From Candidatus Gastranaerophilales bacterium (GTDB taxonomy: Bacteria; Cyanobacteriota; Vampirovibrionia; Gastranaerophilales; Gastranaerophilaceae): a DNA stretch of 64,000 nucleotides. Both the position numbers and the translations under genes were made by a program. Each line of letters opens with the position of its first letter. Positions within the stretch are counted from its first letter, which is position 1. The notes under the pieces are model-generated. The model was not told the origin of the DNA and made no database searches. It worked only from the letters and a program-made list of their open reading frames with translations. Positions 1-64,000 of this stretch are shown in pieces. Location of the stretch: positions 45,634 to 109,633 of the forward strand of contig CALVHD010000002.1 in assembly GCA_944327245.1 (NCBI GenBank). Direction: 5' to 3'.

Positions 1-362
1 AATTCAAATCCGTAAAAATACAATCCATACAAAACACTCTTATGGATACTCTGGAGGATATAGATATTTTAGTTAATACAACTCCAGTAGGAATGAAAAA
101 CTACAGCGAAGATAACTGCATTGTAGATAATAAAAATATCGAATCCTTACCTAAAAATGCTATAGTATATGATATTGTTTACAATCCTTTAAGGACACCT
201 TTGATTTCTAAAGCAATAATGTATAATAAAAAATATATATGTGGTCTTGATATGTTAATCTATCAAGCACAAAGAGCAGTAGAGATATGGTTTAATAAGA
301 AACCTGATTTTAAAACTATGAAAATAAGTGTTTTAGAGGAAATTTTAATAAATCAAAAATAA
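1..362 (+). CDS. aroE: Shikimate dehydrogenase, C-terminal part (5' end outside window)
   Basis: The reading frame is open from the left edge (first full codon at base 3) to TAA at 360-362, so only about the last 119 residues are present. Shikimate dehydrogenase reduces 3-dehydroshikimate to shikimate with NADPH in the aromatic amino acid pathway. The visible part carries the family landmark NTTPVGM, then YDIVYNPLRTPLI and the C-terminal GLDMLIYQA segment, which contributes to the shikimate/NADP pocket. The ATG at 42 is internal and not the start. No terminator is obvious before the next gene. Confidence 0.88.
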   Translation, partial: FKSVKIQSIQNTLMDTLEDIDILVNTTPVGMKNYSEDNCIVDNKNIESLPKNAIVYDIVYNPLRTPLISKAIMYNKKYICGLDMLIYQAQRAVEIWFNKKPDFKTMKISVLEEILINQK

Positions 363-476
363 AATCTAAACAAATTGTATGATTTTTTAAATTTACAACT
401 ATACACAAATTAATATTACATGTATTATAATAATTGATAGATAGCATTAAAGTATGCAGAAATACATAAAAAAATA

Positions 477-1145
477 ATGATTAGTAAAAAATACGGAACA
501 AAAAAAGAGGGCTTCACTTTAGCAGAAGCGTTGATTACACTCGTGATAATTGGTATTATCGCGGCGTTAACCATACCATCTATTTTAATAAACACAGAGC
601 AAAACGAATATCGTTCTGCCCTAAAAAAAGCCTTATCAACACTCAACTCAGTAATTGAGCTCAATATTGCATTAGAAGGTTATGGTCCAATTGAAACAGT
701 TGATATGAAAACCCCTGATGATGAAGATAGTTTATATAATTTCTTTAGAAAAAGAATGAATATTTTATCTACTTCAAAAAGCTTCGATATGGGTGGTACA
801 GCAAATTATACTTTCTTTACCGTTGACGGCATGAGATATGAATTTCCAACTACAATAACTATTGCGGGCGGAACTTTTGCCACAGATAATGGTCATTGCG
901 GCACTCCTGATCAGCCAAGCGAAGACACAACTGGTACTGAGCGCAAAGATCCTTGCGTAATCATTGTAGATGTTAACGGTCAAAGAAAACCAAATCCGCA
1001 AAAAGATAAAACAAAAGGCTACAAAGTTCCTGCAGCAACTTCTAAATCAAAAATTCTTGATGTATATCCGATATTAATTACAGATAAATCAGCATATCCT
1101 TTTGGCGTGGTTGGTCAACGTGCAGCATTTAAAGAACACGATTAA
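477..1145 (+). CDS. Prepilin/pseudopilin-like protein with type IV pilin N-terminus
   Basis: The 222-residue product begins with a short basic leader and the prepilin peptidase site G|FTLAEALITL. One hydrophobic helix (about residues 14-37) follows, as in type IV pilins and type II secretion pseudopilins. The globular part has a Cys pair flanking an acidic/Thr-rich loop (about residues 141-161). It stands alone with no assembly ATPase or platform gene beside it, so the exact machine cannot be named. A TATAAT lies at 426-431 and would give a leader of about 40 nt; no Shine-Dalgarno is seen before the ATG. Its stop overlaps the convergent nrdG by 4 bp. Confidence 0.8.
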   Translation: MISKKYGTKKEGFTLAEALITLVIIGIIAALTIPSILINTEQNEYRSALKKALSTLNSVIELNIALEGYGPIETVDMKTPDDEDSLYNFFRKRMNILSTSKSFDMGGTANYTFFTVDGMRYEFPTTITIAGGTFATDNGHCGTPDQPSEDTTGTERKDPCVIIVDVNGQRKPNPQKDKTKGYKVPAATSKSKILDVYPILITDKSAYPFGVVGQRAAFKEHD

Positions 1146-1630
1146 GAATGAAGAATAATCTTGTTTTCTTTTAAAGATTCTTGCACATCAATTATTCTTT
1201 GATTTGAACTTCCAACCCAGTGAAGATTGTTATCGTTTAATTCTTTTTTAAATTCACCATCGACTAATACATCGATATTTGATAAATCAATCTTATCTTT
1301 AACTTCTTCCCATAAAAAACCGGTATACAACCAAACAGTCTTTTTTGGAAGAGTATCTTTAACTTTTTTAGCTAGTCTTAACACTTCTTCAGTATTAAAT
1401 GGATGCAAAGGATCACCACCGGAAAAAGTTATACCTGAAATGTGCTCTTTGGATAAAGCTTCAAAAAGTTCATCTTCTGCCTCTTTATCAAATTCAATTC
1501 CGCCTGCTACATCCCAAGTTTGAGGATTTTGACAACCATCACAACAATGTGTACAACCGGCTGTCCACAATACAACTCTTAAACCATCCCCATTTAACAT
1601 GTCGTCTTTAGTAATATTATGATAATTCAT
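1142..1630 (-). CDS. nrdG: Anaerobic ribonucleotide reductase activating protein
   Basis: Radical-SAM activase that generates the glycyl radical on NrdD. From the chosen start the protein has 162 residues, typical of NrdG, with the iron-sulfur motif C26-x3-C30-x2-C33 (CTHCCDGC) and a GGDPL motif. The ATG at 1630 is preferred because it has a GGGAGAGG ribosome site and begins at the family-typical position. The longer frame to 1705 would start inside an intercistronic hairpin. It lies downstream of nrdD on the same strand, 85 bp away, and is probably cotranscribed with it. Its end overlaps the convergent prepilin-like gene by 4 bp. Confidence 0.93.
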   Translation of the reverse strand: MNYHNITKDDMLNGDGLRVVLWTAGCTHCCDGCQNPQTWDVAGGIEFDKEAEDELFEALSKEHISGITFSGGDPLHPFNTEEVLRLAKKVKDTLPKKTVWLYTGFLWEEVKDKIDLSNIDVLVDGEFKKELNDNNLHWVGSSNQRIIDVQESLKENKIILHS

Positions 1631-1669
1631 TTTTCCTCTCCCAATAAATAAAAATAAAACAAATAAAAT

Positions 1670-1703
1670 GCTTCTTTGTAGAACAAAGCCCATACAAAGA
1701 AGC
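1670..1703 (-). terminator. Intercistronic hairpin with U-rich tail between nrdD and nrdG
   Basis: Perfect 11-bp inverted repeat GCTTCTTTGTA / TACAAAGAAGC around a 12-nt loop. Read on the minus strand it is followed by a T-rich stretch (ATTTTATTTGTTTTATTTTT). It sits just after the nrdD stop and upstream of the nrdG ribosome site. It therefore looks like a partial terminator or attenuator that would make nrdG expression lower than nrdD. Confidence 0.6.
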
Positions 1704-1715
1704 ATTTATAACAAA

Positions 1716-3968
1716 TTACATACTTACTCTGTCTTTAATTTCTTCCATTTTATGGTCAGCAAGACGAGAATCGCCTTTTACTCTTGAATAAGCAAGATAA
1801 CCATTCATTCTGTCAATTTTTGTCAGATTTTTTGAACCGCATTTTGGACAAACATCCATATTTAATTCTTGATGTCCGCAATCATCACAATATGACAATG
1901 AAAGATTAACACCTTCATAAAATCCTTTTTTCATAGCACGTCTGATAAGCGTTTCGACTGCTTTAGTGTTGTATGAAATAGGATATTTTACATATTGGAT
2001 TTTTCCGCCATTCATCAAATCCCAAAATCTACCTTCTAAGTCTTGTTTTTCAATCGGACTAATTTGTTCAGAAACATGACAATGGAATGAATTAGATACA
2101 TAGGGCTTATCTGAAACGTTTCCGACTATGCCATATTTTTTTCTAAATTGTTTAACTTGTAAACCGCAAAGATTTTCAGCAGGAGTACCATACAAAGCAT
2201 ACAACCAGCCGTCTTCTTTTTTAAATTCGGCAACTTTTTTATTAATATATTCCATTACTTCAATAGCAAATGCGCCATCTTCAACCAAAGACTTTCCATT
2301 ATGAAGTTCTTGAAGTTCATTTAGAGCAGTTATACCAAATGATGCTGTTGCGGATTTTAAGAGCGGTTTGATTTTATCATGGAAACCTAAATGACCACCA
2401 TAAAAACCACCTTCACAATATGCAAGCGGATTAACTGAAGCTCTCATTTCTCCTAAATATTCATAAGTTCTTATATGAATTTTTCTGATTAAATTCATAT
2501 AGTAATCTAATACATCATAAAAATCTTTGCTTTCTTGTTTAGCTTTAGCATAAATCATAGGAAGATTTAAGCTTATTGCTCCGATATTAAAACGTCCCAC
2601 AAAAACAGGCTTGTCATTTTCATCAGCAGGCTCCATGCCGCCTCTTTCAAACCAAGGAGATAAGAATGCACGACAACCCATGGGGGACACAATTCTTTTA
2701 TATTTTTTATACATCTCAGCAACATAACCTTCACCTGACAAGCTTAACCAATCAGGATACATGGTTTTTTTAGAACATTCAACACCTGCCTTAAAAAGCT
2801 TTTCAAGAGGTTTACCTTCGCCGTGTAATTCTTCATCATATAAAAATACAATTTTAGGAAATAACACAGGCTTTTTGCATTCTTTTTTACCTTGTCCGTT
2901 TTGACGAGTTTTAAGACAAGCAAGCGTTGCCATAACTTCAAATTCGTTTTCACCAAGACCGGTTGTAACCGTAATAAAAGGATAATCACCACGAGATGAA
3001 GCAACAGTGTTGAATTTATATTCCCAACCTTGAAAACCTTGTTCAAAATCATTTTGAACATCTTTCATTGCTTCTTCTCTTGCTTTTTCAAATGATAGAC
3101 CCATACAAATATATCTGTCATATTGTCTGTCAAATGTCTTTTGAGCATACGGAGCTAAAATTTTATCCACTTCAGGAACGGTAAAACCACCATATTGTTG
3201 ACTTGCTGCAGCCATGACAATATCGCCTATAACATCAAAAGCGACATCAAGGCTTCTTGGTTCGTTATACCAAATGTTACCCATTTCAAAGCCGCCTTTT
3301 AACACAGCAGCAACATCAAACAAGCAACAATTCATTGTATCTCTTCTTGCAGACATATCATGAATATAGATATATCCTTCTTTTATTGCTTGTTTATCTT
3401 CAACTGTTAAGAAGAATTTTTTATATAATTCTTTATTTAATTCATTGAATATCAAAGAACGTTTTGTTGAAACTAAAGCAGAATCTGCATTGGCATTTTC
3501 TTTATCGCCGATATACATTATTCTTTGTGATTCTTGATATACTTTATCAAGCATTGAAACAAAATCAGTTTTATAGTTTCTGTAGTTTCTATAGCTTTCT
3601 GCTACTTTTGGACTAAGTGCTTGAAGTGCACTTTCAACAATATTATGCATCTGAATAATTTCAACTTCATCAGTATTCATTTCAAGAACAGATTTATTTA
3701 CAAAAGTGCAAATATCTTTAATTTCTTTATCTGAAAAAGTAACAAGCATTCTTGTCGCAGATTTTTTAATTGCGTCTATAACTTTTTCAATATTATATTT
3801 TTCTTTTGTTCCGTCTTTTTTAACAATGATGATATTATTCAAGGATCTTCTTGAAAAATTCAAAACATTTATAAGATTTTCACCGTTGTTTTTAATTGCA
3901 TCTGTAGCAGGTGAATGCGAATTTTGTGTTATTGGTATAGCACCTATATCGTTTGAAATCTTTTGCAT
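1716..3968 (-). CDS. nrdD: Anaerobic (class III) ribonucleoside-triphosphate reductase
   Basis: Makes deoxyribonucleotides without oxygen, using a glycyl radical. The 750 residues contain an N-terminal ATP-cone (about 45-140) and the barrel domain with RDTMNCCLFD. Near the C-terminus is a four-Cys metal site (C694, C697, C707, C710), then the glycyl radical loop RMNGYL with Gly723. The length is normal for the family. The ATG is preceded by AGGAGG (TAGGAGGAATTAATG), so the start is secure. nrdG follows downstream. Its presence points to strictly anaerobic DNA precursor synthesis; no aerobic reductase is seen in the window. Confidence 0.96.
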   Translation of the reverse strand: MQKISNDIGAIPITQNSHSPATDAIKNNGENLINVLNFSRRSLNNIIIVKKDGTKEKYNIEKVIDAIKKSATRMLVTFSDKEIKDICTFVNKSVLEMNTDEVEIIQMHNIVESALQALSPKVAESYRNYRNYKTDFVSMLDKVYQESQRIMYIGDKENANADSALVSTKRSLIFNELNKELYKKFFLTVEDKQAIKEGYIYIHDMSARRDTMNCCLFDVAAVLKGGFEMGNIWYNEPRSLDVAFDVIGDIVMAAASQQYGGFTVPEVDKILAPYAQKTFDRQYDRYICMGLSFEKAREEAMKDVQNDFEQGFQGWEYKFNTVASSRGDYPFITVTTGLGENEFEVMATLACLKTRQNGQGKKECKKPVLFPKIVFLYDEELHGEGKPLEKLFKAGVECSKKTMYPDWLSLSGEGYVAEMYKKYKRIVSPMGCRAFLSPWFERGGMEPADENDKPVFVGRFNIGAISLNLPMIYAKAKQESKDFYDVLDYYMNLIRKIHIRTYEYLGEMRASVNPLAYCEGGFYGGHLGFHDKIKPLLKSATASFGITALNELQELHNGKSLVEDGAFAIEVMEYINKKVAEFKKEDGWLYALYGTPAENLCGLQVKQFRKKYGIVGNVSDKPYVSNSFHCHVSEQISPIEKQDLEGRFWDLMNGGKIQYVKYPISYNTKAVETLIRRAMKKGFYEGVNLSLSYCDDCGHQELNMDVCPKCGSKNLTKIDRMNGYLAYSRVKGDSRLADHKMEEIKDRVSM

Positions 3969-4151
3969 TAATTCCTCCTAATAACTTTCCGTATTTGTCC
4001 AGATTTAGAAAAACCTCTATATGTTTTTGCCGATTAAAATGCTTCGGTGATAAAATACTTACTTTGTTTTTCTATTTTTTATATTTTACTATATTTTTAA
4101 AGCATGAGTATCATTTTAAAGTATCAATTTTTAAATTATTTTTTAAAAGAT

Positions 4152-4180
4152 AAAAATCACTCCGATATAGAGTGATTTTT
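4152..4180 (-). terminator. Terminator hairpin after the nadE-skp operon
   Basis: AAAAATCACTC / GAGTGATTTTT, an 11-bp perfect stem with a 7-nt loop. The A/T arms provide a U-run on the minus strand after the skp stop at 4221. It is symmetrical, so it could also act on the plus strand. Confidence 0.7.
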
Positions 4181-4220
4181 ACACTTATTATTTTTTTTAT
4201 CAAAAATTAACTTTACAAAT

Positions 4221-4685
4221 TTATTTTACTGAGGGCAAAATTTGATTTGTAATATCTGTGCCGCCATATAATAGTGCATCTTTTCTGAATACCAAATCAT
4301 ATCCTAAACCTTTAGCCTTGTCTGTTATAAGCTTATCAAGCTGAGTATCGACTTCATTTATCTTTTTAGCATAATTATCTTTTATTGATTTTTTCTTTTG
4401 AGTCAATTGAGCTTCATATTTCTTTATAAGAGCTTCTTTTCCGGCTTTAGTGCTTTGTTTTTTAATATCAGCGCTTGCTGTATTGTACCATGCCAGCATG
4501 TCTTTTGTTTGTTTTGCTCTTGCACTTTCTGCTGATTTAATTGTTTTTGAAGCAGCTAAAAGTTTTGAAACATCAACATAAGCAACTTTTGCAGTTTTCA
4601 TATCGGAAAAGGCGGCATTATTTAAACCAAAACCCACGCCAAAAGCTGCTATACACAATAAACATGCTGCTAAATTTTTTTTCAT
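4221..4685 (-). CDS. OmpH/Skp-family periplasmic protein
   Basis: 154 residues with a clear signal peptide (MKKNLAACLLCIAAFGVGF, cleavage probably near residue 28), then the OmpH/Skp pattern: a short strand region KVAYVDVSKLL, a long Lys/Ala-rich coiled coil (about 45-125) and a return strand GYDLVF. Skp-type chaperones hold unfolded outer-membrane proteins in the periplasm, which supports a diderm envelope. AAGGAG lies before the ATG. It follows nadE by 12 bp and so shares its transcript; the pairing has no evident functional logic. Family assignment is firm; a true Skp role is inferred. Confidence 0.8.
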   Translation of the reverse strand: MKKNLAACLLCIAAFGVGFGLNNAAFSDMKTAKVAYVDVSKLLAASKTIKSAESARAKQTKDMLAWYNTASADIKKQSTKAGKEALIKKYEAQLTQKKKSIKDNYAKKINEVDTQLDKLITDKAKGLGYDLVFRKDALLYGGTDITNQILPSVK

Positions 4686-4697
4686 GACTTTCTCCTT

Positions 4698-6512
4698 TTA
4701 ATTTGAGTAATCTATATTTGATATAATTGGTTGCTTATATTCAATTTTATTTATTGACCTTGCATCTATGACAGGTCCTGGGGGTATTATATACCATTTA
4801 TAAAGTGCTGTATTCAATCTTTTGAAGAATTTATTTAACCACTTGAGCTTGGTATCTTTATCGACTTGATTTTTTTTCTCATATAAAAATTCCTGCTTTA
4901 GCATATTATCCTTTGATTGATTAAGATTTTCAATCCTCCAAATGACCTCATCTAAAAATTCATAGGGCATAAGAGCATCTTCAGCTAAAAGTGTTTTTCC
5001 TGTTTTAGGGTCAATAGCAAGTTCAGCTCCCGGAGGTTTATTTATAATTGAAATCGGGATTGCATTTTTTGTTTTTCTATTTTCATTCATCCATCTTGCA
5101 AGAGCAAATAATTTTGTTTTAACAACATCAGATATAGGTGCATATCCTCCAGACATATCACCGTTTATTGTTGCATAACCCATATATAATTCCGACTTAT
5201 CTGATGTTGCAATAGGCAATGCTCCATATTCATTTGCTATACCCCATAATATCATAGCTCTTGAACGAGCTTGAATATTATCATTAGTGTATGAATTAGT
5301 GTATCTGTTACACCAATTTTTTGAAATCTCATCAAACATAGAGCTAAATTTATCTTTGATTAAATCACACATGTCTTTTATTGGAATTTCAAGAAAATTA
5401 ATTTTTAAATTATTTGCTAATTCCTTTGCATCATTCTTACTTTCAAGAGAGGTTAATTTTGATGGCATTGAAATCCCGAAAACATTTTCAGCCCCCAATG
5501 CATCAGCCAATAAAACAGCACACACAGTAGAATCAAGACCTCCTGAAAGCCCTAATACTGCTTGTTTAAAACCATTTTTATTAAAATAATCACTTATTGC
5601 AACAATAATTGTTCTGTATGTTCTCTCTAAATCAGGTTTATGATCAAGAGAAAATTCTTTTTGAGAATTCAAGGTTAATTCCAACCCTTTAGGTAAAGGG
5701 TTAATTTCACCCCCTAAGGAAAGATTTACCATTGCTAAATCTTCTTCAAAGGATTTAGCCATAGCAACAAGTTTTCCATCTTCATCATACATTCTGGATA
5801 AACCGTCATAAACAAGTTCATCGTTTGCACCAACCTGATTAACATAGATATATTTTTTTGAATATTTTTTAGCACAATGACTCATCATATTGTGCTTTAA
5901 TTGTTCTTTTTTGGCTCTTGTACAGGAAGCCGAAGGGCAAAGAAAAACGTCAACATCATTTGCAATTTTTTCTACAGGATCAATTTTATAAAGATTTTTT
6001 TCAAAAAATTCAAAATCATTCCATGCATCTTCGCAAATTATAACTCCATATTTAACATTGTTTAGAGTAAAAATCCTGTTTTCAAATTCTTCATTCCAAG
6101 ATTCAAAATATCGGTAATCATTGTGTTCGCAATATGTAGGAAGTAATGTTTTTCTAATTGATTTAACTATTTTCCCGTTTTCTATTAATGCCATAGAATT
6201 GTAGTAAGGTTTTCCGAATTTATCATTATTTATCTCCGGATATCCAATTAATACAGCAATATTTTCACAATATATTTTAATCTCATCAAGAGCTTTTTGA
6301 GCTTGGTGTGAAATGTAAGGATACCTTGTTAAAATATCTCCAATAGGATAACCTATTAAAAACAACTCAGGAAAAACCACTAAATCTGCCTTTTTTTCTT
6401 TTGCAGTTTTAATTGCTTCAATGGCTTTGTTTTTATTATATTCAACATCTCCTGAAATAGGATTTAACTGCGCCATTAAAATATTAGATGATTTTAAATA
6501 TTTACTTTCCAT
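4698..6512 (-). CDS. nadE: NAD+ synthase, glutamine-hydrolysing
   Basis: Amidates nicotinic acid adenine dinucleotide to NAD+ using ammonia from glutamine. The 604 residues comprise an N-terminal nitrilase-type glutaminase with its triad visible (E49 in FPEL, K121 in RKTLLP, C160 in IICEDAW) and a C-terminal synthetase with the P-loop SGGLDS (323-328). Length and order match the two-domain bacterial enzyme. No strong Shine-Dalgarno precedes the ATG at 6512, but conserved sequence starts within about 10 residues. It is the first gene of a pair with the skp-like gene. Confidence 0.95.
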   Translation of the reverse strand: MESKYLKSSNILMAQLNPISGDVEYNKNKAIEAIKTAKEKKADLVVFPELFLIGYPIGDILTRYPYISHQAQKALDEIKIYCENIAVLIGYPEINNDKFGKPYYNSMALIENGKIVKSIRKTLLPTYCEHNDYRYFESWNEEFENRIFTLNNVKYGVIICEDAWNDFEFFEKNLYKIDPVEKIANDVDVFLCPSASCTRAKKEQLKHNMMSHCAKKYSKKYIYVNQVGANDELVYDGLSRMYDEDGKLVAMAKSFEEDLAMVNLSLGGEINPLPKGLELTLNSQKEFSLDHKPDLERTYRTIIVAISDYFNKNGFKQAVLGLSGGLDSTVCAVLLADALGAENVFGISMPSKLTSLESKNDAKELANNLKINFLEIPIKDMCDLIKDKFSSMFDEISKNWCNRYTNSYTNDNIQARSRAMILWGIANEYGALPIATSDKSELYMGYATINGDMSGGYAPISDVVKTKLFALARWMNENRKTKNAIPISIINKPPGAELAIDPKTGKTLLAEDALMPYEFLDEVIWRIENLNQSKDNMLKQEFLYEKKNQVDKDTKLKWLNKFFKRLNTALYKWYIIPPGPVIDARSINKIEYKQPIISNIDYSN

Positions 6513-6567
6513 AACGTGATTTTAGCACAAAATAAATATTTAAAGCCAAAATAGTGCATTTATATGA

Positions 6568-7965
6568 TTATTTAACCTCAATTCTTATCTCAAAAGATCT
6601 ATTCCAAGGAAGTGAATAATTAATTTCATCAGGATAATAATTTAAAAATTCTGAAATTTTTTTAGAATAATCATTTAATTCGCCTCTTTTTTCAATCAAT
6701 TTTTCAGCAAATAAAGGCGCATTTTCTCTTATTGATTTTCTTATTTGCGCTTGATAAACCCAATCATCCATAAATCTTATAAACATTATTTTTTTAAAAG
6801 CTAAATTATTATATGACCCCTTTTTTAAAGCCAAAAATTTTACTATTGCAATCAACAATACGCAGCCTATCGTGTTTGCTGTTGTATTATAAGCGCAATA
6901 ACCGTAAAAATTATCAGTTTTTAAATTAAAGAGCTTATCAATCAAGCCTTTATCTGAACCATTCGCATTATTTATATCAGCTATGGCAGTTGGAGTATTT
7001 AAATTAATATCAATATTTTTTTTAAGTGTATTTATTACACTTCCAAGCACCAAATCACCTTGTTCAATTTTAAAATTATTAATTATCAACTTAATATCGT
7101 AATTATTTATATCTACAGCGCTTTTAGCAAGTTCAATTTGACCCAAAACGCAATTTTTAACAGATATATCTTCATACTTCGAAATTAAATTGATTGATTT
7201 TTCTTCAATAAATACAGGGTTAAATCTGACATTTTTATTTATTGCTCTTGAAATTAAACCAAGAGGAATTTCATCTGCTCCTGTTTTAATTTTTACATTT
7301 TTTAAATTAAACTTTTGAATTTCATTTTCCAAAAAATTTGCTTCTTTAATATTAAAACCAAATTCCGCACAATCATCTTTAGAAAAAATTAAAGTATCAA
7401 AAAAACCCTCTTTTGCCCATTCGAGATAAACTTGATTAATTTTAAAATTTCTTTTTCTCGTATTTAAATAATCATCCAAAATTTCTTTTGGAACATCTGT
7501 TTCTGTTTTATTTTTTAATCCTAAAACTTCATTTTTGTGAGTTTCATATGACCAAGAAAAAATCTTCTTACCATATTCAGACCAATATTCTTTTTCTTCT
7601 TCATTAATGTTATTATTAGAAATTCTCATTACAGATGAAAAAGCAAGGATTTTATCAGCCTTTTTAAGAGCAATTTGTTTAAACTCTTCAATTCTTTTTT
7701 TAATTACATCAAAATCATCATTTGTTCGTCTTGAGCTTATTAATCCGCCATATGCAATTGTATCAAGACATACGATTAAATTGTCAACTTTAGGTAAATT
7801 ATCTATAAAAGATAAGATATTTTTTGTATCGGAATAAGTTGTTAAACCGCCGAGATATTTAATATTAGGCATAAAAAGCTCAATATCATTATCAATCGAT
7901 AAAATATCATAAACTAAATCATAACAAATTGGTCTGTTATCTATCGGAATAAGAGCAATTTTCAT
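6568..7965 (-). CDS. DUF4127 family protein, function unknown
   Basis: 465 residues starting MKIALIPIDNRP, the typical opening of DUF4127 proteins, which is why the ATG at 7965 is chosen over one at 8001. Other recognisable stretches are YLGGLTTYSD, DTIAYGGLISSRR, a KTGADEIPLGL segment and, near the C-terminus, RFMDDWVYQAQIR. No signal peptide or membrane helix is evident, so it is probably cytoplasmic. The family has no established biochemical role. It is divergent from murF with about 125 bp between starts, so a shared control region with the wall operon is possible but unproven. Confidence 0.72.
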   Translation of the reverse strand: MKIALIPIDNRPICYDLVYDILSIDNDIELFMPNIKYLGGLTTYSDTKNILSFIDNLPKVDNLIVCLDTIAYGGLISSRRTNDDFDVIKKRIEEFKQIALKKADKILAFSSVMRISNNNINEEEKEYWSEYGKKIFSWSYETHKNEVLGLKNKTETDVPKEILDDYLNTRKRNFKINQVYLEWAKEGFFDTLIFSKDDCAEFGFNIKEANFLENEIQKFNLKNVKIKTGADEIPLGLISRAINKNVRFNPVFIEEKSINLISKYEDISVKNCVLGQIELAKSAVDINNYDIKLIINNFKIEQGDLVLGSVINTLKKNIDINLNTPTAIADINNANGSDKGLIDKLFNLKTDNFYGYCAYNTTANTIGCVLLIAIVKFLALKKGSYNNLAFKKIMFIRFMDDWVYQAQIRKSIRENAPLFAEKLIEKRGELNDYSKKISEFLNYYPDEINYSLPWNRSFEIRIEVK

Positions 7966-8089
7966 AACTTTTATTTTAATCTTGTTTTTAATTTTGTTCA
8001 ATAAATTTATATTTATAAAATTTAACTTGTTGACTCCAATTTTTGATATAAAATTATTCTATAATAAATTATTTTTCTAGGAGATTATT

Positions 8090-9427
8090 TTGCACTTTAA
8101 TTTAAAAGAAATAATAAATTGTTTGGAATGCGAAATCTTATATAAAAAAGATTTAATTGATGAAAATATATTATTCGATATTTCGACAGATACAAGAAAA
8201 TTAAAAAAAGGCGATGTCTATCTTCCTTTAAGAGGAGAAAATTTTGACGGTCACAATTTTATCGACAAAGCAATTTCAATAGGTGCAAGAGGATATTTCA
8301 CCCAAAATAAATTTAAAATAAACAAAGATGCTGATTTTGTAATTTATGTTAAAAATGCGCTAAACGCATATTTAAAACTTGCAAACCATATAAGAAACAA
8401 AATTAACCCAAAAGTTATAGCCATAACGGGCTCTTGCGGAAAAACAACAACAAAAGAAATGCTCTACAGCGTTTTTAATACACAATATAAAACCCACAAA
8501 ACCGCCCTTAATCATAATAACGAAATAGGTCTTTGTGAAACAATGTTCAATATGCCCCCTGATACAGAAATTTGTATTGTAGAAATGGGCATGAGAAATT
8601 TAGGCGAAATTGAACTGTTATCAAAATATTCAAATCCCGATATAGGAATTATCACAAATATCGGTTCGGCCCATGTAGAAAAACTTGGAACACTTAAAAA
8701 TATTGCTATAGCAAAATGCGAAATAGCTTCAAATCTTAAAAAAGAAGGCTTGTTCATCGGCGTTGACTGCCCTCAAATTAAAGAAAATCTTAAATATGAC
8801 GGCAAAAAAATATATACATCTTTAAATGATGCCAAAAATATAGAAGTTAAAATTGATTCCACAAAATTTACCTACAAAAATTTTGAATACGAAATCAATC
8901 AATCAGGCGAATACAATGTTTCAAATGCAATATTAGTAATTGAAGCAGCACTATCTTGCAACATTTCACAAGAAAACATCAAAAAAGGTCTTCTTGATTA
9001 TAAGCCTATTGAAAAAAGATGGGAAAAAACAATAATAAACGGCTTAACATTTATAAACGACAGTTATAATGCAAATCCGGAATCTATGAATGCCGTTTTG
9101 AAAACATTCTTATCGATATATCCAAAACCCATAATTCTGGTTTTGGGCGATATGGGCGAACTTGGCAAAGACGAAATAATGTATCATAAACAAGTTGGCG
9201 AATTTCTATCTAAATATAATGATGTTGAACTTTTAACAGTGGGAACTTTAGCTAAACATATTGCAAGAAATACAACTCTAAAGAGTGTCGAATTTGAAAA
9301 TAATGAACAATGCGCAGATTATATTATTAAAAATGCTCCAAAGGGCGCAACAATTTTACTAAAAGCTTCAAGATTTATGAAATTTGAACAAATAATTGAA
9401 ATGGTGGAAAAATATGATAATGATTAG
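8090..9427 (+). CDS. murF: UDP-MurNAc-tripeptide D-alanyl-D-alanine ligase
   Basis: Adds D-Ala-D-Ala to UDP-MurNAc-tripeptide, the last cytoplasmic ligation of the muropeptide. Mur ligase architecture: N-terminal substrate domain (about 1-105), ATP loop TGSCGKTTTKEM (112-123), NNEIG segment, and C-terminal NDSYNANPESM and LGDMGELG motifs. 445 residues. The start is TTG at 8090, supported by AGGAG at 8079-8083 with normal spacing; no ATG is available nearby. It is the first gene of a tightly packed wall operon (murF to folC) and overlaps mraY. Confidence 0.95.
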   Translation: MHFNLKEIINCLECEILYKKDLIDENILFDISTDTRKLKKGDVYLPLRGENFDGHNFIDKAISIGARGYFTQNKFKINKDADFVIYVKNALNAYLKLANHIRNKINPKVIAITGSCGKTTTKEMLYSVFNTQYKTHKTALNHNNEIGLCETMFNMPPDTEICIVEMGMRNLGEIELLSKYSNPDIGIITNIGSAHVEKLGTLKNIAIAKCEIASNLKKEGLFIGVDCPQIKENLKYDGKKIYTSLNDAKNIEVKIDSTKFTYKNFEYEINQSGEYNVSNAILVIEAALSCNISQENIKKGLLDYKPIEKRWEKTIINGLTFINDSYNANPESMNAVLKTFLSIYPKPIILVLGDMGELGKDEIMYHKQVGEFLSKYNDVELLTVGTLAKHIARNTTLKSVEFENNEQCADYIIKNAPKGATILLKASRFMKFEQIIEMVEKYDND

Positions 9428-10379
9428 TGTTGCAGGGCTTATTGCCTTGATTTTATGCTTACTTTTCGGCATACCTTATATTGAATTTATGAAAAAAAAG
9501 GCATACTCTCAATATTTAAGAGAAGAAGTTGCAAAAATGCACTCATATAAAGAAAAAACTCCGACTACCGGCGGTGTTTTTATTATTGTTTCAATTATTA
9601 TCGCCTCATTAATTGCTCTTTTTATGGCTCAAAAAGTTACAACAGGAGCAATGATAGTTTTAATGACATTAATTTTTTATACTTTTACGGGTTTTGAAGA
9701 TGACATTAAAAAAATCAAGGCTCATCACAATCTCGGATTATCGGCAAGAGCAAAACTTTTACTGCAAATTGCAGTTGCAATGCTGCCTGCTTTTTATATA
9801 ATTTTTTCACACCAAACCCAAGTAACATTTTTAAACTTTAGCTTCGATTTAGGATGGTTTTATCCTGCTTTTGTTGTGTTTATGATGGTTGGAGCTTCAA
9901 ATGCACTTAATTTGACAGACGGATTAGACGGATTAGCCGCCAGTTCATCTGTTATAGCTTTTTTGGCATGCAGTATAATTTGTTTTCTGAACAATAATAT
10001 TGATTTAGCTATTATTTCAATAGCAGCAAGCGCTTCTTGCTTTGGTTTTTTATATTTTAATAAAAAACCTGCAAAAATATTTATGGGCGACACAGGTTCT
10101 TTAGCCCTTGGCGGACTGTTGGCTACTATTGCAATTATGGGAAAATTTGAATTATGGTTAATACCAATAGCAATTGTATTTATTTGCGAAACTTTATCAG
10201 TCATGATTCAAGTTACAAGCTTCAAATTAACCGGAAAAAGAGTTTTTAAAATGAGCCCCATACATCATCATTTTGAACTGTCAGGTTGGTCTGAAAATAA
10301 AATTGTAATTATATTCACGCTAATTACACTTATCAGCTCAATTATAAGCGTTTTAATTTATTTTTTATATAAGGCATAA
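9414..10379 (+). CDS. mraY: Phospho-N-acetylmuramoyl-pentapeptide transferase
   Basis: Integral membrane enzyme that transfers phospho-MurNAc-pentapeptide to undecaprenyl phosphate, giving lipid I. Family motifs: PTTGG, the aspartate pair region FEDDIKK, NLTDGLDGLA, FMGDTGSLALGG and SPIHHHFELSGW. About ten hydrophobic segments over roughly 321 residues. The start is taken as ATG 9414 with GTGGA just upstream; ATG 9420 is an alternative. It overlaps the end of murF by about 14 bp, implying translational coupling. Confidence 0.95.
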   Translation: MIMISVAGLIALILCLLFGIPYIEFMKKKAYSQYLREEVAKMHSYKEKTPTTGGVFIIVSIIIASLIALFMAQKVTTGAMIVLMTLIFYTFTGFEDDIKKIKAHHNLGLSARAKLLLQIAVAMLPAFYIIFSHQTQVTFLNFSFDLGWFYPAFVVFMMVGASNALNLTDGLDGLAASSSVIAFLACSIICFLNNNIDLAIISIAASASCFGFLYFNKKPAKIFMGDTGSLALGGLLATIAIMGKFELWLIPIAIVFICETLSVMIQVTSFKLTGKRVFKMSPIHHHFELSGWSENKIVIIFTLITLISSIISVLIYFLYKA

Positions 10380-10381
10380 AT

Positions 10382-11725
10382 ATGGATAACAATTTAACAA
10401 ACAAAAAGGTATTAATCGTTGGTTTTTCTACAACAGGAGTTGCAGCTGCCAGATATTTTCAAGCCCATGGAGCTAATGTATATATAAGCGAAGCTAATGA
10501 GAAATCAAACAAAAAACAAAAAGAAATAGATGAATTGTTATCGCTAAATATCAATATAGAATTCAACAAACACAGCGATGAATTTATTGAAAATGCTGAT
10601 TTTTGTATACTAAGCCCATCAATTCCTCCTGATAGCCCAATAATTAAAAAACTGGAAGAAAAAAATATAAAATATTTTTCTGATATTGAGTATATTTCAT
10701 TTGAAAATAATGAAAAAATAGTTTTAATAACAGGAACAAACGGGAAAACCACAACAACAGCCTTAACATCATATATTCTATCTAAAAAATTCAAAGCGCC
10801 TTATTGCGGCAATATTGGCATAAGCCCTTTTGAATATAAAGACAAAAATCCTGATTATTATGTAATTGAAGCAAGTTCATATCAATTAAATTATTCAAAT
10901 ACTCTTAAACCAAAAATAGGAATTTTTTGCAATTTAACTCCTGACCATATTTTATGGCATAAAACAATAGAAAATTATTTTGAAGCCAAAGCAAAACCGT
11001 TTAGAAATATGGATAAAAACGATTATGCAATTTTAAATTATGACGATAAATATCTAAAACGCCTTGGCTCAGAAATAAAAGCGAAAGTTTACTATTTTTC
11101 TCTTGAAAAACAAAATTTTGAAAATTGCATTTATTTGGAAAACAACAAAATCATTTTCAAAAACGAAGAAATTATCGACATAAATGAAATGCAAATAGTT
11201 GGTCCTCATAATATACAAAACGCAATGTGTTCAATTGTTGCAGCAAAAATTTTAGGACTTGATAATAAAACTATAACTGAAGCTCTAAAAACATTTAAAG
11301 CTATAGAACACAGATTAGAATTCATCAGAACTATCGATGGAACTGATTATTATAATGATTCAAAAGCAACAAATCCCGAAGCAAGTATTGTTGCGATAAA
11401 TTCTTTTGAAAATAAAAAAGTTGTCCTAATTGCAGGCGGCAGAGATAAAAAAACATCTCTAAAAGAATTTATTGAAGCCATTAAAAACAAAATATCAAAA
11501 GTAATTTTAATCGGCGAAGCAACCGAAAGATTTAAAGAAGAATTATCCAAAAGCGGATACTATGATATAGTTAATTCCAAAACACTAGAAGAAGCAATTG
11601 ATATTGCTTCATTGGATAAACCTGACATTGTATTGTTATCTCCTGCATGTGCAAGTTTTGATATGTTTGAAAACTACGAAAAAAGAGGAGAGGCTTTTAA
11701 AAACTATGTACTATCAAAAAAATAG
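10382..11725 (+). CDS. murD: UDP-MurNAc-L-alanine:D-glutamate ligase
   Basis: Adds D-Glu to UDP-MurNAc-L-Ala. 447 residues: N-terminal Rossmann-like domain (LIVGFSTTGVAAARYF, about 11-26), ATP loop TGTNGKTTTT (117-126), IEASSYQL, and the C-terminal EHRLE, NDSKATNPEA and AGGRDKK motifs. It starts 2 bp after the mraY stop. In the muropeptide pathway it acts before murF although it is encoded after it, as in many dcw clusters. Confidence 0.95.
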   Translation: MDNNLTNKKVLIVGFSTTGVAAARYFQAHGANVYISEANEKSNKKQKEIDELLSLNINIEFNKHSDEFIENADFCILSPSIPPDSPIIKKLEEKNIKYFSDIEYISFENNEKIVLITGTNGKTTTTALTSYILSKKFKAPYCGNIGISPFEYKDKNPDYYVIEASSYQLNYSNTLKPKIGIFCNLTPDHILWHKTIENYFEAKAKPFRNMDKNDYAILNYDDKYLKRLGSEIKAKVYYFSLEKQNFENCIYLENNKIIFKNEEIIDINEMQIVGPHNIQNAMCSIVAAKILGLDNKTITEALKTFKAIEHRLEFIRTIDGTDYYNDSKATNPEASIVAINSFENKKVVLIAGGRDKKTSLKEFIEAIKNKISKVILIGEATERFKEELSKSGYYDIVNSKTLEEAIDIASLDKPDIVLLSPACASFDMFENYEKRGEAFKNYVLSKK

Positions 11726-12851
11726 AAATCACATAACTCATACAAATACAACCTATACTCATACTCCTGCCGATAACTTATTAGTTGTGGTAGTTGTGTT
11801 TATAGTTGTTTTTGGAATTATGGCAGTATTTTCAGCATCCGCTCCTAAAGCAATAGGACTTGGCGAAAATCCTTTTTCTTTTACTCTAAAACAACTTATT
11901 TGGCTTATTTTAGGAGTAGGGGGTGCTTGTTTTTTTTCAAAATTTGACTATAGAAAACTAAAACCTTGGGCGGGTGCTTTATCTTTGTTTGTATTAGTTA
12001 CTCTGGCGCTTGTTAAATTCTCTCCTTTAGGGGTAACTGTGAATGAAGCAAAAAGATGGCTTGTGATAGGTCCAATTCAATTTCAACCCTCAGAGCTTGC
12101 AAAACCGGCTTTAGTTTTATATTTTGCAACATTATTTTCTAAAAATTGCTCCATTTTAGATTCAAGAAAATATCCGTTTTATATGATATTTGCCGCAATG
12201 CTTTTATTAATATATATGCAGCCTAATTTATCAATGATAATTCTTTTATTAATGACATCTCTTGCAATGTATTATATAGCCGGAGGTTCTGCCAAAATTA
12301 TCGCAGGCACATTTGGTCTTGGCGTCTTAGCTGTAGCAACAACAATAAGAAGTTACCAGTTGCAGCGTATTAAAGTTTGGTGGGATCCTTTTTCTGACGC
12401 CTTAGGAGCAGGATACAATATCATTCAATCAATGGTGGCATTTTCATCAGGAGGACTTTTTGGAGTTGGTTTTGGCAATTCAAAGCAAAAACTCTCATGG
12501 CTTCCTGAAGGACACACTGACTTTATTTTTGCAATTATAGGTGAAGAATTTGGCTTTTTAGGATGTTTCTTTTTAGTTTGCTTATTTTGCGTATTCTTAC
12601 ACAGAGGCTTTTTAATAGCCAAGAAATGCCCTGATATGTTCGGAAAAATTTTAGCGGTCGGAATAACTTTTTCAATTTGTTTCCAAGCTTTCACAAATAT
12701 GTCTGTAGCGTCATCCTTTGTTCCTGCAACGGGAATTCCTTTGCCATTCATTAGCTATGGCGGTTCGAGCTTATTTGTGTCATTATGTATGATTGGAGTA
12801 TTAATTAATATTTCCAAAAAAAGAGTACAAAGGATAGTTCATTATGTCTAG
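11706..12851 (+). CDS. ftsW: SEDS-family lipid II glycosyltransferase, FtsW type
   Basis: Polytopic membrane protein of about 381 residues with the SEDS signatures SASAPKAI near the N-terminus, KRWLVIGPIQFQPSELAK, IIGEEFGFLG and the C-terminal PATGIPLPFISYGGSS. SEDS proteins polymerise glycan strands with a class B PBP. The position between murD and murG supports FtsW rather than RodA. The start is ATG 11706, overlapping murD by 20 bp, with GAGGAGAGG upstream; a longer frame from 11598 lies wholly inside murD and is rejected. The first 30 residues are Thr/His-rich and cytoplasmic. Confidence 0.93.
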   Translation: MYYQKNRNHITHTNTTYTHTPADNLLVVVVVFIVVFGIMAVFSASAPKAIGLGENPFSFTLKQLIWLILGVGGACFFSKFDYRKLKPWAGALSLFVLVTLALVKFSPLGVTVNEAKRWLVIGPIQFQPSELAKPALVLYFATLFSKNCSILDSRKYPFYMIFAAMLLLIYMQPNLSMIILLLMTSLAMYYIAGGSAKIIAGTFGLGVLAVATTIRSYQLQRIKVWWDPFSDALGAGYNIIQSMVAFSSGGLFGVGFGNSKQKLSWLPEGHTDFIFAIIGEEFGFLGCFFLVCLFCVFLHRGFLIAKKCPDMFGKILAVGITFSICFQAFTNMSVASSFVPATGIPLPFISYGGSSLFVSLCMIGVLINISKKRVQRIVHYV

Positions 12852-13968
12852 CGAAAATAAAGAAAAAACATATTTTATAACAGGAGGAGGCACAGGAGGT
12901 CACATATATCCTGCAATTTCAGTTATAAATGCCTTATTGGAATCAGGCGTTAAAAAGGAAAATATTTTTTATCTTGGAAATAAAAAAAATCTGGAATACG
13001 AAATAACTTCAAAAAACGGATATCAATTTTTATCTTATGGCGTTAAAGGTATGCCGAGAAAGTTTGGCCTTAAGCTAATTTTTTGGTTCATTGGTTTATT
13101 TTTTGCAATAATCAAAGCTTCGATTTATGTTATTAAATATAAACCAAACGTAATATTTGCAACAGGCGGATATGTTTGTGCTCCAATATTATTCTGCGCT
13201 TTAATGTTTGATATCCCATATGTACTTCATGATTGCGACATACAACCGGGAATTGTTACAAGATTTTTTGCAAAAAAAGCAAATAGCGTATCAATTGCAT
13301 TTGAACAAGCAAAAAAATATATTAATTCAAAAAATGTTTTTGTTAACGGAAACCCAATAAGGCAAGAATTCAAAACAATATCAAAAAAACAAGCAAGAAA
13401 AGAACTATCCCTAAAAGATGCTTTTACAATTTTAATTATGGGTGGTTCATTAGGTGCAAGAACAATTAACAATTCTTCTTTTAAAATTTTAAAAGAATAT
13501 GCCAATAAAGAAAATATTGAAATAATTTGGCAAACAGGAAAGAAAAATTTTGATGAAGTAACAAAAAAAATCTTGGATGAAATGGGTGAGCTTCCAGATA
13601 ATTTAGTATTACAACCCTATTTTGACAAAATGTATCTTGCTTTATTATCCTCAGATATCGTAATCTCAAGAGCAGGTTCACTTAGTCTGTCTGAAATTTG
13701 TGCTTGTTCCCTGCCATCTATTTTAATTCCTTATCCTTATGCAGCATGCGACCATCAAAAGAAAAACGCTTTAAGCCTTGTAGATAACAAAATGGCTTTA
13801 ATGCTGGAAGATAAAGATTGTAACAATGAAACACTCTTTAATATGGTTGATAATTTAATGAACAACAAAAAACTGTTGTCGGATTTATCATATAATGCAT
13901 ATAAAGCAGCTAAACTCAATTCAGCACAAAAAATTGTAGAAGAAATTAAACAAGCAATGAATAAATAA
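12844..13968 (+). CDS. murG: UDP-GlcNAc:undecaprenyl-pyrophosphoryl-MurNAc-pentapeptide transferase
   Basis: Converts lipid I to lipid II at the inner face of the membrane. 374 residues; donor/acceptor loop TGGGTGGHIYPA (13-24), MGGSLGARTIN, and the C-terminal SRAGSLSLSEI with YPYAACDHQKKNA, the usual UDP-GlcNAc site. Two GT-B Rossmann domains. The ATG at 12844 overlaps the ftsW stop by 8 bp (ATGTCTAG). Confidence 0.95.
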   Translation: MSSENKEKTYFITGGGTGGHIYPAISVINALLESGVKKENIFYLGNKKNLEYEITSKNGYQFLSYGVKGMPRKFGLKLIFWFIGLFFAIIKASIYVIKYKPNVIFATGGYVCAPILFCALMFDIPYVLHDCDIQPGIVTRFFAKKANSVSIAFEQAKKYINSKNVFVNGNPIRQEFKTISKKQARKELSLKDAFTILIMGGSLGARTINNSSFKILKEYANKENIEIIWQTGKKNFDEVTKKILDEMGELPDNLVLQPYFDKMYLALLSSDIVISRAGSLSLSEICACSLPSILIPYPYAACDHQKKNALSLVDNKMALMLEDKDCNNETLFNMVDNLMNNKKLLSDLSYNAYKAAKLNSAQKIVEEIKQAMNK

Positions 13969-13970
13969 CC

Positions 13971-15194
13971 ATGAAAACAGCGCAAGAAATATTAACATCA
14001 ACCAACAAGTTTCATATCAACTTGGGATTAAAAAGAATTAAATTAATTTTAGCACTTTTGGATAATCCGCAAAGAAAATATAAAATAATTCATATTGCAG
14101 GCACAAACGGCAAAGGATCCACCTCTAAAATAATTAACGACATTTTAGTTGAACAATTTAAAAATGAAAATAAAAAAATAGGTTTATATACAAGCCCTCA
14201 TCTTTTTTCATACAACGAAAGAATAAAAATAAACAATGAAAATATTTCAAGATATGTTTTTGACAGATTAATTAATGACATCAATAATCTTGCTCTTAAA
14301 AATAACATAGATTTAACAGAATTTGAACTTTTAACAACGGTCGCATTTTATTACTTTTTTATTAAAAAAGTTGATTACGTCATACTTGAAACAGGCCTCG
14401 GAGGCAAATATGATGCAACAAATGTTATCGATAAATCAATTATTGATATAATAACAACAATTGATTTTGACCATACAGAACAACTTGGAAACACGATTAA
14501 CAAAATCGCCCTTGAAAAAGCAGGAATAATTAAAGAAAATTCTAAAGTTATTGTTTCAAAAGATAACCTTGGTTATGAAGTTATAAAAAAAGTTGCGAAA
14601 ATCAAAAATGCTCAATTAATAGAACCAACAAAAATTGAAGTAAAATACGAAAACAATGAAAACTTCGCATATATTGAAAATAAAAAAATAAAATTTAACC
14701 TCTTGGGTTCTCATCAAGCCAAAAACCTTGCTTTAGCATTAACTGCAATTAACAATTTAGATATAAAAATCAATACAAAAGCAATAGAAAACGCTTTAGA
14801 AAATACAACTTGGAAATTCAGACTCGACTACAACAAACAAAAAAATCTTCTGATTGACAGCGCACATAATCCATCAGGAACAGCTACGCTTGTTGATTTT
14901 TTAAAAAAACATTTTTCAACTTATAATAAAACATTCATTTTTGGATGTCTAAAAACCAAAGACTATAAAACAATGTTAAATATGCTTTTTGATATCAAAA
15001 AACAAACAGATAAAATTTATTTCTATGAATTTGAATACAAAAATGCACTAAAATTTGACGAGTTAGAAGATATTTTTAAAAAAGAATTAATAAAAATAAA
15101 TTCTTTAGATGAAATTAAAAACATTATCAATAATGATAAAAATTTGAAAATAGTCTGCGGTTCAATATACATGCTTGGAAACATTTTTAAATAA
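13971..15194 (+). CDS. folC: Folylpolyglutamate synthase / dihydrofolate synthase
   Basis: Mur-ligase relative that adds glutamate to dihydropteroate or folates. 407 residues with the ATP loop AGTNGKGSTSK (43-53), TSPHLFSYNERI, ETGLGGKYDATN and DFDHTEQLGNTI, all FolC rather than Mur-ligase signatures; the C-terminal domain has DSAHNPSGT. It begins 2 bp after murG and is the sixth gene of the wall operon, where murC or murB is often found. Whether it has one or both activities cannot be told from sequence. Confidence 0.92.
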   Translation: MKTAQEILTSTNKFHINLGLKRIKLILALLDNPQRKYKIIHIAGTNGKGSTSKIINDILVEQFKNENKKIGLYTSPHLFSYNERIKINNENISRYVFDRLINDINNLALKNNIDLTEFELLTTVAFYYFFIKKVDYVILETGLGGKYDATNVIDKSIIDIITTIDFDHTEQLGNTINKIALEKAGIIKENSKVIVSKDNLGYEVIKKVAKIKNAQLIEPTKIEVKYENNENFAYIENKKIKFNLLGSHQAKNLALALTAINNLDIKINTKAIENALENTTWKFRLDYNKQKNLLIDSAHNPSGTATLVDFLKKHFSTYNKTFIFGCLKTKDYKTMLNMLFDIKKQTDKIYFYEFEYKNALKFDELEDIFKKELIKINSLDEIKNIINNDKNLKIVCGSIYMLGNIFK

Positions 15195-15245
15195 AGTAAA
15201 AAAATTTTTTTTAGAGGAGTTATATAAAAGAAAGGAATAATATTA

Positions 15246-16358
15246 ATGAAAATTTCTCCTCTAACATCCATTAAAATATCAAAAACAAATACCAATATAC
15301 AAAATAATAAAAATTCTTTTAAATTTAAAGCAAACAAAGACAGCTTTGAAAAAAGCAATACCGAAGCCCCAATTCAAACTCTGAATTTTATCAAAAACAG
15401 CAATCTAAGAAAAGAAATTATAGATAACCTTTTAACCTCTGAAAGAGGAGGACATTTAGATGATGTTGAAAACACGTTTATTACAGTTGTTGAAACATGT
15501 CAAATGGCATATGCAAATAAAAATATTAAGTTAGACAATAAACAATTTGAAAATTTAATTAAGGCTATATACTTAGTTTTGTATGCACAAAAACAAAATG
15601 ACGAGGTCGAAGTTGACTATAGGCAGCTAAATTCTGTTTTTAACCTTATTAAAGACGACTTGCTTGAAAAAGATGATTTTGTTTTTGACGCTATTAAATA
15701 TTCAAATTCTCAAAACGGAACAGACCCCAATATGCTAAGCGCTCTTTTGTTATGTCATAAAATGTTTGGCAATCAAAAAAATGCTTGCGAATTAAAATCG
15801 CTAATAAATTATTATTGTCTGGATGAAAACGGAAAAATATCAAAAGAAAAATTTCCTGCGCTTATATTTTTGATGTTTGCAACTTGGGCATCAGACTTCG
15901 AACAATTTGAAGAATACAGAAAACACGTAATAGATGAAGATGGCAGCATAAACCCTGAAAAATATAACTTTGTATTTGAATATGCAAAAACAATAGGCTC
16001 TGATATAATGAGAGAATTTTCCACAGATGAAATTTCTCAAAATTTGGGCTTCATAATGGAAATAAAAAAACAAATTTTAAACAAATTAGTTGAAAATTCA
16101 AAAGAGGGCAACGATTACGACCCACAAAAAGCACTGGAATCTTTCAAAAACTGGTATAATTATATTTCTGAAAACAAAGATTTTATAAACAGCAGTATTC
16201 CGCTAAACTACTACGACCATGGCAAAAGAAAAAAGATACCGCTTGCCCGAGCCATAAATAACCCGAAAATGAGATTTATATCAAATACGCCAAAATATGA
16301 CACAAAGCTATATAGGCTCTATCAAGTGCTTTTAGGCGAATCACTGTTTAAAGGATAA
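15246..16358 (+). CDS. Unknown protein, probably clade-restricted
   Basis: 370 residues, not recognised. The first 35 residues are Ser/Asn/Lys-rich and disordered-looking, ending in NSFKFKAN, a pattern echoed in other unknown proteins of this window. The rest looks all-helical, with no membrane helix or known catalytic motif. One helical section contains DENGKISKEKFPAL, which resembles an EF-hand-type loop followed by a helix, but not convincingly. AAAGGA lies 11 bp before the ATG. Its 3' end runs 37 bp antisense into the next gene. Confidence 0.6.
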   Translation: MKISPLTSIKISKTNTNIQNNKNSFKFKANKDSFEKSNTEAPIQTLNFIKNSNLRKEIIDNLLTSERGGHLDDVENTFITVVETCQMAYANKNIKLDNKQFENLIKAIYLVLYAQKQNDEVEVDYRQLNSVFNLIKDDLLEKDDFVFDAIKYSNSQNGTDPNMLSALLLCHKMFGNQKNACELKSLINYYCLDENGKISKEKFPALIFLMFATWASDFEQFEEYRKHVIDEDGSINPEKYNFVFEYAKTIGSDIMREFSTDEISQNLGFIMEIKKQILNKLVENSKEGNDYDPQKALESFKNWYNYISENKDFINSSIPLNYYDHGKRKKIPLARAINNPKMRFISNTPKYDTKLYRLYQVLLGESLFKG

Positions 16359-17857
16359 AAAAACTGACATCCGTTCCAAATTAAAATTTCATTTTGAGAA
16401 ATTTGACATTTTCCGTTTAAACAATCCAAAGTGCCGTCAGGACACAATGTAAAATGACTGCAATTTTGACAAGTCTTAAGAGTTAAGCCTTTTGATTTTA
16501 GTTTATAAGTTATATCTTTTAGAGCATCATGCATTCTCAAAAAAGAATCAGTAGCAATAAAACGATTGCCTTCTCTAAAAATCACTTTTCTCATACCATC
16601 TTCAGAAACTAAATCCAGTTTACATATAAAATCTTTCTTGCCATTATTAACAACAGCATTAATTGTAGCAGAGTTAATATTTTCCTCTTCATATTTACTG
16701 TTTATAATAGAACGCATTGTAAGACTGTTTATTAATATCTTTAACTTTTGCCAACTCAAACATATAGGATACAATGTTAACCAAAGAATTTCTTTTAGAG
16801 TCATTCTTGATGTATTTATAGAAATAATAAAATTAACAAATAAAAACAACCCTAAAAGCAATAGCGGTTTCTTTGCAATATGGCTTGGCAAATATAAAGA
16901 CAGTAAGCATAAAGCAATATAAGAAAATAAAACAAATAGTGAATTAGGTTTTAATAAAAATAAAATAAATTCTCTAAAGGCCGAATTTTTAAACATTAAC
17001 AGCGGGAAATAATGACTGAATAATGTAATTTTATTTTGAATTGTCGGTGATGAAAAATCATAATTTTTCACATCAATTGCAGATATAATATAAGGTGAAT
17101 AAGTTGTTTTAATGTCATTAGAAGCTAAATCAAGAGAAAACTCCAGCTCGGAATCTTTATCTTCTATTCCGACATAGCCGATTTTTTCCAATGCATCTTT
17201 TGTTATTACAAAATTTTCACCATCTACAAAAAACGGTAATTCAAACATTGAACGAACAATATTATTTGTTCGATTTATATATTTTAAATATGCGCTTATG
17301 ATTGAATTTTTAATTTTTTTAGCAAGTTGATTTTTTTCATTCATTGAAACTTTAGAACCAACAACAACACCTGATTCTTTAATTGATTTATTAATATTTT
17401 CAAGATATTTTTCGCCAACCATTCTATTTGCGCCTAAAAATACATATGCATCATATTTTTCATCCGCAATCATTTTTTGAATTAATAAATTAGTGGCTTT
17501 GTCTTTTGAAAAATAATCAGGATTTTGAATATTATGTATTCTTGCACCCAGCGCAAAATCTCTCAATGATGAAGGGTCGTTTTCCTCTTTTTGAAAAACC
17601 ACATGCACTTCGTAATTTTCCTTAGAGTATGATTGATTATTTAAAACAGAAAGAAGCCTATCAAGATTTTTGTCTTTATTTGTTGCATAAATTATTACAC
17701 ACAACTTCTTGTTATCGACAGTTATGCTTCTTGTTTTTTCCTGCATTTCAAAAAATTTTTCAATATCGTTTGCCTTTATGAAGAAAAAAAGCTGATAAAC
17801 ACAGTATATAAACAAATAAAGTATTATTATTGCAAAAAATGTATCAAATACTATCAT
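16322..17857 (-). CDS. Membrane glycosyltransferase family 2-like protein, probably degenerate
   Basis: 511 residues: an N-terminal membrane helix (about 5-28), a GT-A-like domain (about 50-265; CVIIYATNKDKNLDRLLSVL), two to three further membrane helices (about 310-375), then a C-terminal soluble part with six Cys (463, 466, 472, 479, 484, 497). The position where GT2 enzymes carry DxD reads VFLGANRMV, so the metal-binding aspartates are missing, although the later acidic motif (GIEDKDSELEF) remains. It may be an inactive or non-canonical transferase. No Shine-Dalgarno; starts are 68 bp apart from the divergent mlaE-like gene. Confidence 0.6.
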   Translation of the reverse strand: MIVFDTFFAIIILYLFIYCVYQLFFFIKANDIEKFFEMQEKTRSITVDNKKLCVIIYATNKDKNLDRLLSVLNNQSYSKENYEVHVVFQKEENDPSSLRDFALGARIHNIQNPDYFSKDKATNLLIQKMIADEKYDAYVFLGANRMVGEKYLENINKSIKESGVVVGSKVSMNEKNQLAKKIKNSIISAYLKYINRTNNIVRSMFELPFFVDGENFVITKDALEKIGYVGIEDKDSELEFSLDLASNDIKTTYSPYIISAIDVKNYDFSSPTIQNKITLFSHYFPLLMFKNSAFREFILFLLKPNSLFVLFSYIALCLLSLYLPSHIAKKPLLLLGLFLFVNFIISINTSRMTLKEILWLTLYPICLSWQKLKILINSLTMRSIINSKYEEENINSATINAVVNNGKKDFICKLDLVSEDGMRKVIFREGNRFIATDSFLRMHDALKDITYKLKSKGLTLKTCQNCSHFTLCPDGTLDCLNGKCQISQNEILIWNGCQFFYPLNSDSPKST

Positions 17858-17913
17858 ATATGTATTTTATAAAAAATACAGATAAAAATCTAGCTTTTTT
17901 TGTCTGATAAAGA

Positions 17914-17919
17914 TATAAT
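17914..17919 (+). promoter_or_regulatory. -10 element TATAAT placing +1 at the mlaE start codon
   Basis: Perfect TATAAT with six bases between it and the GTG at 17926, so the expected transcription start coincides with the start codon. No convincing -35 or Shine-Dalgarno is present. Confidence 0.5.
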
Positions 17920-17925
17920 CAGTTT

Positions 17926-18666
17926 GTGATTAGTTTTTTAGGTCAATGTGTTCAAAATTTCTTTAGAGCCCTAAAGTATACCCTGCAGGGAAATGTCAGG
18001 GTTGGCGCAGTGTTCAATCAAATGGGCGCTATTGGTTTTGATTCGTTGGGAATTTGCCTATCGATAGTCTTTATATCTGCCTGCGTTATCGCGCTGCAAG
18101 TTGCAGAGCAATTTTTGATGTCAGGAGGAGATAGTTATATAGGGGGCTTTTTAGCAGTTGCTTTAATAAGAGAAATTGCACCGGGGTTTGCTGCGCTGGC
18201 TCTGGCGGCTAGAGCAGGAACGGCAATAACGGCGCAAGTTGCTAACATGCAAGTAACAAATCAAATAGATGCCATTGAAGTTCTAAAAGTAGACCCGATT
18301 GGATACTATTTTGCACCAAGAATAATAGCGGGTGCCATAGGAATGTTTTGCATAGTTTTATTGGCAGAGTTAACAGGAATTTTAGGCGGAGCAATAGTTT
18401 CATATTACTCTATAGGGCTTCACCCAATAAGATACTTTAACTCCGTCTGGTTAATGCTTTTATTAAAAGACATATACATAAGTCTATTTAAAGGGGTTAT
18501 TTTTGGTGCTTTAATAGCTTTAGTTTGCGCAACTGTCGGTTATAATACAAGAGGCGGTGCTAAAAATGTCGGCGAATCAACGACAAAATCAGCAATAATT
18601 TGTACAGTATACATACTTTTTGCAGACCTAATTATAGACATTTTATTTTATATGGGCGGAAGATAA
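17926..18666 (+). CDS. MlaE/YrbE-family lipid ABC transporter permease
   Basis: 246 residues with the MlaE fold: amphipathic N-terminus, five to six hydrophobic segments, and the conserved core LIREIAPGFAALALAARAGTAI followed by the EIDAIEV-like NQIDAIEVLKVDP. These permeases move phospholipids or other lipids between inner and outer membranes with an MlaF ATPase and MCE proteins; neither partner gene is adjacent here. The start is GTG with no ribosome site. A perfect TATAAT six bases upstream suggests a leaderless mRNA. The gene ends with TAA at 18664-18666. Confidence 0.88.
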   Translation: MISFLGQCVQNFFRALKYTLQGNVRVGAVFNQMGAIGFDSLGICLSIVFISACVIALQVAEQFLMSGGDSYIGGFLAVALIREIAPGFAALALAARAGTAITAQVANMQVTNQIDAIEVLKVDPIGYYFAPRIIAGAIGMFCIVLLAELTGILGGAIVSYYSIGLHPIRYFNSVWLMLLLKDIYISLFKGVIFGALIALVCATVGYNTRGGAKNVGESTTKSAIICTVYILFADLIIDILFYMGGR

Positions 18667-18722
18667 AATTTAATCCATATAGTTTATTTTTTTAAAATTA
18701 TGCTAAAGTTTTTCAACAAAAT

Positions 18723-18746
18723 AGATGATGAATAAAAACCTCATCT
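18723..18746 (+). terminator. Weak terminator-like hairpin after the mlaE-like gene
   Basis: AGATGA / TCATCT six-base stem with a 12-nt A-rich loop, followed by TTTT. Short stem, so only tentative. Confidence 0.3.
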
Positions 18747-18793
18747 TTTGTATCTTATCATGTGTAGACTAGATATATGGGGATAGAATTAGC

Positions 18794-19234
18794 TTGAAGA
18801 AGTTCAAGTTCACTCTTGAGAGTGTTTTAATTATCAGAAAACACGCTCTTGAAGATGAGAGAATAAAACTTGCTTCTATAACTGATATATACAATAAGCA
18901 ATTAGATGTTTTAAATCAAATGAATAATGCTCTTTTGCAGATTAAAAACGAATCTGAAAGATATCTGAAAGAAACATTTGATGCAAATATTGTGGCAAAT
19001 TATGCTGCATATTCAAATAAAATAGCTCAAGACATAAAAACGCAAGAAAAAATCATTGAAAAAACTAAACATGAGCTAAACATACAACAGCAAATTGTAA
19101 AAGATGCATATATAAAAGTAAAATCATTAGAAAATCTAAAAGAAAAACAAAAAGAAAACTACAACAAAGAGCTCTTACAAGAAGAAATTAAACAAATTGA
19201 TGACATTGTTAATTCAAAAAGAATAACAGCTTAA
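18794..19234 (+). CDS. fliJ: FliJ-like flagellar export protein
   Basis: 146 residues, almost entirely two long antiparallel coiled-coil helices, opening MKKFKFTLESVLIIRKHALE, the typical FliJ/YscO start. FliJ is the central stalk of the flagellar export ATPase complex and an escort of export chaperones. The initiation codon is TTG with GGGGA about nine bases upstream. It heads a cluster fliJ-fliK-flgD-flgE; the ATPase gene fliI, often just upstream, is not here. Confidence 0.75.
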   Translation: MKKFKFTLESVLIIRKHALEDERIKLASITDIYNKQLDVLNQMNNALLQIKNESERYLKETFDANIVANYAAYSNKIAQDIKTQEKIIEKTKHELNIQQQIVKDAYIKVKSLENLKEKQKENYNKELLQEEIKQIDDIVNSKRITA

Positions 19235-19255
19235 AAACAGGACAATAGAGGAAAT

Positions 19256-21835
19256 ATGACAGAAGCCCTAGCGCAAAATAATGAAAATATAACAAGCACA
19301 GCTGATATATTGTTAAATTTAAAAAACGGAAATTTAGCATCGAGAAAAAACGAAAGCAACGATACTTTTTCCAATCTGATAAATACGCTTGACGCCAATA
19401 CTCAAAAAGTTCAGACAGACTTTGTTAAAAAAGCTGCAAAAACAAACACAAGCTCAATCAACAAGCTTGCAATAAAAGACAATGCCCAAAAAACAAACAA
19501 TAAAGAAAACACAACAAAATCGACCGAAAACAATTTTCAAAAAGATTTTGAAATAGACAATACTCAAAAAAAATCAAATACCACAGAAAAAACAGAAGAA
19601 CTAACTAAAGCTAACACCAATAAAAACACTGATAAAAAAATTGAAAATGATGAAAATACAACAGTTAATTATGTTGATAGCAAAGTAACAATCAACAATG
19701 AAGACACTTCAAAAAAGCAAGATTTGTCAGACATAAATAATAGCTCACCTGTAGAGCCTTCACCGGTTTTTTCTTTAAACGAAACAACAAACGATGAAGA
19801 TATTCAGTTAGATGAACAGGATAAGAAAGACATCAAAGATATTGTAAGCAATATATTAATATCTCTTAATCTTGATATAAGCAAAAACGAAGATTTAAAT
19901 TCCGAAATCGATGAAACAATTTCAAAAATTGAAACACTTGATGAAATTCCAAATGCAATAGATGAAATATTTGCCACTTTGGATAATCTTGATTTTTCCG
20001 AAGAAAACAAAGAAAATCTCTCATCAGCCTTTGAACAAATTAAAAACTGTGTAAATAATACCTTAAAAAATGTCGAAACTGATAACGATTTTATTGCTCA
20101 AGCAAAAGAATTTCTGGATAAAATAACCCTAAAATCTTCTGATAACGATGAAAACAATCTTAATGAAATCGAATTATCTAAGCCTGACAACACGACAAAA
20201 GAAATTCATAACGACATTTCAATAAAAGAATTAGACAATAAAAACGAAGTTACGCAAGAAATTAAAGACATATTAAACGAAATTAAAGATTCTTTTGAAA
20301 AATCAGATTTTCAAAAAGTTGAAGAACTGTCAAAAAATTTAGATGATTTGCTGGATAAAACAAATAATTCAGATTTAAATACAAATATTAATAAAGATTT
20401 AATTAAAGATGTTGAAAATCTACAGCTTGAAATTAAACAAGTACTACAAACCGAAAATAAAGATGACTCGCTAAAAACCAAAAACAACATTGATAATATT
20501 CTAAAAACACTTGAACAAAACAACAATAAAGAAATTCAAAATTCCAAAGATGAAACAATAATTGAATTAGACAACATTAAAATTGACAATGACGAAGAAA
20601 ACAAAAATAGTCTTAATGAAATATTGGAAATTTTTGATAAGTTCCAAAATTCATCTGATTACGAAAAATTATCTGATGAAGATAAACAAAAATTCAATGA
20701 TTTTGTAGAAAAAATCACAGAAATTAATAATCAACCAAAAGACAATAATATTGAAATAAACAAAAAAATAGTTCAAGAAACTTTATCTGAAATTAAAAAT
20801 ACTATAAATAATATTCAAGAAAATTCTCAAAATGATGGTATTGAAATAAATCCAAAAGAGAATATATCAGATATCCCAAAAAATACTAAAAATACAATTG
20901 ATTTAACTGAAATTTTCGAACAATCAAAAAATTCATCAGATAATGAAAACTATCTAAATCAAAACAACAGCAATACATACAAAGATGAATTTAGTCAAAA
21001 AACACAAACAATTGAAGTTGACTTTAATAATAATGAAATCGAAATTACACAAGAAAATATACAGGAAAATGAAGTCAACATTCAAAAAGAAGCTTTTGTT
21101 GATGCACTTCAAGACGATATGCTTTTAGACATCAATTTTCAAAATGAAGCTGAATCAGGAGCGCTTTCTGTAGCTGATGAGGTTGCCAAAATGGCTCTTA
21201 ACCAGCAAAACTCATCACTAAACACCACTACAACAGTTCATGGAGCCATTTCATATGACAATTTAGCTCCTGAAGTATCCATGATTAAAAATGCGGCACA
21301 AATGATGAAAACACAAAACGTCACCTCTCCGACACAAAATGACATAGGGGGTGATATTTTCAACCAAATAACAAACAAAATAACACAATTAAAAGATGCG
21401 CAAGGTCAAAAGTTAACAATGGTTTTAAGACCGCATAATCTTGGCAGATTATCGATTGAACTAACCACAAACCATCTTGGATTAACAACTAATATCTTAG
21501 CCCAAAATGATGATGTTAGAGCATATATTGAAAAAAATATTGATTCACTAAGACAGCAGCTATCTGATGCAGGAGTAAATGTAAACAATATTCAAATCAA
21601 AACCATGGGGCAAGAAGGTTCAACAAATTACCAAGGAAACAACAACAATTTTGACCAAAATCAACAAAATCAGCAAAATCAAAACACCAATAGTCAAAAT
21701 CAGCAAAAAAATAATCATCAAGAACAAAAAGACAATAGAGAATTTCTGGCTGATATGACAAACTACGATATGCATTTTGCCAAAGATTTTTCAAGCGTAC
21801 TTAACAAAACAATAAGTTACAACTTAAATCAATAA
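19256..21835 (+). CDS. fliK: Flagellar hook-length control protein
   Basis: 859 residues. The first roughly 660 are very acidic, Asn/Lys-rich and low in complexity, as expected for the ruler region. The C-terminal domain (about 700-785) has the conserved hook-length core LTMVLRPHNLGRLSIEL with a following coiled segment, then an Asn/Gln-rich stretch (about 789-818). FliK sets hook length and switches export specificity at FlhB. At 859 residues it is longer than typical (roughly 400-600), so a longer ruler is possible. It starts 21 bp after fliJ, with AGAGGA before the ATG. Confidence 0.88.
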   Translation: MTEALAQNNENITSTADILLNLKNGNLASRKNESNDTFSNLINTLDANTQKVQTDFVKKAAKTNTSSINKLAIKDNAQKTNNKENTTKSTENNFQKDFEIDNTQKKSNTTEKTEELTKANTNKNTDKKIENDENTTVNYVDSKVTINNEDTSKKQDLSDINNSSPVEPSPVFSLNETTNDEDIQLDEQDKKDIKDIVSNILISLNLDISKNEDLNSEIDETISKIETLDEIPNAIDEIFATLDNLDFSEENKENLSSAFEQIKNCVNNTLKNVETDNDFIAQAKEFLDKITLKSSDNDENNLNEIELSKPDNTTKEIHNDISIKELDNKNEVTQEIKDILNEIKDSFEKSDFQKVEELSKNLDDLLDKTNNSDLNTNINKDLIKDVENLQLEIKQVLQTENKDDSLKTKNNIDNILKTLEQNNNKEIQNSKDETIIELDNIKIDNDEENKNSLNEILEIFDKFQNSSDYEKLSDEDKQKFNDFVEKITEINNQPKDNNIEINKKIVQETLSEIKNTINNIQENSQNDGIEINPKENISDIPKNTKNTIDLTEIFEQSKNSSDNENYLNQNNSNTYKDEFSQKTQTIEVDFNNNEIEITQENIQENEVNIQKEAFVDALQDDMLLDINFQNEAESGALSVADEVAKMALNQQNSSLNTTTTVHGAISYDNLAPEVSMIKNAAQMMKTQNVTSPTQNDIGGDIFNQITNKITQLKDAQGQKLTMVLRPHNLGRLSIELTTNHLGLTTNILAQNDDVRAYIEKNIDSLRQQLSDAGVNVNNIQIKTMGQEGSTNYQGNNNNFDQNQQNQQNQNTNSQNQQKNNHQEQKDNREFLADMTNYDMHFAKDFSSVLNKTISYNLNQ

Positions 21836-21844
21836 GGATTATCA

Positions 21845-22480
21845 ATGACAGTTACAAGCAGCCAATTAGTTCAAGAACAAAATCAAGCCACAGCAGCAAG
21901 AGTAGCTTCGCAACAAACAAACACAACAAGTACAAGCAGCTCTTCAATAAGCTCAAGCGACTTTTTGTTTCTTTTAACTCAACAATTACAATATCAAGAT
22001 CCTATGAATCCGATGGATAACTCTGAAATGCTTGCTCAAGAAGCCCAATTTGCAACATTGGAACAAATGGAAGCTTTGACAAGCAGCTTTACGCAATTTT
22101 CATCAATGTATCAAGCAAACTCACTTTTAGGACAAAAAGTTGAAGTTATGGTTTCAGGAAAAGCCACAACAGGAGTTGTCGAATATGTTGATTATTCAGA
22201 TTCATCAGGTGCTGCTGTCAGCATAGATGGAAAAATGTATCCGCTTAACTCGGTTACTAAAGTTTATCCGGAAGGCACATCCGCTGATAGCGAAGTTTCT
22301 CAAGAAGAACATAACAGCTTTGTTCGTGATGCTCTTTCATATTTGGCGGTTAATTTCAAAGAATTTGCACAAAAAATCAGTGAACATTTAGGTATTGAAT
22401 TTGGAGATTCCGAAAGCACAACACCTCCGACCGAAGGCACTGAAGAAAGCACTTCTAATAGCGAACAAACAAAAGCATAA
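21845..22480 (+). CDS. flgD: Flagellar hook assembly (cap) protein
   Basis: 211 residues: a Ser/Thr/Gln-rich N-terminus, then SSDFLFLLTQQLQYQDPMNP and NSEMLAQEAQFATLEQMEAL, the hallmark of FlgD. A small beta-rich part (GQKVEVMVSGKATTGVVEYV) follows, with an acidic/Ser-rich tail. FlgD caps the growing hook and promotes FlgE polymerisation. It starts 9 bp after fliK, with AAGGA upstream of the ATG. Confidence 0.93.
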   Translation: MTVTSSQLVQEQNQATAARVASQQTNTTSTSSSSISSSDFLFLLTQQLQYQDPMNPMDNSEMLAQEAQFATLEQMEALTSSFTQFSSMYQANSLLGQKVEVMVSGKATTGVVEYVDYSDSSGAAVSIDGKMYPLNSVTKVYPEGTSADSEVSQEEHNSFVRDALSYLAVNFKEFAQKISEHLGIEFGDSESTTPPTEGTEESTSNSEQTKA

Positions 22481-22533
22481 TTTAATAATATTTGATTTAC
22501 ATTTAGACAATAAAGAAAGGACAATCATTCAAA

Positions 22534-23937
22534 ATGACACAAGCATTATTTACTGCCATGACAGGTTTAAATGCAGGAACCCAGCAGCTTTCTGTAGTTT
22601 CAGATAACGTTGCAAACATGAATACAACTGCATATAAAACATCACGTCTTGATTTTCAGGATATATGGTATCAAACAAACACTACAGGAACTAACTCAAG
22701 CAGAGTTTCAGGCGGTACAAATCCGTTTCAAATCGGCGTAGGTGTTCAAAGTGCATCTATTACCAAAGACTTCGGAGCTTCAAGCACAAATACCACAGGT
22801 CGTGATGGAGATATGGCAATCACAGGTGACGGCTGGTTTACCATTTTAAATTCCGATGGAAAAGTTTTATTAACAAGAGATGGTACATTTTCTCTTGATG
22901 AAAACGGATTTTTATGTACAGCAGACGGTTCAAAAGTTCTTGGTATGAATTCAACCGAATCTTTAACAAGCTCAACTACTCCTATGAAAATCCCGACCCA
23001 AATTAAAGTTATTGAAGGCGGCACTCCTGCTGATAAATTTGCCAACATTAAAGTTAATGACCTAAACGGACTTGGCGGAGATTTAAGCCAAATTAGAGGC
23101 GGAACTTTTAAAGTTATAGCTTATGATGATGCCGGAACTCCGACAGAATTAACCGTTGATCTTGGCACAATTGATGATGGAACAGATGTTCAAACATTGG
23201 TAGATAGAATTAACGATGACAGCAACGGTAAATTTAACGCCACTATAGAAGACGGTAAAATATCATTTACTCCTGCCGGAGATGCCAAAAAGCTTGGTTT
23301 TGAAACAATAGACGAAAAAGACGGAGGCTCAAACTTTGTTGCTGCAACAAATTTAGCAAGTATGCCCATGGTAGATGGAAAATATTCAACATCCGAAATG
23401 AATGTATCAGCTACAATCGGCTTTGTGGATGATGTTGCTTCTCCTTATACAAAAAATTATGAAAGCTATTCAGTGGGAAAAGACGGTCTTGTAACCGTTA
23501 CATATGGAGATGGTTCAATTTTAACCGTTAAAGCAAATGAAGACGGTTCAACGTATTTTTCATATCAAGATGCCAATGGACATATAATTAATGATGATAT
23601 ACAAAATTCAGGCAATGCATCATTATATGTTGATCCAAATCTATTGGTAACAGCTAACATGCAGCTTCAATTGGCCAAAGTTGTAAACAATGGAGGTCTT
23701 GTTGCTGAAGGAAACAATCAATATTCAGTTGGTGTTAACGCAGGGCAAGTTTTATACACAGCAGCCAATGTTAACGGTGTTGGCGGAGTTGTATCAGGTG
23801 CCTTAGAATCATCAAATGTAGATTTAGCCCAACAATTCTCAAATATGATTTTAGCTCAAAGATTGGTTCAAGCAAATTCACAAGTATTCTCAGGTGCAAA
23901 TAGCATGCTTGAAACACTTGTATACTTGGGTCAATAA
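22534..23937 (+). CDS. flgE: Flagellar hook protein
   Basis: 467 residues. The N-terminal rod/hook signature TAMTGLNAGTQQLSVVSDNVAN begins near residue 8; the protein also has DGWFTILNSDG, a central hook domain, and the C-terminal helix ending with NSQVFSGANSMLETLVYLGQ. Both termini form the inner D0 tube. GAAAGGA precedes the ATG by about a dozen bases. It is last in the fliJ-fliK-flgD-flgE group and is followed by a strong terminator. Together the four genes cover export stalk, ruler, cap and hook. Confidence 0.95.
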   Translation: MTQALFTAMTGLNAGTQQLSVVSDNVANMNTTAYKTSRLDFQDIWYQTNTTGTNSSRVSGGTNPFQIGVGVQSASITKDFGASSTNTTGRDGDMAITGDGWFTILNSDGKVLLTRDGTFSLDENGFLCTADGSKVLGMNSTESLTSSTTPMKIPTQIKVIEGGTPADKFANIKVNDLNGLGGDLSQIRGGTFKVIAYDDAGTPTELTVDLGTIDDGTDVQTLVDRINDDSNGKFNATIEDGKISFTPAGDAKKLGFETIDEKDGGSNFVAATNLASMPMVDGKYSTSEMNVSATIGFVDDVASPYTKNYESYSVGKDGLVTVTYGDGSILTVKANEDGSTYFSYQDANGHIINDDIQNSGNASLYVDPNLLVTANMQLQLAKVVNNGGLVAEGNNQYSVGVNAGQVLYTAANVNGVGGVVSGALESSNVDLAQQFSNMILAQRLVQANSQVFSGANSMLETLVYLGQ

Positions 23938-23971
23938 TCATTTTATTAATATTCTCTTTATTGTCTTATTA

Positions 23972-23997
23972 AAAAAGCGCTTAAATTAGCGCTTTTT
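23972..23997. terminator. Bidirectional terminator between flgE and the decarboxylase gene
   Basis: AAAAAGCGCT / AGCGCTTTTT, a 10-bp perfect stem with a 6-nt loop, flanked by A and T runs on both sides. It lies between convergent genes, 34 bp after the flgE stop. Confidence 0.85.
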
Positions 23998-24000
23998 ATT

Positions 24001-25464
24001 TTATTCTTTAATTACTTCGATTTTTTCATAAGAAAACAAATACGGAAGATGTTCTTTTTTTATTATTTCCCCCGGAAGCAATATTGAAATCCCCGGAGGG
24101 CAAAGTGCAACAACTTCAGAAGATATTCTTCCTATTGCATTTTCCTTTTTGACATACTCTTTTGGAGCAAAATATGCCTCTCTTAAATTCATAACTATTT
24201 CAGGGTCAATCAAAGGCATAATTTTTATATTTTTTGCTTGCAAATCATATTTTTTGTTTGAAATTTCTTTTAGGCATTTTATTAAATATTCAAATTCTTC
24301 TTTTGTATTTCCGATATTTGACAATATCAAAATACCTTCATCTGAAGCTGATTCAACTTCTATTTTATATTCATGTTCTAAAATATATTCCAATTGAAGC
24401 CCTGTTAAATTTTTCATTTTAATGAATAATTTTGTAACATCAATATTAATATCATTTTCCAATACAGAAAGATTTTCAATTGACTTAGCTTCATTTCTAA
24501 AATAAAGCGCATTTTCTACTGCCCTATCTAACAATTGCTGTCCATAGGCGCTTGAAAGATTTGCTCTTGCAGCATCAAGACTGGACAATAAAAGCAAGCT
24601 TGGGCTTGTTGTATGTAAAAGTTTCAGAGCATGGCGCACTTTTTCTTCTTCAAAAATTGAATTTTTCCCAAGGTGAAGCATAGATGCTTGTGTCATAGCA
24701 CCCCCTGTTTTATGAAGCGAATGAACAACAGCATCAGCTCCAAGATGAAGCGCAGAAGTTGGCAAAGTATCATTAAAATTCCATAAACAGCCATGGGCCT
24801 CATCTACAATTAACGCTGCTTTATATTTTTTACAAATAGCACTAATTGTTTTAACATCAGAAACAACGCCTTCATAAGTAGGATTTGTAATCCATACAAG
24901 TTTTATATTTCTGTTATTTTTTAATTTATTTTCAATTTCATTTGCTTCAATATTTCCAAAAATTGCCCAATCATCGAGTTTTTTTGGTATTACCCAATTA
25001 ACCTTGGCGCCTGAAATAATTAAACCCGTCAAAACAGACCTATGACAGTTTCTGCCTATTAAAACCTCCTCAAAAGGATTTGTAAGAGCAAAAGCAAGAG
25101 CTAAATTTGCAACAGTGGAACCACCGGTAACAAAAAAAGTTTTTTTCGCACCATAAGCAACGCTTGCCAATTCTTGCGCTTTTAAAATCGCTCCTGTTGC
25201 AGGATGAAGTGTGCCTAAATTATCAAATTCATCTGTTGTATCAATATTTAAAACATCTTGCCCCACCAGCTCTTGAAATTTAGGATGTACACCAAGACCC
25301 CTGTTGTGCCCCGGTATATGAAAACCGGTCATTGGTTCTTTTTTATAATTTAACATTGCATCCAACAGAGGTGTTTCATTGCTTTTATTAAATTTTTCAC
25401 TGATAGTGTTTTTTATTGATTTAAAAGTTATCTTGTTTTCTAAAGTATTTGTCATAAAAAACAT
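24001..25464 (-). CDS. Orn/Lys/Arg decarboxylase family PLP enzyme
   Basis: 487 residues with the small-form decarboxylase landmarks: PMTGFHIPGHNRG, DTTDEFDNLGTLHPATG, the VTGGSTVANLA loop, VDEAHG, and the PLP lysine in HSLHKTGGAM. Such enzymes make agmatine, cadaverine or putrescine from Arg, Lys or Orn; substrate is not readable from sequence, with arginine the usual guess. The short form without the N-terminal wing domain is like the Bacillus-type enzymes. Start at 25464 or ATG 25455; neither has a ribosome site. It follows queE by 53 bp on the same strand. Confidence 0.88.
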   Translation of the reverse strand: MFFMTNTLENKITFKSIKNTISEKFNKSNETPLLDAMLNYKKEPMTGFHIPGHNRGLGVHPKFQELVGQDVLNIDTTDEFDNLGTLHPATGAILKAQELASVAYGAKKTFFVTGGSTVANLALAFALTNPFEEVLIGRNCHRSVLTGLIISGAKVNWVIPKKLDDWAIFGNIEANEIENKLKNNRNIKLVWITNPTYEGVVSDVKTISAICKKYKAALIVDEAHGCLWNFNDTLPTSALHLGADAVVHSLHKTGGAMTQASMLHLGKNSIFEEEKVRHALKLLHTTSPSLLLLSSLDAARANLSSAYGQQLLDRAVENALYFRNEAKSIENLSVLENDINIDVTKLFIKMKNLTGLQLEYILEHEYKIEVESASDEGILILSNIGNTKEEFEYLIKCLKEISNKKYDLQAKNIKIMPLIDPEIVMNLREAYFAPKEYVKKENAIGRISSEVVALCPPGISILLPGEIIKKEHLPYLFSYEKIEVIKE

Positions 25465-25517
25465 TATTACACGTTAAATATTTTTTTAAATAAAATAAAC
25501 CAATTTTTTAAGATATA

Positions 25518-26189
25518 TTACGCCAAATTTAAAAATTTATGTGTTTGCGGAATTAAAAAAACATTATGATAATTTAAATAAAACTTTTCATATATTTCTT
25601 CAAGATTTATATTTTTACTGATTGGCATTTTAGGCTGTAAAACAAGTTTTATGTTATATTTTTTTGCCAAAGATGAAGTTTTTATTATTTCCCAATCAGA
25701 AATATTTTCATCAAATACAACCTTTAAAAATAGTTCTTTTTTTAGAGCAATTTTAATAAATTCCTCATTTATTTTAAAATCATTGTCTTGTCCTGCGGCA
25801 CTTTTTAATTTAATATCCATAGCAATGATATCAATATAATCTATAATTTTTTTCAATTCTTCAAAGCAGGTTCCGTTTGTTTCAAGGTATATTTTTTTAT
25901 TTAATTTTCCTTTATATTTTTTTAAAAATTCTTTCAAAAAAATATAATCTAATAATGGCTCCCCACCAGTGAAGCTTATCACATCTGCATTTAAAGATTT
26001 CAAAGTTGCATATAATTCATCAATCGAATATTTTTTTGCATTTTCTGGGCTAAAATCAGTATCACAAAACTTACAAGCTAAATTGCATTTGCAAAAACGT
26101 ACAAAAATATGTTTTTGTCCAACATAAGGGCCTTCTCCTTGAGTTGATACAAAAATTTCTTTAATATATGTACTAGATAAATTTTGCAT
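25518..26189 (-). CDS. queE: 7-carboxy-7-deazaguanine synthase
   Basis: Radical-SAM enzyme of queuosine precursor synthesis, converting carboxytetrahydropterin to 7-carboxy-7-deazaguanine. 223 residues with STQGEGPYVGQ near the N-terminus, the C35-x3-C39-x2-C42 iron-sulfur motif (CNLACKFCD), SFTGGEPLL and a downstream LETNGT. The start codon lies inside the end of the upstream dnaJ-like gene (17-bp overlap). queA, a later step of the same pathway, is about 4 kb away on the other strand; queC, queD and tgt are not in the window. Confidence 0.93.
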   Translation of the reverse strand: MQNLSSTYIKEIFVSTQGEGPYVGQKHIFVRFCKCNLACKFCDTDFSPENAKKYSIDELYATLKSLNADVISFTGGEPLLDYIFLKEFLKKYKGKLNKKIYLETNGTCFEELKKIIDYIDIIAMDIKLKSAAGQDNDFKINEEFIKIALKKELFLKVVFDENISDWEIIKTSSLAKKYNIKLVLQPKMPISKNINLEEIYEKFYLNYHNVFLIPQTHKFLNLA

Positions 26190-27120
26190 TTTTCTTTTTT
26201 TGATTGATTTCTTTTAATTGTTCATACAAATTGTATTCTTCAGAAGTTATTTTCGAAGGTATTTGAATTAATATTCTAACTACTTCATCACCTTTTTTCT
26301 TGGTTTTTTCATTCAGAACACCGACATCAATCAGTTTAAAACTTTGGTTTGTTTTTGTCAAAGGAGGAATTTTAATTATTGCCTCGCCCCATAAAGTCGG
26401 AACAGATATATTGCCTCCTAAAATTGCCATATATGGACTTATAAAAGCATCATAATAAACAGTACCGTTCTCAATTTTTAAATCTTTCTCGTTGATTATA
26501 TTAACAATAACGTACAAATTACCGTTTTTACCGCCATTAATACCTTTTTGCCCTTCTTCTTTTAATCGTAATTTTGATTTGTTTTTGATTGAGGGAGGAA
26601 TTTTAACGGTGATTTTTTTATTTTGAACTTTTTCTCCTAAGCCGTTACAATAAGGGCATTTTTGTCCGTTTGCAAATTTATGACCTTCGCATTTTGGACA
26701 TACAGAAGAATGAGTTATGTTTATTGTTCTTGTAGTGCCTAAAATTGCTTCTTGATAATCTATTTCAATATTAACGGTTATATCTTTGCCGTTTATTATT
26801 TTTTTTTGTTTTTCTTTTTGTTTTTCTTTTTTAGAAAATAAATCCGAAAAAGTATAATTTGATGAATTATGATTTTTATAAACTTTTTGTGACTTATAAA
26901 TTTCTTTATTGACATTTCTTAAAGCATCATAATTTTTCCTTTTTTCATCATCTAAAAGAATTTGCGCCGCTTTGTTTATTTGTTTAAATATTTCTTCTGC
27001 TTCCAAGGATGAATTAATATCAGGATGATATATTTTAACAAGCTTTTTAAATTGCTTTTTTATCTCATCCTTTGTAGCATTGGGGGTTAAATCTAAAATT
27101 TCATAGTAACTTTTTAACAT
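26173..27120 (-). CDS. DnaJ-like co-chaperone with reduced zinc finger
   Basis: 315 residues: a J domain (1-66) with the catalytic HPD at 32-34, then a Lys-rich linker (about 95-112) and a beta-rich DnaJ C-terminal substrate domain (from about 115). Within it is a shortened zinc region with only two CxxC pairs (C141/C144 and C155/C158) instead of the usual four CxxCxGxG repeats. It would stimulate a DnaK-type Hsp70. It is probably an accessory DnaJ and not the main one. GGTGA lies just before the ATG. It is the first gene of the dnaJ-queE-decarboxylase run. Confidence 0.87.
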   Translation of the reverse strand: MLKSYYEILDLTPNATKDEIKKQFKKLVKIYHPDINSSLEAEEIFKQINKAAQILLDDEKRKNYDALRNVNKEIYKSQKVYKNHNSSNYTFSDLFSKKEKQKEKQKKIINGKDITVNIEIDYQEAILGTTRTINITHSSVCPKCEGHKFANGQKCPYCNGLGEKVQNKKITVKIPPSIKNKSKLRLKEEGQKGINGGKNGNLYVIVNIINEKDLKIENGTVYYDAFISPYMAILGGNISVPTLWGEAIIKIPPLTKTNQSFKLIDVGVLNEKTKKKGDEVVRILIQIPSKITSEEYNLYEQLKEINQKKKNAKFI

Positions 27121-27230
27121 ATATCACCAAATTTATATATCAATTTAATGATTATTTTTAAAAAATCCAATATCGACTTTAACAGGAAAATTGTGCAAAA
27201 AAATTTTTTCAGAAGCATTATTAAATTGAG

Positions 27231-27947
27231 ATGAAGAATTTTAATAATATTGTAGATAAAATTATTACACGTCTGGGAACTTCAAACGATTCTGAAATTT
27301 GCACAGCAGCATTAGCTGCTTTTAAGCTTATTTTTATACCTTTTGCTACAATGTCGGATAAAAAATCCACAAAAGAACAAAAAAATTATGCCCTAACAAG
27401 AGATTTTCTAACCGAAGGCGTTGCTCTTGCAGGCTACATCGGCATAACAAGAGTTGTAAAAAACAACTTAACTGCGCCAATTTGCGCTAAATACTATAAA
27501 GAAAAAGCGCATGACCTCGTAAAACAAAAGAAACTTGATATAAACAGTGTTGATTATAAAACTCTGACAAATATTGACAAAGCAGCGCTCAAAAACCACG
27601 CTATGAATGAATTTTTAGATGAAAATGCTAAAAAATTCACAAAAAATCAAACAGAGCACATTGAAGCTCTTGAGAATATTATTTCAAAATTTTCAAATAT
27701 ACAAAATCCAAAAGATTTATATATAAATACCAAAAAAGTAATTTCCCACGTTAGCGTTTGTATTTTAGCTCTAACTTTAATTCCGTATATTACAAATAAA
27801 TTAATTTATGTTCTATCAAAAGTAAAATCACAAGATAGCAAGCCGCAGAAAACAAATACAACAATAAATACAACACTAAAACCGTTTTCTATGGCAGAAT
27901 ATATGAATAATACAAGATTAGGAGGGTTAAATGTCTTTAATCGTTAA
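27231..27947 (+). CDS. Unknown membrane protein, paralogue of the next gene
   Basis: 238 residues. Layout: a short N-terminal part, the charged motif KKSTKEQKNY (44-53), a hydrophobic segment, a Lys-rich soluble middle (about 85-165), then another membrane helix (about 175-195) and a polar tail. The motif and the flanking hydrophobic segments match the downstream gene, suggesting a tandem duplication. No recognised domain. No clear Shine-Dalgarno precedes the ATG, which follows an AT-rich stretch. Its last codons overlap the downstream gene by 17 bp. Confidence 0.6.
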   Translation: MKNFNNIVDKIITRLGTSNDSEICTAALAAFKLIFIPFATMSDKKSTKEQKNYALTRDFLTEGVALAGYIGITRVVKNNLTAPICAKYYKEKAHDLVKQKKLDINSVDYKTLTNIDKAALKNHAMNEFLDENAKKFTKNQTEHIEALENIISKFSNIQNPKDLYINTKKVISHVSVCILALTLIPYITNKLIYVLSKVKSQDSKPQKTNTTINTTLKPFSMAEYMNNTRLGGLNVFNR

Positions 27948-28434
27948 TTTTTTAACCAACCCTCAAGCTGCTGATTTTGTTCAAAACTCAACCTGCCAAG
28001 TGTTATCCGAAGGATGTTTAAAGGCAGTGGGCAGACCAACCTTTACGCTTTTGGACAAAACCGCAACAAAAGAAGAGAGAAAATATTCAGCCACAAAAGA
28101 ACTATTGTATCAATCATTTTCAATGGCAGCTTTTTTTGCTTTAATTTTTCCAATTAAAAGAAATACATTTAAATTATTAAAATTCTTTCCTCAACTAAAA
28201 AACTGCGATGTTATTAATGCAAAAACCGCAAAAGAATATCAAGAAAAATTAAAACAAGTAACAGACAAAACTATGCTAACAAAAATCAAAGGCGCTAATG
28301 AATTAATGTCAATCATAGCCTCAGGCATAATTTTGGCAGTAGTTACGCCTCAAATTGTTACAAGGCTTGTTCATCCGATAATGAACAAACTAAGTCCCGA
28401 TGAAACAAAAAATAAATTAGATAAAAAAGCATAA
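27931..28434 (+). CDS. Unknown membrane protein, paralogue of the previous gene
   Basis: 167 residues, two predicted membrane helices (about 62-80 and 130-150). It carries KTATKEERKY (43-52), aligned to KKSTKEQKNY in the upstream protein, and the same order of hydrophobic and charged segments. The middle region is shorter than in its neighbour. AGGAGGG precedes the ATG, so translation is well supported. Function unknown. It lies just ahead of the tRNA-Arg gene. Confidence 0.6.
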   Translation: MSLIVNFLTNPQAADFVQNSTCQVLSEGCLKAVGRPTFTLLDKTATKEERKYSATKELLYQSFSMAAFFALIFPIKRNTFKLLKFFPQLKNCDVINAKTAKEYQEKLKQVTDKTMLTKIKGANELMSIIASGIILAVVTPQIVTRLVHPIMNKLSPDETKNKLDKKA

Positions 28435-28457
28435 ATTTGATAGAATTAATGTATTAT

Positions 28458-28531
28458 GCGCCCATAGCTTAATTGAATAAAGCATTGGTCTCCGAAGCCA
28501 AAGACTGTGGGTTTGAGTCCCATTGGGCGTA
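28458..28531 (+). tRNA. tRNA-Arg (anticodon CCG)
   Basis: A complete 74-nt cloverleaf without encoded CCA. Acceptor stem GCGCCCA / TGGGCGT with a G1-U72 first pair, D stem GCTT / AAGC, anticodon stem TTGGT / GCCAA, loop CTCCGAA with anticodon CCG at 28492-28494, T stem GTGGG / CCCAT. The D loop has G18 but A in place of G19, and the T loop reads TTTGAGT (U56 in place of C56). These two changes would restore a Watson-Crick A19-U56 tertiary pair. A15-U48 likewise replaces the more common G15-C48. It should read the codon CGG. Confidence 0.9.
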
Positions 28532-28545
28532 TTTTAAATAATAAA

Positions 28546-28570
28546 AAACCTCTTAATAATTAAGAGGTTT
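28546..28570 (+). terminator. Terminator after tRNA-Arg
   Basis: AAACCTCTTAA / TTAAGAGGTTT, an 11-bp perfect stem with a 3-nt loop, 14 nt after the tRNA 3' end. The following sequence is only moderately T-rich. Confidence 0.7.
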
Positions 28571-28606
28571 GAAAATCTTTGTTTTCTTGATTCTCGTGAT
28601 GAAAGG

Positions 28607-28626
28607 TTAGTGTGTGATTAGTGTGT
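28607..28626. repeat. Short direct repeat TTAGTGTGT x2
   Basis: Two copies of TTAGTGTGT with 11-bp periodicity in the 225-bp non-coding stretch between the tRNA terminator and the gcvPB promoter. Same-face spacing would suit a protein-binding site. Nothing else is recognisable in this stretch. Confidence 0.35.
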
Positions 28627-28756
28627 TTAAACTTTATTTAAGGGGTTATTTATGTCTTACATATATATAAAGTATATAAGAATTCAAAAATTGCTTAACT
28701 TTTTATATTCGTTACATTTCTTAATAAAATCAAAAACTTAACAGAAAATTTTATTG

Positions 28757-28762
28757 TATAAT
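28757..28762 (+). promoter_or_regulatory. -10 element of the gcvPB-queA transcript
   Basis: Perfect TATAAT, giving an expected start near 28769 and a leader of about 27 nt before the gcvPB ATG. It supports the ATG at 28796 as the start: a longer frame opening at 28754 would begin upstream of the -10. Confidence 0.5.
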
Positions 28763-28795
28763 TGTATAAAAGTCTTTATAAAATGGGGTATTGAA

Positions 28796-30136
28796 ATGGA
28801 AAGAAGAACCACTGAGATTAAGTTGAAAGATAAAACAGAATTAGAAGTTATGAGACATTATAAAGAACTTTCGGATAAAAATTTTTGCATAGAAAAAGGT
28901 TTTTATCCTCTTGGTTCTTGCACTATGAAATATAACCCCCGCATTAACGAATGGGCAAGTGTTCAAGAAGGCTTTAGCGCAATTCATCCAAGCCAAGATG
29001 ATGATGATTGTCAAGGTGCACTAAAATTAATGTATGAATTGCAAAATTTCTTAAAAATAATAACAGGCATGGATGAATTCACTCTGCAACCTTGTGCCGG
29101 AGCCCATGGCGAATTTTGCGGAATGATGATTATTAAAAAATATTTTGAAGATATTAAAGACATAAGAAAAAAAGTTATAATTCCGGATAATGCCCACGGA
29201 ACTAATCCTGCAAGCGCTTCAATGTGCGGCTTTGAAGTTATTGAAGTTAAGTCTGATAAAAAAGGGCACGTTGATATTGAGGAATTAAAAAAGATTGTTG
29301 AACAATATAATTCGGATATTGCCGCAATTATGATGACCAACCCCAATACCTTAGGGCTTTTTGATAACGGAGTGCTGGAAATATCTGAAATTATGCACAA
29401 AAACGGCTCTTTATTATATTATGACGGAGCTAATTTTAATGCCATTATGGGATATACCAATCCCAAATTAATGGGGTTTGATGTTGTTCATTTAAACCTG
29501 CATAAAACTTTTTCAACTCCACACGCAGGTGGAGGCCCCGGAGCAGGGCCCGTTGGAGTTGTTTCAAAATTAAAAGAATATTTACCGACTCCAAAAATTG
29601 AATTTGACGGCAATAAATATATAAGAAACTATAATAACCCAAAATCAATAGGTAAAGTCAGCACGTTTTTCGGAAACTTTTCTGTTTTAGTAAAAGCATA
29701 TACATACATTTATATGATGGGAAAATCCCTAAAAGATGTTTCATCTGATGCAGTTTTAGCAGCCAATTATTTAAAATCACAACTAAAAGACTACTATCAT
29801 ATTGCTTTTGATGAACACTGCGCCCATGAATTTGTTATTGATAATTCCGACAAAAAAGAAAAAGGTGTTTCAACTCTGGATATTGCAAAAAGACTGATGG
29901 ATAGCGATATACATCCTGCAACAATATATTTTCCTTTAATTGTTCATGAAGCTTTCATGGTTGAACCGACAGAGTCTGAAACAAAAGAAGTTTTAGATAA
30001 TTTTGTCAATGTAATGATTAAAATATCAAAAGAAATTAATGATGGCGTTGATTTTCATGAATTTCCAAAAACAACTCCCGTTTCAAGAGTAGACGAAGTT
30101 CACGCTGCAAGACATTTGGATTTAAAAGAACAATGA
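28796..30136 (+). CDS. gcvPB: Glycine dehydrogenase (decarboxylating) subunit 2
   Basis: PLP subunit of the two-part P-protein of the glycine cleavage system. 446 residues with GFYPLGSCTMKYNP, AGAHGEFCGMM, PDNAHGTNPASASMCGF, MTNPNTLGLF, YYDGANFNAIMG and the PLP lysine in HLNLHKTFSTPHAGGGPG. The N-terminal segment before the VMRHY block is roughly 30 residues shorter than in the bacterial homologues I know. GGGG lies about eight bases before the ATG. gcvPA, normally adjacent, and gcvT/gcvH are absent from the window. The stop overlaps queA by 4 bp (ATGA). Confidence 0.93.
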   Translation: MERRTTEIKLKDKTELEVMRHYKELSDKNFCIEKGFYPLGSCTMKYNPRINEWASVQEGFSAIHPSQDDDDCQGALKLMYELQNFLKIITGMDEFTLQPCAGAHGEFCGMMIIKKYFEDIKDIRKKVIIPDNAHGTNPASASMCGFEVIEVKSDKKGHVDIEELKKIVEQYNSDIAAIMMTNPNTLGLFDNGVLEISEIMHKNGSLLYYDGANFNAIMGYTNPKLMGFDVVHLNLHKTFSTPHAGGGPGAGPVGVVSKLKEYLPTPKIEFDGNKYIRNYNNPKSIGKVSTFFGNFSVLVKAYTYIYMMGKSLKDVSSDAVLAANYLKSQLKDYYHIAFDEHCAHEFVIDNSDKKEKGVSTLDIAKRLMDSDIHPATIYFPLIVHEAFMVEPTESETKEVLDNFVNVMIKISKEINDGVDFHEFPKTTPVSRVDEVHAARHLDLKEQ

Positions 30137-31182
30137 AATTAAAAACTTCCGATTTTGATTACAATCTGCCTCAAGAATTAATTGCCCAAAACCCTCTTTC
30201 TGATAGAGAATCATGCAAAATGCTTCATCTAAATAGAACAACAGGCAAAATTGAAGATAAACATTTTTTTGATGTCATTGATTATCTGAATAAAGACGAT
30301 GTGCTTGTTTTAAACGATACAAAAGTATATCCGGCTAGAATTATTGCAAAAAGAAAAACAGGCGCTGAAGTTGAGATTTTTTTGTTAAATCCGTATGATA
30401 ATTCAAATAAATGGGAAGCATTAACCAAAAACGCAAAAAGAGTGAAACAAGATGAAATTTTAGAAGTTTCATCCGATTTTAAGGTTAAACTCATTGAAAA
30501 AAAAGAAGCAAACAAAGAAAATGAAATCCCAAAATGTATTGTTGAATTAATTTATGATAATAAAAACATCTATAATGTATTGGATAAATATGGTTCTGTC
30601 CCTCTACCGCCTTATATTTCAAGAAAGGCAAATGAAAATGATAAACAAACATATCAAACGGTATTTGCAAAAAACATAGGTTCAGTTGCATGCCCTACAG
30701 CAGGCTTACATTTTACGGAAGAATTACTAAAAAAAATTGAACAAAAAGGAGTAAAAATAGCCTATATCACTCTCAATGTAGGTTTAGGAACTTTTATGCC
30801 TGTTAAAGTCGATAATATCGAAGATCACACAATGCATTATGAAAGTTTCATTATTCCAAAAGAAACAGAAAACTTAATCAATAACAAAAAAGGCTCTATT
30901 ATTGCTACAGGGACAACTGTTTTAAGATGTCTTGAAGCAACATATCAAAAATACGGCAAAATAAAAGCTTGCAGCGACAAAACCAATATTTTTATATATC
31001 CTCCATATGAGATAAAATCAGTTGATAAATTAATAACCAACTTTCATCTTCCAAAATCTACTCTTATCATGCTTGTAAGCGCTTTTGCCGGCAAAGAATT
31101 GATTTTTAGGGCATACAACCACGCAATTGAAAATAAATACAGATTTTTCAGCTATGGTGATTGTATGTTTATAGATAAATAA
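30133..31182 (+). CDS. queA: S-adenosylmethionine:tRNA ribosyltransferase-isomerase
   Basis: Transfers and isomerises the ribose of SAM onto 7-aminomethyl-7-deazaguanine in tRNA to give epoxyqueuosine. 349 residues with FDYNLPQELIAQNPL, VLNDTKVYPARI, CPTAGLHFTEELL, TLNVGLGTFMPV and the C-terminal TNFHLPKSTLIMLVSAFAG, all diagnostic. The ATG overlaps the gcvPB stop, so the two are translationally coupled. The combination is unrelated metabolically. Confidence 0.96.
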   Translation: MKLKTSDFDYNLPQELIAQNPLSDRESCKMLHLNRTTGKIEDKHFFDVIDYLNKDDVLVLNDTKVYPARIIAKRKTGAEVEIFLLNPYDNSNKWEALTKNAKRVKQDEILEVSSDFKVKLIEKKEANKENEIPKCIVELIYDNKNIYNVLDKYGSVPLPPYISRKANENDKQTYQTVFAKNIGSVACPTAGLHFTEELLKKIEQKGVKIAYITLNVGLGTFMPVKVDNIEDHTMHYESFIIPKETENLINNKKGSIIATGTTVLRCLEATYQKYGKIKACSDKTNIFIYPPYEIKSVDKLITNFHLPKSTLIMLVSAFAGKELIFRAYNHAIENKYRFFSYGDCMFIDK

Positions 31183-31186
31183 AAAA

Positions 31187-31195
31187 TGTTATAAT
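31187..31195 (+). promoter_or_regulatory. Extended -10 promoter for the SIMPL gene
   Basis: TGTTATAAT (TGn plus perfect TATAAT) just after the queA stop. It gives a leader of about 20 nt that includes the AAAGGAGG ribosome site. Confidence 0.5.
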
Positions 31196-31220
31196 TAACA
31201 AAATAAAGGAGGGTACAAAC

Positions 31221-31946
31221 ATGGAAAAACTGGAAAAATTTCAACTGGCACTTTCAGCAGCAATTATCAGTGTTGGGGTTTTGTTTTCATCTTTGGTTTT
31301 TGCTGCAAAAATACAAAAAAACGAAACAATAACCGTTACCGGCTCAGCTTCTAAAATTGTTAAGTCCGATAGTGCTAAAGTTAGTTTTATGGTACAAACA
31401 AGAGCTAAAAGTCAAAAAGATGCATTCAACTTATTAAAAACACAAAATCCTTTAATTGTGAGTTTTCTTGAATCAAAAGGCATTGATAAAAGCTCAATCG
31501 AAACAAAACCCGTAGGAGGTTATTACATTTATAAGATTACCCCAAACGGTTACAATACAAACGAATTATTAGCTTATAACGCAACACAAAATTATGAAAT
31601 TTCATCAAAAAATGTAGATAAAATAAAAGAGATTTCAGCAGAAATACAAACACTTGCAAACAAAGGGATAAACCTTGAAATCTATCAACCCGAATTTTTC
31701 TATTCTGATTTGGCATCTATTAAAGTTGACTTATTAAAAGAAGCAACGCAAGATGCAAAACAAAGAGCCACTTCAATGCTGAGCGCTGCAAACAGCAAAG
31801 TAGGAAAAGTAAGACAAATGAGAATGGGGGTTTTCCAAATTACCCCTCCTGATTCAACAATGGTTTCAGATATGGGAGAAAATGACACATCTACCGTTGA
31901 TAAAAAAGTTACGGCTGTTGCAAATATTGTATTTAGTGTTAAATAA
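31221..31946 (+). CDS. SIMPL-domain (DUF541) envelope protein
   Basis: 241 residues with an N-terminal membrane/signal segment (about 9-30, AA-K at the likely cleavage point). The SIMPL fold follows: ITVTGSASKIVKSDSAKVSF, SFLESKGIDKSSIETKP, a Y-rich middle and LKEATQDAKQRATSMLSA. Family members are exported beta-rich proteins of uncertain function, often linked to envelope stress. A strong AAAGGAGGG ribosome site precedes the ATG. It is monocistronic between its own extended -10 and a terminator. Confidence 0.85.
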   Translation: MEKLEKFQLALSAAIISVGVLFSSLVFAAKIQKNETITVTGSASKIVKSDSAKVSFMVQTRAKSQKDAFNLLKTQNPLIVSFLESKGIDKSSIETKPVGGYYIYKITPNGYNTNELLAYNATQNYEISSKNVDKIKEISAEIQTLANKGINLEIYQPEFFYSDLASIKVDLLKEATQDAKQRATSMLSAANSKVGKVRQMRMGVFQITPPDSTMVSDMGENDTSTVDKKVTAVANIVFSVK

Positions 31947-31951
31947 TAAAC

Positions 31952-31975
31952 AAAGCCCTCCATAAAGAGGGCTTT
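31952..31975. terminator. Bidirectional terminator between the SIMPL and PBP1A genes
   Basis: AAAGCCCTC / GAGGGCTTT, 9-bp perfect stem with a 6-nt loop followed by TT on the plus strand. It sits between two convergent genes. Confidence 0.85.
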
Positions 31976-31987
31976 TTAAATCATACT

Positions 31988-34090
31988 TTATGCACCCGGA
32001 AGAGGAGCCGACTTTTGAATTGGTTTTTCATCGTCATATTCAATTAATCCGGAGTTTGAATTTTCGAAAATTTGTTTTTGTTTGGGTTTAGATGGTTTTT
32101 GTTGAGAAATATCATTTTGTTCTTGTTTTGTTATTTCAGAGGTTTCTTTTTGCACAGCATTTTTATCAGCAGTTTGTTCTTCTGTTTCATCAACCGTTTC
32201 ATCAACATCATCCATCTTAATTGGGCTCATAGAATTAGAGCCGTTCATCTTTGGATAATCAAATACGCTTAGAGGGAAGTTTTTAATTGCAGTTTTCATA
32301 TAATTTGCAAACACTCTCGCCGGCATTGCGCCGCCTGTAATCCCTGGAAGTTTAGAATTATTGTCGTTTCCAACCCACACACCTGTTACAATGTCAGGAG
32401 TAAAACCAACAAACCAAGCATCACGATAATCGTTTGTAGTACCTGTTTTACCTGCAACATTCTGAGCAATATTAGCTGCTTTTCCGGTGCCGACTTCTAC
32501 CACTTTTCTTAGCATATAGGTCATTCCTGCAGCTGTTTCAAAATTTATTACTTTAACAATTTTAGGTCCGGAATTTTCATATATCGTAACGCCTCTTGAG
32601 TTTTCCACTCTTTCAACAGAATACGGGCGCACTCTATAACCGCCGTTTGCAAAAGCTCCGTATGCCACAACCATATCATACAATTTTACGCCATTTGAAC
32701 CCAATGCAATAGTCATATCGCTTGCCAATGGAGTTGTTATACCCATTTCTCTTGCAGTTTGAATAACTGCATCCACTCCTGTTTTTTTAATTAATCTTAC
32801 GGCAGCAACATTTGATGAAATAGCTAAAGCTTGCCATATTGCTATTTTTCCTCTGTATTTTTTTCCGTAATTTTTAGGAGACCAATCTTTGATTGTTAAA
32901 GGTGTATCTTCAATTGAATCATAAACGCTGACACCTTGTTGCAGTGCTGTAGCATATACAAAAGGTTTAAATGAAGAACCTGAAGGTCTTACTGCTTTTG
33001 AAACTCTGTCATATTGGCTTTGTTCATAATTCTTTCCGCCAATATAAGCATAAATCCTGCCTGTCGTTGGAGAGAAAGAGAACAGAGCAATTTGATTTGC
33101 CGGTTTTGTTAATTTTGCAGCATTAAGCGCAGACACAGCTGCATTTTGGGCTGCATTTTGCGATTTATAATCAAGGGTTGTATATATTTTTAAACCGCCT
33201 TGAGAAATTTCTTGTTCTTCAAAACCGATATTTTTTAATTCATTTAAAACAAAATCTATAAAATAAGGAGCTTTATTGTATGAATAAATTCTGGGCTTAT
33301 TTGACAGATGGAGTCCCTCCTTTTGAGCAGCTTCCATCTGCTCAAGAGTAATATATTTATTCCTATACATTCTTTTTAAAACTTGATTTCTTCTTTTTAA
33401 ACCTGCTTTTTTATTTGCAAAAGGTGAATAAATAGATGGCGCTTGCGGTAAACCTGCAATTAATGCTTGTTCAGCTAAAGTCAATTGTGACAAATCTTTA
33501 TCAAAGAATGTTCTTGCAGCACTTGATACACCATAAACACCAGAACCTAAATAAACAGAATTCAAATACATTTCAAGAATTTCATCCTTTGAAATAGTCT
33601 TTTCAATTCTATGAGCTATAATTAATTCCTTTATTTTTCTGTCAAAAGTTCTTTCATTGGACAAGAATAAAATTCTTGCCAATTGCTGTGTAATAGTTGA
33701 AGCACCTTGCTTAACTTCGCCTGAGGCAATATTAGTAATGGTTGAGCGAACCATACCCATAGTATCAAAACCTCTATGACGATAAAAATTTTTATCTTCA
33801 GTTGCTATAACCGCTTCTTTTAGATATTTCGGTATTTTATCTATAGAAACTTTTTCAAATTTAAAAGCGGTAAACGTTTTAATAACTTCACCATCGGATG
33901 AATATATTGTTGTTACCGGATTTGGCTTTATATCTTCAAAATTTGAAATTGGCGGCAAACTTGCAAGATAAATATTAAAAGCAGCAATCGCCGCTAAACC
34001 CGCAGAAACACCCATAGAAAACAAACATAAGAAAATATTTCTTTTCTTTGGTCCTCTTTTTACTATCCGTTTTCTTCTAACATTATTCAT
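31988..34090 (-). CDS. Bifunctional penicillin-binding protein 1A
   Basis: 700 residues: basic cytoplasmic tail, membrane helix (about 19-44), GT51 transglycosylase domain (catalytic EDKNFYRHRGFD at about 98-109, QGASTITQQLAR, LEMYLNSVYLG) and a transpeptidase domain. The active-site Ser is S372 in SSFK, with AISSNVAA supplying the SxN and AGKTGTTN the KTG motif. The Gln/Lys-rich tail (about 630-700) is disordered. It polymerises and cross-links peptidoglycan at the periplasmic face. An extended -10 ends eight bases before the ATG and no Shine-Dalgarno is seen, so the mRNA would be almost leaderless. Confidence 0.94.
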   Translation of the reverse strand: MNNVRRKRIVKRGPKKRNIFLCLFSMGVSAGLAAIAAFNIYLASLPPISNFEDIKPNPVTTIYSSDGEVIKTFTAFKFEKVSIDKIPKYLKEAVIATEDKNFYRHRGFDTMGMVRSTITNIASGEVKQGASTITQQLARILFLSNERTFDRKIKELIIAHRIEKTISKDEILEMYLNSVYLGSGVYGVSSAARTFFDKDLSQLTLAEQALIAGLPQAPSIYSPFANKKAGLKRRNQVLKRMYRNKYITLEQMEAAQKEGLHLSNKPRIYSYNKAPYFIDFVLNELKNIGFEEQEISQGGLKIYTTLDYKSQNAAQNAAVSALNAAKLTKPANQIALFSFSPTTGRIYAYIGGKNYEQSQYDRVSKAVRPSGSSFKPFVYATALQQGVSVYDSIEDTPLTIKDWSPKNYGKKYRGKIAIWQALAISSNVAAVRLIKKTGVDAVIQTAREMGITTPLASDMTIALGSNGVKLYDMVVAYGAFANGGYRVRPYSVERVENSRGVTIYENSGPKIVKVINFETAAGMTYMLRKVVEVGTGKAANIAQNVAGKTGTTNDYRDAWFVGFTPDIVTGVWVGNDNNSKLPGITGGAMPARVFANYMKTAIKNFPLSVFDYPKMNGSNSMSPIKMDDVDETVDETEEQTADKNAVQKETSEITKQEQNDISQQKPSKPKQKQIFENSNSGLIEYDDEKPIQKSAPLPGA

Positions 34091-34098
34091 AGCTACAT

Positions 34099-34107
34099 AT
34101 TATAGCA
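34099..34107 (-). promoter_or_regulatory. Extended -10 promoter of the PBP1A gene
   Basis: TGCTATAAT on the minus strand, with the predicted start zero to two bases before the ATG at 34090. Confidence 0.5.
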
Positions 34108-34173
34108 TAAAATTAAACTTTCAAGAAGATGGCTCGTTTGGATAATTAAAATTTACATAGCTTTATAATAAAA

Positions 34174-34203
34174 TAAGACCTGCCCAGTATCAGACAGGTC
34201 TTA
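34174..34203 (-). terminator. Terminator after the SLH-protein gene
   Basis: TAAGACCTG / CAGGTCTTA, 9-bp stem with a 12-nt loop, followed on the minus strand by TTTTATTAT. It lies 20 bp after the stop codon of the SLH gene. Confidence 0.75.
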
Positions 34204-34223
34204 AATTTTATATTTTCAATTAA

Positions 34224-35645
34224 CTAGAAAATAATTGTTAATTCTTCGTTAGGATTTAAAGCTGCAGAATTTGAAACTGACGGAACAATTGTATAAACAA
34301 GTTCATCACCAATTTCATAAATGATACCAAATGTACCTGAAATAGCAGTTTTAATAATTCCATAAACACCTTTTCCAAGCGTTACGAATGAATTACCAAA
34401 GCTTGCAACTCCGCGTCCAAGATGTCCTGTGAATGTTTCAACAAATGTATCAGATAATCTGTCGCCATATTCTTCAAGGCCGTTAGCTGAAATATTAACA
34501 ACTTGACCTACTGAACGACCTGCAACACCAACTGTTCTTGCAGCAGCTGTAAATGGAAGTCCTAAAATTCTTGCAAAAATGTTAGGATTTTTCAAACAAT
34601 CAGCTGTAGCTGAAGTCATTTCTTTAGGAAATTCAACTGTGCAATCACCATTTTTAATTTTTGTGAATTTAACAGTGATTGATCCTGGGTGGTGTCCTAA
34701 ACCAGGTCTTTGAACTGTAACAACTTTTCCATAAACGATTGAGCCGGCTGGGAATGTTTGACCGCCAACATTAACTTCTTGAGTTGTCTTAGCTTTGAAA
34801 ACATCACCAATATTAGAATGTTTAGCATTAATTCTATCTAACATTTTAACTTTAACAGCAACAGGAGTGCCTGCGCCTTTAAATGCGTCACCTACAAGTT
34901 GTCCGTTATATTTTAATCTTAATTCACTAATTAAAGTAGCAACTTGGTGTCTTGATAAATATGGAGCTTCCAATAATGTTTTTTCATCCGGCAAATTATC
35001 AATTAGGCCTGAAGCTACAACTTCTTTTGTACATCCATATGCCCAAGTTGGGATATTTTCAATAGTTTTTCCGTTAAGAACAGGAGCAGAGCCGTCATTT
35101 ACATATTTAACATCAATTAATTTTGCTACTGTTGCAAAAACTTCTGCTTTTGTGATGGCTTGGTCAGGTTTAAATGTTTTATCAGGATAACCTATCATTA
35201 CGTCAGCTGCTGTTGCAGTTTTGATTTCTTCATTTGCCCAATATGCACTGGTAATATCGGTATAATTTTTATTAACTCCAACATTTTTCATGCTTAAACC
35301 TTGGGATAACATAAATGCTAATTCAGCTCTTGAAATAGGCATTTTGATGTTAAAATCTCTGTCGCCTTTTCTAACACTCATAGCATTTAAAAGGTCTTTA
35401 GAGAACGCATTCACATAGGTATTGTCTTTGTTAGTAAAGCCAATTCTGTTTTTTTGTTTCAATACTTTACCGCCAATTCGATAAACGTAGTTTGCATCTT
35501 TCACTTCTGTAGCGTCAGCATTCATTAAAGAGGGGTGAGCATAAATTTCAACTTTTTCTTGTTTGCAGCAATCTTTAGCTAAAACATTAGAGCAAGTCAA
35601 AAACAAAGCTAATGTAACAGACAATGCTTGTGTTGTTTTTCTCAT
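34224..35645 (-). CDS. S-layer-homology domain envelope protein
   Basis: 473 residues: signal peptide (MRKTTQALSVTLALFLTCSNVLA), then a linker and tandem SLH repeats (about 105-150 and 155-215). The repeats show MPISRAELAFMLSQG, DITSAYWANEEIKTA and MIGYPDKTFKPDQAITKAEVFA. A beta-rich segment (about 255-340: GDVFKAKTTQEV, FPAGSIVYGKVVTV) and a glycine/hydrophobic C-terminal region (about 350-460) follow. SLH domains bind wall polymers; in the cyanobacterial lineage they anchor outer-membrane proteins to peptidoglycan. Exact role unknown. Monocistronic, with its own terminator. Confidence 0.8.
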   Translation of the reverse strand: MRKTTQALSVTLALFLTCSNVLAKDCCKQEKVEIYAHPSLMNADATEVKDANYVYRIGGKVLKQKNRIGFTNKDNTYVNAFSKDLLNAMSVRKGDRDFNIKMPISRAELAFMLSQGLSMKNVGVNKNYTDITSAYWANEEIKTATAADVMIGYPDKTFKPDQAITKAEVFATVAKLIDVKYVNDGSAPVLNGKTIENIPTWAYGCTKEVVASGLIDNLPDEKTLLEAPYLSRHQVATLISELRLKYNGQLVGDAFKGAGTPVAVKVKMLDRINAKHSNIGDVFKAKTTQEVNVGGQTFPAGSIVYGKVVTVQRPGLGHHPGSITVKFTKIKNGDCTVEFPKEMTSATADCLKNPNIFARILGLPFTAAARTVGVAGRSVGQVVNISANGLEEYGDRLSDTFVETFTGHLGRGVASFGNSFVTLGKGVYGIIKTAISGTFGIIYEIGDELVYTIVPSVSNSAALNPNEELTIIF

Positions 35646-35732
35646 AATTTACTCCTATTCTTTTTACCTAAACCAGTCACACAATAAACCAAAATAATTA
35701 TCCTACAAGCAAAAAGACTAGTCAAGCAAAAA

Positions 35733-36905
35733 CTACAAAGATTTTACATCATTGTAAATTAATAATGAAGCATCTTGAATTAAATTTCTTGCACTGTAAT
35801 TATTAAAAGGACGTTTAACAAGAATAGTAACAATATATTTTTTACCGTTGTCCGTATAAACTATTCCGCTATCTCCAAGCATTGTACCTATGTCCCCTGT
35901 TTTATGAAGCACCATTGCGCTTTGAGGAAGCTTTTCTTTTAATAAATGTGTATTTCTTGTGTTTCCTAAATATTCTTTTAAAACGCTCTTATATTTTAAA
36001 TTAATATAATTTGGGTTATCAATATTATAAAGTATTGTAGACATTTCTTTTGCTGTTGTTTTATTATAACCTTCCATATCAGGAAGCCAGCCGCCCATAG
36101 AAGTAACTTTTAATCCAAGGTTTCTCATGGCACGATTAAAACCGTCCATACCGCCAATCTCATATAAAAGCATATTTGTAGCGGAATTATCGGAATTAGC
36201 TATCATGATATTTGCAAGATAATCAATGCTATAATCTACATTTGCACTTGTATACTGTAAATCACCCGAACCTAAAGTTCTGAATTGCTCGCTGAATGTT
36301 CTTTTATCTGATAAATCAATAGGATTATCCGTATCATTCGACTTATCAACTAATCGCATTAATTCAAAAGCAATCGGAATTTTAATAATACTTGCACTGG
36401 GATAAACATCATCGGCGTTTATTTCAAGACCGTTTCCGGTTGAATATTCCCACACAAAGACAGACGGATTCAATTGAGGATATTTTTTAAACAATTCAAG
36501 AAGTTTAGCTTTTGTATCAGTTAACTCATGATTAATTTTAATTTCAGTCATCTCTTTTGATTTTTGCGCTTTTTCAACAAACAAGCGCTCGTCAAGCAGA
36601 TACGAGTTATACAAATAGCCCCAGCTGGGTAAAATATAAGATTTAACATCAACATCTATATTTCTGTTTAAAATATGATTTAAAACAAGAGGTCTAAAGT
36701 AGTGTTTATAGTTATACGGACAAACATAGCAACCATATAAAGCCAATATTAAAAGTGCAAAAAAGACTGCAAAAAGATTTTTCTTTGTTCTTTTTTTCTT
36801 TTTAAGTTTTACAACACGTTTTTTTGATTTAAGCTCACTGAAATTATGATAATTATCATAATTCCCGTAATTATATAAATTATGTTTTTTAATCGGACTT
36901 GACAA
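35733..36905 (-). CDS. Membrane-anchored class A beta-lactamase-fold serine hydrolase
   Basis: 390 residues: very basic cytoplasmic tail (about 1-43), one membrane helix (about 44-62), then a beta-lactamase/DD-peptidase domain. The catalytic triad of motifs is intact: S172-IIK175, S238-D-N240 and K335-T-G337. In the omega-loop region E278 and N281 are present, but spaced E-x2-N and not E-x3-N as in true class A enzymes. Hydrolysis of beta-lactams therefore cannot be assumed; a wall DD-peptidase-like role is equally possible. The only available start is TTG at 36905, with no good ribosome site. Confidence 0.8.
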   Translation of the reverse strand: MSSPIKKHNLYNYGNYDNYHNFSELKSKKRVVKLKKKKRTKKNLFAVFFALLILALYGCYVCPYNYKHYFRPLVLNHILNRNIDVDVKSYILPSWGYLYNSYLLDERLFVEKAQKSKEMTEIKINHELTDTKAKLLELFKKYPQLNPSVFVWEYSTGNGLEINADDVYPSASIIKIPIAFELMRLVDKSNDTDNPIDLSDKRTFSEQFRTLGSGDLQYTSANVDYSIDYLANIMIANSDNSATNMLLYEIGGMDGFNRAMRNLGLKVTSMGGWLPDMEGYNKTTAKEMSTILYNIDNPNYINLKYKSVLKEYLGNTRNTHLLKEKLPQSAMVLHKTGDIGTMLGDSGIVYTDNGKKYIVTILVKRPFNNYSARNLIQDASLLIYNDVKSL

Positions 36906-37041
36906 TACTTTACGCCTACAAAATCATTACTTTTTTTTAGTTTAGTACCTATTAAATTAAAATACATAATATATATGTATGAATTAAGATTTTTATATTT
37001 TAAAACATGATATACTGAAAGGTAGTACAAGGAGTAAAATT

Positions 37042-37917
37042 ATGAATATAGTCATATACAGCGAAAACGCTACATCTGAAATAGCCGGATTAATTGATAC
37101 TGATGATGAAATTCAAATTAGAGAATTTAATCTAAGCGAACTTGAAAACTATAAACAATACAATCCAAGCGTTCTGATTTTGGATTTTGATGTTGATAAA
37201 ATCAGAGAATTTTGCGCTGTAAGAAAATTAGAATGCTCCGTTTTAATTCCCGTTGATAAAATTCCGGATAATTTAACAGTTAGAGCGCTTACTTATGACT
37301 ATATTTTAAAACCCTTAAACAATACGGAATTAAACGTTAGAATTAAAGCTTTATTAAAAACTTACGAAACCAAAAAAAGTCTGATAAAGTCTGCAATTTG
37401 CGACGAATTAACCGGTTTATACAACAGAAAATATCTTCACCACAGACTGGAAGCGGAAATTTCTCGTGCTAAAAGATACGGAACTCCTGTTTCTTGTCTA
37501 TTAATTGACATTGATTATTTCAAAATTGTAAATGATATGTACGGTTACGATTGGGGCGATATATTATTGAAAAAAATCGCTCAAATGTTAAGCGCTTTAG
37601 TTAGAAAAGAAGATGTTCTAACAAGATATGGCGATGAAGAATTTATCGTGATTTTACCTGAAACAACAGAACAGCAAGCAAGAATTTTTGCCGAACGCTT
37701 CAGAAACGATATTGAAAAAATGGAGTTTATTCCGGCAAATGAAGATGAACGCCATCAAATAACAATATCTGGCGGTGTTTCTTGTTATCCTTGCATGGAA
37801 GACGTGGATGAAGATGCTAATACATTAATCAGATACGCAGAACATGCTCTTTATAACGCCAAACAATCAGGAAAAAATAAAATTGTTGAATTCTCAAAAA
37901 TGAACCTAGGCTGCTAA
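37042..37917 (+). CDS. Receiver-like plus GGDEF protein, probable diguanylate cyclase
   Basis: 291 residues: N-terminal CheY-like domain (about 1-105) with a possible phosphoacceptor D48 in LILDFD, then a GGDEF domain opening [12 protein letters not shown] (121-132). The substrate-metal region [10 protein letters not shown] is present. The signature reads RYGDEEF (G197-D-E-E-F201), so the second Gly of GGDEF/GGEEF is Asp. The inhibitory I-site RKED (188-191) is in the standard position, five residues ahead. It would make cyclic di-GMP if active. AAGGAG lies before the ATG, and hisF follows after one base. Confidence 0.85.
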
Positions 37918-37918
37918 G

Positions 37919-38680
37919 ATGAACAATTTAACAAAGAGAATAATACCGTGTCTTGATGTTAAAGAAGGTAAAACCGTAAAGGGAATTAACTTTGAAAATT
38001 TAAAAGAAGTAGGTTCTCCAATTGAATTAGCTAAAAAATATTCTCAATCAGGGGCTGATGAGCTTGTATTTCTTGATATTACAGCTACTAACGAAAAAAG
38101 AAAAACTATTGTTGAGCTTGTTGAAAAAGTCGCAAAAGAAGTATTTATCCCCTTTACTGTCGGCGGGGGAATTAGTTCTCTTGACGACATAAGAGCAATT
38201 TTAGAAGCAGGAGCGGATAAAATTTCTTTTAATTCAGCTATTGTAAAAAACCCCGAACTCATAAGCACATGTGCTGAATACTTCGGCTCTCAATGTATCG
38301 TAGCTGCACTTGATGCCAAAAAAGAAGATAATGATTTTTGGATTTATATTAATGCAGGTAAAGTAAACACGGGTCTAAAAGCTCTTGATTGGGCAAAAAA
38401 AGTTGAAGAATTAGGAGCAGGTGAAATCCTTTTAACTTCAATGGATTATGACGGAACTCAAAAAGGTTTTGATATTGAATTAAATAACTTAATATCAAAT
38501 GCGGTTAATATACCTGTCATAGCTTCAGGAGGAGCCGGAGCAAATTCAAAGCACTTTATTGATGTATTTAACAAAACCAATGTAGATGCAGCACTTGCTG
38601 CTTCAATATTTCACTATGACACACTTCCAATTGATAAATTAAAACAAGATTTAAAAAAAGCTAACATAAACGTAAGATAA
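37919..38680 (+). CDS. hisF: Imidazole glycerol phosphate synthase, cyclase subunit
   Basis: Cyclase half of the HisF-HisH enzyme, forming imidazole glycerol phosphate and AICAR for histidine and purine metabolism. 253-residue TIM barrel with the catalytic aspartates visible in [13 protein letters not shown] (D11) and AALDAKK (about D130), [20 protein letters not shown] and the phosphate loop ASGGAG. It is separated from the diguanylate cyclase gene by one base, an unusual partner; hisH and other his genes are not in the window. Confidence 0.96.
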
Positions 38681-38727
38681 ATTATCTATTAAGCTAAGTA
38701 ATCTGTCCTATTTAAAATTAAATTAAA

Positions 38728-40056
38728 ATGATAAAAAATCCTTGTATGAGGATTTTAATTTTAGTTTTAATATTTCAAATTTTATTTAGTGAAACTACAT
38801 TAGCTCAATTTCCTAAAACTGATTTTTTTAATCGTTTTAATGATTGTTACCTTGATGAATATATAAAAGAAGCACTTATCTATAATCATGATCTAAAAGC
38901 TGCAAATAAAAGACTTGAACAATTCAGATATGAAATAAATTCTCAATTGGCAAAAGAACTTCCCTCCGCCTCAGTTTCAGGAAATTATTTAGGAGCGCAT
39001 TTTCCAAAAAATGATGTAAATTTTTTAATTGATAAAAATTCTTTTATTTTACCCTTAAGAGCAAGCTATGAGGCAGATTTTCTTTTAAAAAACAGAGATA
39101 AAACCCGCTCTAAAGAAAAACTCTATAAAGCACAAATTGCAAACCAAAAGGCAACATATATTTCTTTATTAACTGATGTAGCAAGTACTTATGTGAACAT
39201 TTTATTACTCGATTATTTAATTGAAAAACAAATTGATGTTATTAAAAATAAAAGATTTAATTCAATTTCTAATGACTATAAATTCAGATACGGCGTATTG
39301 GATATTTTTGGCTTAAATTCATCCAAGGAAGATTATGAAAATCAAAAAATAATCTACGACAATTTAGTTAAAAGGCAAAATACGGCATTATATAATTTTT
39401 CCGGTTTAATAGGGCAAAGTGCAAATAATTACAAAGAAATTAAAAGAGGTAAATTAGATAAATTTGAATACACTGAAACAATTCCCGAAATAATAAGCTC
39501 TGATTTAATCTATTCAAGACCTGATTTAATTGAAATCGAAAATAAATTAAAAAGTGCCAAAATAGATGTTACCGTTGCAAAAAAGGAATTTTTTCCGAGT
39601 TTTAATATAACAGGTTTCCTTGCCTTTGATACGGCAGGTTTAGGCAACTTTTTTTCTTGGAATTCATCTTTTGCCTATCTTTTAGCCGGTGCAACACAAG
39701 ATATTTTCAAAGGCGGCGAAAAAATCGCCAATTTAAAAATTAAAAAAGCAAGATATTATGAACTTGTTGAAAACTACAAACAAGCAGACCTAAACGCAAT
39801 TAAAGAAATAAACGATGCTTTAAATTTAATCAAACAAGACAAAAAATCGGAAGAAACTTCAAAATACAAAGTAGCGCTTGAAAAAAAGAATTTTAATTCA
39901 TCAGAAAAAAAATATAAAAGAGGTACAATTTCAAAAATTGATTTTTTAAACGATAAAGCCTCTTTATTACAAAAAGAGCAATTGCAAGCAAGTGCAAAAG
40001 CTGCTCGTTTAATAGATTATTTTACCTTGTATAAAGCAGTTGGCGGTGAACTATGA
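38728..40056 (+). CDS. TolC/NodT-type outer-membrane efflux protein
   Basis: 442 residues with a signal peptide (about 1-27) and two TolC repeats made of long helices with short strand pairs. SRPDLIEIENKLKSAKIDVTVAKKEFFPSF is the diagnostic RPD region, followed by GFLAFDTAGLGNFFSWN and FKGGEKIANLKIKKARY. It forms the outer-membrane channel of a tripartite exporter whose other parts are encoded just downstream. No Shine-Dalgarno is seen before the ATG. The stop overlaps the next start by 4 bp. Confidence 0.88.
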   Translation: MIKNPCMRILILVLIFQILFSETTLAQFPKTDFFNRFNDCYLDEYIKEALIYNHDLKAANKRLEQFRYEINSQLAKELPSASVSGNYLGAHFPKNDVNFLIDKNSFILPLRASYEADFLLKNRDKTRSKEKLYKAQIANQKATYISLLTDVASTYVNILLLDYLIEKQIDVIKNKRFNSISNDYKFRYGVLDIFGLNSSKEDYENQKIIYDNLVKRQNTALYNFSGLIGQSANNYKEIKRGKLDKFEYTETIPEIISSDLIYSRPDLIEIENKLKSAKIDVTVAKKEFFPSFNITGFLAFDTAGLGNFFSWNSSFAYLLAGATQDIFKGGEKIANLKIKKARYYELVENYKQADLNAIKEINDALNLIKQDKKSEETSKYKVALEKKNFNSSEKKYKRGTISKIDFLNDKASLLQKEQLQASAKAARLIDYFTLYKAVGGEL

Positions 40057-40901
40057 AAAAAAAATTAATTATTATAGCAAGCATTGTGCTGATTATAATT
40101 TTAGCAATTTTATTATTTTTATTTTTGTTCAAAAAACCGCCAAAAACAATTAAAACTTACGGCAACATTGAAATAAGACAAGTTGACCTTTCTTTTCAGG
40201 TTGCAGGAATAATTAATAATGTCTTTTTTGAAGAGGGAGATTATGTCAAAAAGGGTGATTTGTTGGCAACTCTAGATGACAGAGATTATAAAGCAAACTA
40301 CAAAAAGGCATATTTTGAAAAAAAATCCTCATATTCTCAAATGCTTGAAGACAAATCGAAATATCAAAGAAATCATCCTTTATGTTTTGATGGAACCTTG
40401 TCTAAACAAGATTGCACAACCCTTTTTAACAATAAAGATATTTCAAGCGCAAAATATGGTTTAAGTAATGCCAATTTAGAATATCAAAAAAATCAACTTT
40501 ATTATACCAAGCTCTATGCTCTGCAAGATGGAATTATAACAACAAGAGCACAAGAAAAAGGTGCAAGAGTTAATGCTAATCAAATAGTTTACGTTATGAG
40601 CCTAAATAAACCAATATGGATTAGAACATACATTCAAGAAACAGACTTAGGAAACATTAAATACGGCAATAAAGCATATGTTTATACTGACACAATTGAC
40701 CCTAAAACAGGAATTAAAAAGAAATATGAAGGATATATAGGCTATATTTCACCTGTTGCGGAATTTACCCCAAAAACCGTTCAAACACAAGATTTAAGAG
40801 TAGATTTAATGTATAGAATAAGAGTTTATGTAGACGAAGTCGATGAATTTCTGCGCCAAGGCATGCCTGTAACAGTTGAAATACCGATTAGCGAGGAGTA
40901 A
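40053..40901 (+). CDS. HlyD/YbhG-type membrane fusion protein
   Basis: 282 residues: N-terminal anchor helix (about 5-28), a split lipoyl/barrel-sandwich domain (GNIEIRQVDLSFQVAGIINNVFFEEGDYVKKGDLLATLDD region and DGIITTRAQEKGARV), a short coiled coil between, and a beta-barrel C-terminus. Adaptor bridging the inner-membrane ABC transporter to the TolC-like channel. Coupled by ATGA-type overlap to the upstream gene; the ATPase follows after 3 bp. Confidence 0.88.
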   Translation: MKKKLIIIASIVLIIILAILLFLFLFKKPPKTIKTYGNIEIRQVDLSFQVAGIINNVFFEEGDYVKKGDLLATLDDRDYKANYKKAYFEKKSSYSQMLEDKSKYQRNHPLCFDGTLSKQDCTTLFNNKDISSAKYGLSNANLEYQKNQLYYTKLYALQDGIITTRAQEKGARVNANQIVYVMSLNKPIWIRTYIQETDLGNIKYGNKAYVYTDTIDPKTGIKKKYEGYIGYISPVAEFTPKTVQTQDLRVDLMYRIRVYVDEVDEFLRQGMPVTVEIPISEE

Positions 40902-40904
40902 GAA

Positions 40905-42389
40905 TTGAATTGCGTAGAAATTAAAAATCTGACAAAAAGTTTTTTAAAAGGCAGTAAAGCTCTTGATAATATCAATCTAAATCTTGAAGAAGGCAGAATT
41001 ATCGCTGTTTTAGGAGCGGATGGTTCCGGAAAAACTACTCTTTTAAGACTAATTGCAGGATTATTATGCACTGATAGCGGGGAAATTATTACTCTTGGTT
41101 TTAACCCGCAAAAAGAAAAAGAAAAACTTGTTTCTCTATACGGCTACATGCCTCAAAAGTTTGGTTTATATGAAGATTTAACCGTCATAGAAAATCTTGA
41201 ATTGTATGCTCAATTAAAAAAATCTCAAAATAATTTTGACGAATTATTAAAATTCACAACTCTTGAGCCCTTTAAAAAACGCCTTGCCAGAGATTTATCA
41301 GGTGGAATGAAACAAAAACTTGCTCTTGCTTGCTGCCTTTTGGGTGAACCAAAGCTTCTGATTTTAGATGAGCCCTCTGTCGGAGTTGACCCTGTATCCA
41401 GACTTGAATTATTAGAGCTTGTAAAAAGGATGATTAACAAAACCACAACTGTTATTTGGTCAAGCTCATATTTAGATGAATCTTATAATTTTGATTTATC
41501 GATTATTTTAGACAAAGGAAAAGTTATTTTTCAAGGAAACACCAAAACTTTAGGCGAAAATATCGAACAATTTGAAAAAAAAGTAATAGAACTTATGGGC
41601 GGCTACATTGAAAAACCTTCTATAATTGCAAAAAATTATCATATTTTAGAACATAACAAAGAATGTATTGTTGTGGCTGATAACTTATCTAAAAGATACG
41701 GAGATTTTTGGGCAGTCAAAAATAATACATTTTGCATTAAAAAAGGAGAAATATTCGGACTTTTAGGACCAAACGGCGCAGGAAAATCAACAACATTTAA
41801 AATGATGTGCGCCCTAATTAAACCTACAGGCGGAAATGGTTATATTATGGGTATTGATGTTGAAAAAGAACCCACAAAAGCAAGAAGTTACTTAGGATAT
41901 ATGGCGCAAAAATTCTCCTTATATTCAAGACTTTCTGTCATGGATAATCTTGATTTTTTCTCAGGTGCTTACGGATTAAATAAAAAAGAAAGAAAAAAAA
42001 GAATATCAATGATTCTTGAAATATTTAATCTTGAACAATATAAAAATACAATCACGGAATTTCTCCCTTTAGGCTTCAAGCAAAGACTTTCATTGGGATG
42101 TGCCATAATCCACGAGCCCCCTGTTCTATTTTTAGACGAACCGACATCAGGAGTGGACGCTATTTCAAGACGAGAATTTTGGACACACATAAAAGCCTTA
42201 TCGAGAATAGGAGTAAGCGTATTAGTTACGACTCATTTTATGGATGAAGCAAGATTTTGCGATAATATCAGCCTTTTTTATAACGGAGAAATTATAGCTC
42301 TTGATACTCCAAGCAACATCATCTTAAAAGCAAATGCAAAAGATATGCAAGAAGCATTCATTAAAATCATAAAGGAAGCAAAAGGGTGA
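40905..42389 (+). CDS. ybhF: Tandem ABC ATPase of an ABC-2 exporter (YbhF type)
   Basis: 494 residues with two nucleotide-binding domains. First: Walker A GADGSGKTT (37-45), signature LSGGMKQKLAL, Walker B LLILDEPSVGVDP. Second: Walker A GPNGAGKSTT, a divergent signature LPLGFKQRLSL where LSGGQ is expected, Walker B VLFLDEPTSGVD. One fused ATPase would power the two permeases downstream. The start is TTG with GAGGAG eight bases upstream, and there is no better ATG. This matches the E. coli ybhGFSR organisation. Confidence 0.92.
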   Translation: MNCVEIKNLTKSFLKGSKALDNINLNLEEGRIIAVLGADGSGKTTLLRLIAGLLCTDSGEIITLGFNPQKEKEKLVSLYGYMPQKFGLYEDLTVIENLELYAQLKKSQNNFDELLKFTTLEPFKKRLARDLSGGMKQKLALACCLLGEPKLLILDEPSVGVDPVSRLELLELVKRMINKTTTVIWSSSYLDESYNFDLSIILDKGKVIFQGNTKTLGENIEQFEKKVIELMGGYIEKPSIIAKNYHILEHNKECIVVADNLSKRYGDFWAVKNNTFCIKKGEIFGLLGPNGAGKSTTFKMMCALIKPTGGNGYIMGIDVEKEPTKARSYLGYMAQKFSLYSRLSVMDNLDFFSGAYGLNKKERKKRISMILEIFNLEQYKNTITEFLPLGFKQRLSLGCAIIHEPPVLFLDEPTSGVDAISRREFWTHIKALSRIGVSVLVTTHFMDEARFCDNISLFYNGEIIALDTPSNIILKANAKDMQEAFIKIIKEAKG

Positions 42390-43510
42390 ATATTTATTTT
42401 GCATTAATTAAAAAAGAGTTTTATCAAATCATAAGAGATTTTTCAAGCATATTAATTGCCTTTGTCTTGCCGTTAATGATATTGGTCTTATATCGTTACG
42501 GAGTTAATCTTGATACGGTAAAAATCACCTTAGGGATTAAAAATGATGACATTAATCCCAAAATATCAACTCTTGTTAACTCATTTAACCATAGCGATTA
42601 TATTAAAACGAGATATTTTTACTCTAAAGATGAAATGTATAAAGAAATTCAAAACTCTAGACTCAAAGGAGCAATAATTTTACCCAATGATTTTACAAAA
42701 AACTTAATTAATAATAAAAAGGCCGATGTTTTAGTTATTGCAGACGGCTCTGAAGCAAATTTGGCGAATTTTGTTCAAAGCTATTGTATGTCTGTTTTAA
42801 ATTTATGGTTAAGTGAAAATTCCGATTTTAAATTTCAAACAAGAAAACCCATAATAAATTCAGATATTCGCTTTTGGTATAACCAAGACATTAATTCCCA
42901 CTTTTTTATTTTGCCGGGGTCATTGGCAATTACCATGAATTTAATAGGAATGCTCTTAACGGCTCTGGTTATTTCAAGAGAATGGGAAAGAGGAACAATA
43001 GAAAGCCTTTATGCTACAAGAATTACAAGAATGAATTTTATCATCGGAAAATATATTCCCTACTTCATTTTAGGAATGCTTTCTTTTATTTTTAATATTT
43101 TTTTATGCACCGTAATATTTCAAATTCCTTTTAGGGGAAATATTTTTGTTTTAATTTTAGTCGGCGGATTATATCTTTTTTGTTGTCTTGGAGTAGGTTT
43201 AACCATAAGTTCATCCTATAAAGAACAATTTTCATCATCGCAAATGGCGCTATCTTTTGGTTTATTGCCTGCTTTGATGTTGTCGGGATTGATTTATCCG
43301 ATTTCATCCATGCCAAAAATTTTTCAATATTTGACCTCCATCCTGCCTCCAAGATATTTTATTATATTTATCCAGAGTGAATTTATGGCAGGAACAATTT
43401 GGAAAATTGTAATCATTAATTCAATTTTTCTTGGAATTTTAGGAGTTTTACTTTTCTTTTTAGTTTATCGAAATATCAATTTGAGGCTTGAAAAATGCAA
43501 GGGAGATTAA
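42386..43510 (+). CDS. ABC-2 type permease, first of pair (YbhS/YbhR-like)
   Basis: 374 residues: one N-terminal membrane helix (about 17-37), a large external domain (about 38-170), then five C-terminal helices, with the ISREWERGTIESLYAT motif after the second helix that is typical of ABC-2 permeases. The start is GTG overlapping the ATPase stop (GTGA), with AAAGGAAG upstream. Together with the next gene it would form the heterodimeric channel for a drug or lipid-like substrate. Confidence 0.88.
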   Translation: MNIYFALIKKEFYQIIRDFSSILIAFVLPLMILVLYRYGVNLDTVKITLGIKNDDINPKISTLVNSFNHSDYIKTRYFYSKDEMYKEIQNSRLKGAIILPNDFTKNLINNKKADVLVIADGSEANLANFVQSYCMSVLNLWLSENSDFKFQTRKPIINSDIRFWYNQDINSHFFILPGSLAITMNLIGMLLTALVISREWERGTIESLYATRITRMNFIIGKYIPYFILGMLSFIFNIFLCTVIFQIPFRGNIFVLILVGGLYLFCCLGVGLTISSSYKEQFSSSQMALSFGLLPALMLSGLIYPISSMPKIFQYLTSILPPRYFIIFIQSEFMAGTIWKIVIINSIFLGILGVLLFFLVYRNINLRLEKCKGD

Positions 43511-44613
43511 TAAGAATAAAAGCATTAATAAAAAAAGAATTTTTGGCTATTTTTAAAGACCCCAAAAACAGAGCCTTAATTATTTTTCCGCCCATATTGC
43601 AGCTTTTTGTTTTTGCTCAAGCCATTACTCTTGAAGTCAGAAATATAGATATATCCGTTATGGATTATTCTAATACATATTATTCAAGAGAATTAATTTC
43701 AAGATTTAGCGCTTCAAAATGGTTTAGAAAAATTTATTTTCCAAAAACCCTAAAAGAATTCAAGGAAGATATTGACCTAAAAAAGTCACAATTAGGAATA
43801 ATTATCCAAAATGATTTTGCAAAAGCAATTAACAAGCAATCATCAACTGATATATTAGTTATAGCTGACGGCAGACAAACAAATTCAGCCAGTTTAGCTT
43901 CCGGATATGCCAATTCAATAATTTCACAATATAATTCTGAACTTGAAAAAAAATTTAATATTACATCACCCTCGATTAATGTAGTTATCAGAAATTGGTT
44001 TAATCCTAATATTGAATATAAATGGTTTTTAACAGTCAGCATGATTGTTATGCTGTCTTTAGTTTTAAGCTTGTTATTATCAGCTCTTTCAATTGCAAGA
44101 GAAAGAGAATTGGGAACTTTTAATCAACTTTTAGTCAGCCCTTTATCATATGATGAAATTTTATTTTCAAAAACAGTACCTCCTTTAATTACTGCATTTA
44201 TTTCATCAATAATAATAACTTTAATTGTTGCCTTTTTATTTAAAGTTCCTTTTATGGGCTCAATTATTCTTTATTTTTTTGCATCATTTATTTCTCTATT
44301 TTCAATAATTGGAGTGGGTTTATTTATTTCATCTTTAGCTTATACCCAGCAACAAGCGATTTTGGGCGTTTTTGCTTTTCAAATGCCTGCTGTATTATTA
44401 TCGGGCTTTGTTTCGCCTGTGGAAGATATGCCGGTATTTTTCCAATATATAAGCGCGTTTAACCCTATAAGATACTATATGTTAATTATTAAAGGAATTT
44501 ATTTTAAAAACATGGATTTAGGAACTGTTATCTTAAATTTAATTCCTTTAATTTTAATTGCAATTTTTTCTCTTTTAATTGCAAGACTTAGTTTCAAGCA
44601 TAAACTAGAATAA
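43495..44613 (+). CDS. ABC-2 type permease, second of pair (YbhR/YbhS-like)
   Basis: 372 residues with the same layout as its neighbour: N-terminal helix, external domain (about 45-180), five C-terminal helices, and the LSIARERELGTFNQLLVSP motif. It overlaps the previous permease by 16 bp. Last gene of the exporter operon, closed by a strong hairpin that includes its own stop codon. Confidence 0.88.
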   Translation: MQGRLIRIKALIKKEFLAIFKDPKNRALIIFPPILQLFVFAQAITLEVRNIDISVMDYSNTYYSRELISRFSASKWFRKIYFPKTLKEFKEDIDLKKSQLGIIIQNDFAKAINKQSSTDILVIADGRQTNSASLASGYANSIISQYNSELEKKFNITSPSINVVIRNWFNPNIEYKWFLTVSMIVMLSLVLSLLLSALSIARERELGTFNQLLVSPLSYDEILFSKTVPPLITAFISSIIITLIVAFLFKVPFMGSIILYFFASFISLFSIIGVGLFISSLAYTQQQAILGVFAFQMPAVLLSGFVSPVEDMPVFFQYISAFNPIRYYMLIIKGIYFKNMDLGTVILNLIPLILIAIFSLLIARLSFKHKLE

Positions 44614-44638
44614 GGGCGGTAATTAACCGCCCTTATTC
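44608..44638. terminator. Terminator at the end of the exporter operon
   Basis: GAATAAGGGCGGT / ACCGCCCTTATTC, a 13-bp perfect stem with a 5-nt loop that begins within the last codon and stop of the permease gene. It also serves the convergent unknown gene ending at 44663. Confidence 0.85.
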
Positions 44639-44662
44639 TATTATTTAACGTTATATTAAATT

Positions 44663-45832
44663 TTAAATATTTTCATCCAGCAATCTATAACTTCCAAATA
44701 CCTCTAATACTCCAATTACATTTTCATATCCGAATTTTTGAACTAAAGTATTATAACTTGCACCTTCTTTAGTCAAAGCGGAATATATTGTTTTTTGTGT
44801 TGAAGATAGCTTAGACAAAGCGCTTTGTGCCAAATTACCGTTTGCTTTAATGTTTGTTTTAAGGGTTTCCAAAAGTCCTTGTCCGCCTTTTGTTTTTATT
44901 GTATTTACAATATTTGTTTTAATACCGGCAGGATTTATAGAGTTTTTAATATTATTACCAAATTGTGAAACATTATTTTTAACATTTGTTCCAAAATTAG
45001 ACATGTTGTCTGCAACCGCTTTTACTTCATCAGGTGAAAATGCTTCAAGAGCATCTAATTGCGACTTTTGCGATATTTCTTTGGCCGTTAGTGCGCCTTC
45101 TTGATTTGCAACAGCCTTTCTGGTTTTATATAATCTTGCACCTTCTAATACGGTATTTGTACTTGACTTTATTTTATTAAAATTATTAACTGTTGATGAA
45201 GCCATATCTTTACCCAGCGCCTTTGCGTATCCTAAAGGATTTTGTGTAAAAGTAGAATTTTGTTTAAATGAAGCTAAAGCCCCTGCGGTTGAAGAAGTTT
45301 GTATAGCGCCCATTGAAGCTTTAACACCAACAGCTGATAAACCTGTTGTCAAAGCACCTTCGCCCACTTGCTCCCAAGCATCTTTTGCTTCAGCATCCGT
45401 GTCGGAATTTAGGGCAGTTGCAACACCTGTTGCAAATTTAACTCCGCCTGTTACAACGCCGACTCCTGCAAGCGCTAGACCGACTGCCGGAAATGCCACA
45501 CAAGCAGCACCTATTCCGATAGTAGCTGCTGTTTTAAGCGGAGAAAAATTACCGTTAGAATCAGTAAATGCACCTTTTATGCCATTTACAATGCTTTTTC
45601 CTGCGCCCTCAACAATATTTCCAAGTGCGCTAAAAACTCCGATTTTACCATCATCTGCGCCATCTGTACATGTATTTCCTTTTGAACTTACAAAAGTATC
45701 ACCCTGAACATCTGTTGTTGATGTTTCGGTACTATAATCTGAATAATTTCTTCTTGCGGCTGAATTTTGATTTAAATACTCTGTTTGTAATTGTTGCCAT
45801 TTGGCATCAGTCATTCCAATTGATGAAACCAT
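44663..45832 (-). CDS. Unknown protein with Gly/Ala-rich hydrophobic centre
   Basis: 389 residues, not recognised. N-terminal 70 residues polar, Ser/Thr/Asp-rich. A Gly/Ala-rich hydrophobic block (about 98-145; TIGIGAACVAFPAVGLALAG) resembles a glycine-zipper membrane segment. It is followed by a long Ser/Lys/Asn helical region and a C-terminal domain (about 335-389). No signal peptide. AGAGGAG precedes the ATG, so it is translated. Composition suggests a surface, secreted or membrane-inserting protein; nothing nearby indicates its role. Confidence 0.55.
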   Translation of the reverse strand: MVSSIGMTDAKWQQLQTEYLNQNSAARRNYSDYSTETSTTDVQGDTFVSSKGNTCTDGADDGKIGVFSALGNIVEGAGKSIVNGIKGAFTDSNGNFSPLKTAATIGIGAACVAFPAVGLALAGVGVVTGGVKFATGVATALNSDTDAEAKDAWEQVGEGALTTGLSAVGVKASMGAIQTSSTAGALASFKQNSTFTQNPLGYAKALGKDMASSTVNNFNKIKSSTNTVLEGARLYKTRKAVANQEGALTAKEISQKSQLDALEAFSPDEVKAVADNMSNFGTNVKNNVSQFGNNIKNSINPAGIKTNIVNTIKTKGGQGLLETLKTNIKANGNLAQSALSKLSSTQKTIYSALTKEGASYNTLVQKFGYENVIGVLEVFGSYRLLDENI

Positions 45833-46020
45833 AAGTGTGTGCTCCTCTAATATGCTAATTTCTAACTTATAAATTTTTAAAGTATTTTTTTAAGATTTTA
45901 TTGCGTTTTATTTTTTTATTGTTAATAATTGTAAAGTTAAATTAAATATTTATTTTAATCGACAAGGTAATATTATAATTTACATATCACATTAAAATAC
46001 TAAAAACGAAAGGAAAAATT

Positions 46021-46161
46021 ATGGACAAATATTTATGCACAGTTTGCGGTTATATCTATGACCCAGAAGAAAATGACAATGTTAAATTTGAAGATTTAAA
46101 TGATGATTGGGTATGCCCGTTATGCGGCGTTTCAAAAGACGAATTTAAAAAAGTTCTTTAA
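46021..46161 (+). CDS. Rubredoxin (short form)
   Basis: 46 residues with the iron site C6-x2-C9 and C32-x2-C35 ([12 protein letters not shown] and [13 protein letters not shown]). It is about six residues shorter than usual because the loop between YDP and FEDL is trimmed, like the 45-residue rubredoxin of Desulfovibrio desulfuricans. Small electron carrier of anaerobes, usually for peroxide or superoxide detoxification. A GAAAGGA ribosome site precedes the ATG. Monocistronic by appearance; no rubrerythrin or oxidoreductase partner adjoins it. Confidence 0.95.
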
Positions 46162-46232
46162 CTTTTAAAAAATAATACTGGCAAAAAAAGTTATTTTCTG
46201 CTTTTATATTCTTTGGCGAAGTAATAAACACT

Positions 46233-46871
46233 ATGTTAGTAGAGAATAAAATATATCCGAATTTTAAATCTTATAACCACTACAAAAACAGGTCAAAAGA
46301 TTTATCTGATAATTCGCCTGCACAAAGCAGAAACTATAAAGCCATCATCGGCTCTGCAGCAGGCGTAGCTTGTGCACTTGTCTTATGTTCGAGATTTCCC
46401 AAAAAAGAAACCACATTTGACGAGGTCATAAGAATGCTTGCTACAGCCGGAGCCGCTAACGTTGGCGGAGTATTAGCAGGCTCAATAGGTGCAAGCAAAG
46501 AATCCAAAGAAAAAAAATGGCGCGAAGCGGCTTTTCAAATGATGAACACCACAATCCCAATGTTGATGGTAAGTTCAGCTTTAGAAATTTGCAAAAGAAC
46601 AAAACAACTAAATAAAACTCCGGCTAAAATTATTGGTTCAATTATGGGTATGACAGGCGGTGCAATGCTTGCTACAAAACTCAGCAACACACTAAAAGAT
46701 GATGACGAACCAAAAAGAAAATATACAATCAAAGATTCTGTTGCTAATTTTGATGATATTATAATGACCATTTCCCTTGGTTTCAAAAAGATTTTAGATT
46801 ATGTTCCCGTAGATAAAATTCTACCTTTTATTTATGCTTATTGCGGTGCCAGAGCAGGACAAAAAGAATAG
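46233..46871 (+). CDS. Unknown membrane protein with N-terminal FKSY motif
   Basis: 212 residues. The N-terminus IYPNFKSY resembles the start of the unknown protein at 51325. Two or three Gly/Ala-rich hydrophobic segments lie at about 36-54, 70-86 and 105-145, with KESKEKKWREAAFQM (89-103) between. This charged motif aligns with those of the tandem paralogues at 27231 and 27931. No known domain and no convincing ribosome site. Function unknown. Confidence 0.55.
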   Translation: MLVENKIYPNFKSYNHYKNRSKDLSDNSPAQSRNYKAIIGSAAGVACALVLCSRFPKKETTFDEVIRMLATAGAANVGGVLAGSIGASKESKEKKWREAAFQMMNTTIPMLMVSSALEICKRTKQLNKTPAKIIGSIMGMTGGAMLATKLSNTLKDDDEPKRKYTIKDSVANFDDIIMTISLGFKKILDYVPVDKILPFIYAYCGARAGQKE

Positions 46872-46935
46872 TTATTTTGTATGCGGCTGATTTTATGCTA
46901 CAATCTTTTCGTTAAACAATTAATTGGAAGATAAT

Positions 46936-48489
46936 ATGGATAAATTTTACACAACAACAGCAATTGACTATGTTAACGGTGCTCCTCATATCGGGCATGC
47001 TTATGAAAAAATATTAACAGATGTTATCTGTAGGCATTTTTCTCAAAGAACTGATAATGCATACATGCTTACAGGGACTGACGAACATGGCATTAAAATT
47101 CAAAAAACTTCAGCTCAAATGAACGTTTCACCAAAAGAATTTTGCGACATGAACGCTCAAAAATTTATTGATACTTGGAAATTATTAGACATTAACTATT
47201 CTCAATTTATCAGAACAACCGATGAACAACACACAAAAACAGTTCAAAAAATATTTAAAAAATTATTAGAAAAAGGCGATATCTATAAACACTCATACAC
47301 AGGCTTATATTGTTCAGGCTGCGAGGCATTTTTATCCGAAAAAGACTTGGATGAAGATGGCTGCTGTCCTAATCACAAGAAAAAGCCGGAAGTTGTATCT
47401 GAAGAAAATTACTTCTTCAAACTAACAAAATATAAAGATAAAATTATTAAACATATAAAAGAAAACCCTGACTTTATTGTTCCATCCTTTAGAGCAAACG
47501 AAGTTTTAAATCAACTTGAAAACATTGAAGATATTTCCGTTTCAAGAGCTAAAACCAGTGTTAACTGGGGAATTAGCGTTTTAGGTGATGACAGTCAAGT
47601 TATTTATGTTTGGATAGATGCTCTATCAAACTATATAACTGCCCTTGGCTATGACACCGAAAATCCTTCCGAAAAATTTAAAAAATATTGGCCTGCAGAT
47701 GTTCAGGTTATCGGAAAAGATATTTTAAAATTCCACAGCATATATTGGCTAGCCCTATTAATGGCATTGGATTTACCTTTACCAAAACACATTTTAGCCC
47801 ATGGCTGGATTACAATTGATGAAACTAAAATGTCAAAATCATTGGGTAATGTTGTATCTCCAAAAAGCGTTATGGATTCATTTAATATGACAGAACCGGA
47901 TGCATTCCGTTATTATATGGCGGCAACTGCCCCTTGCGGAAAAGACGGAAACTATTCAGACGATGATTTTAAAGAAAAAGTTAATGCTCATTTAGCAAAT
48001 TCTATGGGTAATTTATTAAATCGAACTCTTTCAATGCTTGTAAAATATTTTAACGGAGAAATTAAACCCGAATTTATTCAAGAAAATGAGTTGTTTAATA
48101 AAGCAAAAAGAACAATAGAAGAAGTTAAACATCATTTTGATTATTATGAGGTTTCTGAAGCCAGCCAAAAAATTATTGAACTTGTTGATATATTAAACAA
48201 ATATGTAACAGATAATGCTCCTTGGACTCTGGCTAAAGAAGAAAAAATGACTCAATGCGGTCAGGTTTTATATACAGTATTAGAATGCATGTGTGTAATT
48301 GCAAGTTTAATTTATCCATATTGCCCGAATATCGCTAAAAACATGGCAAAACAATTGAAATATGATATAAGCACAAAACTTGACGACATTAAACTAAACA
48401 ACATAAAAGAAGGAAAATTAATTTCAAAAGAAGAAATATTTCCTGTATTTTTAAGGCTTGATTCAGAACTTGCAACTAATAAAAAATAG
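46936..48489 (+). CDS. metG: Methionyl-tRNA synthetase
   Basis: Class I synthetase charging tRNA-Met. 517 residues with the HIGH motif (PHIGHAYE), TGTDEHG, a zinc knuckle around YCSGCEAFL/CCPNHKK, KMSKSLGN, and a helical anticodon domain with NRTLSMLVKYF. The C-terminal EMAP-like tRNA-binding domain of longer MetG proteins is missing, as in many bacteria. The ATG at 46936 has GGAAG upstream. The gene ends in a hairpin that also covers the start codon of ruvC. Confidence 0.96.
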   Translation: MDKFYTTTAIDYVNGAPHIGHAYEKILTDVICRHFSQRTDNAYMLTGTDEHGIKIQKTSAQMNVSPKEFCDMNAQKFIDTWKLLDINYSQFIRTTDEQHTKTVQKIFKKLLEKGDIYKHSYTGLYCSGCEAFLSEKDLDEDGCCPNHKKKPEVVSEENYFFKLTKYKDKIIKHIKENPDFIVPSFRANEVLNQLENIEDISVSRAKTSVNWGISVLGDDSQVIYVWIDALSNYITALGYDTENPSEKFKKYWPADVQVIGKDILKFHSIYWLALLMALDLPLPKHILAHGWITIDETKMSKSLGNVVSPKSVMDSFNMTEPDAFRYYMAATAPCGKDGNYSDDDFKEKVNAHLANSMGNLLNRTLSMLVKYFNGEIKPEFIQENELFNKAKRTIEEVKHHFDYYEVSEASQKIIELVDILNKYVTDNAPWTLAKEEKMTQCGQVLYTVLECMCVIASLIYPYCPNIAKNMAKQLKYDISTKLDDIKLNNIKEGKLISKEEIFPVFLRLDSELATNKK

Positions 48490-48507
48490 TTAAATAAAAT
48501 TAAATTT

Positions 48508-48536
48508 TTGACTTTAAAATCAACATACTATTAAAT
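48508..48536 (+). promoter_or_regulatory. Promoter of ruvC with +1 at the start codon
   Basis: TTGACT (48508-48513), a 17-bp spacer and TTAAAT (48531-48536). The expected transcription start is 48543, the A of the ruvC ATG. The -10 lies in the loop of the metG terminator hairpin. Confidence 0.5.
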
Positions 48537-48553
48537 TATAGTATGTTGATTTT
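48516..48553 (+). terminator. metG terminator hairpin spanning the ruvC start codon
   Basis: A perfect 16-bp inverted repeat, AAAATCAACATACTAT / ATAGTATGTTGATTTT, with a 6-nt loop (TAAATT), followed by one more T. It looks like an intrinsic terminator for metG, but its 3' arm contains the first four codons of ruvC. Confidence 0.7.
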
Positions 48554-49043
48554 TGGTATTGACCCTGGGATTGGAATTACAGGCTATAGTTTAATTGAAT
48601 ATAAAAATAATCAAAAAAATGAAAGCTTTGAATTAATTACAAGCGGCTCAATTCAAACCGACAAAAATGCACCCCATCCCAAAAGACTGCTGGAATTAAA
48701 AACTGATATTGATTTTTTAATTAAAAAATATAAACCTGATTGCGCCTCAATTGAACAATTATTCTTTTTCAAAAACCAAAAAACAATAATTCCTGTTGCT
48801 CAAGCAAGAGGAGTAATTTTATTATCCTTAGAAGAAAATAATATTCCTATTTTTGAATATACCCCTTTGGTTGTAAAACAAACAATAACAGGTCATGGCA
48901 GAGCTGATAAAACAGAGGTAAAGATGATGGTTAAAAATTATATAAATTTAGACAAAAATATAAAATTAGATGATACAATAGATTCTGTAGCACTTGCAAT
49001 TTGCCATGCGCAAAACTATAGATTTAAGGAGGAGGCAAGATGA
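48543..49043 (+). CDS. ruvC: Holliday junction resolvase RuvC
   Basis: Endonuclease that resolves Holliday junctions with RuvAB. 166 residues with the four acidic positions in place: D7 (GIDPG), E71 (IEQLFF), D144 and D147 (DDTIDSVALAICH). The start codon is fixed because the catalytic D7 must lie a few residues in. No Shine-Dalgarno is present; the promoter sits immediately upstream, inside the metG terminator hairpin. The stop overlaps the next start (ATGA). Confidence 0.94.
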   Translation: MLIFGIDPGIGITGYSLIEYKNNQKNESFELITSGSIQTDKNAPHPKRLLELKTDIDFLIKKYKPDCASIEQLFFFKNQKTIIPVAQARGVILLSLEENNIPIFEYTPLVVKQTITGHGRADKTEVKMMVKNYINLDKNIKLDDTIDSVALAICHAQNYRFKEEAR

Positions 49044-49519
49044 ATGAAATTATTGCAAAAAGGGCTGTAATTTTTTCTTTAATATTAGGAGCTGTTTTAG
49101 GGTTAATTTCTTTAATTCCCGCAATAATCGGTTTTGCTTTATTTACTCTTTCTTTTTTAGCTTCTGTAATAGTTATTCTTTATATGAAACAGAATGAAAA
49201 ACATTTGGGCATTATAGACAATCAGCAAGGTGCAATCTTGGGCGGATTAATCGGATTTTTTGCTACAATCGGATTTTTTGCTTCTTTTTCGCCTATGGTA
49301 TGCATTTTAAAAATGATTTTTAAAAGTTATTATTCATATGCAATTCCATACGCCATACAAGACGCTTTATGGTTATTTTTTATAATCATTTTTATGGTAG
49401 GAATTATTTTTGCTATGACAAACAGTGCAAGCGGAATGGGAATTGCTTTTGTTTTAAACAAATTCGAACAATTACCCAAAGATTCTGATGCACCATTAGA
49501 TATTAAAATTGAAGATTGA
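49040..49519 (+). CDS. Unknown small integral membrane protein
   Basis: 159 residues with four hydrophobic helices (about 8-30, 31-48, 66-90, 105-135), a Gly-rich second half and a short acidic tail. No recognised family. Coupled to ruvC by a 4-bp overlap with GGAGG upstream of its ATG; mtnA follows after 7 bp. It is therefore part of a ruvC-unknown-mtnA operon with no functional clue. Confidence 0.7.
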   Translation: MNEIIAKRAVIFSLILGAVLGLISLIPAIIGFALFTLSFLASVIVILYMKQNEKHLGIIDNQQGAILGGLIGFFATIGFFASFSPMVCILKMIFKSYYSYAIPYAIQDALWLFFIIIFMVGIIFAMTNSASGMGIAFVLNKFEQLPKDSDAPLDIKIED

Positions 49520-49526
49520 GGATAAT

Positions 49527-50573
49527 ATGACAAAAATCGAAAAGACAATTGAATGGATTAAAAATGGGGAATTAAGCGGTTTTTCTCGAATGATTGATCA
49601 GACCATTATTCCATATGAATATAAAAAAATTGATGTTACTACATCAAAAGATATGTATAATGCAATAAAAACCATGATAGTAAGAGGCGCTCCCGCAATC
49701 GGTATAGCAGGAGCTCATGGGGTTGTTTTAGCGGCAATTGAAAATAAAGATAATTCAGAATTTTATTCTGAAGTTAAAAAACAAGCAGATTATATAAATT
49801 CATCTCGTCCGACAGCAGTCAATCTTCACTGGGCAATTCAAAAACAACTTGAAATTATCGAAAAAAACAAAGATAAATCAAACAACGAAATTATTAAATT
49901 GCTCATTGAAAACGCAATAAAATTAGAAGACGAAGATATTGAAATTAATAAAAAAATCGGCGAATTTGGTGCAGCAATTGTTCCAAAAGGGGCAACTATT
50001 CAAACCCACTGCAACGCAGGAGCCTTAGCTACAGTCGGATATGGAACTGCGTTGGGAGTTGTAAGAAGTGCGTTTGAAAAAGATAAGACAATCAGAGTTT
50101 TCGCTGATGAAACCCGCCCAAGAGGTCAAGGCGCAAGATTAACAACCTATGAACTGACAAGGGACGGTATAGATACAACCCTTATCACAGACGGTATGGG
50201 TGCTTATTTTATGAAAAAAGGAATGATAGATGTAGTTATAACAGGAGCGGATAGAATTGCCCTAAATGGCGACAGCGCCAATAAAATCGGTACTTATATG
50301 CTTGCAATAGCAGCAAAATACCACAATATTCCTTTTTATATTGCAGCGCCAAAATCAACAATTGACCCTAATATCAAAACAGGATATGAAATTGTAATTG
50401 AATTGAGAAACAAAGAAGAAGTCACCATAATAAATGATAAACCGATTTGCACTGATAAAGTTAACGTTATAAACCCCGGATTTGACGTAACACCAAGTGA
50501 ACTGATTACAGGAATTATAACAGAATACGGCATTTTTAAACCTGATGAAATACACAAATTGTTTGAAAAATAA
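49527..50573 (+). CDS. mtnA: S-methyl-5-thioribose-1-phosphate isomerase
   Basis: Isomerises methylthioribose-1-phosphate to methylthioribulose-1-phosphate in methionine salvage; the fold is that of eIF2B-like sugar phosphate isomerases. 348 residues with the catalytic Cys region QTHCNAGALATVGYGTALG, ADETRPRGQGARLTTYEL and TGADRIALNGDSANKIGTY. RGAPAIG near residue 50 is also typical. The ATG at 49527 has GAGGA just upstream; no other salvage gene is nearby. Confidence 0.95.
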   Translation: MTKIEKTIEWIKNGELSGFSRMIDQTIIPYEYKKIDVTTSKDMYNAIKTMIVRGAPAIGIAGAHGVVLAAIENKDNSEFYSEVKKQADYINSSRPTAVNLHWAIQKQLEIIEKNKDKSNNEIIKLLIENAIKLEDEDIEINKKIGEFGAAIVPKGATIQTHCNAGALATVGYGTALGVVRSAFEKDKTIRVFADETRPRGQGARLTTYELTRDGIDTTLITDGMGAYFMKKGMIDVVITGADRIALNGDSANKIGTYMLAIAAKYHNIPFYIAAPKSTIDPNIKTGYEIVIELRNKEEVTIINDKPICTDKVNVINPGFDVTPSELITGIITEYGIFKPDEIHKLFEK

Positions 50574-50680
50574 TTATTATGTGAATTATTATACTAGGCA
50601 ATATGAATTAATTTGCTTTTACAAAAAAAATTTACCATGGTATAAATGTTTATATGTAGCAGATAATAGGAGATAAAATT

Positions 50681-51214
50681 ATTAGTAAAAATGATTACAA
50701 AGCTCAACATGAGTTATTAAACGAAAAAATTAGAGCATCAGAAGTTAGATTAATAGATGATGAAGGAAATAACCACGGGACGGTACCAACATCAAAAGCC
50801 TTACAAATGGCAAAAGAAAAAGGATTAGATTTAGTTGTAGTATCTGCTAACCAAGCCCCGCCTGTAGCAAAAATATTAGACTGGGGTAAATACAAATATG
50901 AAACAGAAAAACGAGCAAAAGAAGCAAAGAAAAAACAACACACAGTAGATATCAAAGAAGTTAAAATGCGCTACAAGATTGATATTCATGACTATGAAGT
51001 TCGTCTTAAAGCAGCTAAGAAATTCTTAGCTTCAGGTAACAAAGTAAAAGTTGTTGTTATGCTAAGAGGCAGAGAAATGCAGCATTCGCACCTTGCAATG
51101 GATTTAATTAACAAATTCCAAGCCGAATTTGAACAAGAATCAGTAATGGTTGAGAAAAAACCTCAAATCGAAGGAAGAAATGTTGTTATGATTTTAGCCC
51201 CAAGCGGAAAATAA
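50681..51214 (+). CDS. infC: Translation initiation factor IF-3 (ATT start)
   Basis: 177 residues. Both IF-3 domains are complete when translation begins at ATT 50681: NEKIRASEVRLIDDEG opens the N-domain, EKGLDLVVVSANQAPPVAKILDWGKYKYE the linker side, and VKMRYKIDIHDYEVRLKAAKKFL the C-domain. AGGAG at 50668-50672 is eight bases upstream, the frame has a TAG at 50657-50659, and no ATG, GTG or TTG fits. A rare AUU start is the classic self-control device of infC. A terminator follows directly, so rpmI and rplT, its usual partners, are not cotranscribed. Confidence 0.93.
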   Translation: MSKNDYKAQHELLNEKIRASEVRLIDDEGNNHGTVPTSKALQMAKEKGLDLVVVSANQAPPVAKILDWGKYKYETEKRAKEAKKKQHTVDIKEVKMRYKIDIHDYEVRLKAAKKFLASGNKVKVVVMLRGREMQHSHLAMDLINKFQAEFEQESVMVEKKPQIEGRNVVMILAPSGK

Positions 51215-51224
51215 GATATATTTA

Positions 51225-51256
51225 AACGCCTTAAAGCTTATATGTTTTAAGGCGTT
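51225..51256 (+). terminator. Terminator after infC
   Basis: AACGCCTTAAA / TTTAAGGCGTT with a 10-nt loop including one unpaired base, followed by ATTATTT, just after the infC stop. Confidence 0.75.
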
Positions 51257-51324
51257 ATTATTTAAAATTACATTTTTTTAATCAATTGTTTTAATGTATA
51301 AATAACATCGCAGTTAGGAAAAAT

Positions 51325-52125
51325 ATGCCAATACAAGAAATTAATCCTTTTTTAAAATTTAAAAGCTACTCCGGTATTTTAAACGACGTAAAAACCAATA
51401 CAACCCCCATTCAAAATAAAACCAGATTAAACCCGAATATAATTAAAGGTTTAGCTGCATTAACTATTTTAGGAGTTGGAATAGCTGCTGTTGTTAAGGT
51501 AAAAAACTTAAACCCATTAAACAAAACAATTAAAACATTGACCGAAAATGCACAAGAAGATGCTGAAAATATATTTGAAAACTCCAAAAAGCTATTAAAT
51601 GAAGTTATTGAAATATACAACAAAGATTCTTCAACGGTTCCAAATTATGCATGGCTGAAAATAACAACCGAGGATAATAAAATAATAAGAAAAATAACCT
51701 ACAAAAACGATTATGCAAGCATTATGGAAGAATTTTCCAAAGAAGGCAATTTAGTAAGAAAAACATTTTTTGAAAAAGACACAACCATAATTCAACAAAA
51801 CGGCAAAAAGCTATCTGATAATACATTTGATTTTGATGAAATTATGGCTTTCACCAAAGGAAAATTATTCAGTTATGAAAAAGGGCATTCAACACTGGAT
51901 GGCAATAAAGAAAAATGGGATAAATATATTCTTTTCAATGATACAAAACCCCATTTCTACGCCAAAGGGCTTGAAATGATAAACAACAAAGTTAAAAAAT
52001 ATTTTGAAGGCATAACATTTTCTGAAGGAAAACCTGTTTTTTATATTCAAGAATACAAAGAACTGGAAGATGGTACTGTTCAATTTGCAAAAAGACTCAG
52101 ACTTTTTAAAGGTGTCTGGCGCTAG
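51325..52125 (+). CDS. Unknown protein with N-terminal FKSY motif and one membrane helix
   Basis: 266 residues. The N-terminus INPFLKFKSYSGI is like the start of the protein at 46233. A single hydrophobic helix (about 40-58) is followed by a coiled segment (about 65-95) and a beta-rich domain with repeated Lys/Tyr/Phe strands (KIIRKITYKNDY, FSYEKGHSTLDG, KPVFYIQEYKE). The latter is reminiscent of repeated antitoxin- or MORN-like strand pairs, though no family is certain. AGGA lies before the ATG. It ends 3 bp from the convergent activase-type gene. Confidence 0.55.
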   Translation: MPIQEINPFLKFKSYSGILNDVKTNTTPIQNKTRLNPNIIKGLAALTILGVGIAAVVKVKNLNPLNKTIKTLTENAQEDAENIFENSKKLLNEVIEIYNKDSSTVPNYAWLKITTEDNKIIRKITYKNDYASIMEEFSKEGNLVRKTFFEKDTTIIQQNGKKLSDNTFDFDEIMAFTKGKLFSYEKGHSTLDGNKEKWDKYILFNDTKPHFYAKGLEMINNKVKKYFEGITFSEGKPVFYIQEYKELEDGTVQFAKRLRLFKGVWR

Positions 52126-52128
52126 GTT

Positions 52129-53139
52129 TTAGCCTATATCCCATCTTCCGCATGTACCGCCCCAGCGAGCAATGATATTACCTTTAATATCAGAAATTTT
52201 CTTAATTTCGTCTCTATTTTGCTGCTCTTTACCTTCTAAAATCGTGATAACTTCACAATTATTAGAACAACCATTACAAGTACAAGTGATTGAATGGAAT
52301 TCCAAGTCTTTTATTGTCCAACCTTTAAACTTTGTCTTTTGGTTTGTAAACTGATGGTTTTCCATTGCAAGCATAGCAGCACCAATTGCTCCCATTGTTT
52401 GATGATGATCAGGAACAATAATCTCATGACCCAAAGCCTCTTCAAACGCTTTAACCATGCCTTTATTGGTTGCAACTCCGCCTTGGAATGATATACAAGG
52501 CAATAAATCTTTTCCTAAAGCCAAATTAGAAATATAATTTCTAACCAAAGCTTGACATAAACCATATAATAAATCTTCAACAGCATATCCGAGCTGTTGT
52601 TTATGGATTAAATCAGATTCTGCAAAAACACCGCACCTGCCTGCAATTCGAGCAGGTGATTTAGATTTTAGCGCAATATCACCAAAATCTTTAATATCGA
52701 CATTTAATCTTTGCGCTTGATGGTCCAAAAAACTTCCGGTACCCGCAGCACAAACCGTATTCATTGCAAAATCTGTTACAATACCATCTCTTAATATAAT
52801 AATTTTAGAATCTTGTCCGCCAATTTCAAGAATTGTTTGAACATTTGGTATAGCAGAACTTGCAGCCACAGCATGAGCCGTAATTTCATTTTTAATTACA
52901 TCCGCACCAACTAAAGCACCGGCTAAATTTCTTCCGGAGCCTGTTGTACCGACAGCACAAATATCATACTCTCTGCCATTTGCCTGAGATAATAAATTAT
53001 CAAGACATTTTTGAACCGCTATAACAGGTTGACCTGCAGTACGAGTCATGTAACTGTCTACATATTTACCGTTTTCATCAACTAATGCAATCTTTGTAGT
53101 AACGGAACCTACATCAATTCCTAAATAAACTTTCATCAT
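52129..53139 (-). CDS. BadF/BadG/BcrA/BcrD-type ATPase (acyl-CoA dehydratase activase-like)
   Basis: 336 residues of ASKHA ATPase fold: YLGIDVGSVTTK phosphate loop, GTTGSGR, GGQDSK. The two Cys that bridge a [4Fe-4S] cluster in HgdC-type activases are here (C130 in NTVCAAGTGSF, C169 in GRCGVFAESD). A C-terminal extension has CTCNGCSNNC and ends WGGTCGRWDIG. Related activators donate electrons, driven by ATP, to 2-hydroxyacyl-CoA dehydratases. No dehydratase gene is adjacent, so the partner is unknown. TACAAT ends nine bases before the first ATG and no Shine-Dalgarno is seen. Confidence 0.85.
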   Translation of the reverse strand: MMKVYLGIDVGSVTTKIALVDENGKYVDSYMTRTAGQPVIAVQKCLDNLLSQANGREYDICAVGTTGSGRNLAGALVGADVIKNEITAHAVAASSAIPNVQTILEIGGQDSKIIILRDGIVTDFAMNTVCAAGTGSFLDHQAQRLNVDIKDFGDIALKSKSPARIAGRCGVFAESDLIHKQQLGYAVEDLLYGLCQALVRNYISNLALGKDLLPCISFQGGVATNKGMVKAFEEALGHEIIVPDHHQTMGAIGAAMLAMENHQFTNQKTKFKGWTIKDLEFHSITCTCNGCSNNCEVITILEGKEQQNRDEIKKISDIKGNIIARWGGTCGRWDIG

Positions 53140-53194
53140 AACAAAATAATTGTATTACAAAAATAATTTAAAACAAAATCTTTTAATTTTAAGA

Positions 53195-53200
53195 TATAAT
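53195..53200 (+). promoter_or_regulatory. -10 element of the phosphohexomutase gene
   Basis: Perfect TATAAT; the expected start is near 53207, immediately before the AAAGGAG ribosome site, giving a leader of about 12 nt. Confidence 0.5.
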
Positions 53201-53218
53201 TTAACCAAAGGAGAAATT

Positions 53219-54592
53219 ATGAAAAAAACTGTTATTAAATTCGGAACAGACGGTTTCAGAGGAATTATTGCCAAAGATTTTACTTTTGAAACAACGGAAA
53301 GAATTATAAAAGCAATAAGCTTATATCTAAAAAATCTAAACTCAAACAAAAAAACTGTCATTATAGGCTACGACCCAAGATTTATGGCTAAAGATTTTGC
53401 GGTTTTCAGCGCCGAATTACTTAAAAACTATGGCTTTAGAGTTATTTTATCTAAAAAAGTTGTTCCGACCCCTATTGTTGCATATTGCGCTAAATTTTCT
53501 CCTGATTCAATCGGTGCAATCATGTTTACAGCCTCACACAACCCAAAAGAATACCAAGGAATTAAATTCATACCGAATTACGCAGGTCCGGCCACTAAAG
53601 AAATAACGGACGAAATTTTAAAATATCTTGATAAAGAAACAGAACCAAAACCACAAGGCGAGATAATTGAAGAAAACTTAGAAGATGGCTATTTTAAACA
53701 TCTTGAAAACATTATTGATTTTGATATTATCAAAAAAAACCAGCCAAAAATAATATATGATGGTTTATACAGCGCATCAATCGGCTATTTTGACAAAATT
53801 TTAGATAAGCATAATATCAAATATGAAAGCTATAATATGTTTCATTCGTCAGATTTTGGCGGGGGACTGCCCGAACCAAAAGAAAAATTTATGAAACACA
53901 TAAAAGAAGGCTATATTACAGTAGCCAATGATGGAGATGCAGACAGATACGGCATTATAGACGAAAAAGGAAATTATATAAGCCCAAATATAGTTCTTGC
54001 CATGCTTTTAAAATATCTTGTTTCAATTGGCAAAAAAGGCGCAATGATTAAAACCGTCGGAGTATCAAATGCGGTTGAAGTTACAGCCAAAAAACTAAAC
54101 ATCAAAACAATTACCACTCCTGTCGGATTTAAATGGTTATCAGAACAAATGAGAAAAAACGAAACAATTCTAGCAGGCGAAGACTCAGGAGGCTTATCCA
54201 CAGGGGAACATATCCCCGAAAAAGACGGCTTATTTGCAAATTTACTAATAATCGAAATGATGGCAAGAGAAAATAAAACTCTAAATCAATTAGTTAATGA
54301 AATAAATGATTTTATTGGTACAACATTCCACACAAAAAGAGTAGATATCAAGCTTAATGACGATAAAAAAGTTACTGAAATTCAAGAAAAATTTAAAAAA
54401 TTTGAAAATATTGCTTCATTAAAAATTAAAGAAAAACTTGAATTAGATGGAATAAAATTATTTTTAGATAATCATCTAACCTCGCTTTTAATTAGAAAAA
54501 GCGGCACAGAGCCACTTTTAAGATTTTATATTGAATCAGATAACATCTCATATATAGACAAAATTAAAAATTTTATAAAAGACAATATTTAG
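53219..54592 (+). CDS. Phosphoglucomutase/phosphomannomutase-family enzyme
   Basis: 457-residue alpha-D-phosphohexomutase with the four signature loops: phosphoserine S106 in TASHNP, metal site DGDADR (238-243), sugar loop GEDSGGLSTGEH and phosphate loop RKSGTEPLLRFY. The GGLSTGEH loop fits a gluco/manno-type enzyme; a GlmM role feeding wall precursor synthesis is possible but not decided by sequence. The start at 53219 has AAAGGAG upstream; a longer frame from 53150 adds unrelated sequence. Its end overlaps the convergent HDOD gene by 4 bp. Confidence 0.92.
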   Translation: MKKTVIKFGTDGFRGIIAKDFTFETTERIIKAISLYLKNLNSNKKTVIIGYDPRFMAKDFAVFSAELLKNYGFRVILSKKVVPTPIVAYCAKFSPDSIGAIMFTASHNPKEYQGIKFIPNYAGPATKEITDEILKYLDKETEPKPQGEIIEENLEDGYFKHLENIIDFDIIKKNQPKIIYDGLYSASIGYFDKILDKHNIKYESYNMFHSSDFGGGLPEPKEKFMKHIKEGYITVANDGDADRYGIIDEKGNYISPNIVLAMLLKYLVSIGKKGAMIKTVGVSNAVEVTAKKLNIKTITTPVGFKWLSEQMRKNETILAGEDSGGLSTGEHIPEKDGLFANLLIIEMMARENKTLNQLVNEINDFIGTTFHTKRVDIKLNDDKKVTEIQEKFKKFENIASLKIKEKLELDGIKLFLDNHLTSLLIRKSGTEPLLRFYIESDNISYIDKIKNFIKDNI

Positions 54593-55419
54593 TTTGGAGA
54601 TGCCATTTCCTTTAAGAAAATAGTAGCTTTAGCTAAAATGGTTTCTCTTAATGCTACAGGATCATTGATTGTAAAATCCATTTTGCTCATTATTTTTGGA
54701 TCTAATAGCGGTGTAGGTATAGTATTTTGAACCAACCTATCAGCGCAATATATAATTCCGCACACTGTAGGCAAAGAGCTTTGTAAAGGATCATGATGAT
54801 ATCTGATGCAATTTGTTAAAATAACAGGCAATTGCCATTTTTTAGATATTAACGCTCCTAAAACACAATGATTTGTACCAAACTGCATATCTTCAACTTC
54901 AACTAGGTCGACATTTCCTTGCGAAGCTAAATACCTTACTTTAGAATACTTTAAAGGATTTTTTGAATTTAAAAGCATTTTTCCTATATCATGCAAAAAA
55001 GCAATAACAAAAGCATCATCAGGATTAATCACCTTATATTCTTTAGCTAAAATTTCGGCTGCAACAGCGCATTTTATTGAATGCTCCCAAAGTTCACGAC
55101 TGCCTTGTGCTGTCATCATTTGTTTTAGAGCTAAACTCATTATTATATTTTTTGCTTTCATCATACCAAGCACAACCAATGCCTTGTTAATTGATGTAAT
55201 TTGCTGCCTAAAACCATAAAACGCAGAATTAACAAGACTTAATGTTTTTGTTGAAATAGCTTGGTCAACTTGCATGATTTTTGCCAATTCAGCAATTCCG
55301 GTTGAAGGATTTTTAATAATGTTTAACGCCTTAATCATAACGTTTGGCATTGGCGGAATTTCTTTAAATTCGGCAGCCAATTGTTGTGGATCAAGTTTAT
55401 TAGAATTGTTATTCATCAT
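54589..55419 (-). CDS. HDOD-domain signalling protein
   Basis: 276 residues matching the HDOD domain (about 15-215): EIPPMPNVMIKALNII, VDQAISTKTLSLVNSAFYGF and FLHDIGKMLLN with the HD-like pair, then YHHDP. HDOD proteins are signalling or regulatory, related to HD-GYP but usually without phosphodiesterase activity. It follows ftsX by 4 bp and is the last gene of the leftward operon. Association with ftsEX suggests a link to division or envelope control, by inference only. Confidence 0.88.
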   Translation of the reverse strand: MMNNNSNKLDPQQLAAEFKEIPPMPNVMIKALNIIKNPSTGIAELAKIMQVDQAISTKTLSLVNSAFYGFRQQITSINKALVVLGMMKAKNIIMSLALKQMMTAQGSRELWEHSIKCAVAAEILAKEYKVINPDDAFVIAFLHDIGKMLLNSKNPLKYSKVRYLASQGNVDLVEVEDMQFGTNHCVLGALISKKWQLPVILTNCIRYHHDPLQSSLPTVCGIIYCADRLVQNTIPTPLLDPKIMSKMDFTINDPVALRETILAKATIFLKEMASPN

Positions 55420-55423
55420 AGTC

Positions 55424-56338
55424 TTACACTCGCAAATGTTTCTTTATGCTTAAGAAGCTTCCTATCGAACTAAAAGCTACTCCAAGAGTCAATACACTAA
55501 ATAGTACGGTAAATTGTGCCATCGGGTCAATCGAAATCATGAAAAATTCATGCATTTTTATGATATATTTTTGCACAATATCAACAGGAATTATGGCAAC
55601 TAAAGCGCCCAAAAAACCATAAATCGCACCTTGTAAAATCAAAGGTGTTTTAATATACCAATTAGATACGCCCATCAAGCGCATAATTTCTATTTCTTCT
55701 TTTCTTGATTGAATTACTAATTCTATTGTGTTGTTAATTATTGCAATAGTCAAAATACAAACAATTACGACAAAAACAAGCGTTGCAGTATTAATAATTG
55801 CATTTATCATTTCGAATTTTTGTACCAAATCTTTTGCATAACTTGTATCATTAACTCCATCTATTTTCTTTAAATCATTCATAACAGAGTTAATATTTTT
55901 AGTGCTGTCAAGTTTAACATGCAAAGTATCAGGCAGAGGATTATTAATATCAGGAACATCAATTTCTTTTTTCAATTCCGCCCAAGAAGTATCTTTTGAA
56001 ATATATGAAACCTTTTTCACATGATCCAAAGCTCTGACTTTTGTTATTGTTTCATTAATATTTGCGCTTGGAGATAAATACGCGCTCACTTCAAGAGCTG
56101 AACCCATAGAATTAACAAAAGAATTAACAGCCAGAGTAACTCTGAAAATTGAACCGAAAATAGTTAATATGGCAGCAATAGTTGTAATAATTGCAATATT
56201 AACAAGCCCTGTTTGGGCTATCCCTTTTACTGTTTCCATTAAAATTCTATATGAAATTCTTATTTCACTCATCCAATCTTTTGGAATATGAGTTTTAACT
56301 CTTTGTTTAAGATTTTGATTTCTAACTTTTCTAGTCAT
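55424..56338 (-). CDS. ftsX: Cell division ABC-like protein FtsX
   Basis: 304 residues with the FtsX layout: basic cytoplasmic start, helix 1 (about 45-70), a periplasmic loop (about 75-185) with the SAYLSP and VSYISKDTSWAELK segments, then three C-terminal helices and RKEEIEIMRLMGVSNWYIK at the coupling region. FtsEX transmits ATP state to periplasmic wall hydrolases through the loop. It overlaps ftsE by 8 bp. Confidence 0.95.
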   Translation of the reverse strand: MTRKVRNQNLKQRVKTHIPKDWMSEIRISYRILMETVKGIAQTGLVNIAIITTIAAILTIFGSIFRVTLAVNSFVNSMGSALEVSAYLSPSANINETITKVRALDHVKKVSYISKDTSWAELKKEIDVPDINNPLPDTLHVKLDSTKNINSVMNDLKKIDGVNDTSYAKDLVQKFEMINAIINTATLVFVVIVCILTIAIINNTIELVIQSRKEEIEIMRLMGVSNWYIKTPLILQGAIYGFLGALVAIIPVDIVQKYIIKMHEFFMISIDPMAQFTVLFSVLTLGVAFSSIGSFLSIKKHLRV

Positions 56339-57005
56339 ATGTTCCTGCTTGAATATCTCTGATTACTTGTCCATGGTCAAGAGTTATAACTCTTTTTCTA
56401 AAATAATTTACCATTGCTTGATCGTGAGTAGAAACTAAAATTGTAATTCCTCTTTGATTTACTTGTTCTAAAATTTGCATTACTTCAAGAGAATTCTTAG
56501 GATCTAAATTTCCGGTAGGTTCATCTGCAATTAACAACGGAGGCCCGTTTACAATTGCACGAGCAATTGAAACCCTTTGCTGTTCGCCTCCGGATAACTC
56601 ACAAGGTTTTGAACGATATTTATCCTCTAAACCAACAACCTTTAGCGCGCCCATTACCCTTGATTCAATTTCACGAGAAGAAATTCCCATTGTTCGAATA
56701 ACATAAGCAATATTATCATACACCGTATGATTTTGAAGCAATTTATAATCTTGAAAAACTATTCCCATACACCTTCTCAAACTTGGAATTTTGTTTGGTG
56801 CAAGATTTCCTATATCAATTCCTGCAACATAAACATTTCCTCTTGTCGGGCGCTCTTCAAGATATAACATTTTCATTAAAGTTGACTTACCTGCTCCAGA
56901 TGAACCAACCAAAAACACAAACTCACCAGGCTGAATATGTAAATTAATCCCTCTTAGAGCATATTTGTTTTTATATTGTTTAACTAAATCTCTTACAACT
57001 ATCAT
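56331..57005 (-). CDS. ftsE: Cell division ATPase FtsE
   Basis: 224 residues: Walker A GSSGAGKST (34-42), Q-loop VFQDYKLL, signature LSGGEQQRVSIARAI, Walker B LLIADEPTGNLDP, H-loop STHD. The PTGNLDP variant is typical of FtsE/LolD-type ATPases. Its ATG overlaps the stop of the transketolase gene by 4 bp and its end overlaps ftsX by 8 bp. Confidence 0.95.
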   Translation of the reverse strand: MIVVRDLVKQYKNKYALRGINLHIQPGEFVFLVGSSGAGKSTLMKMLYLEERPTRGNVYVAGIDIGNLAPNKIPSLRRCMGIVFQDYKLLQNHTVYDNIAYVIRTMGISSREIESRVMGALKVVGLEDKYRSKPCELSGGEQQRVSIARAIVNGPPLLIADEPTGNLDPKNSLEVMQILEQVNQRGITILVSTHDQAMVNYFRKRVITLDHGQVIRDIQAGTYD

Positions 57006-57955
57006 CTTACATCCATGAATTTAATTATTTTCTCATAAATTTTATTACTTGTTAGACCATAAAATTCCATCAGCTGTCTTTGTTCGCCGGATTGACCAAA
57101 AGTATCTTCAGTTCCAATCCTATAAACTTTTGTCGGCATATGTTGACATAAAGACTCACACACAGCAGAACCAAGACCGCCAATAACACTGTGATTTTCT
57201 ACAACAACAACTTTTCTTGTTTTAGCTGCACTTTCTTTTAAGGCAAGATGGTGAAAAGGTTTAACAACAGGATAATGTAAAACATCAGCCTCAATTCCGA
57301 CTTCATGAAGCTTTTTAGCGGTATTTAAAACTTCAATCAACGTTTCCCCGTTTGAAACAATTGTTATATCTTTGCCATCTCTTAATTTTAATCCTGCAAC
57401 AGGATTAAAAACATATTCTTTTGAATCAAATATGGTTTTCAGATTTGTTCTTGGTATTCTGATATACATAGGACCTGATGTATTCGCAGCATATTCAATA
57501 ACCTGCTTAACTTCAGTACAATCAGCAGGAACAATAACTTTCATATCAGGTATGGAGCGCATAAATGAAATATCTTCCAATGCCTGATGGGAAGCACCGT
57601 CTTCTCCGACAGTTATTCCGCCATGGGTGGCTATTATTTTTACATTTAATTTTGAATAACAAATTGTATTTCTAACTTGATCTAAACATCTTGCGGTTGC
57701 AAACATTGCAAAAGAACTTGCAAAAGCAATCTTACCTCCGTATGCAAGCCCTGCGGCTGTTCCCATCATGTCTTGTTCTGCTATTCCGCAATTAAAAAAT
57801 CTGTCAGGAAACTTCTGTGCAAATTTACATGTCTGCGTTGAACATGATAAATCTGCATCCAAAACAACAATATTATGGTTTTTTTCCCCTAACTCGATAA
57901 GCGTTTCACCATATGTGTTTCTTGGAGATTTAATTTCATCGATATTGCTTAACAT
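57002..57955 (-). CDS. Transketolase, C-terminal subunit
   Basis: 317 residues holding the pyrimidine-binding and C-terminal domains: VVLDADLSCST, FFNCGIAEQDMMGTAAGLA (the catalytic Glu region), THGGITVGEDGASHQALEDI, then the third domain with VVENHSVIGGLGSAVCE. It pairs with the separate N-terminal subunit just upstream to make thiamine-dependent transketolase for the non-oxidative pentose phosphate route. Overlaps its partner by 7 bp. Confidence 0.93.
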   Translation of the reverse strand: MLSNIDEIKSPRNTYGETLIELGEKNHNIVVLDADLSCSTQTCKFAQKFPDRFFNCGIAEQDMMGTAAGLAYGGKIAFASSFAMFATARCLDQVRNTICYSKLNVKIIATHGGITVGEDGASHQALEDISFMRSIPDMKVIVPADCTEVKQVIEYAANTSGPMYIRIPRTNLKTIFDSKEYVFNPVAGLKLRDGKDITIVSNGETLIEVLNTAKKLHEVGIEADVLHYPVVKPFHHLALKESAAKTRKVVVVENHSVIGGLGSAVCESLCQHMPTKVYRIGTEDTFGQSGEQRQLMEFYGLTSNKIYEKIIKFMDVR

Positions 57956-58752
57956 AATTCCTCCAATGCTTTTTCTAATTGTTCATCATTTGGAGCTTTT
58001 CCATGCCAAGCAGGATTATTTTCCATAAATGATACACCTTTTCCTTTGACGGTATTTGCAATAATAGCACATAATTTATCTGAATTCTTAGCCTCTGTCA
58101 GAGTTGCTTCAATTTGTTCGTAATTATGTCCGTCAATAGAATAAACTTCAAAACCAAAAGCCTTTAATTTTTCATCCAATGGTTCTAATGTCTTGACATC
58201 CTGAACGCAGCCGTCAATTTGCAAATTATTTTTATCAATTATAACTACAAGGTTTTTAAGCTTCTTGCTATAAGCGTTCATTAAACTTTCCCAGACGCTT
58301 CCTTCTTGCATTTCGCCATCACCCATCAACACAAAAACCTTTGAATTAAGATTATCCAGTCTAAGTGCAAGTGCCAATCCAACTCCAATTGAAAGACCTT
58401 GTCCTAAAGAACCTGTAGAAACTTCAATCCCTGGGAGTTTAACTCTTGAAGAAGGATGACCTTGAAGTTTTGAACCCAAAACTCTAAATCCGCTCAATAA
58501 ATCAAGCGGAAAATATCCGCAATGCGCTAATGTTGCATATAATGCAGGGCTAGCATGACCTTTTGATAAAATAAATCTGTCTCTTTTACTAAAATCAGGA
58601 GCTTTATCCCAATCTTTCGGAACATTCATAATTTTTTTATACAATACAGCTAAAATATCAACACAGGATAGAGCCCCGCCGGGGTGTCCTGATTTTGCAT
58701 TATGAACCATTTTTAGGATATCCTGCCTAATTGCATTTGTCAGAGTTTTCAA
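57949..58752 (-). CDS. Transketolase, N-terminal subunit
   Basis: 267 residues covering the thiamine pyrophosphate domain: VHNAKSGHPGGALSCVDIL, RFILSKGHASPALYA, TGSLGQGLSIGVGLALA and the cofactor motif GDGEMQEG...NLVVIIDKNN. Split transketolases are common in anaerobes. It lies 4 bp after the tagA-like gene and overlaps the C-terminal subunit by 7 bp, so equimolar expression is likely. Confidence 0.93.
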   Translation of the reverse strand: MKTLTNAIRQDILKMVHNAKSGHPGGALSCVDILAVLYKKIMNVPKDWDKAPDFSKRDRFILSKGHASPALYATLAHCGYFPLDLLSGFRVLGSKLQGHPSSRVKLPGIEVSTGSLGQGLSIGVGLALALRLDNLNSKVFVLMGDGEMQEGSVWESLMNAYSKKLKNLVVIIDKNNLQIDGCVQDVKTLEPLDEKLKAFGFEVYSIDGHNYEQIEATLTEAKNSDKLCAIIANTVKGKGVSFMENNPAWHGKAPNDEQLEKALEELC

Positions 58753-58756
58753 AATA

Positions 58757-59488
58757 TCAGCCCTTCTTTGCTATAGTACTAATTATACACTTTATTAAAA
58801 ATAATGGCAAAACGGGAAAGATTCTCTTAAATCTTTCAGGTTGCAATACCGTTCTATATAACCATTCAAGTCCAAGTTTTTGATATATTTTGGGTGATTC
58901 TTTAACAAGCCCTGAAAATACATCAAAAGCACCGCCTATACCAACCATTACAGCTCCGTGAAGTTGTTTTTTTAATTCAACAATAAACTTCTCTTGTCTT
59001 GGAGAACCAAGTCCCACCAAAATTATATCGGGAGCTTTTTCTTTAATTTCAGCTATTATTTCATCGTCATTATCAAAATATCCGTTTCTTGAATAAACTA
59101 TATTTAACAAAGGATATTTTTTTAAAAAATTTTCACAAGTTTTTTTAACTACTTCTTCCCTTGCACCTATAAACGCAATTTTAAGGTTTTTTTGTGCTGC
59201 TTCTTTAACAAGCAATCTTGCAAAATCTACCCCTCTTATTTGATCTTGATTGATACCCTGAAGTTTCAATGCAATTTTCATTCCAACGCTGTCTATGATG
59301 TTCATTTCCGAATTGCATACAATATCAAAAAAATCTTTATCTTTCTGCGCATTCATAACCATTTCGGGGTTAATTGTAATTATGTGAAAATTTCTTTTTT
59401 CACTAAGCGCACATCTAACCTTATCAATAGCCTCATCTGCATTATATAAATCAATAGGACAATTTAAAACAGTTGCTCTCTTTTTCAT
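58757..59488 (-). CDS. WecG/TagA/CpsF-family glycosyltransferase
   Basis: 243 residues (GT26): INPEMVMNAQKD, MNIIDSVGMKIALK with the conserved Asp, IAFIGAREEVVKK, ILVGLGSPRQEKFI and the C-terminal RRI-type GLEWLYRTVLQPERFKRI. Members transfer ManNAc or ManNAcA to lipid-linked GlcNAc in teichoic acid or enterobacterial common antigen synthesis. The C-terminal helix is basic and membrane-associating. First gene of the operon ending in HDOD. The divergent neighbour is a Gfo/Idh oxidoreductase, possibly also sugar-related. Confidence 0.9.
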   Translation of the reverse strand: MKKRATVLNCPIDLYNADEAIDKVRCALSEKRNFHIITINPEMVMNAQKDKDFFDIVCNSEMNIIDSVGMKIALKLQGINQDQIRGVDFARLLVKEAAQKNLKIAFIGAREEVVKKTCENFLKKYPLLNIVYSRNGYFDNDDEIIAEIKEKAPDIILVGLGSPRQEKFIVELKKQLHGAVMVGIGGAFDVFSGLVKESPKIYQKLGLEWLYRTVLQPERFKRIFPVLPLFLIKCIISTIAKKG

Positions 59489-59603
59489 ATTTTTATACTA
59501 ACATAAATCTAAAATTTTTGAAAATTTGCAACAATAATATTAATTATTAATTATTTGTTTTATAATTTTATCAGTAGGAAGTACATAAAATAGGAAAAAA
59601 TAA

Positions 59604-60596
59604 ATGAAAAAATGTGTGGCAGTTGTTGGCTGTGGAATATGGGGTAAAAATATAGTCAGAAATTTCTATAATCTGGGCGCATTACACAGCGTATGCGATT
59701 TAGACAAAGAAAACCTTAAAATGATTAATGAGTTATATTCAGATGTTCAAACAACAAGTGATTTTGAAGGATTGTTAAATAATCCCGAAGTTAAGGCATT
59801 TTGTATTGTTACTCCAAGTCACACACATTTTTCGTTAGTTAGAAAAGCGCTTTTGGCTCATAAACATGTTTATGTTGAAAAACCAATTTCAACATCAAGC
59901 AAAGAAGCGCTTGAACTCAAAGAATTGGCAGAAAAAATGAATGTAAAACTGCTTGTCGGACATCTGCTATTGTATCATCCGGCCGTTAACAGATTAAAAA
60001 TGCTTATTGCGCAAGGAGTTTTAGGTGAAATAAAATATGCTCAATCAGACAGGTTAAATATTAACTATTTTAAAAACGATAGAAGTGTAATGTGGGATTT
60101 AGCACCCCATGATGTTTCAATGATTGCACATGTAACAGGAAAGGCGCCTCTAAAAGTATTAAATGCAGTTGGTGTAGCAAGCGAATTTGAAAATATTTTT
60201 GATATAACTCATCTTACAATTGAATTCGAAGATGGTTTAATAGGGCAAGTTTCAGACAGTTGGATTCATCCTCAGAAAAGAGTTGCCCTTCTGGTTAGAG
60301 GCACAAAAGCAACAGCAATATTAGATGACACACTGCAAGAAGGTAAATTAAAGGTTTATGATAACAAAAAAAATTCACAAAAAGATATTGAAATTTTTGA
60401 CTATTTAGAAATTGAACCTTTAAAATTAGAATGTCAGCATTTTTTAAATTGCATAGAGCATGATAAAACTCCTCGTTCAGACGGCGAAAATGGCTATATG
60501 ATAGTAAAAATTTTAGAAAGTGCTGAAAATATAATGCTTGGGTCTAAAAAAGAAGCACTGGATAATCACGAGTTTAAAATCTCCCGCAGTAAATAA
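59604..60596 (+). CDS. Gfo/Idh/MocA-family oxidoreductase
   Basis: 330 residues: Rossmann loop GCGIWG (9-14), the family motif VEKP (91-94) with the catalytic Lys, WDLAPHDVSMI, and an alpha/beta C-domain. Similarity in pattern to UDP-N-acetylhexosaminuronate dehydrogenases of surface polysaccharide pathways suggests a nucleotide-sugar substrate, which is inference. AGGAAA precedes the ATG. The stop is immediately followed by the structured RNA region. Confidence 0.88.
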   Translation: MKKCVAVVGCGIWGKNIVRNFYNLGALHSVCDLDKENLKMINELYSDVQTTSDFEGLLNNPEVKAFCIVTPSHTHFSLVRKALLAHKHVYVEKPISTSSKEALELKELAEKMNVKLLVGHLLLYHPAVNRLKMLIAQGVLGEIKYAQSDRLNINYFKNDRSVMWDLAPHDVSMIAHVTGKAPLKVLNAVGVASEFENIFDITHLTIEFEDGLIGQVSDSWIHPQKRVALLVRGTKATAILDDTLQEGKLKVYDNKKNSQKDIEIFDYLEIEPLKLECQHFLNCIEHDKTPRSDGENGYMIVKILESAENIMLGSKKEALDNHEFKISRSK

Positions 60597-60752
60597 CCCC
60601 AAGCAAACGAGCCTTAGTTCACAGGGTGAACTTGAATGCGTAAGCCAGAGTGAAGACCAAAACGAAGAGTTTTGGTCGTAACTGTTGATAGGCGACGTAA
60701 GAGTTTTGCTTTTTTGCAAAACTCCACAGGAGCAAAAGAGTGCAGCTTGGGG
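60597..60752 (+). ncRNA. Candidate structured RNA, unit 1
   Basis: The long-range stem CCCCAAGC (60597-60604) / GCTTGGGG (60745-60752) encloses three perfect hairpins. These are GTTCAC / GTGAAC (60617-60631), GACCAAAAC / GTTTTGGTC (60655-60677) and GAGTTTTGC / GCAAAACTC (60701-60724). A GC-GTAA-GC tetraloop-like spot is also present at 60639-60646. The last stem is flanked by GACGTAA and CACAGGAG. The stretch is visibly richer in G and C than its surroundings, with no credible reading frame. The layout is reminiscent of omega-RNA (HEARO) elements of IscB/IsrB loci, but no such gene is here. Strand is assigned tentatively. Confidence 0.55.
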
Positions 60753-60960
60753 CATAGGTGTGAAGAACCTTTGAAAGTCGAGTCTTAGTCCGACTGACTT
60801 AGACGAGAATAAAAAGGCGCAAGGATGTGAGCAATAGCACAGCAAGCGTTGAGCTTGGTGGGCTATTGCGACACTGGACTAAAGTGACGTAAGAATTTGC
60901 GCAAGCGCAAATTCCACAGGAACAGTTGTGACGGCAAGCGTTGAGCTTGGCGCAAAGCAC
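60753..60960 (+). ncRNA. Candidate structured RNA, unit 2
   Basis: Continues unit 1. Stems: GTCTTAGTC / GACTTAGAC (one mismatch, about 60782-60804) and GCAATAGC / GCTATTGC (60831-60869) enclosing CAAGC / GCTTG. Next come GAATTTGCG / CGCAAATTC (60893-60914) and a second CAAGC / GCTTG hairpin (60935-60949). The 60886-60922 part repeats the GACGTAA-stem-CACAGGA motif of unit 1 with a different stem sequence but the same pairing. The rest of the gap to 61065 is AT-rich and holds a CTTATTT / AAATAAG hairpin (60997-61014). Confidence 0.5.
60842..60950 (+). repeat. 17-nt direct repeat forming a small hairpin, two copies
   Basis: GCAAGCGTTGAGCTTGG occurs identically at 60842-60858 and 60934-60950; each folds as CAAGC-gttga-GCTTG. 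Confidence 0.8.
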
Positions 60961-61065
60961 TAAACAAAGACCCAATTCACATAATTAATTGCTTAACTTA
61001 TTTTAACAAATAAGCAAAATATTAAATTCAATATTTTTGTAAATTTGCATAACTAGAAGGACAAT

Positions 61066-61920
61066 ATGAAAATACAAAACAACACAATTAATTTTTGTCA
61101 TTCAAAATATGAAAATAAAGATAAACTACGGCCTGACAACAAAAAAATTACAGGCCAAGTACTTTCAGGTGATGAATTTTTCATCAACATGACCAACTAT
61201 GGAAAAAACTACCCATGGGAAAAATGCATGCAAGCAGTAACATATAACACATCAAAAGCAATCTCAAAAGGCATACCTTTTTCACTAATTTTAAAATATG
61301 TTGAATTTTGCGTAAATCAAATAAATATGTATTTATATGATTTTAATAAAGATTACGGGGTAAAAAGAAAATGCAGTCACTGTTTTAGAGTTAAAATCGG
61401 AAAAAGAGGAACAGAATACTATGAAAGGTACTACAGAAAAATCAACGCACTCGGCGAAAGTAATTGCTTTAACAAAGATATAACATATAGCCCAAAACCC
61501 AACAAAGAAAATAAAAACGCCAATACTTGCCAAATGACAATAACAGACTGGTATTTCTCACCCGTGCCGGTTATAGATATTTTCAATGAAGAACCAAAAG
61601 TTTATAAGATTTCAAATTTATCTTTAGCAAAAAAAGAATATAAAAGATTAAAAAAAATCAAAAATCCAACACTAAAAGACATTATGCGCACTTGTGCAAC
61701 AATTCAATGGCTCATTGCGCAAGAAACACCATATTTAAGAGGGAGCGATTCTATTGCTAATATTCTTACAAAATCAATAATGCACGCATACAATATCCGT
61801 ATTAGCCCCGTAAAAGAAGGAGTAAGCCTTGATTTTGAAGCATTTGACACAGATTTAGATGAATACATTGAAAAATATCCTGACTTTTTTAAAGAAAAAC
61901 CATGTAAAATCATAACATAA
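61066..61920 (+). CDS. Unknown protein with PYLRGSDSI motif
   Basis: 284 residues, no signal peptide or membrane helix. N-terminal 40 residues polar with INFCHSKY; a helical part (about 45-95); a Cys pair CSHC near 104-107; and a C-terminal helical region with WLIAQETPYLRGSDSIANIL and VSLDFEAF. The P-x2-RGS-x3-I pattern followed by a DxEAF-like segment recalls helical domains found in some bacterial effectors, a weak resemblance. AGAAGGA precedes the ATG. It lies between the structured RNA and the rRNA operon end. Confidence 0.55.
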   Translation: MKIQNNTINFCHSKYENKDKLRPDNKKITGQVLSGDEFFINMTNYGKNYPWEKCMQAVTYNTSKAISKGIPFSLILKYVEFCVNQINMYLYDFNKDYGVKRKCSHCFRVKIGKRGTEYYERYYRKINALGESNCFNKDITYSPKPNKENKNANTCQMTITDWYFSPVPVIDIFNEEPKVYKISNLSLAKKEYKRLKKIKNPTLKDIMRTCATIQWLIAQETPYLRGSDSIANILTKSIMHAYNIRISPVKEGVSLDFEAFDTDLDEYIEKYPDFFKEKPCKIIT

Positions 61921-61949
61921 AAAAGCTCTCAAAATTCTTGAGAGCTTTT
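61921..61949. terminator. Terminator shared by the unknown gene and the rRNA operon
   Basis: AAAAGCTCTCAA / TTGAGAGCTTTT, 12-bp perfect stem with a 5-nt loop. It sits directly after the stop of the plus-strand gene and just beyond the 5S 3' end on the minus strand. Confidence 0.88.
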
Positions 61950-61964
61950 AAATGATAAATATAG

Positions 61965-62082
61965 GATCTGGCAACGACCTATCTTCCCGGGAGGCTACCC
62001 TCCGAGTATTGTCGGCGATGAAAGTCTTTACGACCGTGTTCGGGATGGGAACGGGTGGTGTCCTTTCTCTTTGTCACCAGAA
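61965..62082 (-). rRNA. rrf: 5S ribosomal RNA
   Basis: On the minus strand the sequence contains CCCGTTCCCATCCCGAACAC, the hallmark of 5S loops B-C. The terminal helix TCTGGTGAC / GTTGCCAGA closes it at 62081 and 61967. Length about 117 nt; ends are set from the terminal helix and may be off by one or two bases. It lies about 125 bp after 23S. Confidence 0.93.
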
Positions 62083-62207
62083 AACTTGTTTTCAAAACTG
62101 CATTTTTTATGAAATTAGCAGTTTCAAGGCAGTTTTCTTATGCCGTGCACTAAAGATTGCACAATAATGTAATTTGTCTTTATGACCTTGATAACCTTAT
62201 GGTTTTC

Positions 62208-64000
<1,793 letters not shown>

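What the first reader, a model, noticed from the sequence alone, without database searches (positions are those of the whole stretch)
60694..60922. Duplicated RNA motif with compensatory base changes
GACGTAA-[9-bp stem]-CACAGG occurs at 60694-60732 and 60886-60922. The flanking single-stranded parts are identical but the stems differ at several positions, all compensated: GAGTTTTGC/GCAAAACTC versus GAATTTGCG/CGCAAATTC. The three bases after CACAG also co-vary (GAG versus GAA) and could pair with the stem's 3' arm (CTC, TTC), hinting at an alternative pairing. Such covariation within one locus is direct evidence of selection on RNA structure.
Basis: seen in the sequence. Interest (0 to 1): 0.72.

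Follow-up and report, generated by a model that had tools for sequence, protein, structure and literature searches.

The report
Roaming hairpin elements of uncultured bacteria
The two matching hairpins belong to a large family of small, likely mobile hairpin elements in bacteria of the group Gastranaerophilales, found mostly in the sense direction near the ends of genes, and also inside an RNA gene and in frame inside phage-type proteins, so they offer a natural test of how tiny DNA parasites might spread without harming their host.

Summary
In detail: GACGTAA-[9-bp stem]-CACAGG occurs at 60694 and 60886 with fully compensated stems. It is not a local RNA duplicate. Both are the right-hand hairpin (C) of a family of modular hairpin repeats: 31 DNA matches in this genome, C-model matches in 97 of 288 family genomes, 72 stretches in the species-genome collection, 44 titled Candidatus Gastranaerophilales. 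Stems change, a G-A/G-A internal loop stays: 353 of 353 cells paired in 30 copies, 66 changed on both sides. Elsewhere the unit is often a ~75-150 bp insert within a few bases of a stop codon, at tRNA, tmRNA or 23S rRNA ends, inside an RNase P RNA gene, or in frame inside two phage-type genes whose relatives lack it. Contacts with gene 3' ends or interiors are 29 sense, 6 antisense; in the window's genus the bias is weak. Best reading: a new family of likely mobile palindromic elements, comparable to Rickettsia palindromic elements; no mobilising enzyme was identified. Rare G-U pairs mean that the covariation alone does not prove selection on RNA.

The parts
60597..60752 (+). A' hairpin module starting directly after the stop codon of the oxidoreductase gene; closing arms CCCCAAGC 60597-60604 / GCTTGGGG 60745-60752, inner stem GTTCAC 60617-60622 / GTGAAC 60626-60631
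   Evidence: sequence, fold; uninterrupted relative in own genome at G000:C13 (L010)
60635..60737 (+). F-C unit apparently inserted into the A' module; GCGTAAGCC starts at 60638, ACAGGAGCAAAA ends at 60737; the left edge is uncertain by a few bases
   Evidence: comparison with the uninterrupted A' in L010; same right end at the phage-type gene inserts in L221, L166 and L195
60638..60693 (+). F hairpin: GCGTAAGCC..GACCAAAAC 60655-60663 / GTTTTGGTC 60669-60677..GATAGGC
60692..60733 (+). C hairpin, copy 1 (the finding): GC closing pairs, GACG, stem 60701-60709/60716-60724, CAGGA, GC
60768..60817 (+). A hairpin module CCTTT..CGAG..CGAG..AAAGG
60822..60880 (+). B2 hairpin module AGGATGTGAG..ACTGGACT
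   Evidence: R2 match 70 bits at G000:C2:106455-106513
60884..60923 (+). C hairpin, copy 2 (the finding): GT/AC closing pairs, stem 60893-60901/60906-60914
   Evidence: R1 match 65.9 bits
60926..60961 (+). truncated B-type module at the end of the array
   Evidence: similarity to CAAGCGTTGAGCTTGGCGCAAAGCAC in other arrays
59604..60596 (+). upstream gene, Gfo/Idh/MocA oxidoreductase; its stop codon abuts the array
   Evidence: Pfam PF01408

Best explanation
The two hairpins are copies of the right-hand module of a family of short palindromic repeat elements of Gastranaerophilales that are likely mobile, and the window holds one array of them in which one unit was likely inserted into another. 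Shown: the repeats are dispersed and modular; stems vary with compensation while the G-A/G-A internal loop stays; units interrupt two phage-type genes in frame and an RNase P RNA gene; they sit more often in sense than in antisense at gene ends. Inferred: units move or are copied as DNA (or via RNA) into transcribed regions, are tolerated because the transcript folds them out or is read through in frame, and grow into arrays by tandem duplication, nesting and recombination at the shared hairpin cores. The enzyme and route are unknown.
For: 31 DNA matches in own genome and matches in 20 of 28 genus genomes; C model in 97 of 288 family genomes, 25 of 41 genera; B model 30 times in own genome. 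Tandem copies with periods 99-101 and 157. Same gene end, different content: after the oxidoreductase gene G009 has another mosaic, G027 a remnant, and by eye most of the 28 genomes no array in the stretch printed. With/without comparisons: minor head protein 304 aa against 254 aa in an 81%-identity homologue; MuA-like transposase 671 aa against 646-650 aa in its eleven nearest homologues; inserts of the same type, judged by their peptide, at the same two sites in 4 of 103 and 3 of 117 listed homologues that the script could parse. Insert in the P12 region of RNase P RNA (helix name recalled). rpsM-rpsK spacer filled or nearly bare. Contacts with a gene's 3' end or interior 29 sense, 6 antisense, and with a gene's 5' end 16 sense, 2 antisense, in 68 flank clusters.
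Against: No target-site duplication could be fixed and no mobilising enzyme was identified; Y1_Tnp is absent from 26 of 27 genus genomes and RVT_1 from 15 of 27, both from the window's genome. No fresh insertion between near-identical strains was seen. Eight of 28 genus genomes gave no DNA match (some of them have C-model matches) and 191 of 288 family genomes no C match. In the long arrays of the window's genus the upstream gene is on the same strand in 20 and on the opposite strand in 15 of 46, and four arrays have a tRNA downstream on the opposite strand. In-frame inserts were found at only two sites and may be a few old events.
Confidence: 0.84

Rival explanations
1. Selected 3'-end RNA elements: the hairpins are kept because they stabilise or process the ends of abundant transcripts (a regulatory or protective RNA motif that spreads by recombination).
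For: Sense excess; of 18 hand-picked ORFs, 12 are host genes whose stop codon abuts a unit, and 8 of these are ribosomal proteins L3, S11, S13, S14, EF-G, GroEL (two insert types) or AtpD; also tRNA, tmRNA and 23S rRNA 3' ends. Conserved internal loop.
Against: In-frame inserts inside phage-type proteins and RNase P RNA, patchy presence between relatives and long arrays do not look like a conserved regulator; very few G-U pairs in C.
Confidence: 0.3
2. Locus-specific structured RNA duplicated in the window, with selection on the RNA fold.
For: Compensated stems and fold z-score -7.5.
Against: Dispersed repeats across the genome and family; array content differs at the orthologous site; no Rfam match.
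Confidence: 0.05
3. REP/REPIN-like or IS200/IS605-type repeats moved by a Y1 transposase.
For: Short dispersed hairpins with conserved feet, in clusters.
Against: Y1_Tnp in 1 of 27 genus genomes and in none of the array-rich ones G000, G007, G009, G018, G027; units also lie inside genes, unlike REP (recalled).
Confidence: 0.04
4. The covariation is produced by DNA hairpin repair: one arm is copied from the other by template switching, without any selection on structure.
For: Double changes far outnumber single ones (66 to 3 cells) and G-U pairs are 4 of 353 and 2 of 400 cells.
Against: Does not explain the G-A/G-A loop kept in 29 of 30 copies or the sense excess; may act alongside mobility.
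Confidence: 0.35

Closest known systems
Rickettsia palindromic elements (RPE)
   Same: Palindromic repeats of about 150 bp that insert in frame into open reading frames as well as elsewhere (passages of review PMC10969869 seen).
   Different: Other bacteria; composite of exchangeable hairpin modules with a conserved G-A/G-A loop; sense excess and abutment to gene 3' ends; long arrays; the in-frame cases found here are in phage-type genes. No sequence comparison with RPE was made.
Palindromic GC clusters / double-hairpin elements of mitochondrial DNA
   Same: Small hairpins that merge, shuffle and turn over; the passages seen name no enzyme of their own and lean to an RNA-mediated route (passages of PMC4478555 seen).
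   Different: Bacterial chromosomes and phage-type genes, larger and more modular, sense excess. Those clusters are flanked by short direct repeats, which I could not show here.
BOX/RUP/SPRITE repeats of Streptococcus pneumoniae
   Same: Repeats cluster and insert into one another (passage of PMC10969869).
   Different: No sequence comparison made; here A-B-C cycles at tRNA and tmRNA ends and F-C units after stop codons.
Translational bypassing inserts (phage T4 gene 60, Magnusiomyces mitochondria)
   Same: Inserts inside coding genes, in gene 60 with matched GGA take-off and landing codons; here GGA precedes the insert in both phage-type genes and ACA GGA lies near its end (passages of PMC5009743).
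   Different: The inserts here are open in frame, so bypassing is not needed and is untested.

Membership tests
Rickettsia palindromic elements | short palindromic repeat inserted in frame in open reading frames | tested here: met
   L195 (same locus L268), L221, L166, and by peptide seven database homologues
Rickettsia palindromic elements | sequence homology to an RPE family | not tested
   no RPE sequence was compared; a pattern for the C hairpin hit 72 stretches, none titled Rickettsia
MITE | target-site duplication | tested here: inconclusive
   the phage-gene inserts and the filled and nearly bare rpsM-rpsK spacers show no clear duplication
MITE | terminal inverted repeats shared with a full-length transposon | not tested
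   no autonomous relative was met in the loci read, but none was searched for as such
REP/REPIN with RAYT | Y1 transposase in the genome | tested here: not met
   0 in G000, 1 of 27 genus genomes; G000 is 97% complete, so a missing gene is possible
retro-element / group II intron derivative | reverse transcriptase in the genome | tested here: not met
   RVT_1 absent from G000 and G027, present in 12 of 27; no Rfam match at the locus
known structured RNA family (Rfam) | match above the family cut-off | tested here: not met
   no match at 60597-60961

The most novel reading that the evidence does not exclude
The elements move at the RNA level: they insert into abundant transcripts (tRNA, tmRNA, 23S rRNA, RNase P RNA, ribosomal protein, GroEL and EF-G messages), in sense and preferentially at 3' ends or loops, and are then copied back into DNA, so their insertion map is a fossil record of transcript abundance.
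Probability: 0.18. Interest if true: 0.92.

Novelty: new variant of a known kind. Interest (0 to 1): 0.66.

Why it matters
It adds a modular, non-coding, likely mobile hairpin family to the uncultured Gastranaerophilales, with a sense excess, units at the ends of translation and stable-RNA genes, and in-frame carriage in phage-type genes. It gives a tractable case for the old question of how palindromic elements without a known transposase (RPE, mitochondrial GC clusters) spread. It also warns that paired stem changes between repeats in one locus are not by themselves proof of selection on RNA.

Tried and rejected
Rfam at gathering and relaxed thresholds gave nothing at the locus itself (the one weak match, E 0.54, lies outside it). 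Y1-transposase and reverse-transcriptase drivers were tested and not supported for this genome. The 386-bp stretch was sought in 50,697 phage and 72,556 plasmid records (blastn, E 1e-5) without a match; of three viral-contig patterns one found nothing and two found the same two contigs. In the long arrays, mostly of the window's genus, orientation was near even: upstream gene same strand 20, opposite 15, none 11 of 46 arrays, with automatic gene calls. The stronger bias is in the wider set: of 39 non-tandem F units, 29 lie outside any ORF call, with the upstream gene on the same strand in 20, opposite in 4, none in 5; 9 are within 12 nt after a stop codon in sense, 0 in the mirrored antisense position. 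The 29:6 tally counts contacts, not independent events; one cluster can count in more than one class, and neighbouring genes can fall in one cluster.

Literature: Gastranaerophilales+repeat+hairpin 0 papers; Melainabacteria+palindromic 24 papers, of which only the ten listed titles and abstract starts were seen (gut-microbiota genetics); Gastranaerophilales+mobile element 1 paper, off topic by title and abstract start. So I found no print description, within those searches and that library only. Of the papers cited I saw passages; PMC2694212 was also looked at in passages and is not used.

The 8 of 12 genes: the 18 ORFs were picked by me; the background of about 4% is recalled and the class was chosen after seeing the list; S11/S13 are neighbours and GroEL counts twice, so the p-value is only indicative. 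Not counted as abutting host genes were six: two phage-type (L222, L289), three whose stop codon lies in element letters (L214, L167, L283) and one not abutting (L272).

Rows dropped: A3 uses 30 of the 54 distinct C copies. Left out were the TGGGAC, TGGAAAT and TTTCAAATTC stem types, which also fold into hairpins but align out of register, and a few near-duplicates; two regex artefacts had been dropped before the 54. The block list was cut in print; part of the rest was printed.

Full report
Observation. The window is part of a 1.70 Mb, 45-contig genome. The pattern scan of named species genomes found 72 stretches: 44 titled Candidatus Gastranaerophilales, 1 Candidatus Galligastranaerophilus, 7 Cyanobacteria, 19 untyped bacteria and 1 Clostridia. 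Contig lengths and positions identify several of the window's genus mates (for example G009, G018) with records of that scan titled Gastranaerophilales, so I place the window there.

What it is. A search of the window's own genome with the 386-bp stretch gave 31 matches, itself included; in 28 genus genomes 20 had matches. A BLAST collection from 55 loci gave 73 blocks (most were printed there or). They are arrays built from a few hairpin modules. By eye I call them A (CTTTT..CGAG..stem..CGAG..AAAAG), B (GGTGTG..CCGTACC, and B2 AGGATGTGAG..ACTGGACT), C (the finding), F (GCGNNAGCC..GATAGGC), D and E. Common orders are A-B-C, repeated, and F-C. Modules appear exchanged as units or fused in their shared hairpin cores.

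Covariation. C copies were picked by their flanking letters, without asking for a stem. In 30 copies 353 of 353 cells are paired, 7 of 12 pairs show changes on both sides, 66 cells in all; the shuffled mean is 18.4 cells, and slid controls fall to 25-48% paired. The measures that count pairs or pair types separate less from shuffles (8 of 500 and 208 of 500 reach them). A check set from other genera, 42 matches (37 distinct) in 40 stretches, gives 99.3% paired and 52 doubly changed cells (this alignment was fitted to the model and its members were found with it). B modules: 86.3% paired, 175 cells changed on both sides. The loop GA opposite GA is kept in 29 of 30 C copies; it would form tandem sheared G-A pairs (recalled, not tested). 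Pairs in C are nearly all Watson-Crick: 4 G-T of 353, 2 of 400. In B, G-T is 22, A-C 12 and other mismatches 90 of 745 cells.

Distribution. The C model matches in 97 of 288 genomes of the family and 25 of 41 genera. Outside the window's genus units are often single or doubled: tandem pairs with periods 99-101 in G187, G266, G249 and G230, and 157 in G184.

Where they sit. Of 18 ORFs picked for inspection, 12 are host genes whose stop codon is followed within a few bases by a unit: ribosomal proteins L3, S11, S13, S14, EF-G, GroEL twice (an F-C unit in L269, an A-B-C unit in L291), ATP synthase beta, an OmpH-like protein, a response regulator, a glycine-rich protein and a flagellar rod protein. 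tRNAs lie upstream in sense within 260 bases in 7 flank clusters and in antisense in none; in L009, L060, L071 and L079 the array starts at the tRNA end. Elements start at the 3' end of tmRNA (L287, L296) and of 23S rRNA (L267, before 5S), and lie just upstream of tmRNA (L293, L294, L272). In L148 the element is an insert of the RNase P RNA match (175.7 bits) in the P12 region (helix name recalled). Over 68 flank clusters (135 contexts), contacts with a gene's 3' end or interior are 29 sense (18 ORF ends, 7 tRNA, 4 within long ORFs) and 6 antisense; contacts with a gene's 5' end are 16 sense and 2 antisense; binomial p for 29:6 about 1e-4, indicative only because contacts are not independent and gene calls are automatic. 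One of the four long-ORF cases (L140, same site as L192) is better read as an element just before the start codon, where its AGGAG may serve as a ribosome-binding site. In the window's genus the bias is weak (20 to 15 of 46).

Insertion evidence. The Mu-F-like head protein of L195 has 304 residues; its nearest homologue P0001 has 254 and aligns without a gap except for the 50-residue insert after KKGWWG. Four more of 103 parsed homologues carry inserts of the same type there (120 of 1495 hits were listed). The MuA-like transposase of viral contig L221 has an insert after KDFAGG, as have L166 and 3 of 117 parsed homologues (120 of 915 hits listed). The three seen as DNA are open in frame. In the rpsM-rpsK spacer of one genus, relatives carry this element, other hairpin families, or an almost bare spacer (G159).

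The window. The A' module has closing arms at 60597-60604 and 60745-60752; in the same genome L010 shows the module uninterrupted. The window's version is split by an F-C unit ending ACAGGAGCAAAA, the same right end as at the phage-gene inserts. So copy 1 of the finding likely came in with that unit, while copy 2 is the C module of the array's own A-B2-C cycle. At the orthologous place G009 holds a different mosaic and G027 a remnant; G018's contig ends soon after, and by eye most others show no array in the stretch printed.

Mechanism. I favour mobile palindromic elements of the RPE type. Shown: dispersal, modularity, in-frame and RNA-gene inserts, sense excess. Inferred: movement, tolerance by folding out or read-through, growth by nesting and tandem duplication. 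Unknown: the enzyme. Y1 transposase and reverse transcriptase were not found in this genome.

Comparison and novelty. In-frame palindromic elements are known from Rickettsia, clustered repeats from pneumococcus (passages of PMC10969869), and merging hairpins from yeast mitochondria (passages of PMC4478555). The present family differs in modular build, fixed internal loop, sense excess and abutment to ends of translation and stable-RNA genes. I rate it a new variant of a known kind.

Noticed in passing
window 61066-61920 (+): The 284-aa protein downstream of the array has a weak C-terminal match to Pfam AvrB_AvrC (38.8 bits, cut-off 23.2); function here unknown.
   Followed up: no
L224, L226, L229-L232, L235-L237, L240, L242 (rpsM-rpsK spacer); also L011 about 3320-3500: A second, different hairpin repeat family beginning CGGATT or CGGATTT sits at the same place after the rpsM stop codon in several relatives; a similar repeat occurs in the window's own genome.
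   Followed up: partly
L287, L296, L079, L077, L012: Arrays next to tmRNA or tRNA ends are followed or preceded by a degraded copy of an RNA 3' end (GTTCGATTTTACGGACATTATCTCC or close to it), like an attachment-site duplication.
   Followed up: no
L293, L294, L272, L187: Units upstream of tmRNA lie between GGGGACGT and ACGTCCC, resembling the two ends of tmRNA brought together around the unit.
   Followed up: partly
L192/L140 and L222: The unit's AGGAGC ends 5-7 bases before the start codon of a phage-type gene, so the element may supply the ribosome-binding site.
   Followed up: no
L166, L221, L195: In both phage-type genes the codon before the insert is GGA and the insert ends with ACA GGA GCA AAA, recalling the matched GGA take-off and landing codons of T4 gene 60.
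   Followed up: no
   Followed up: partly
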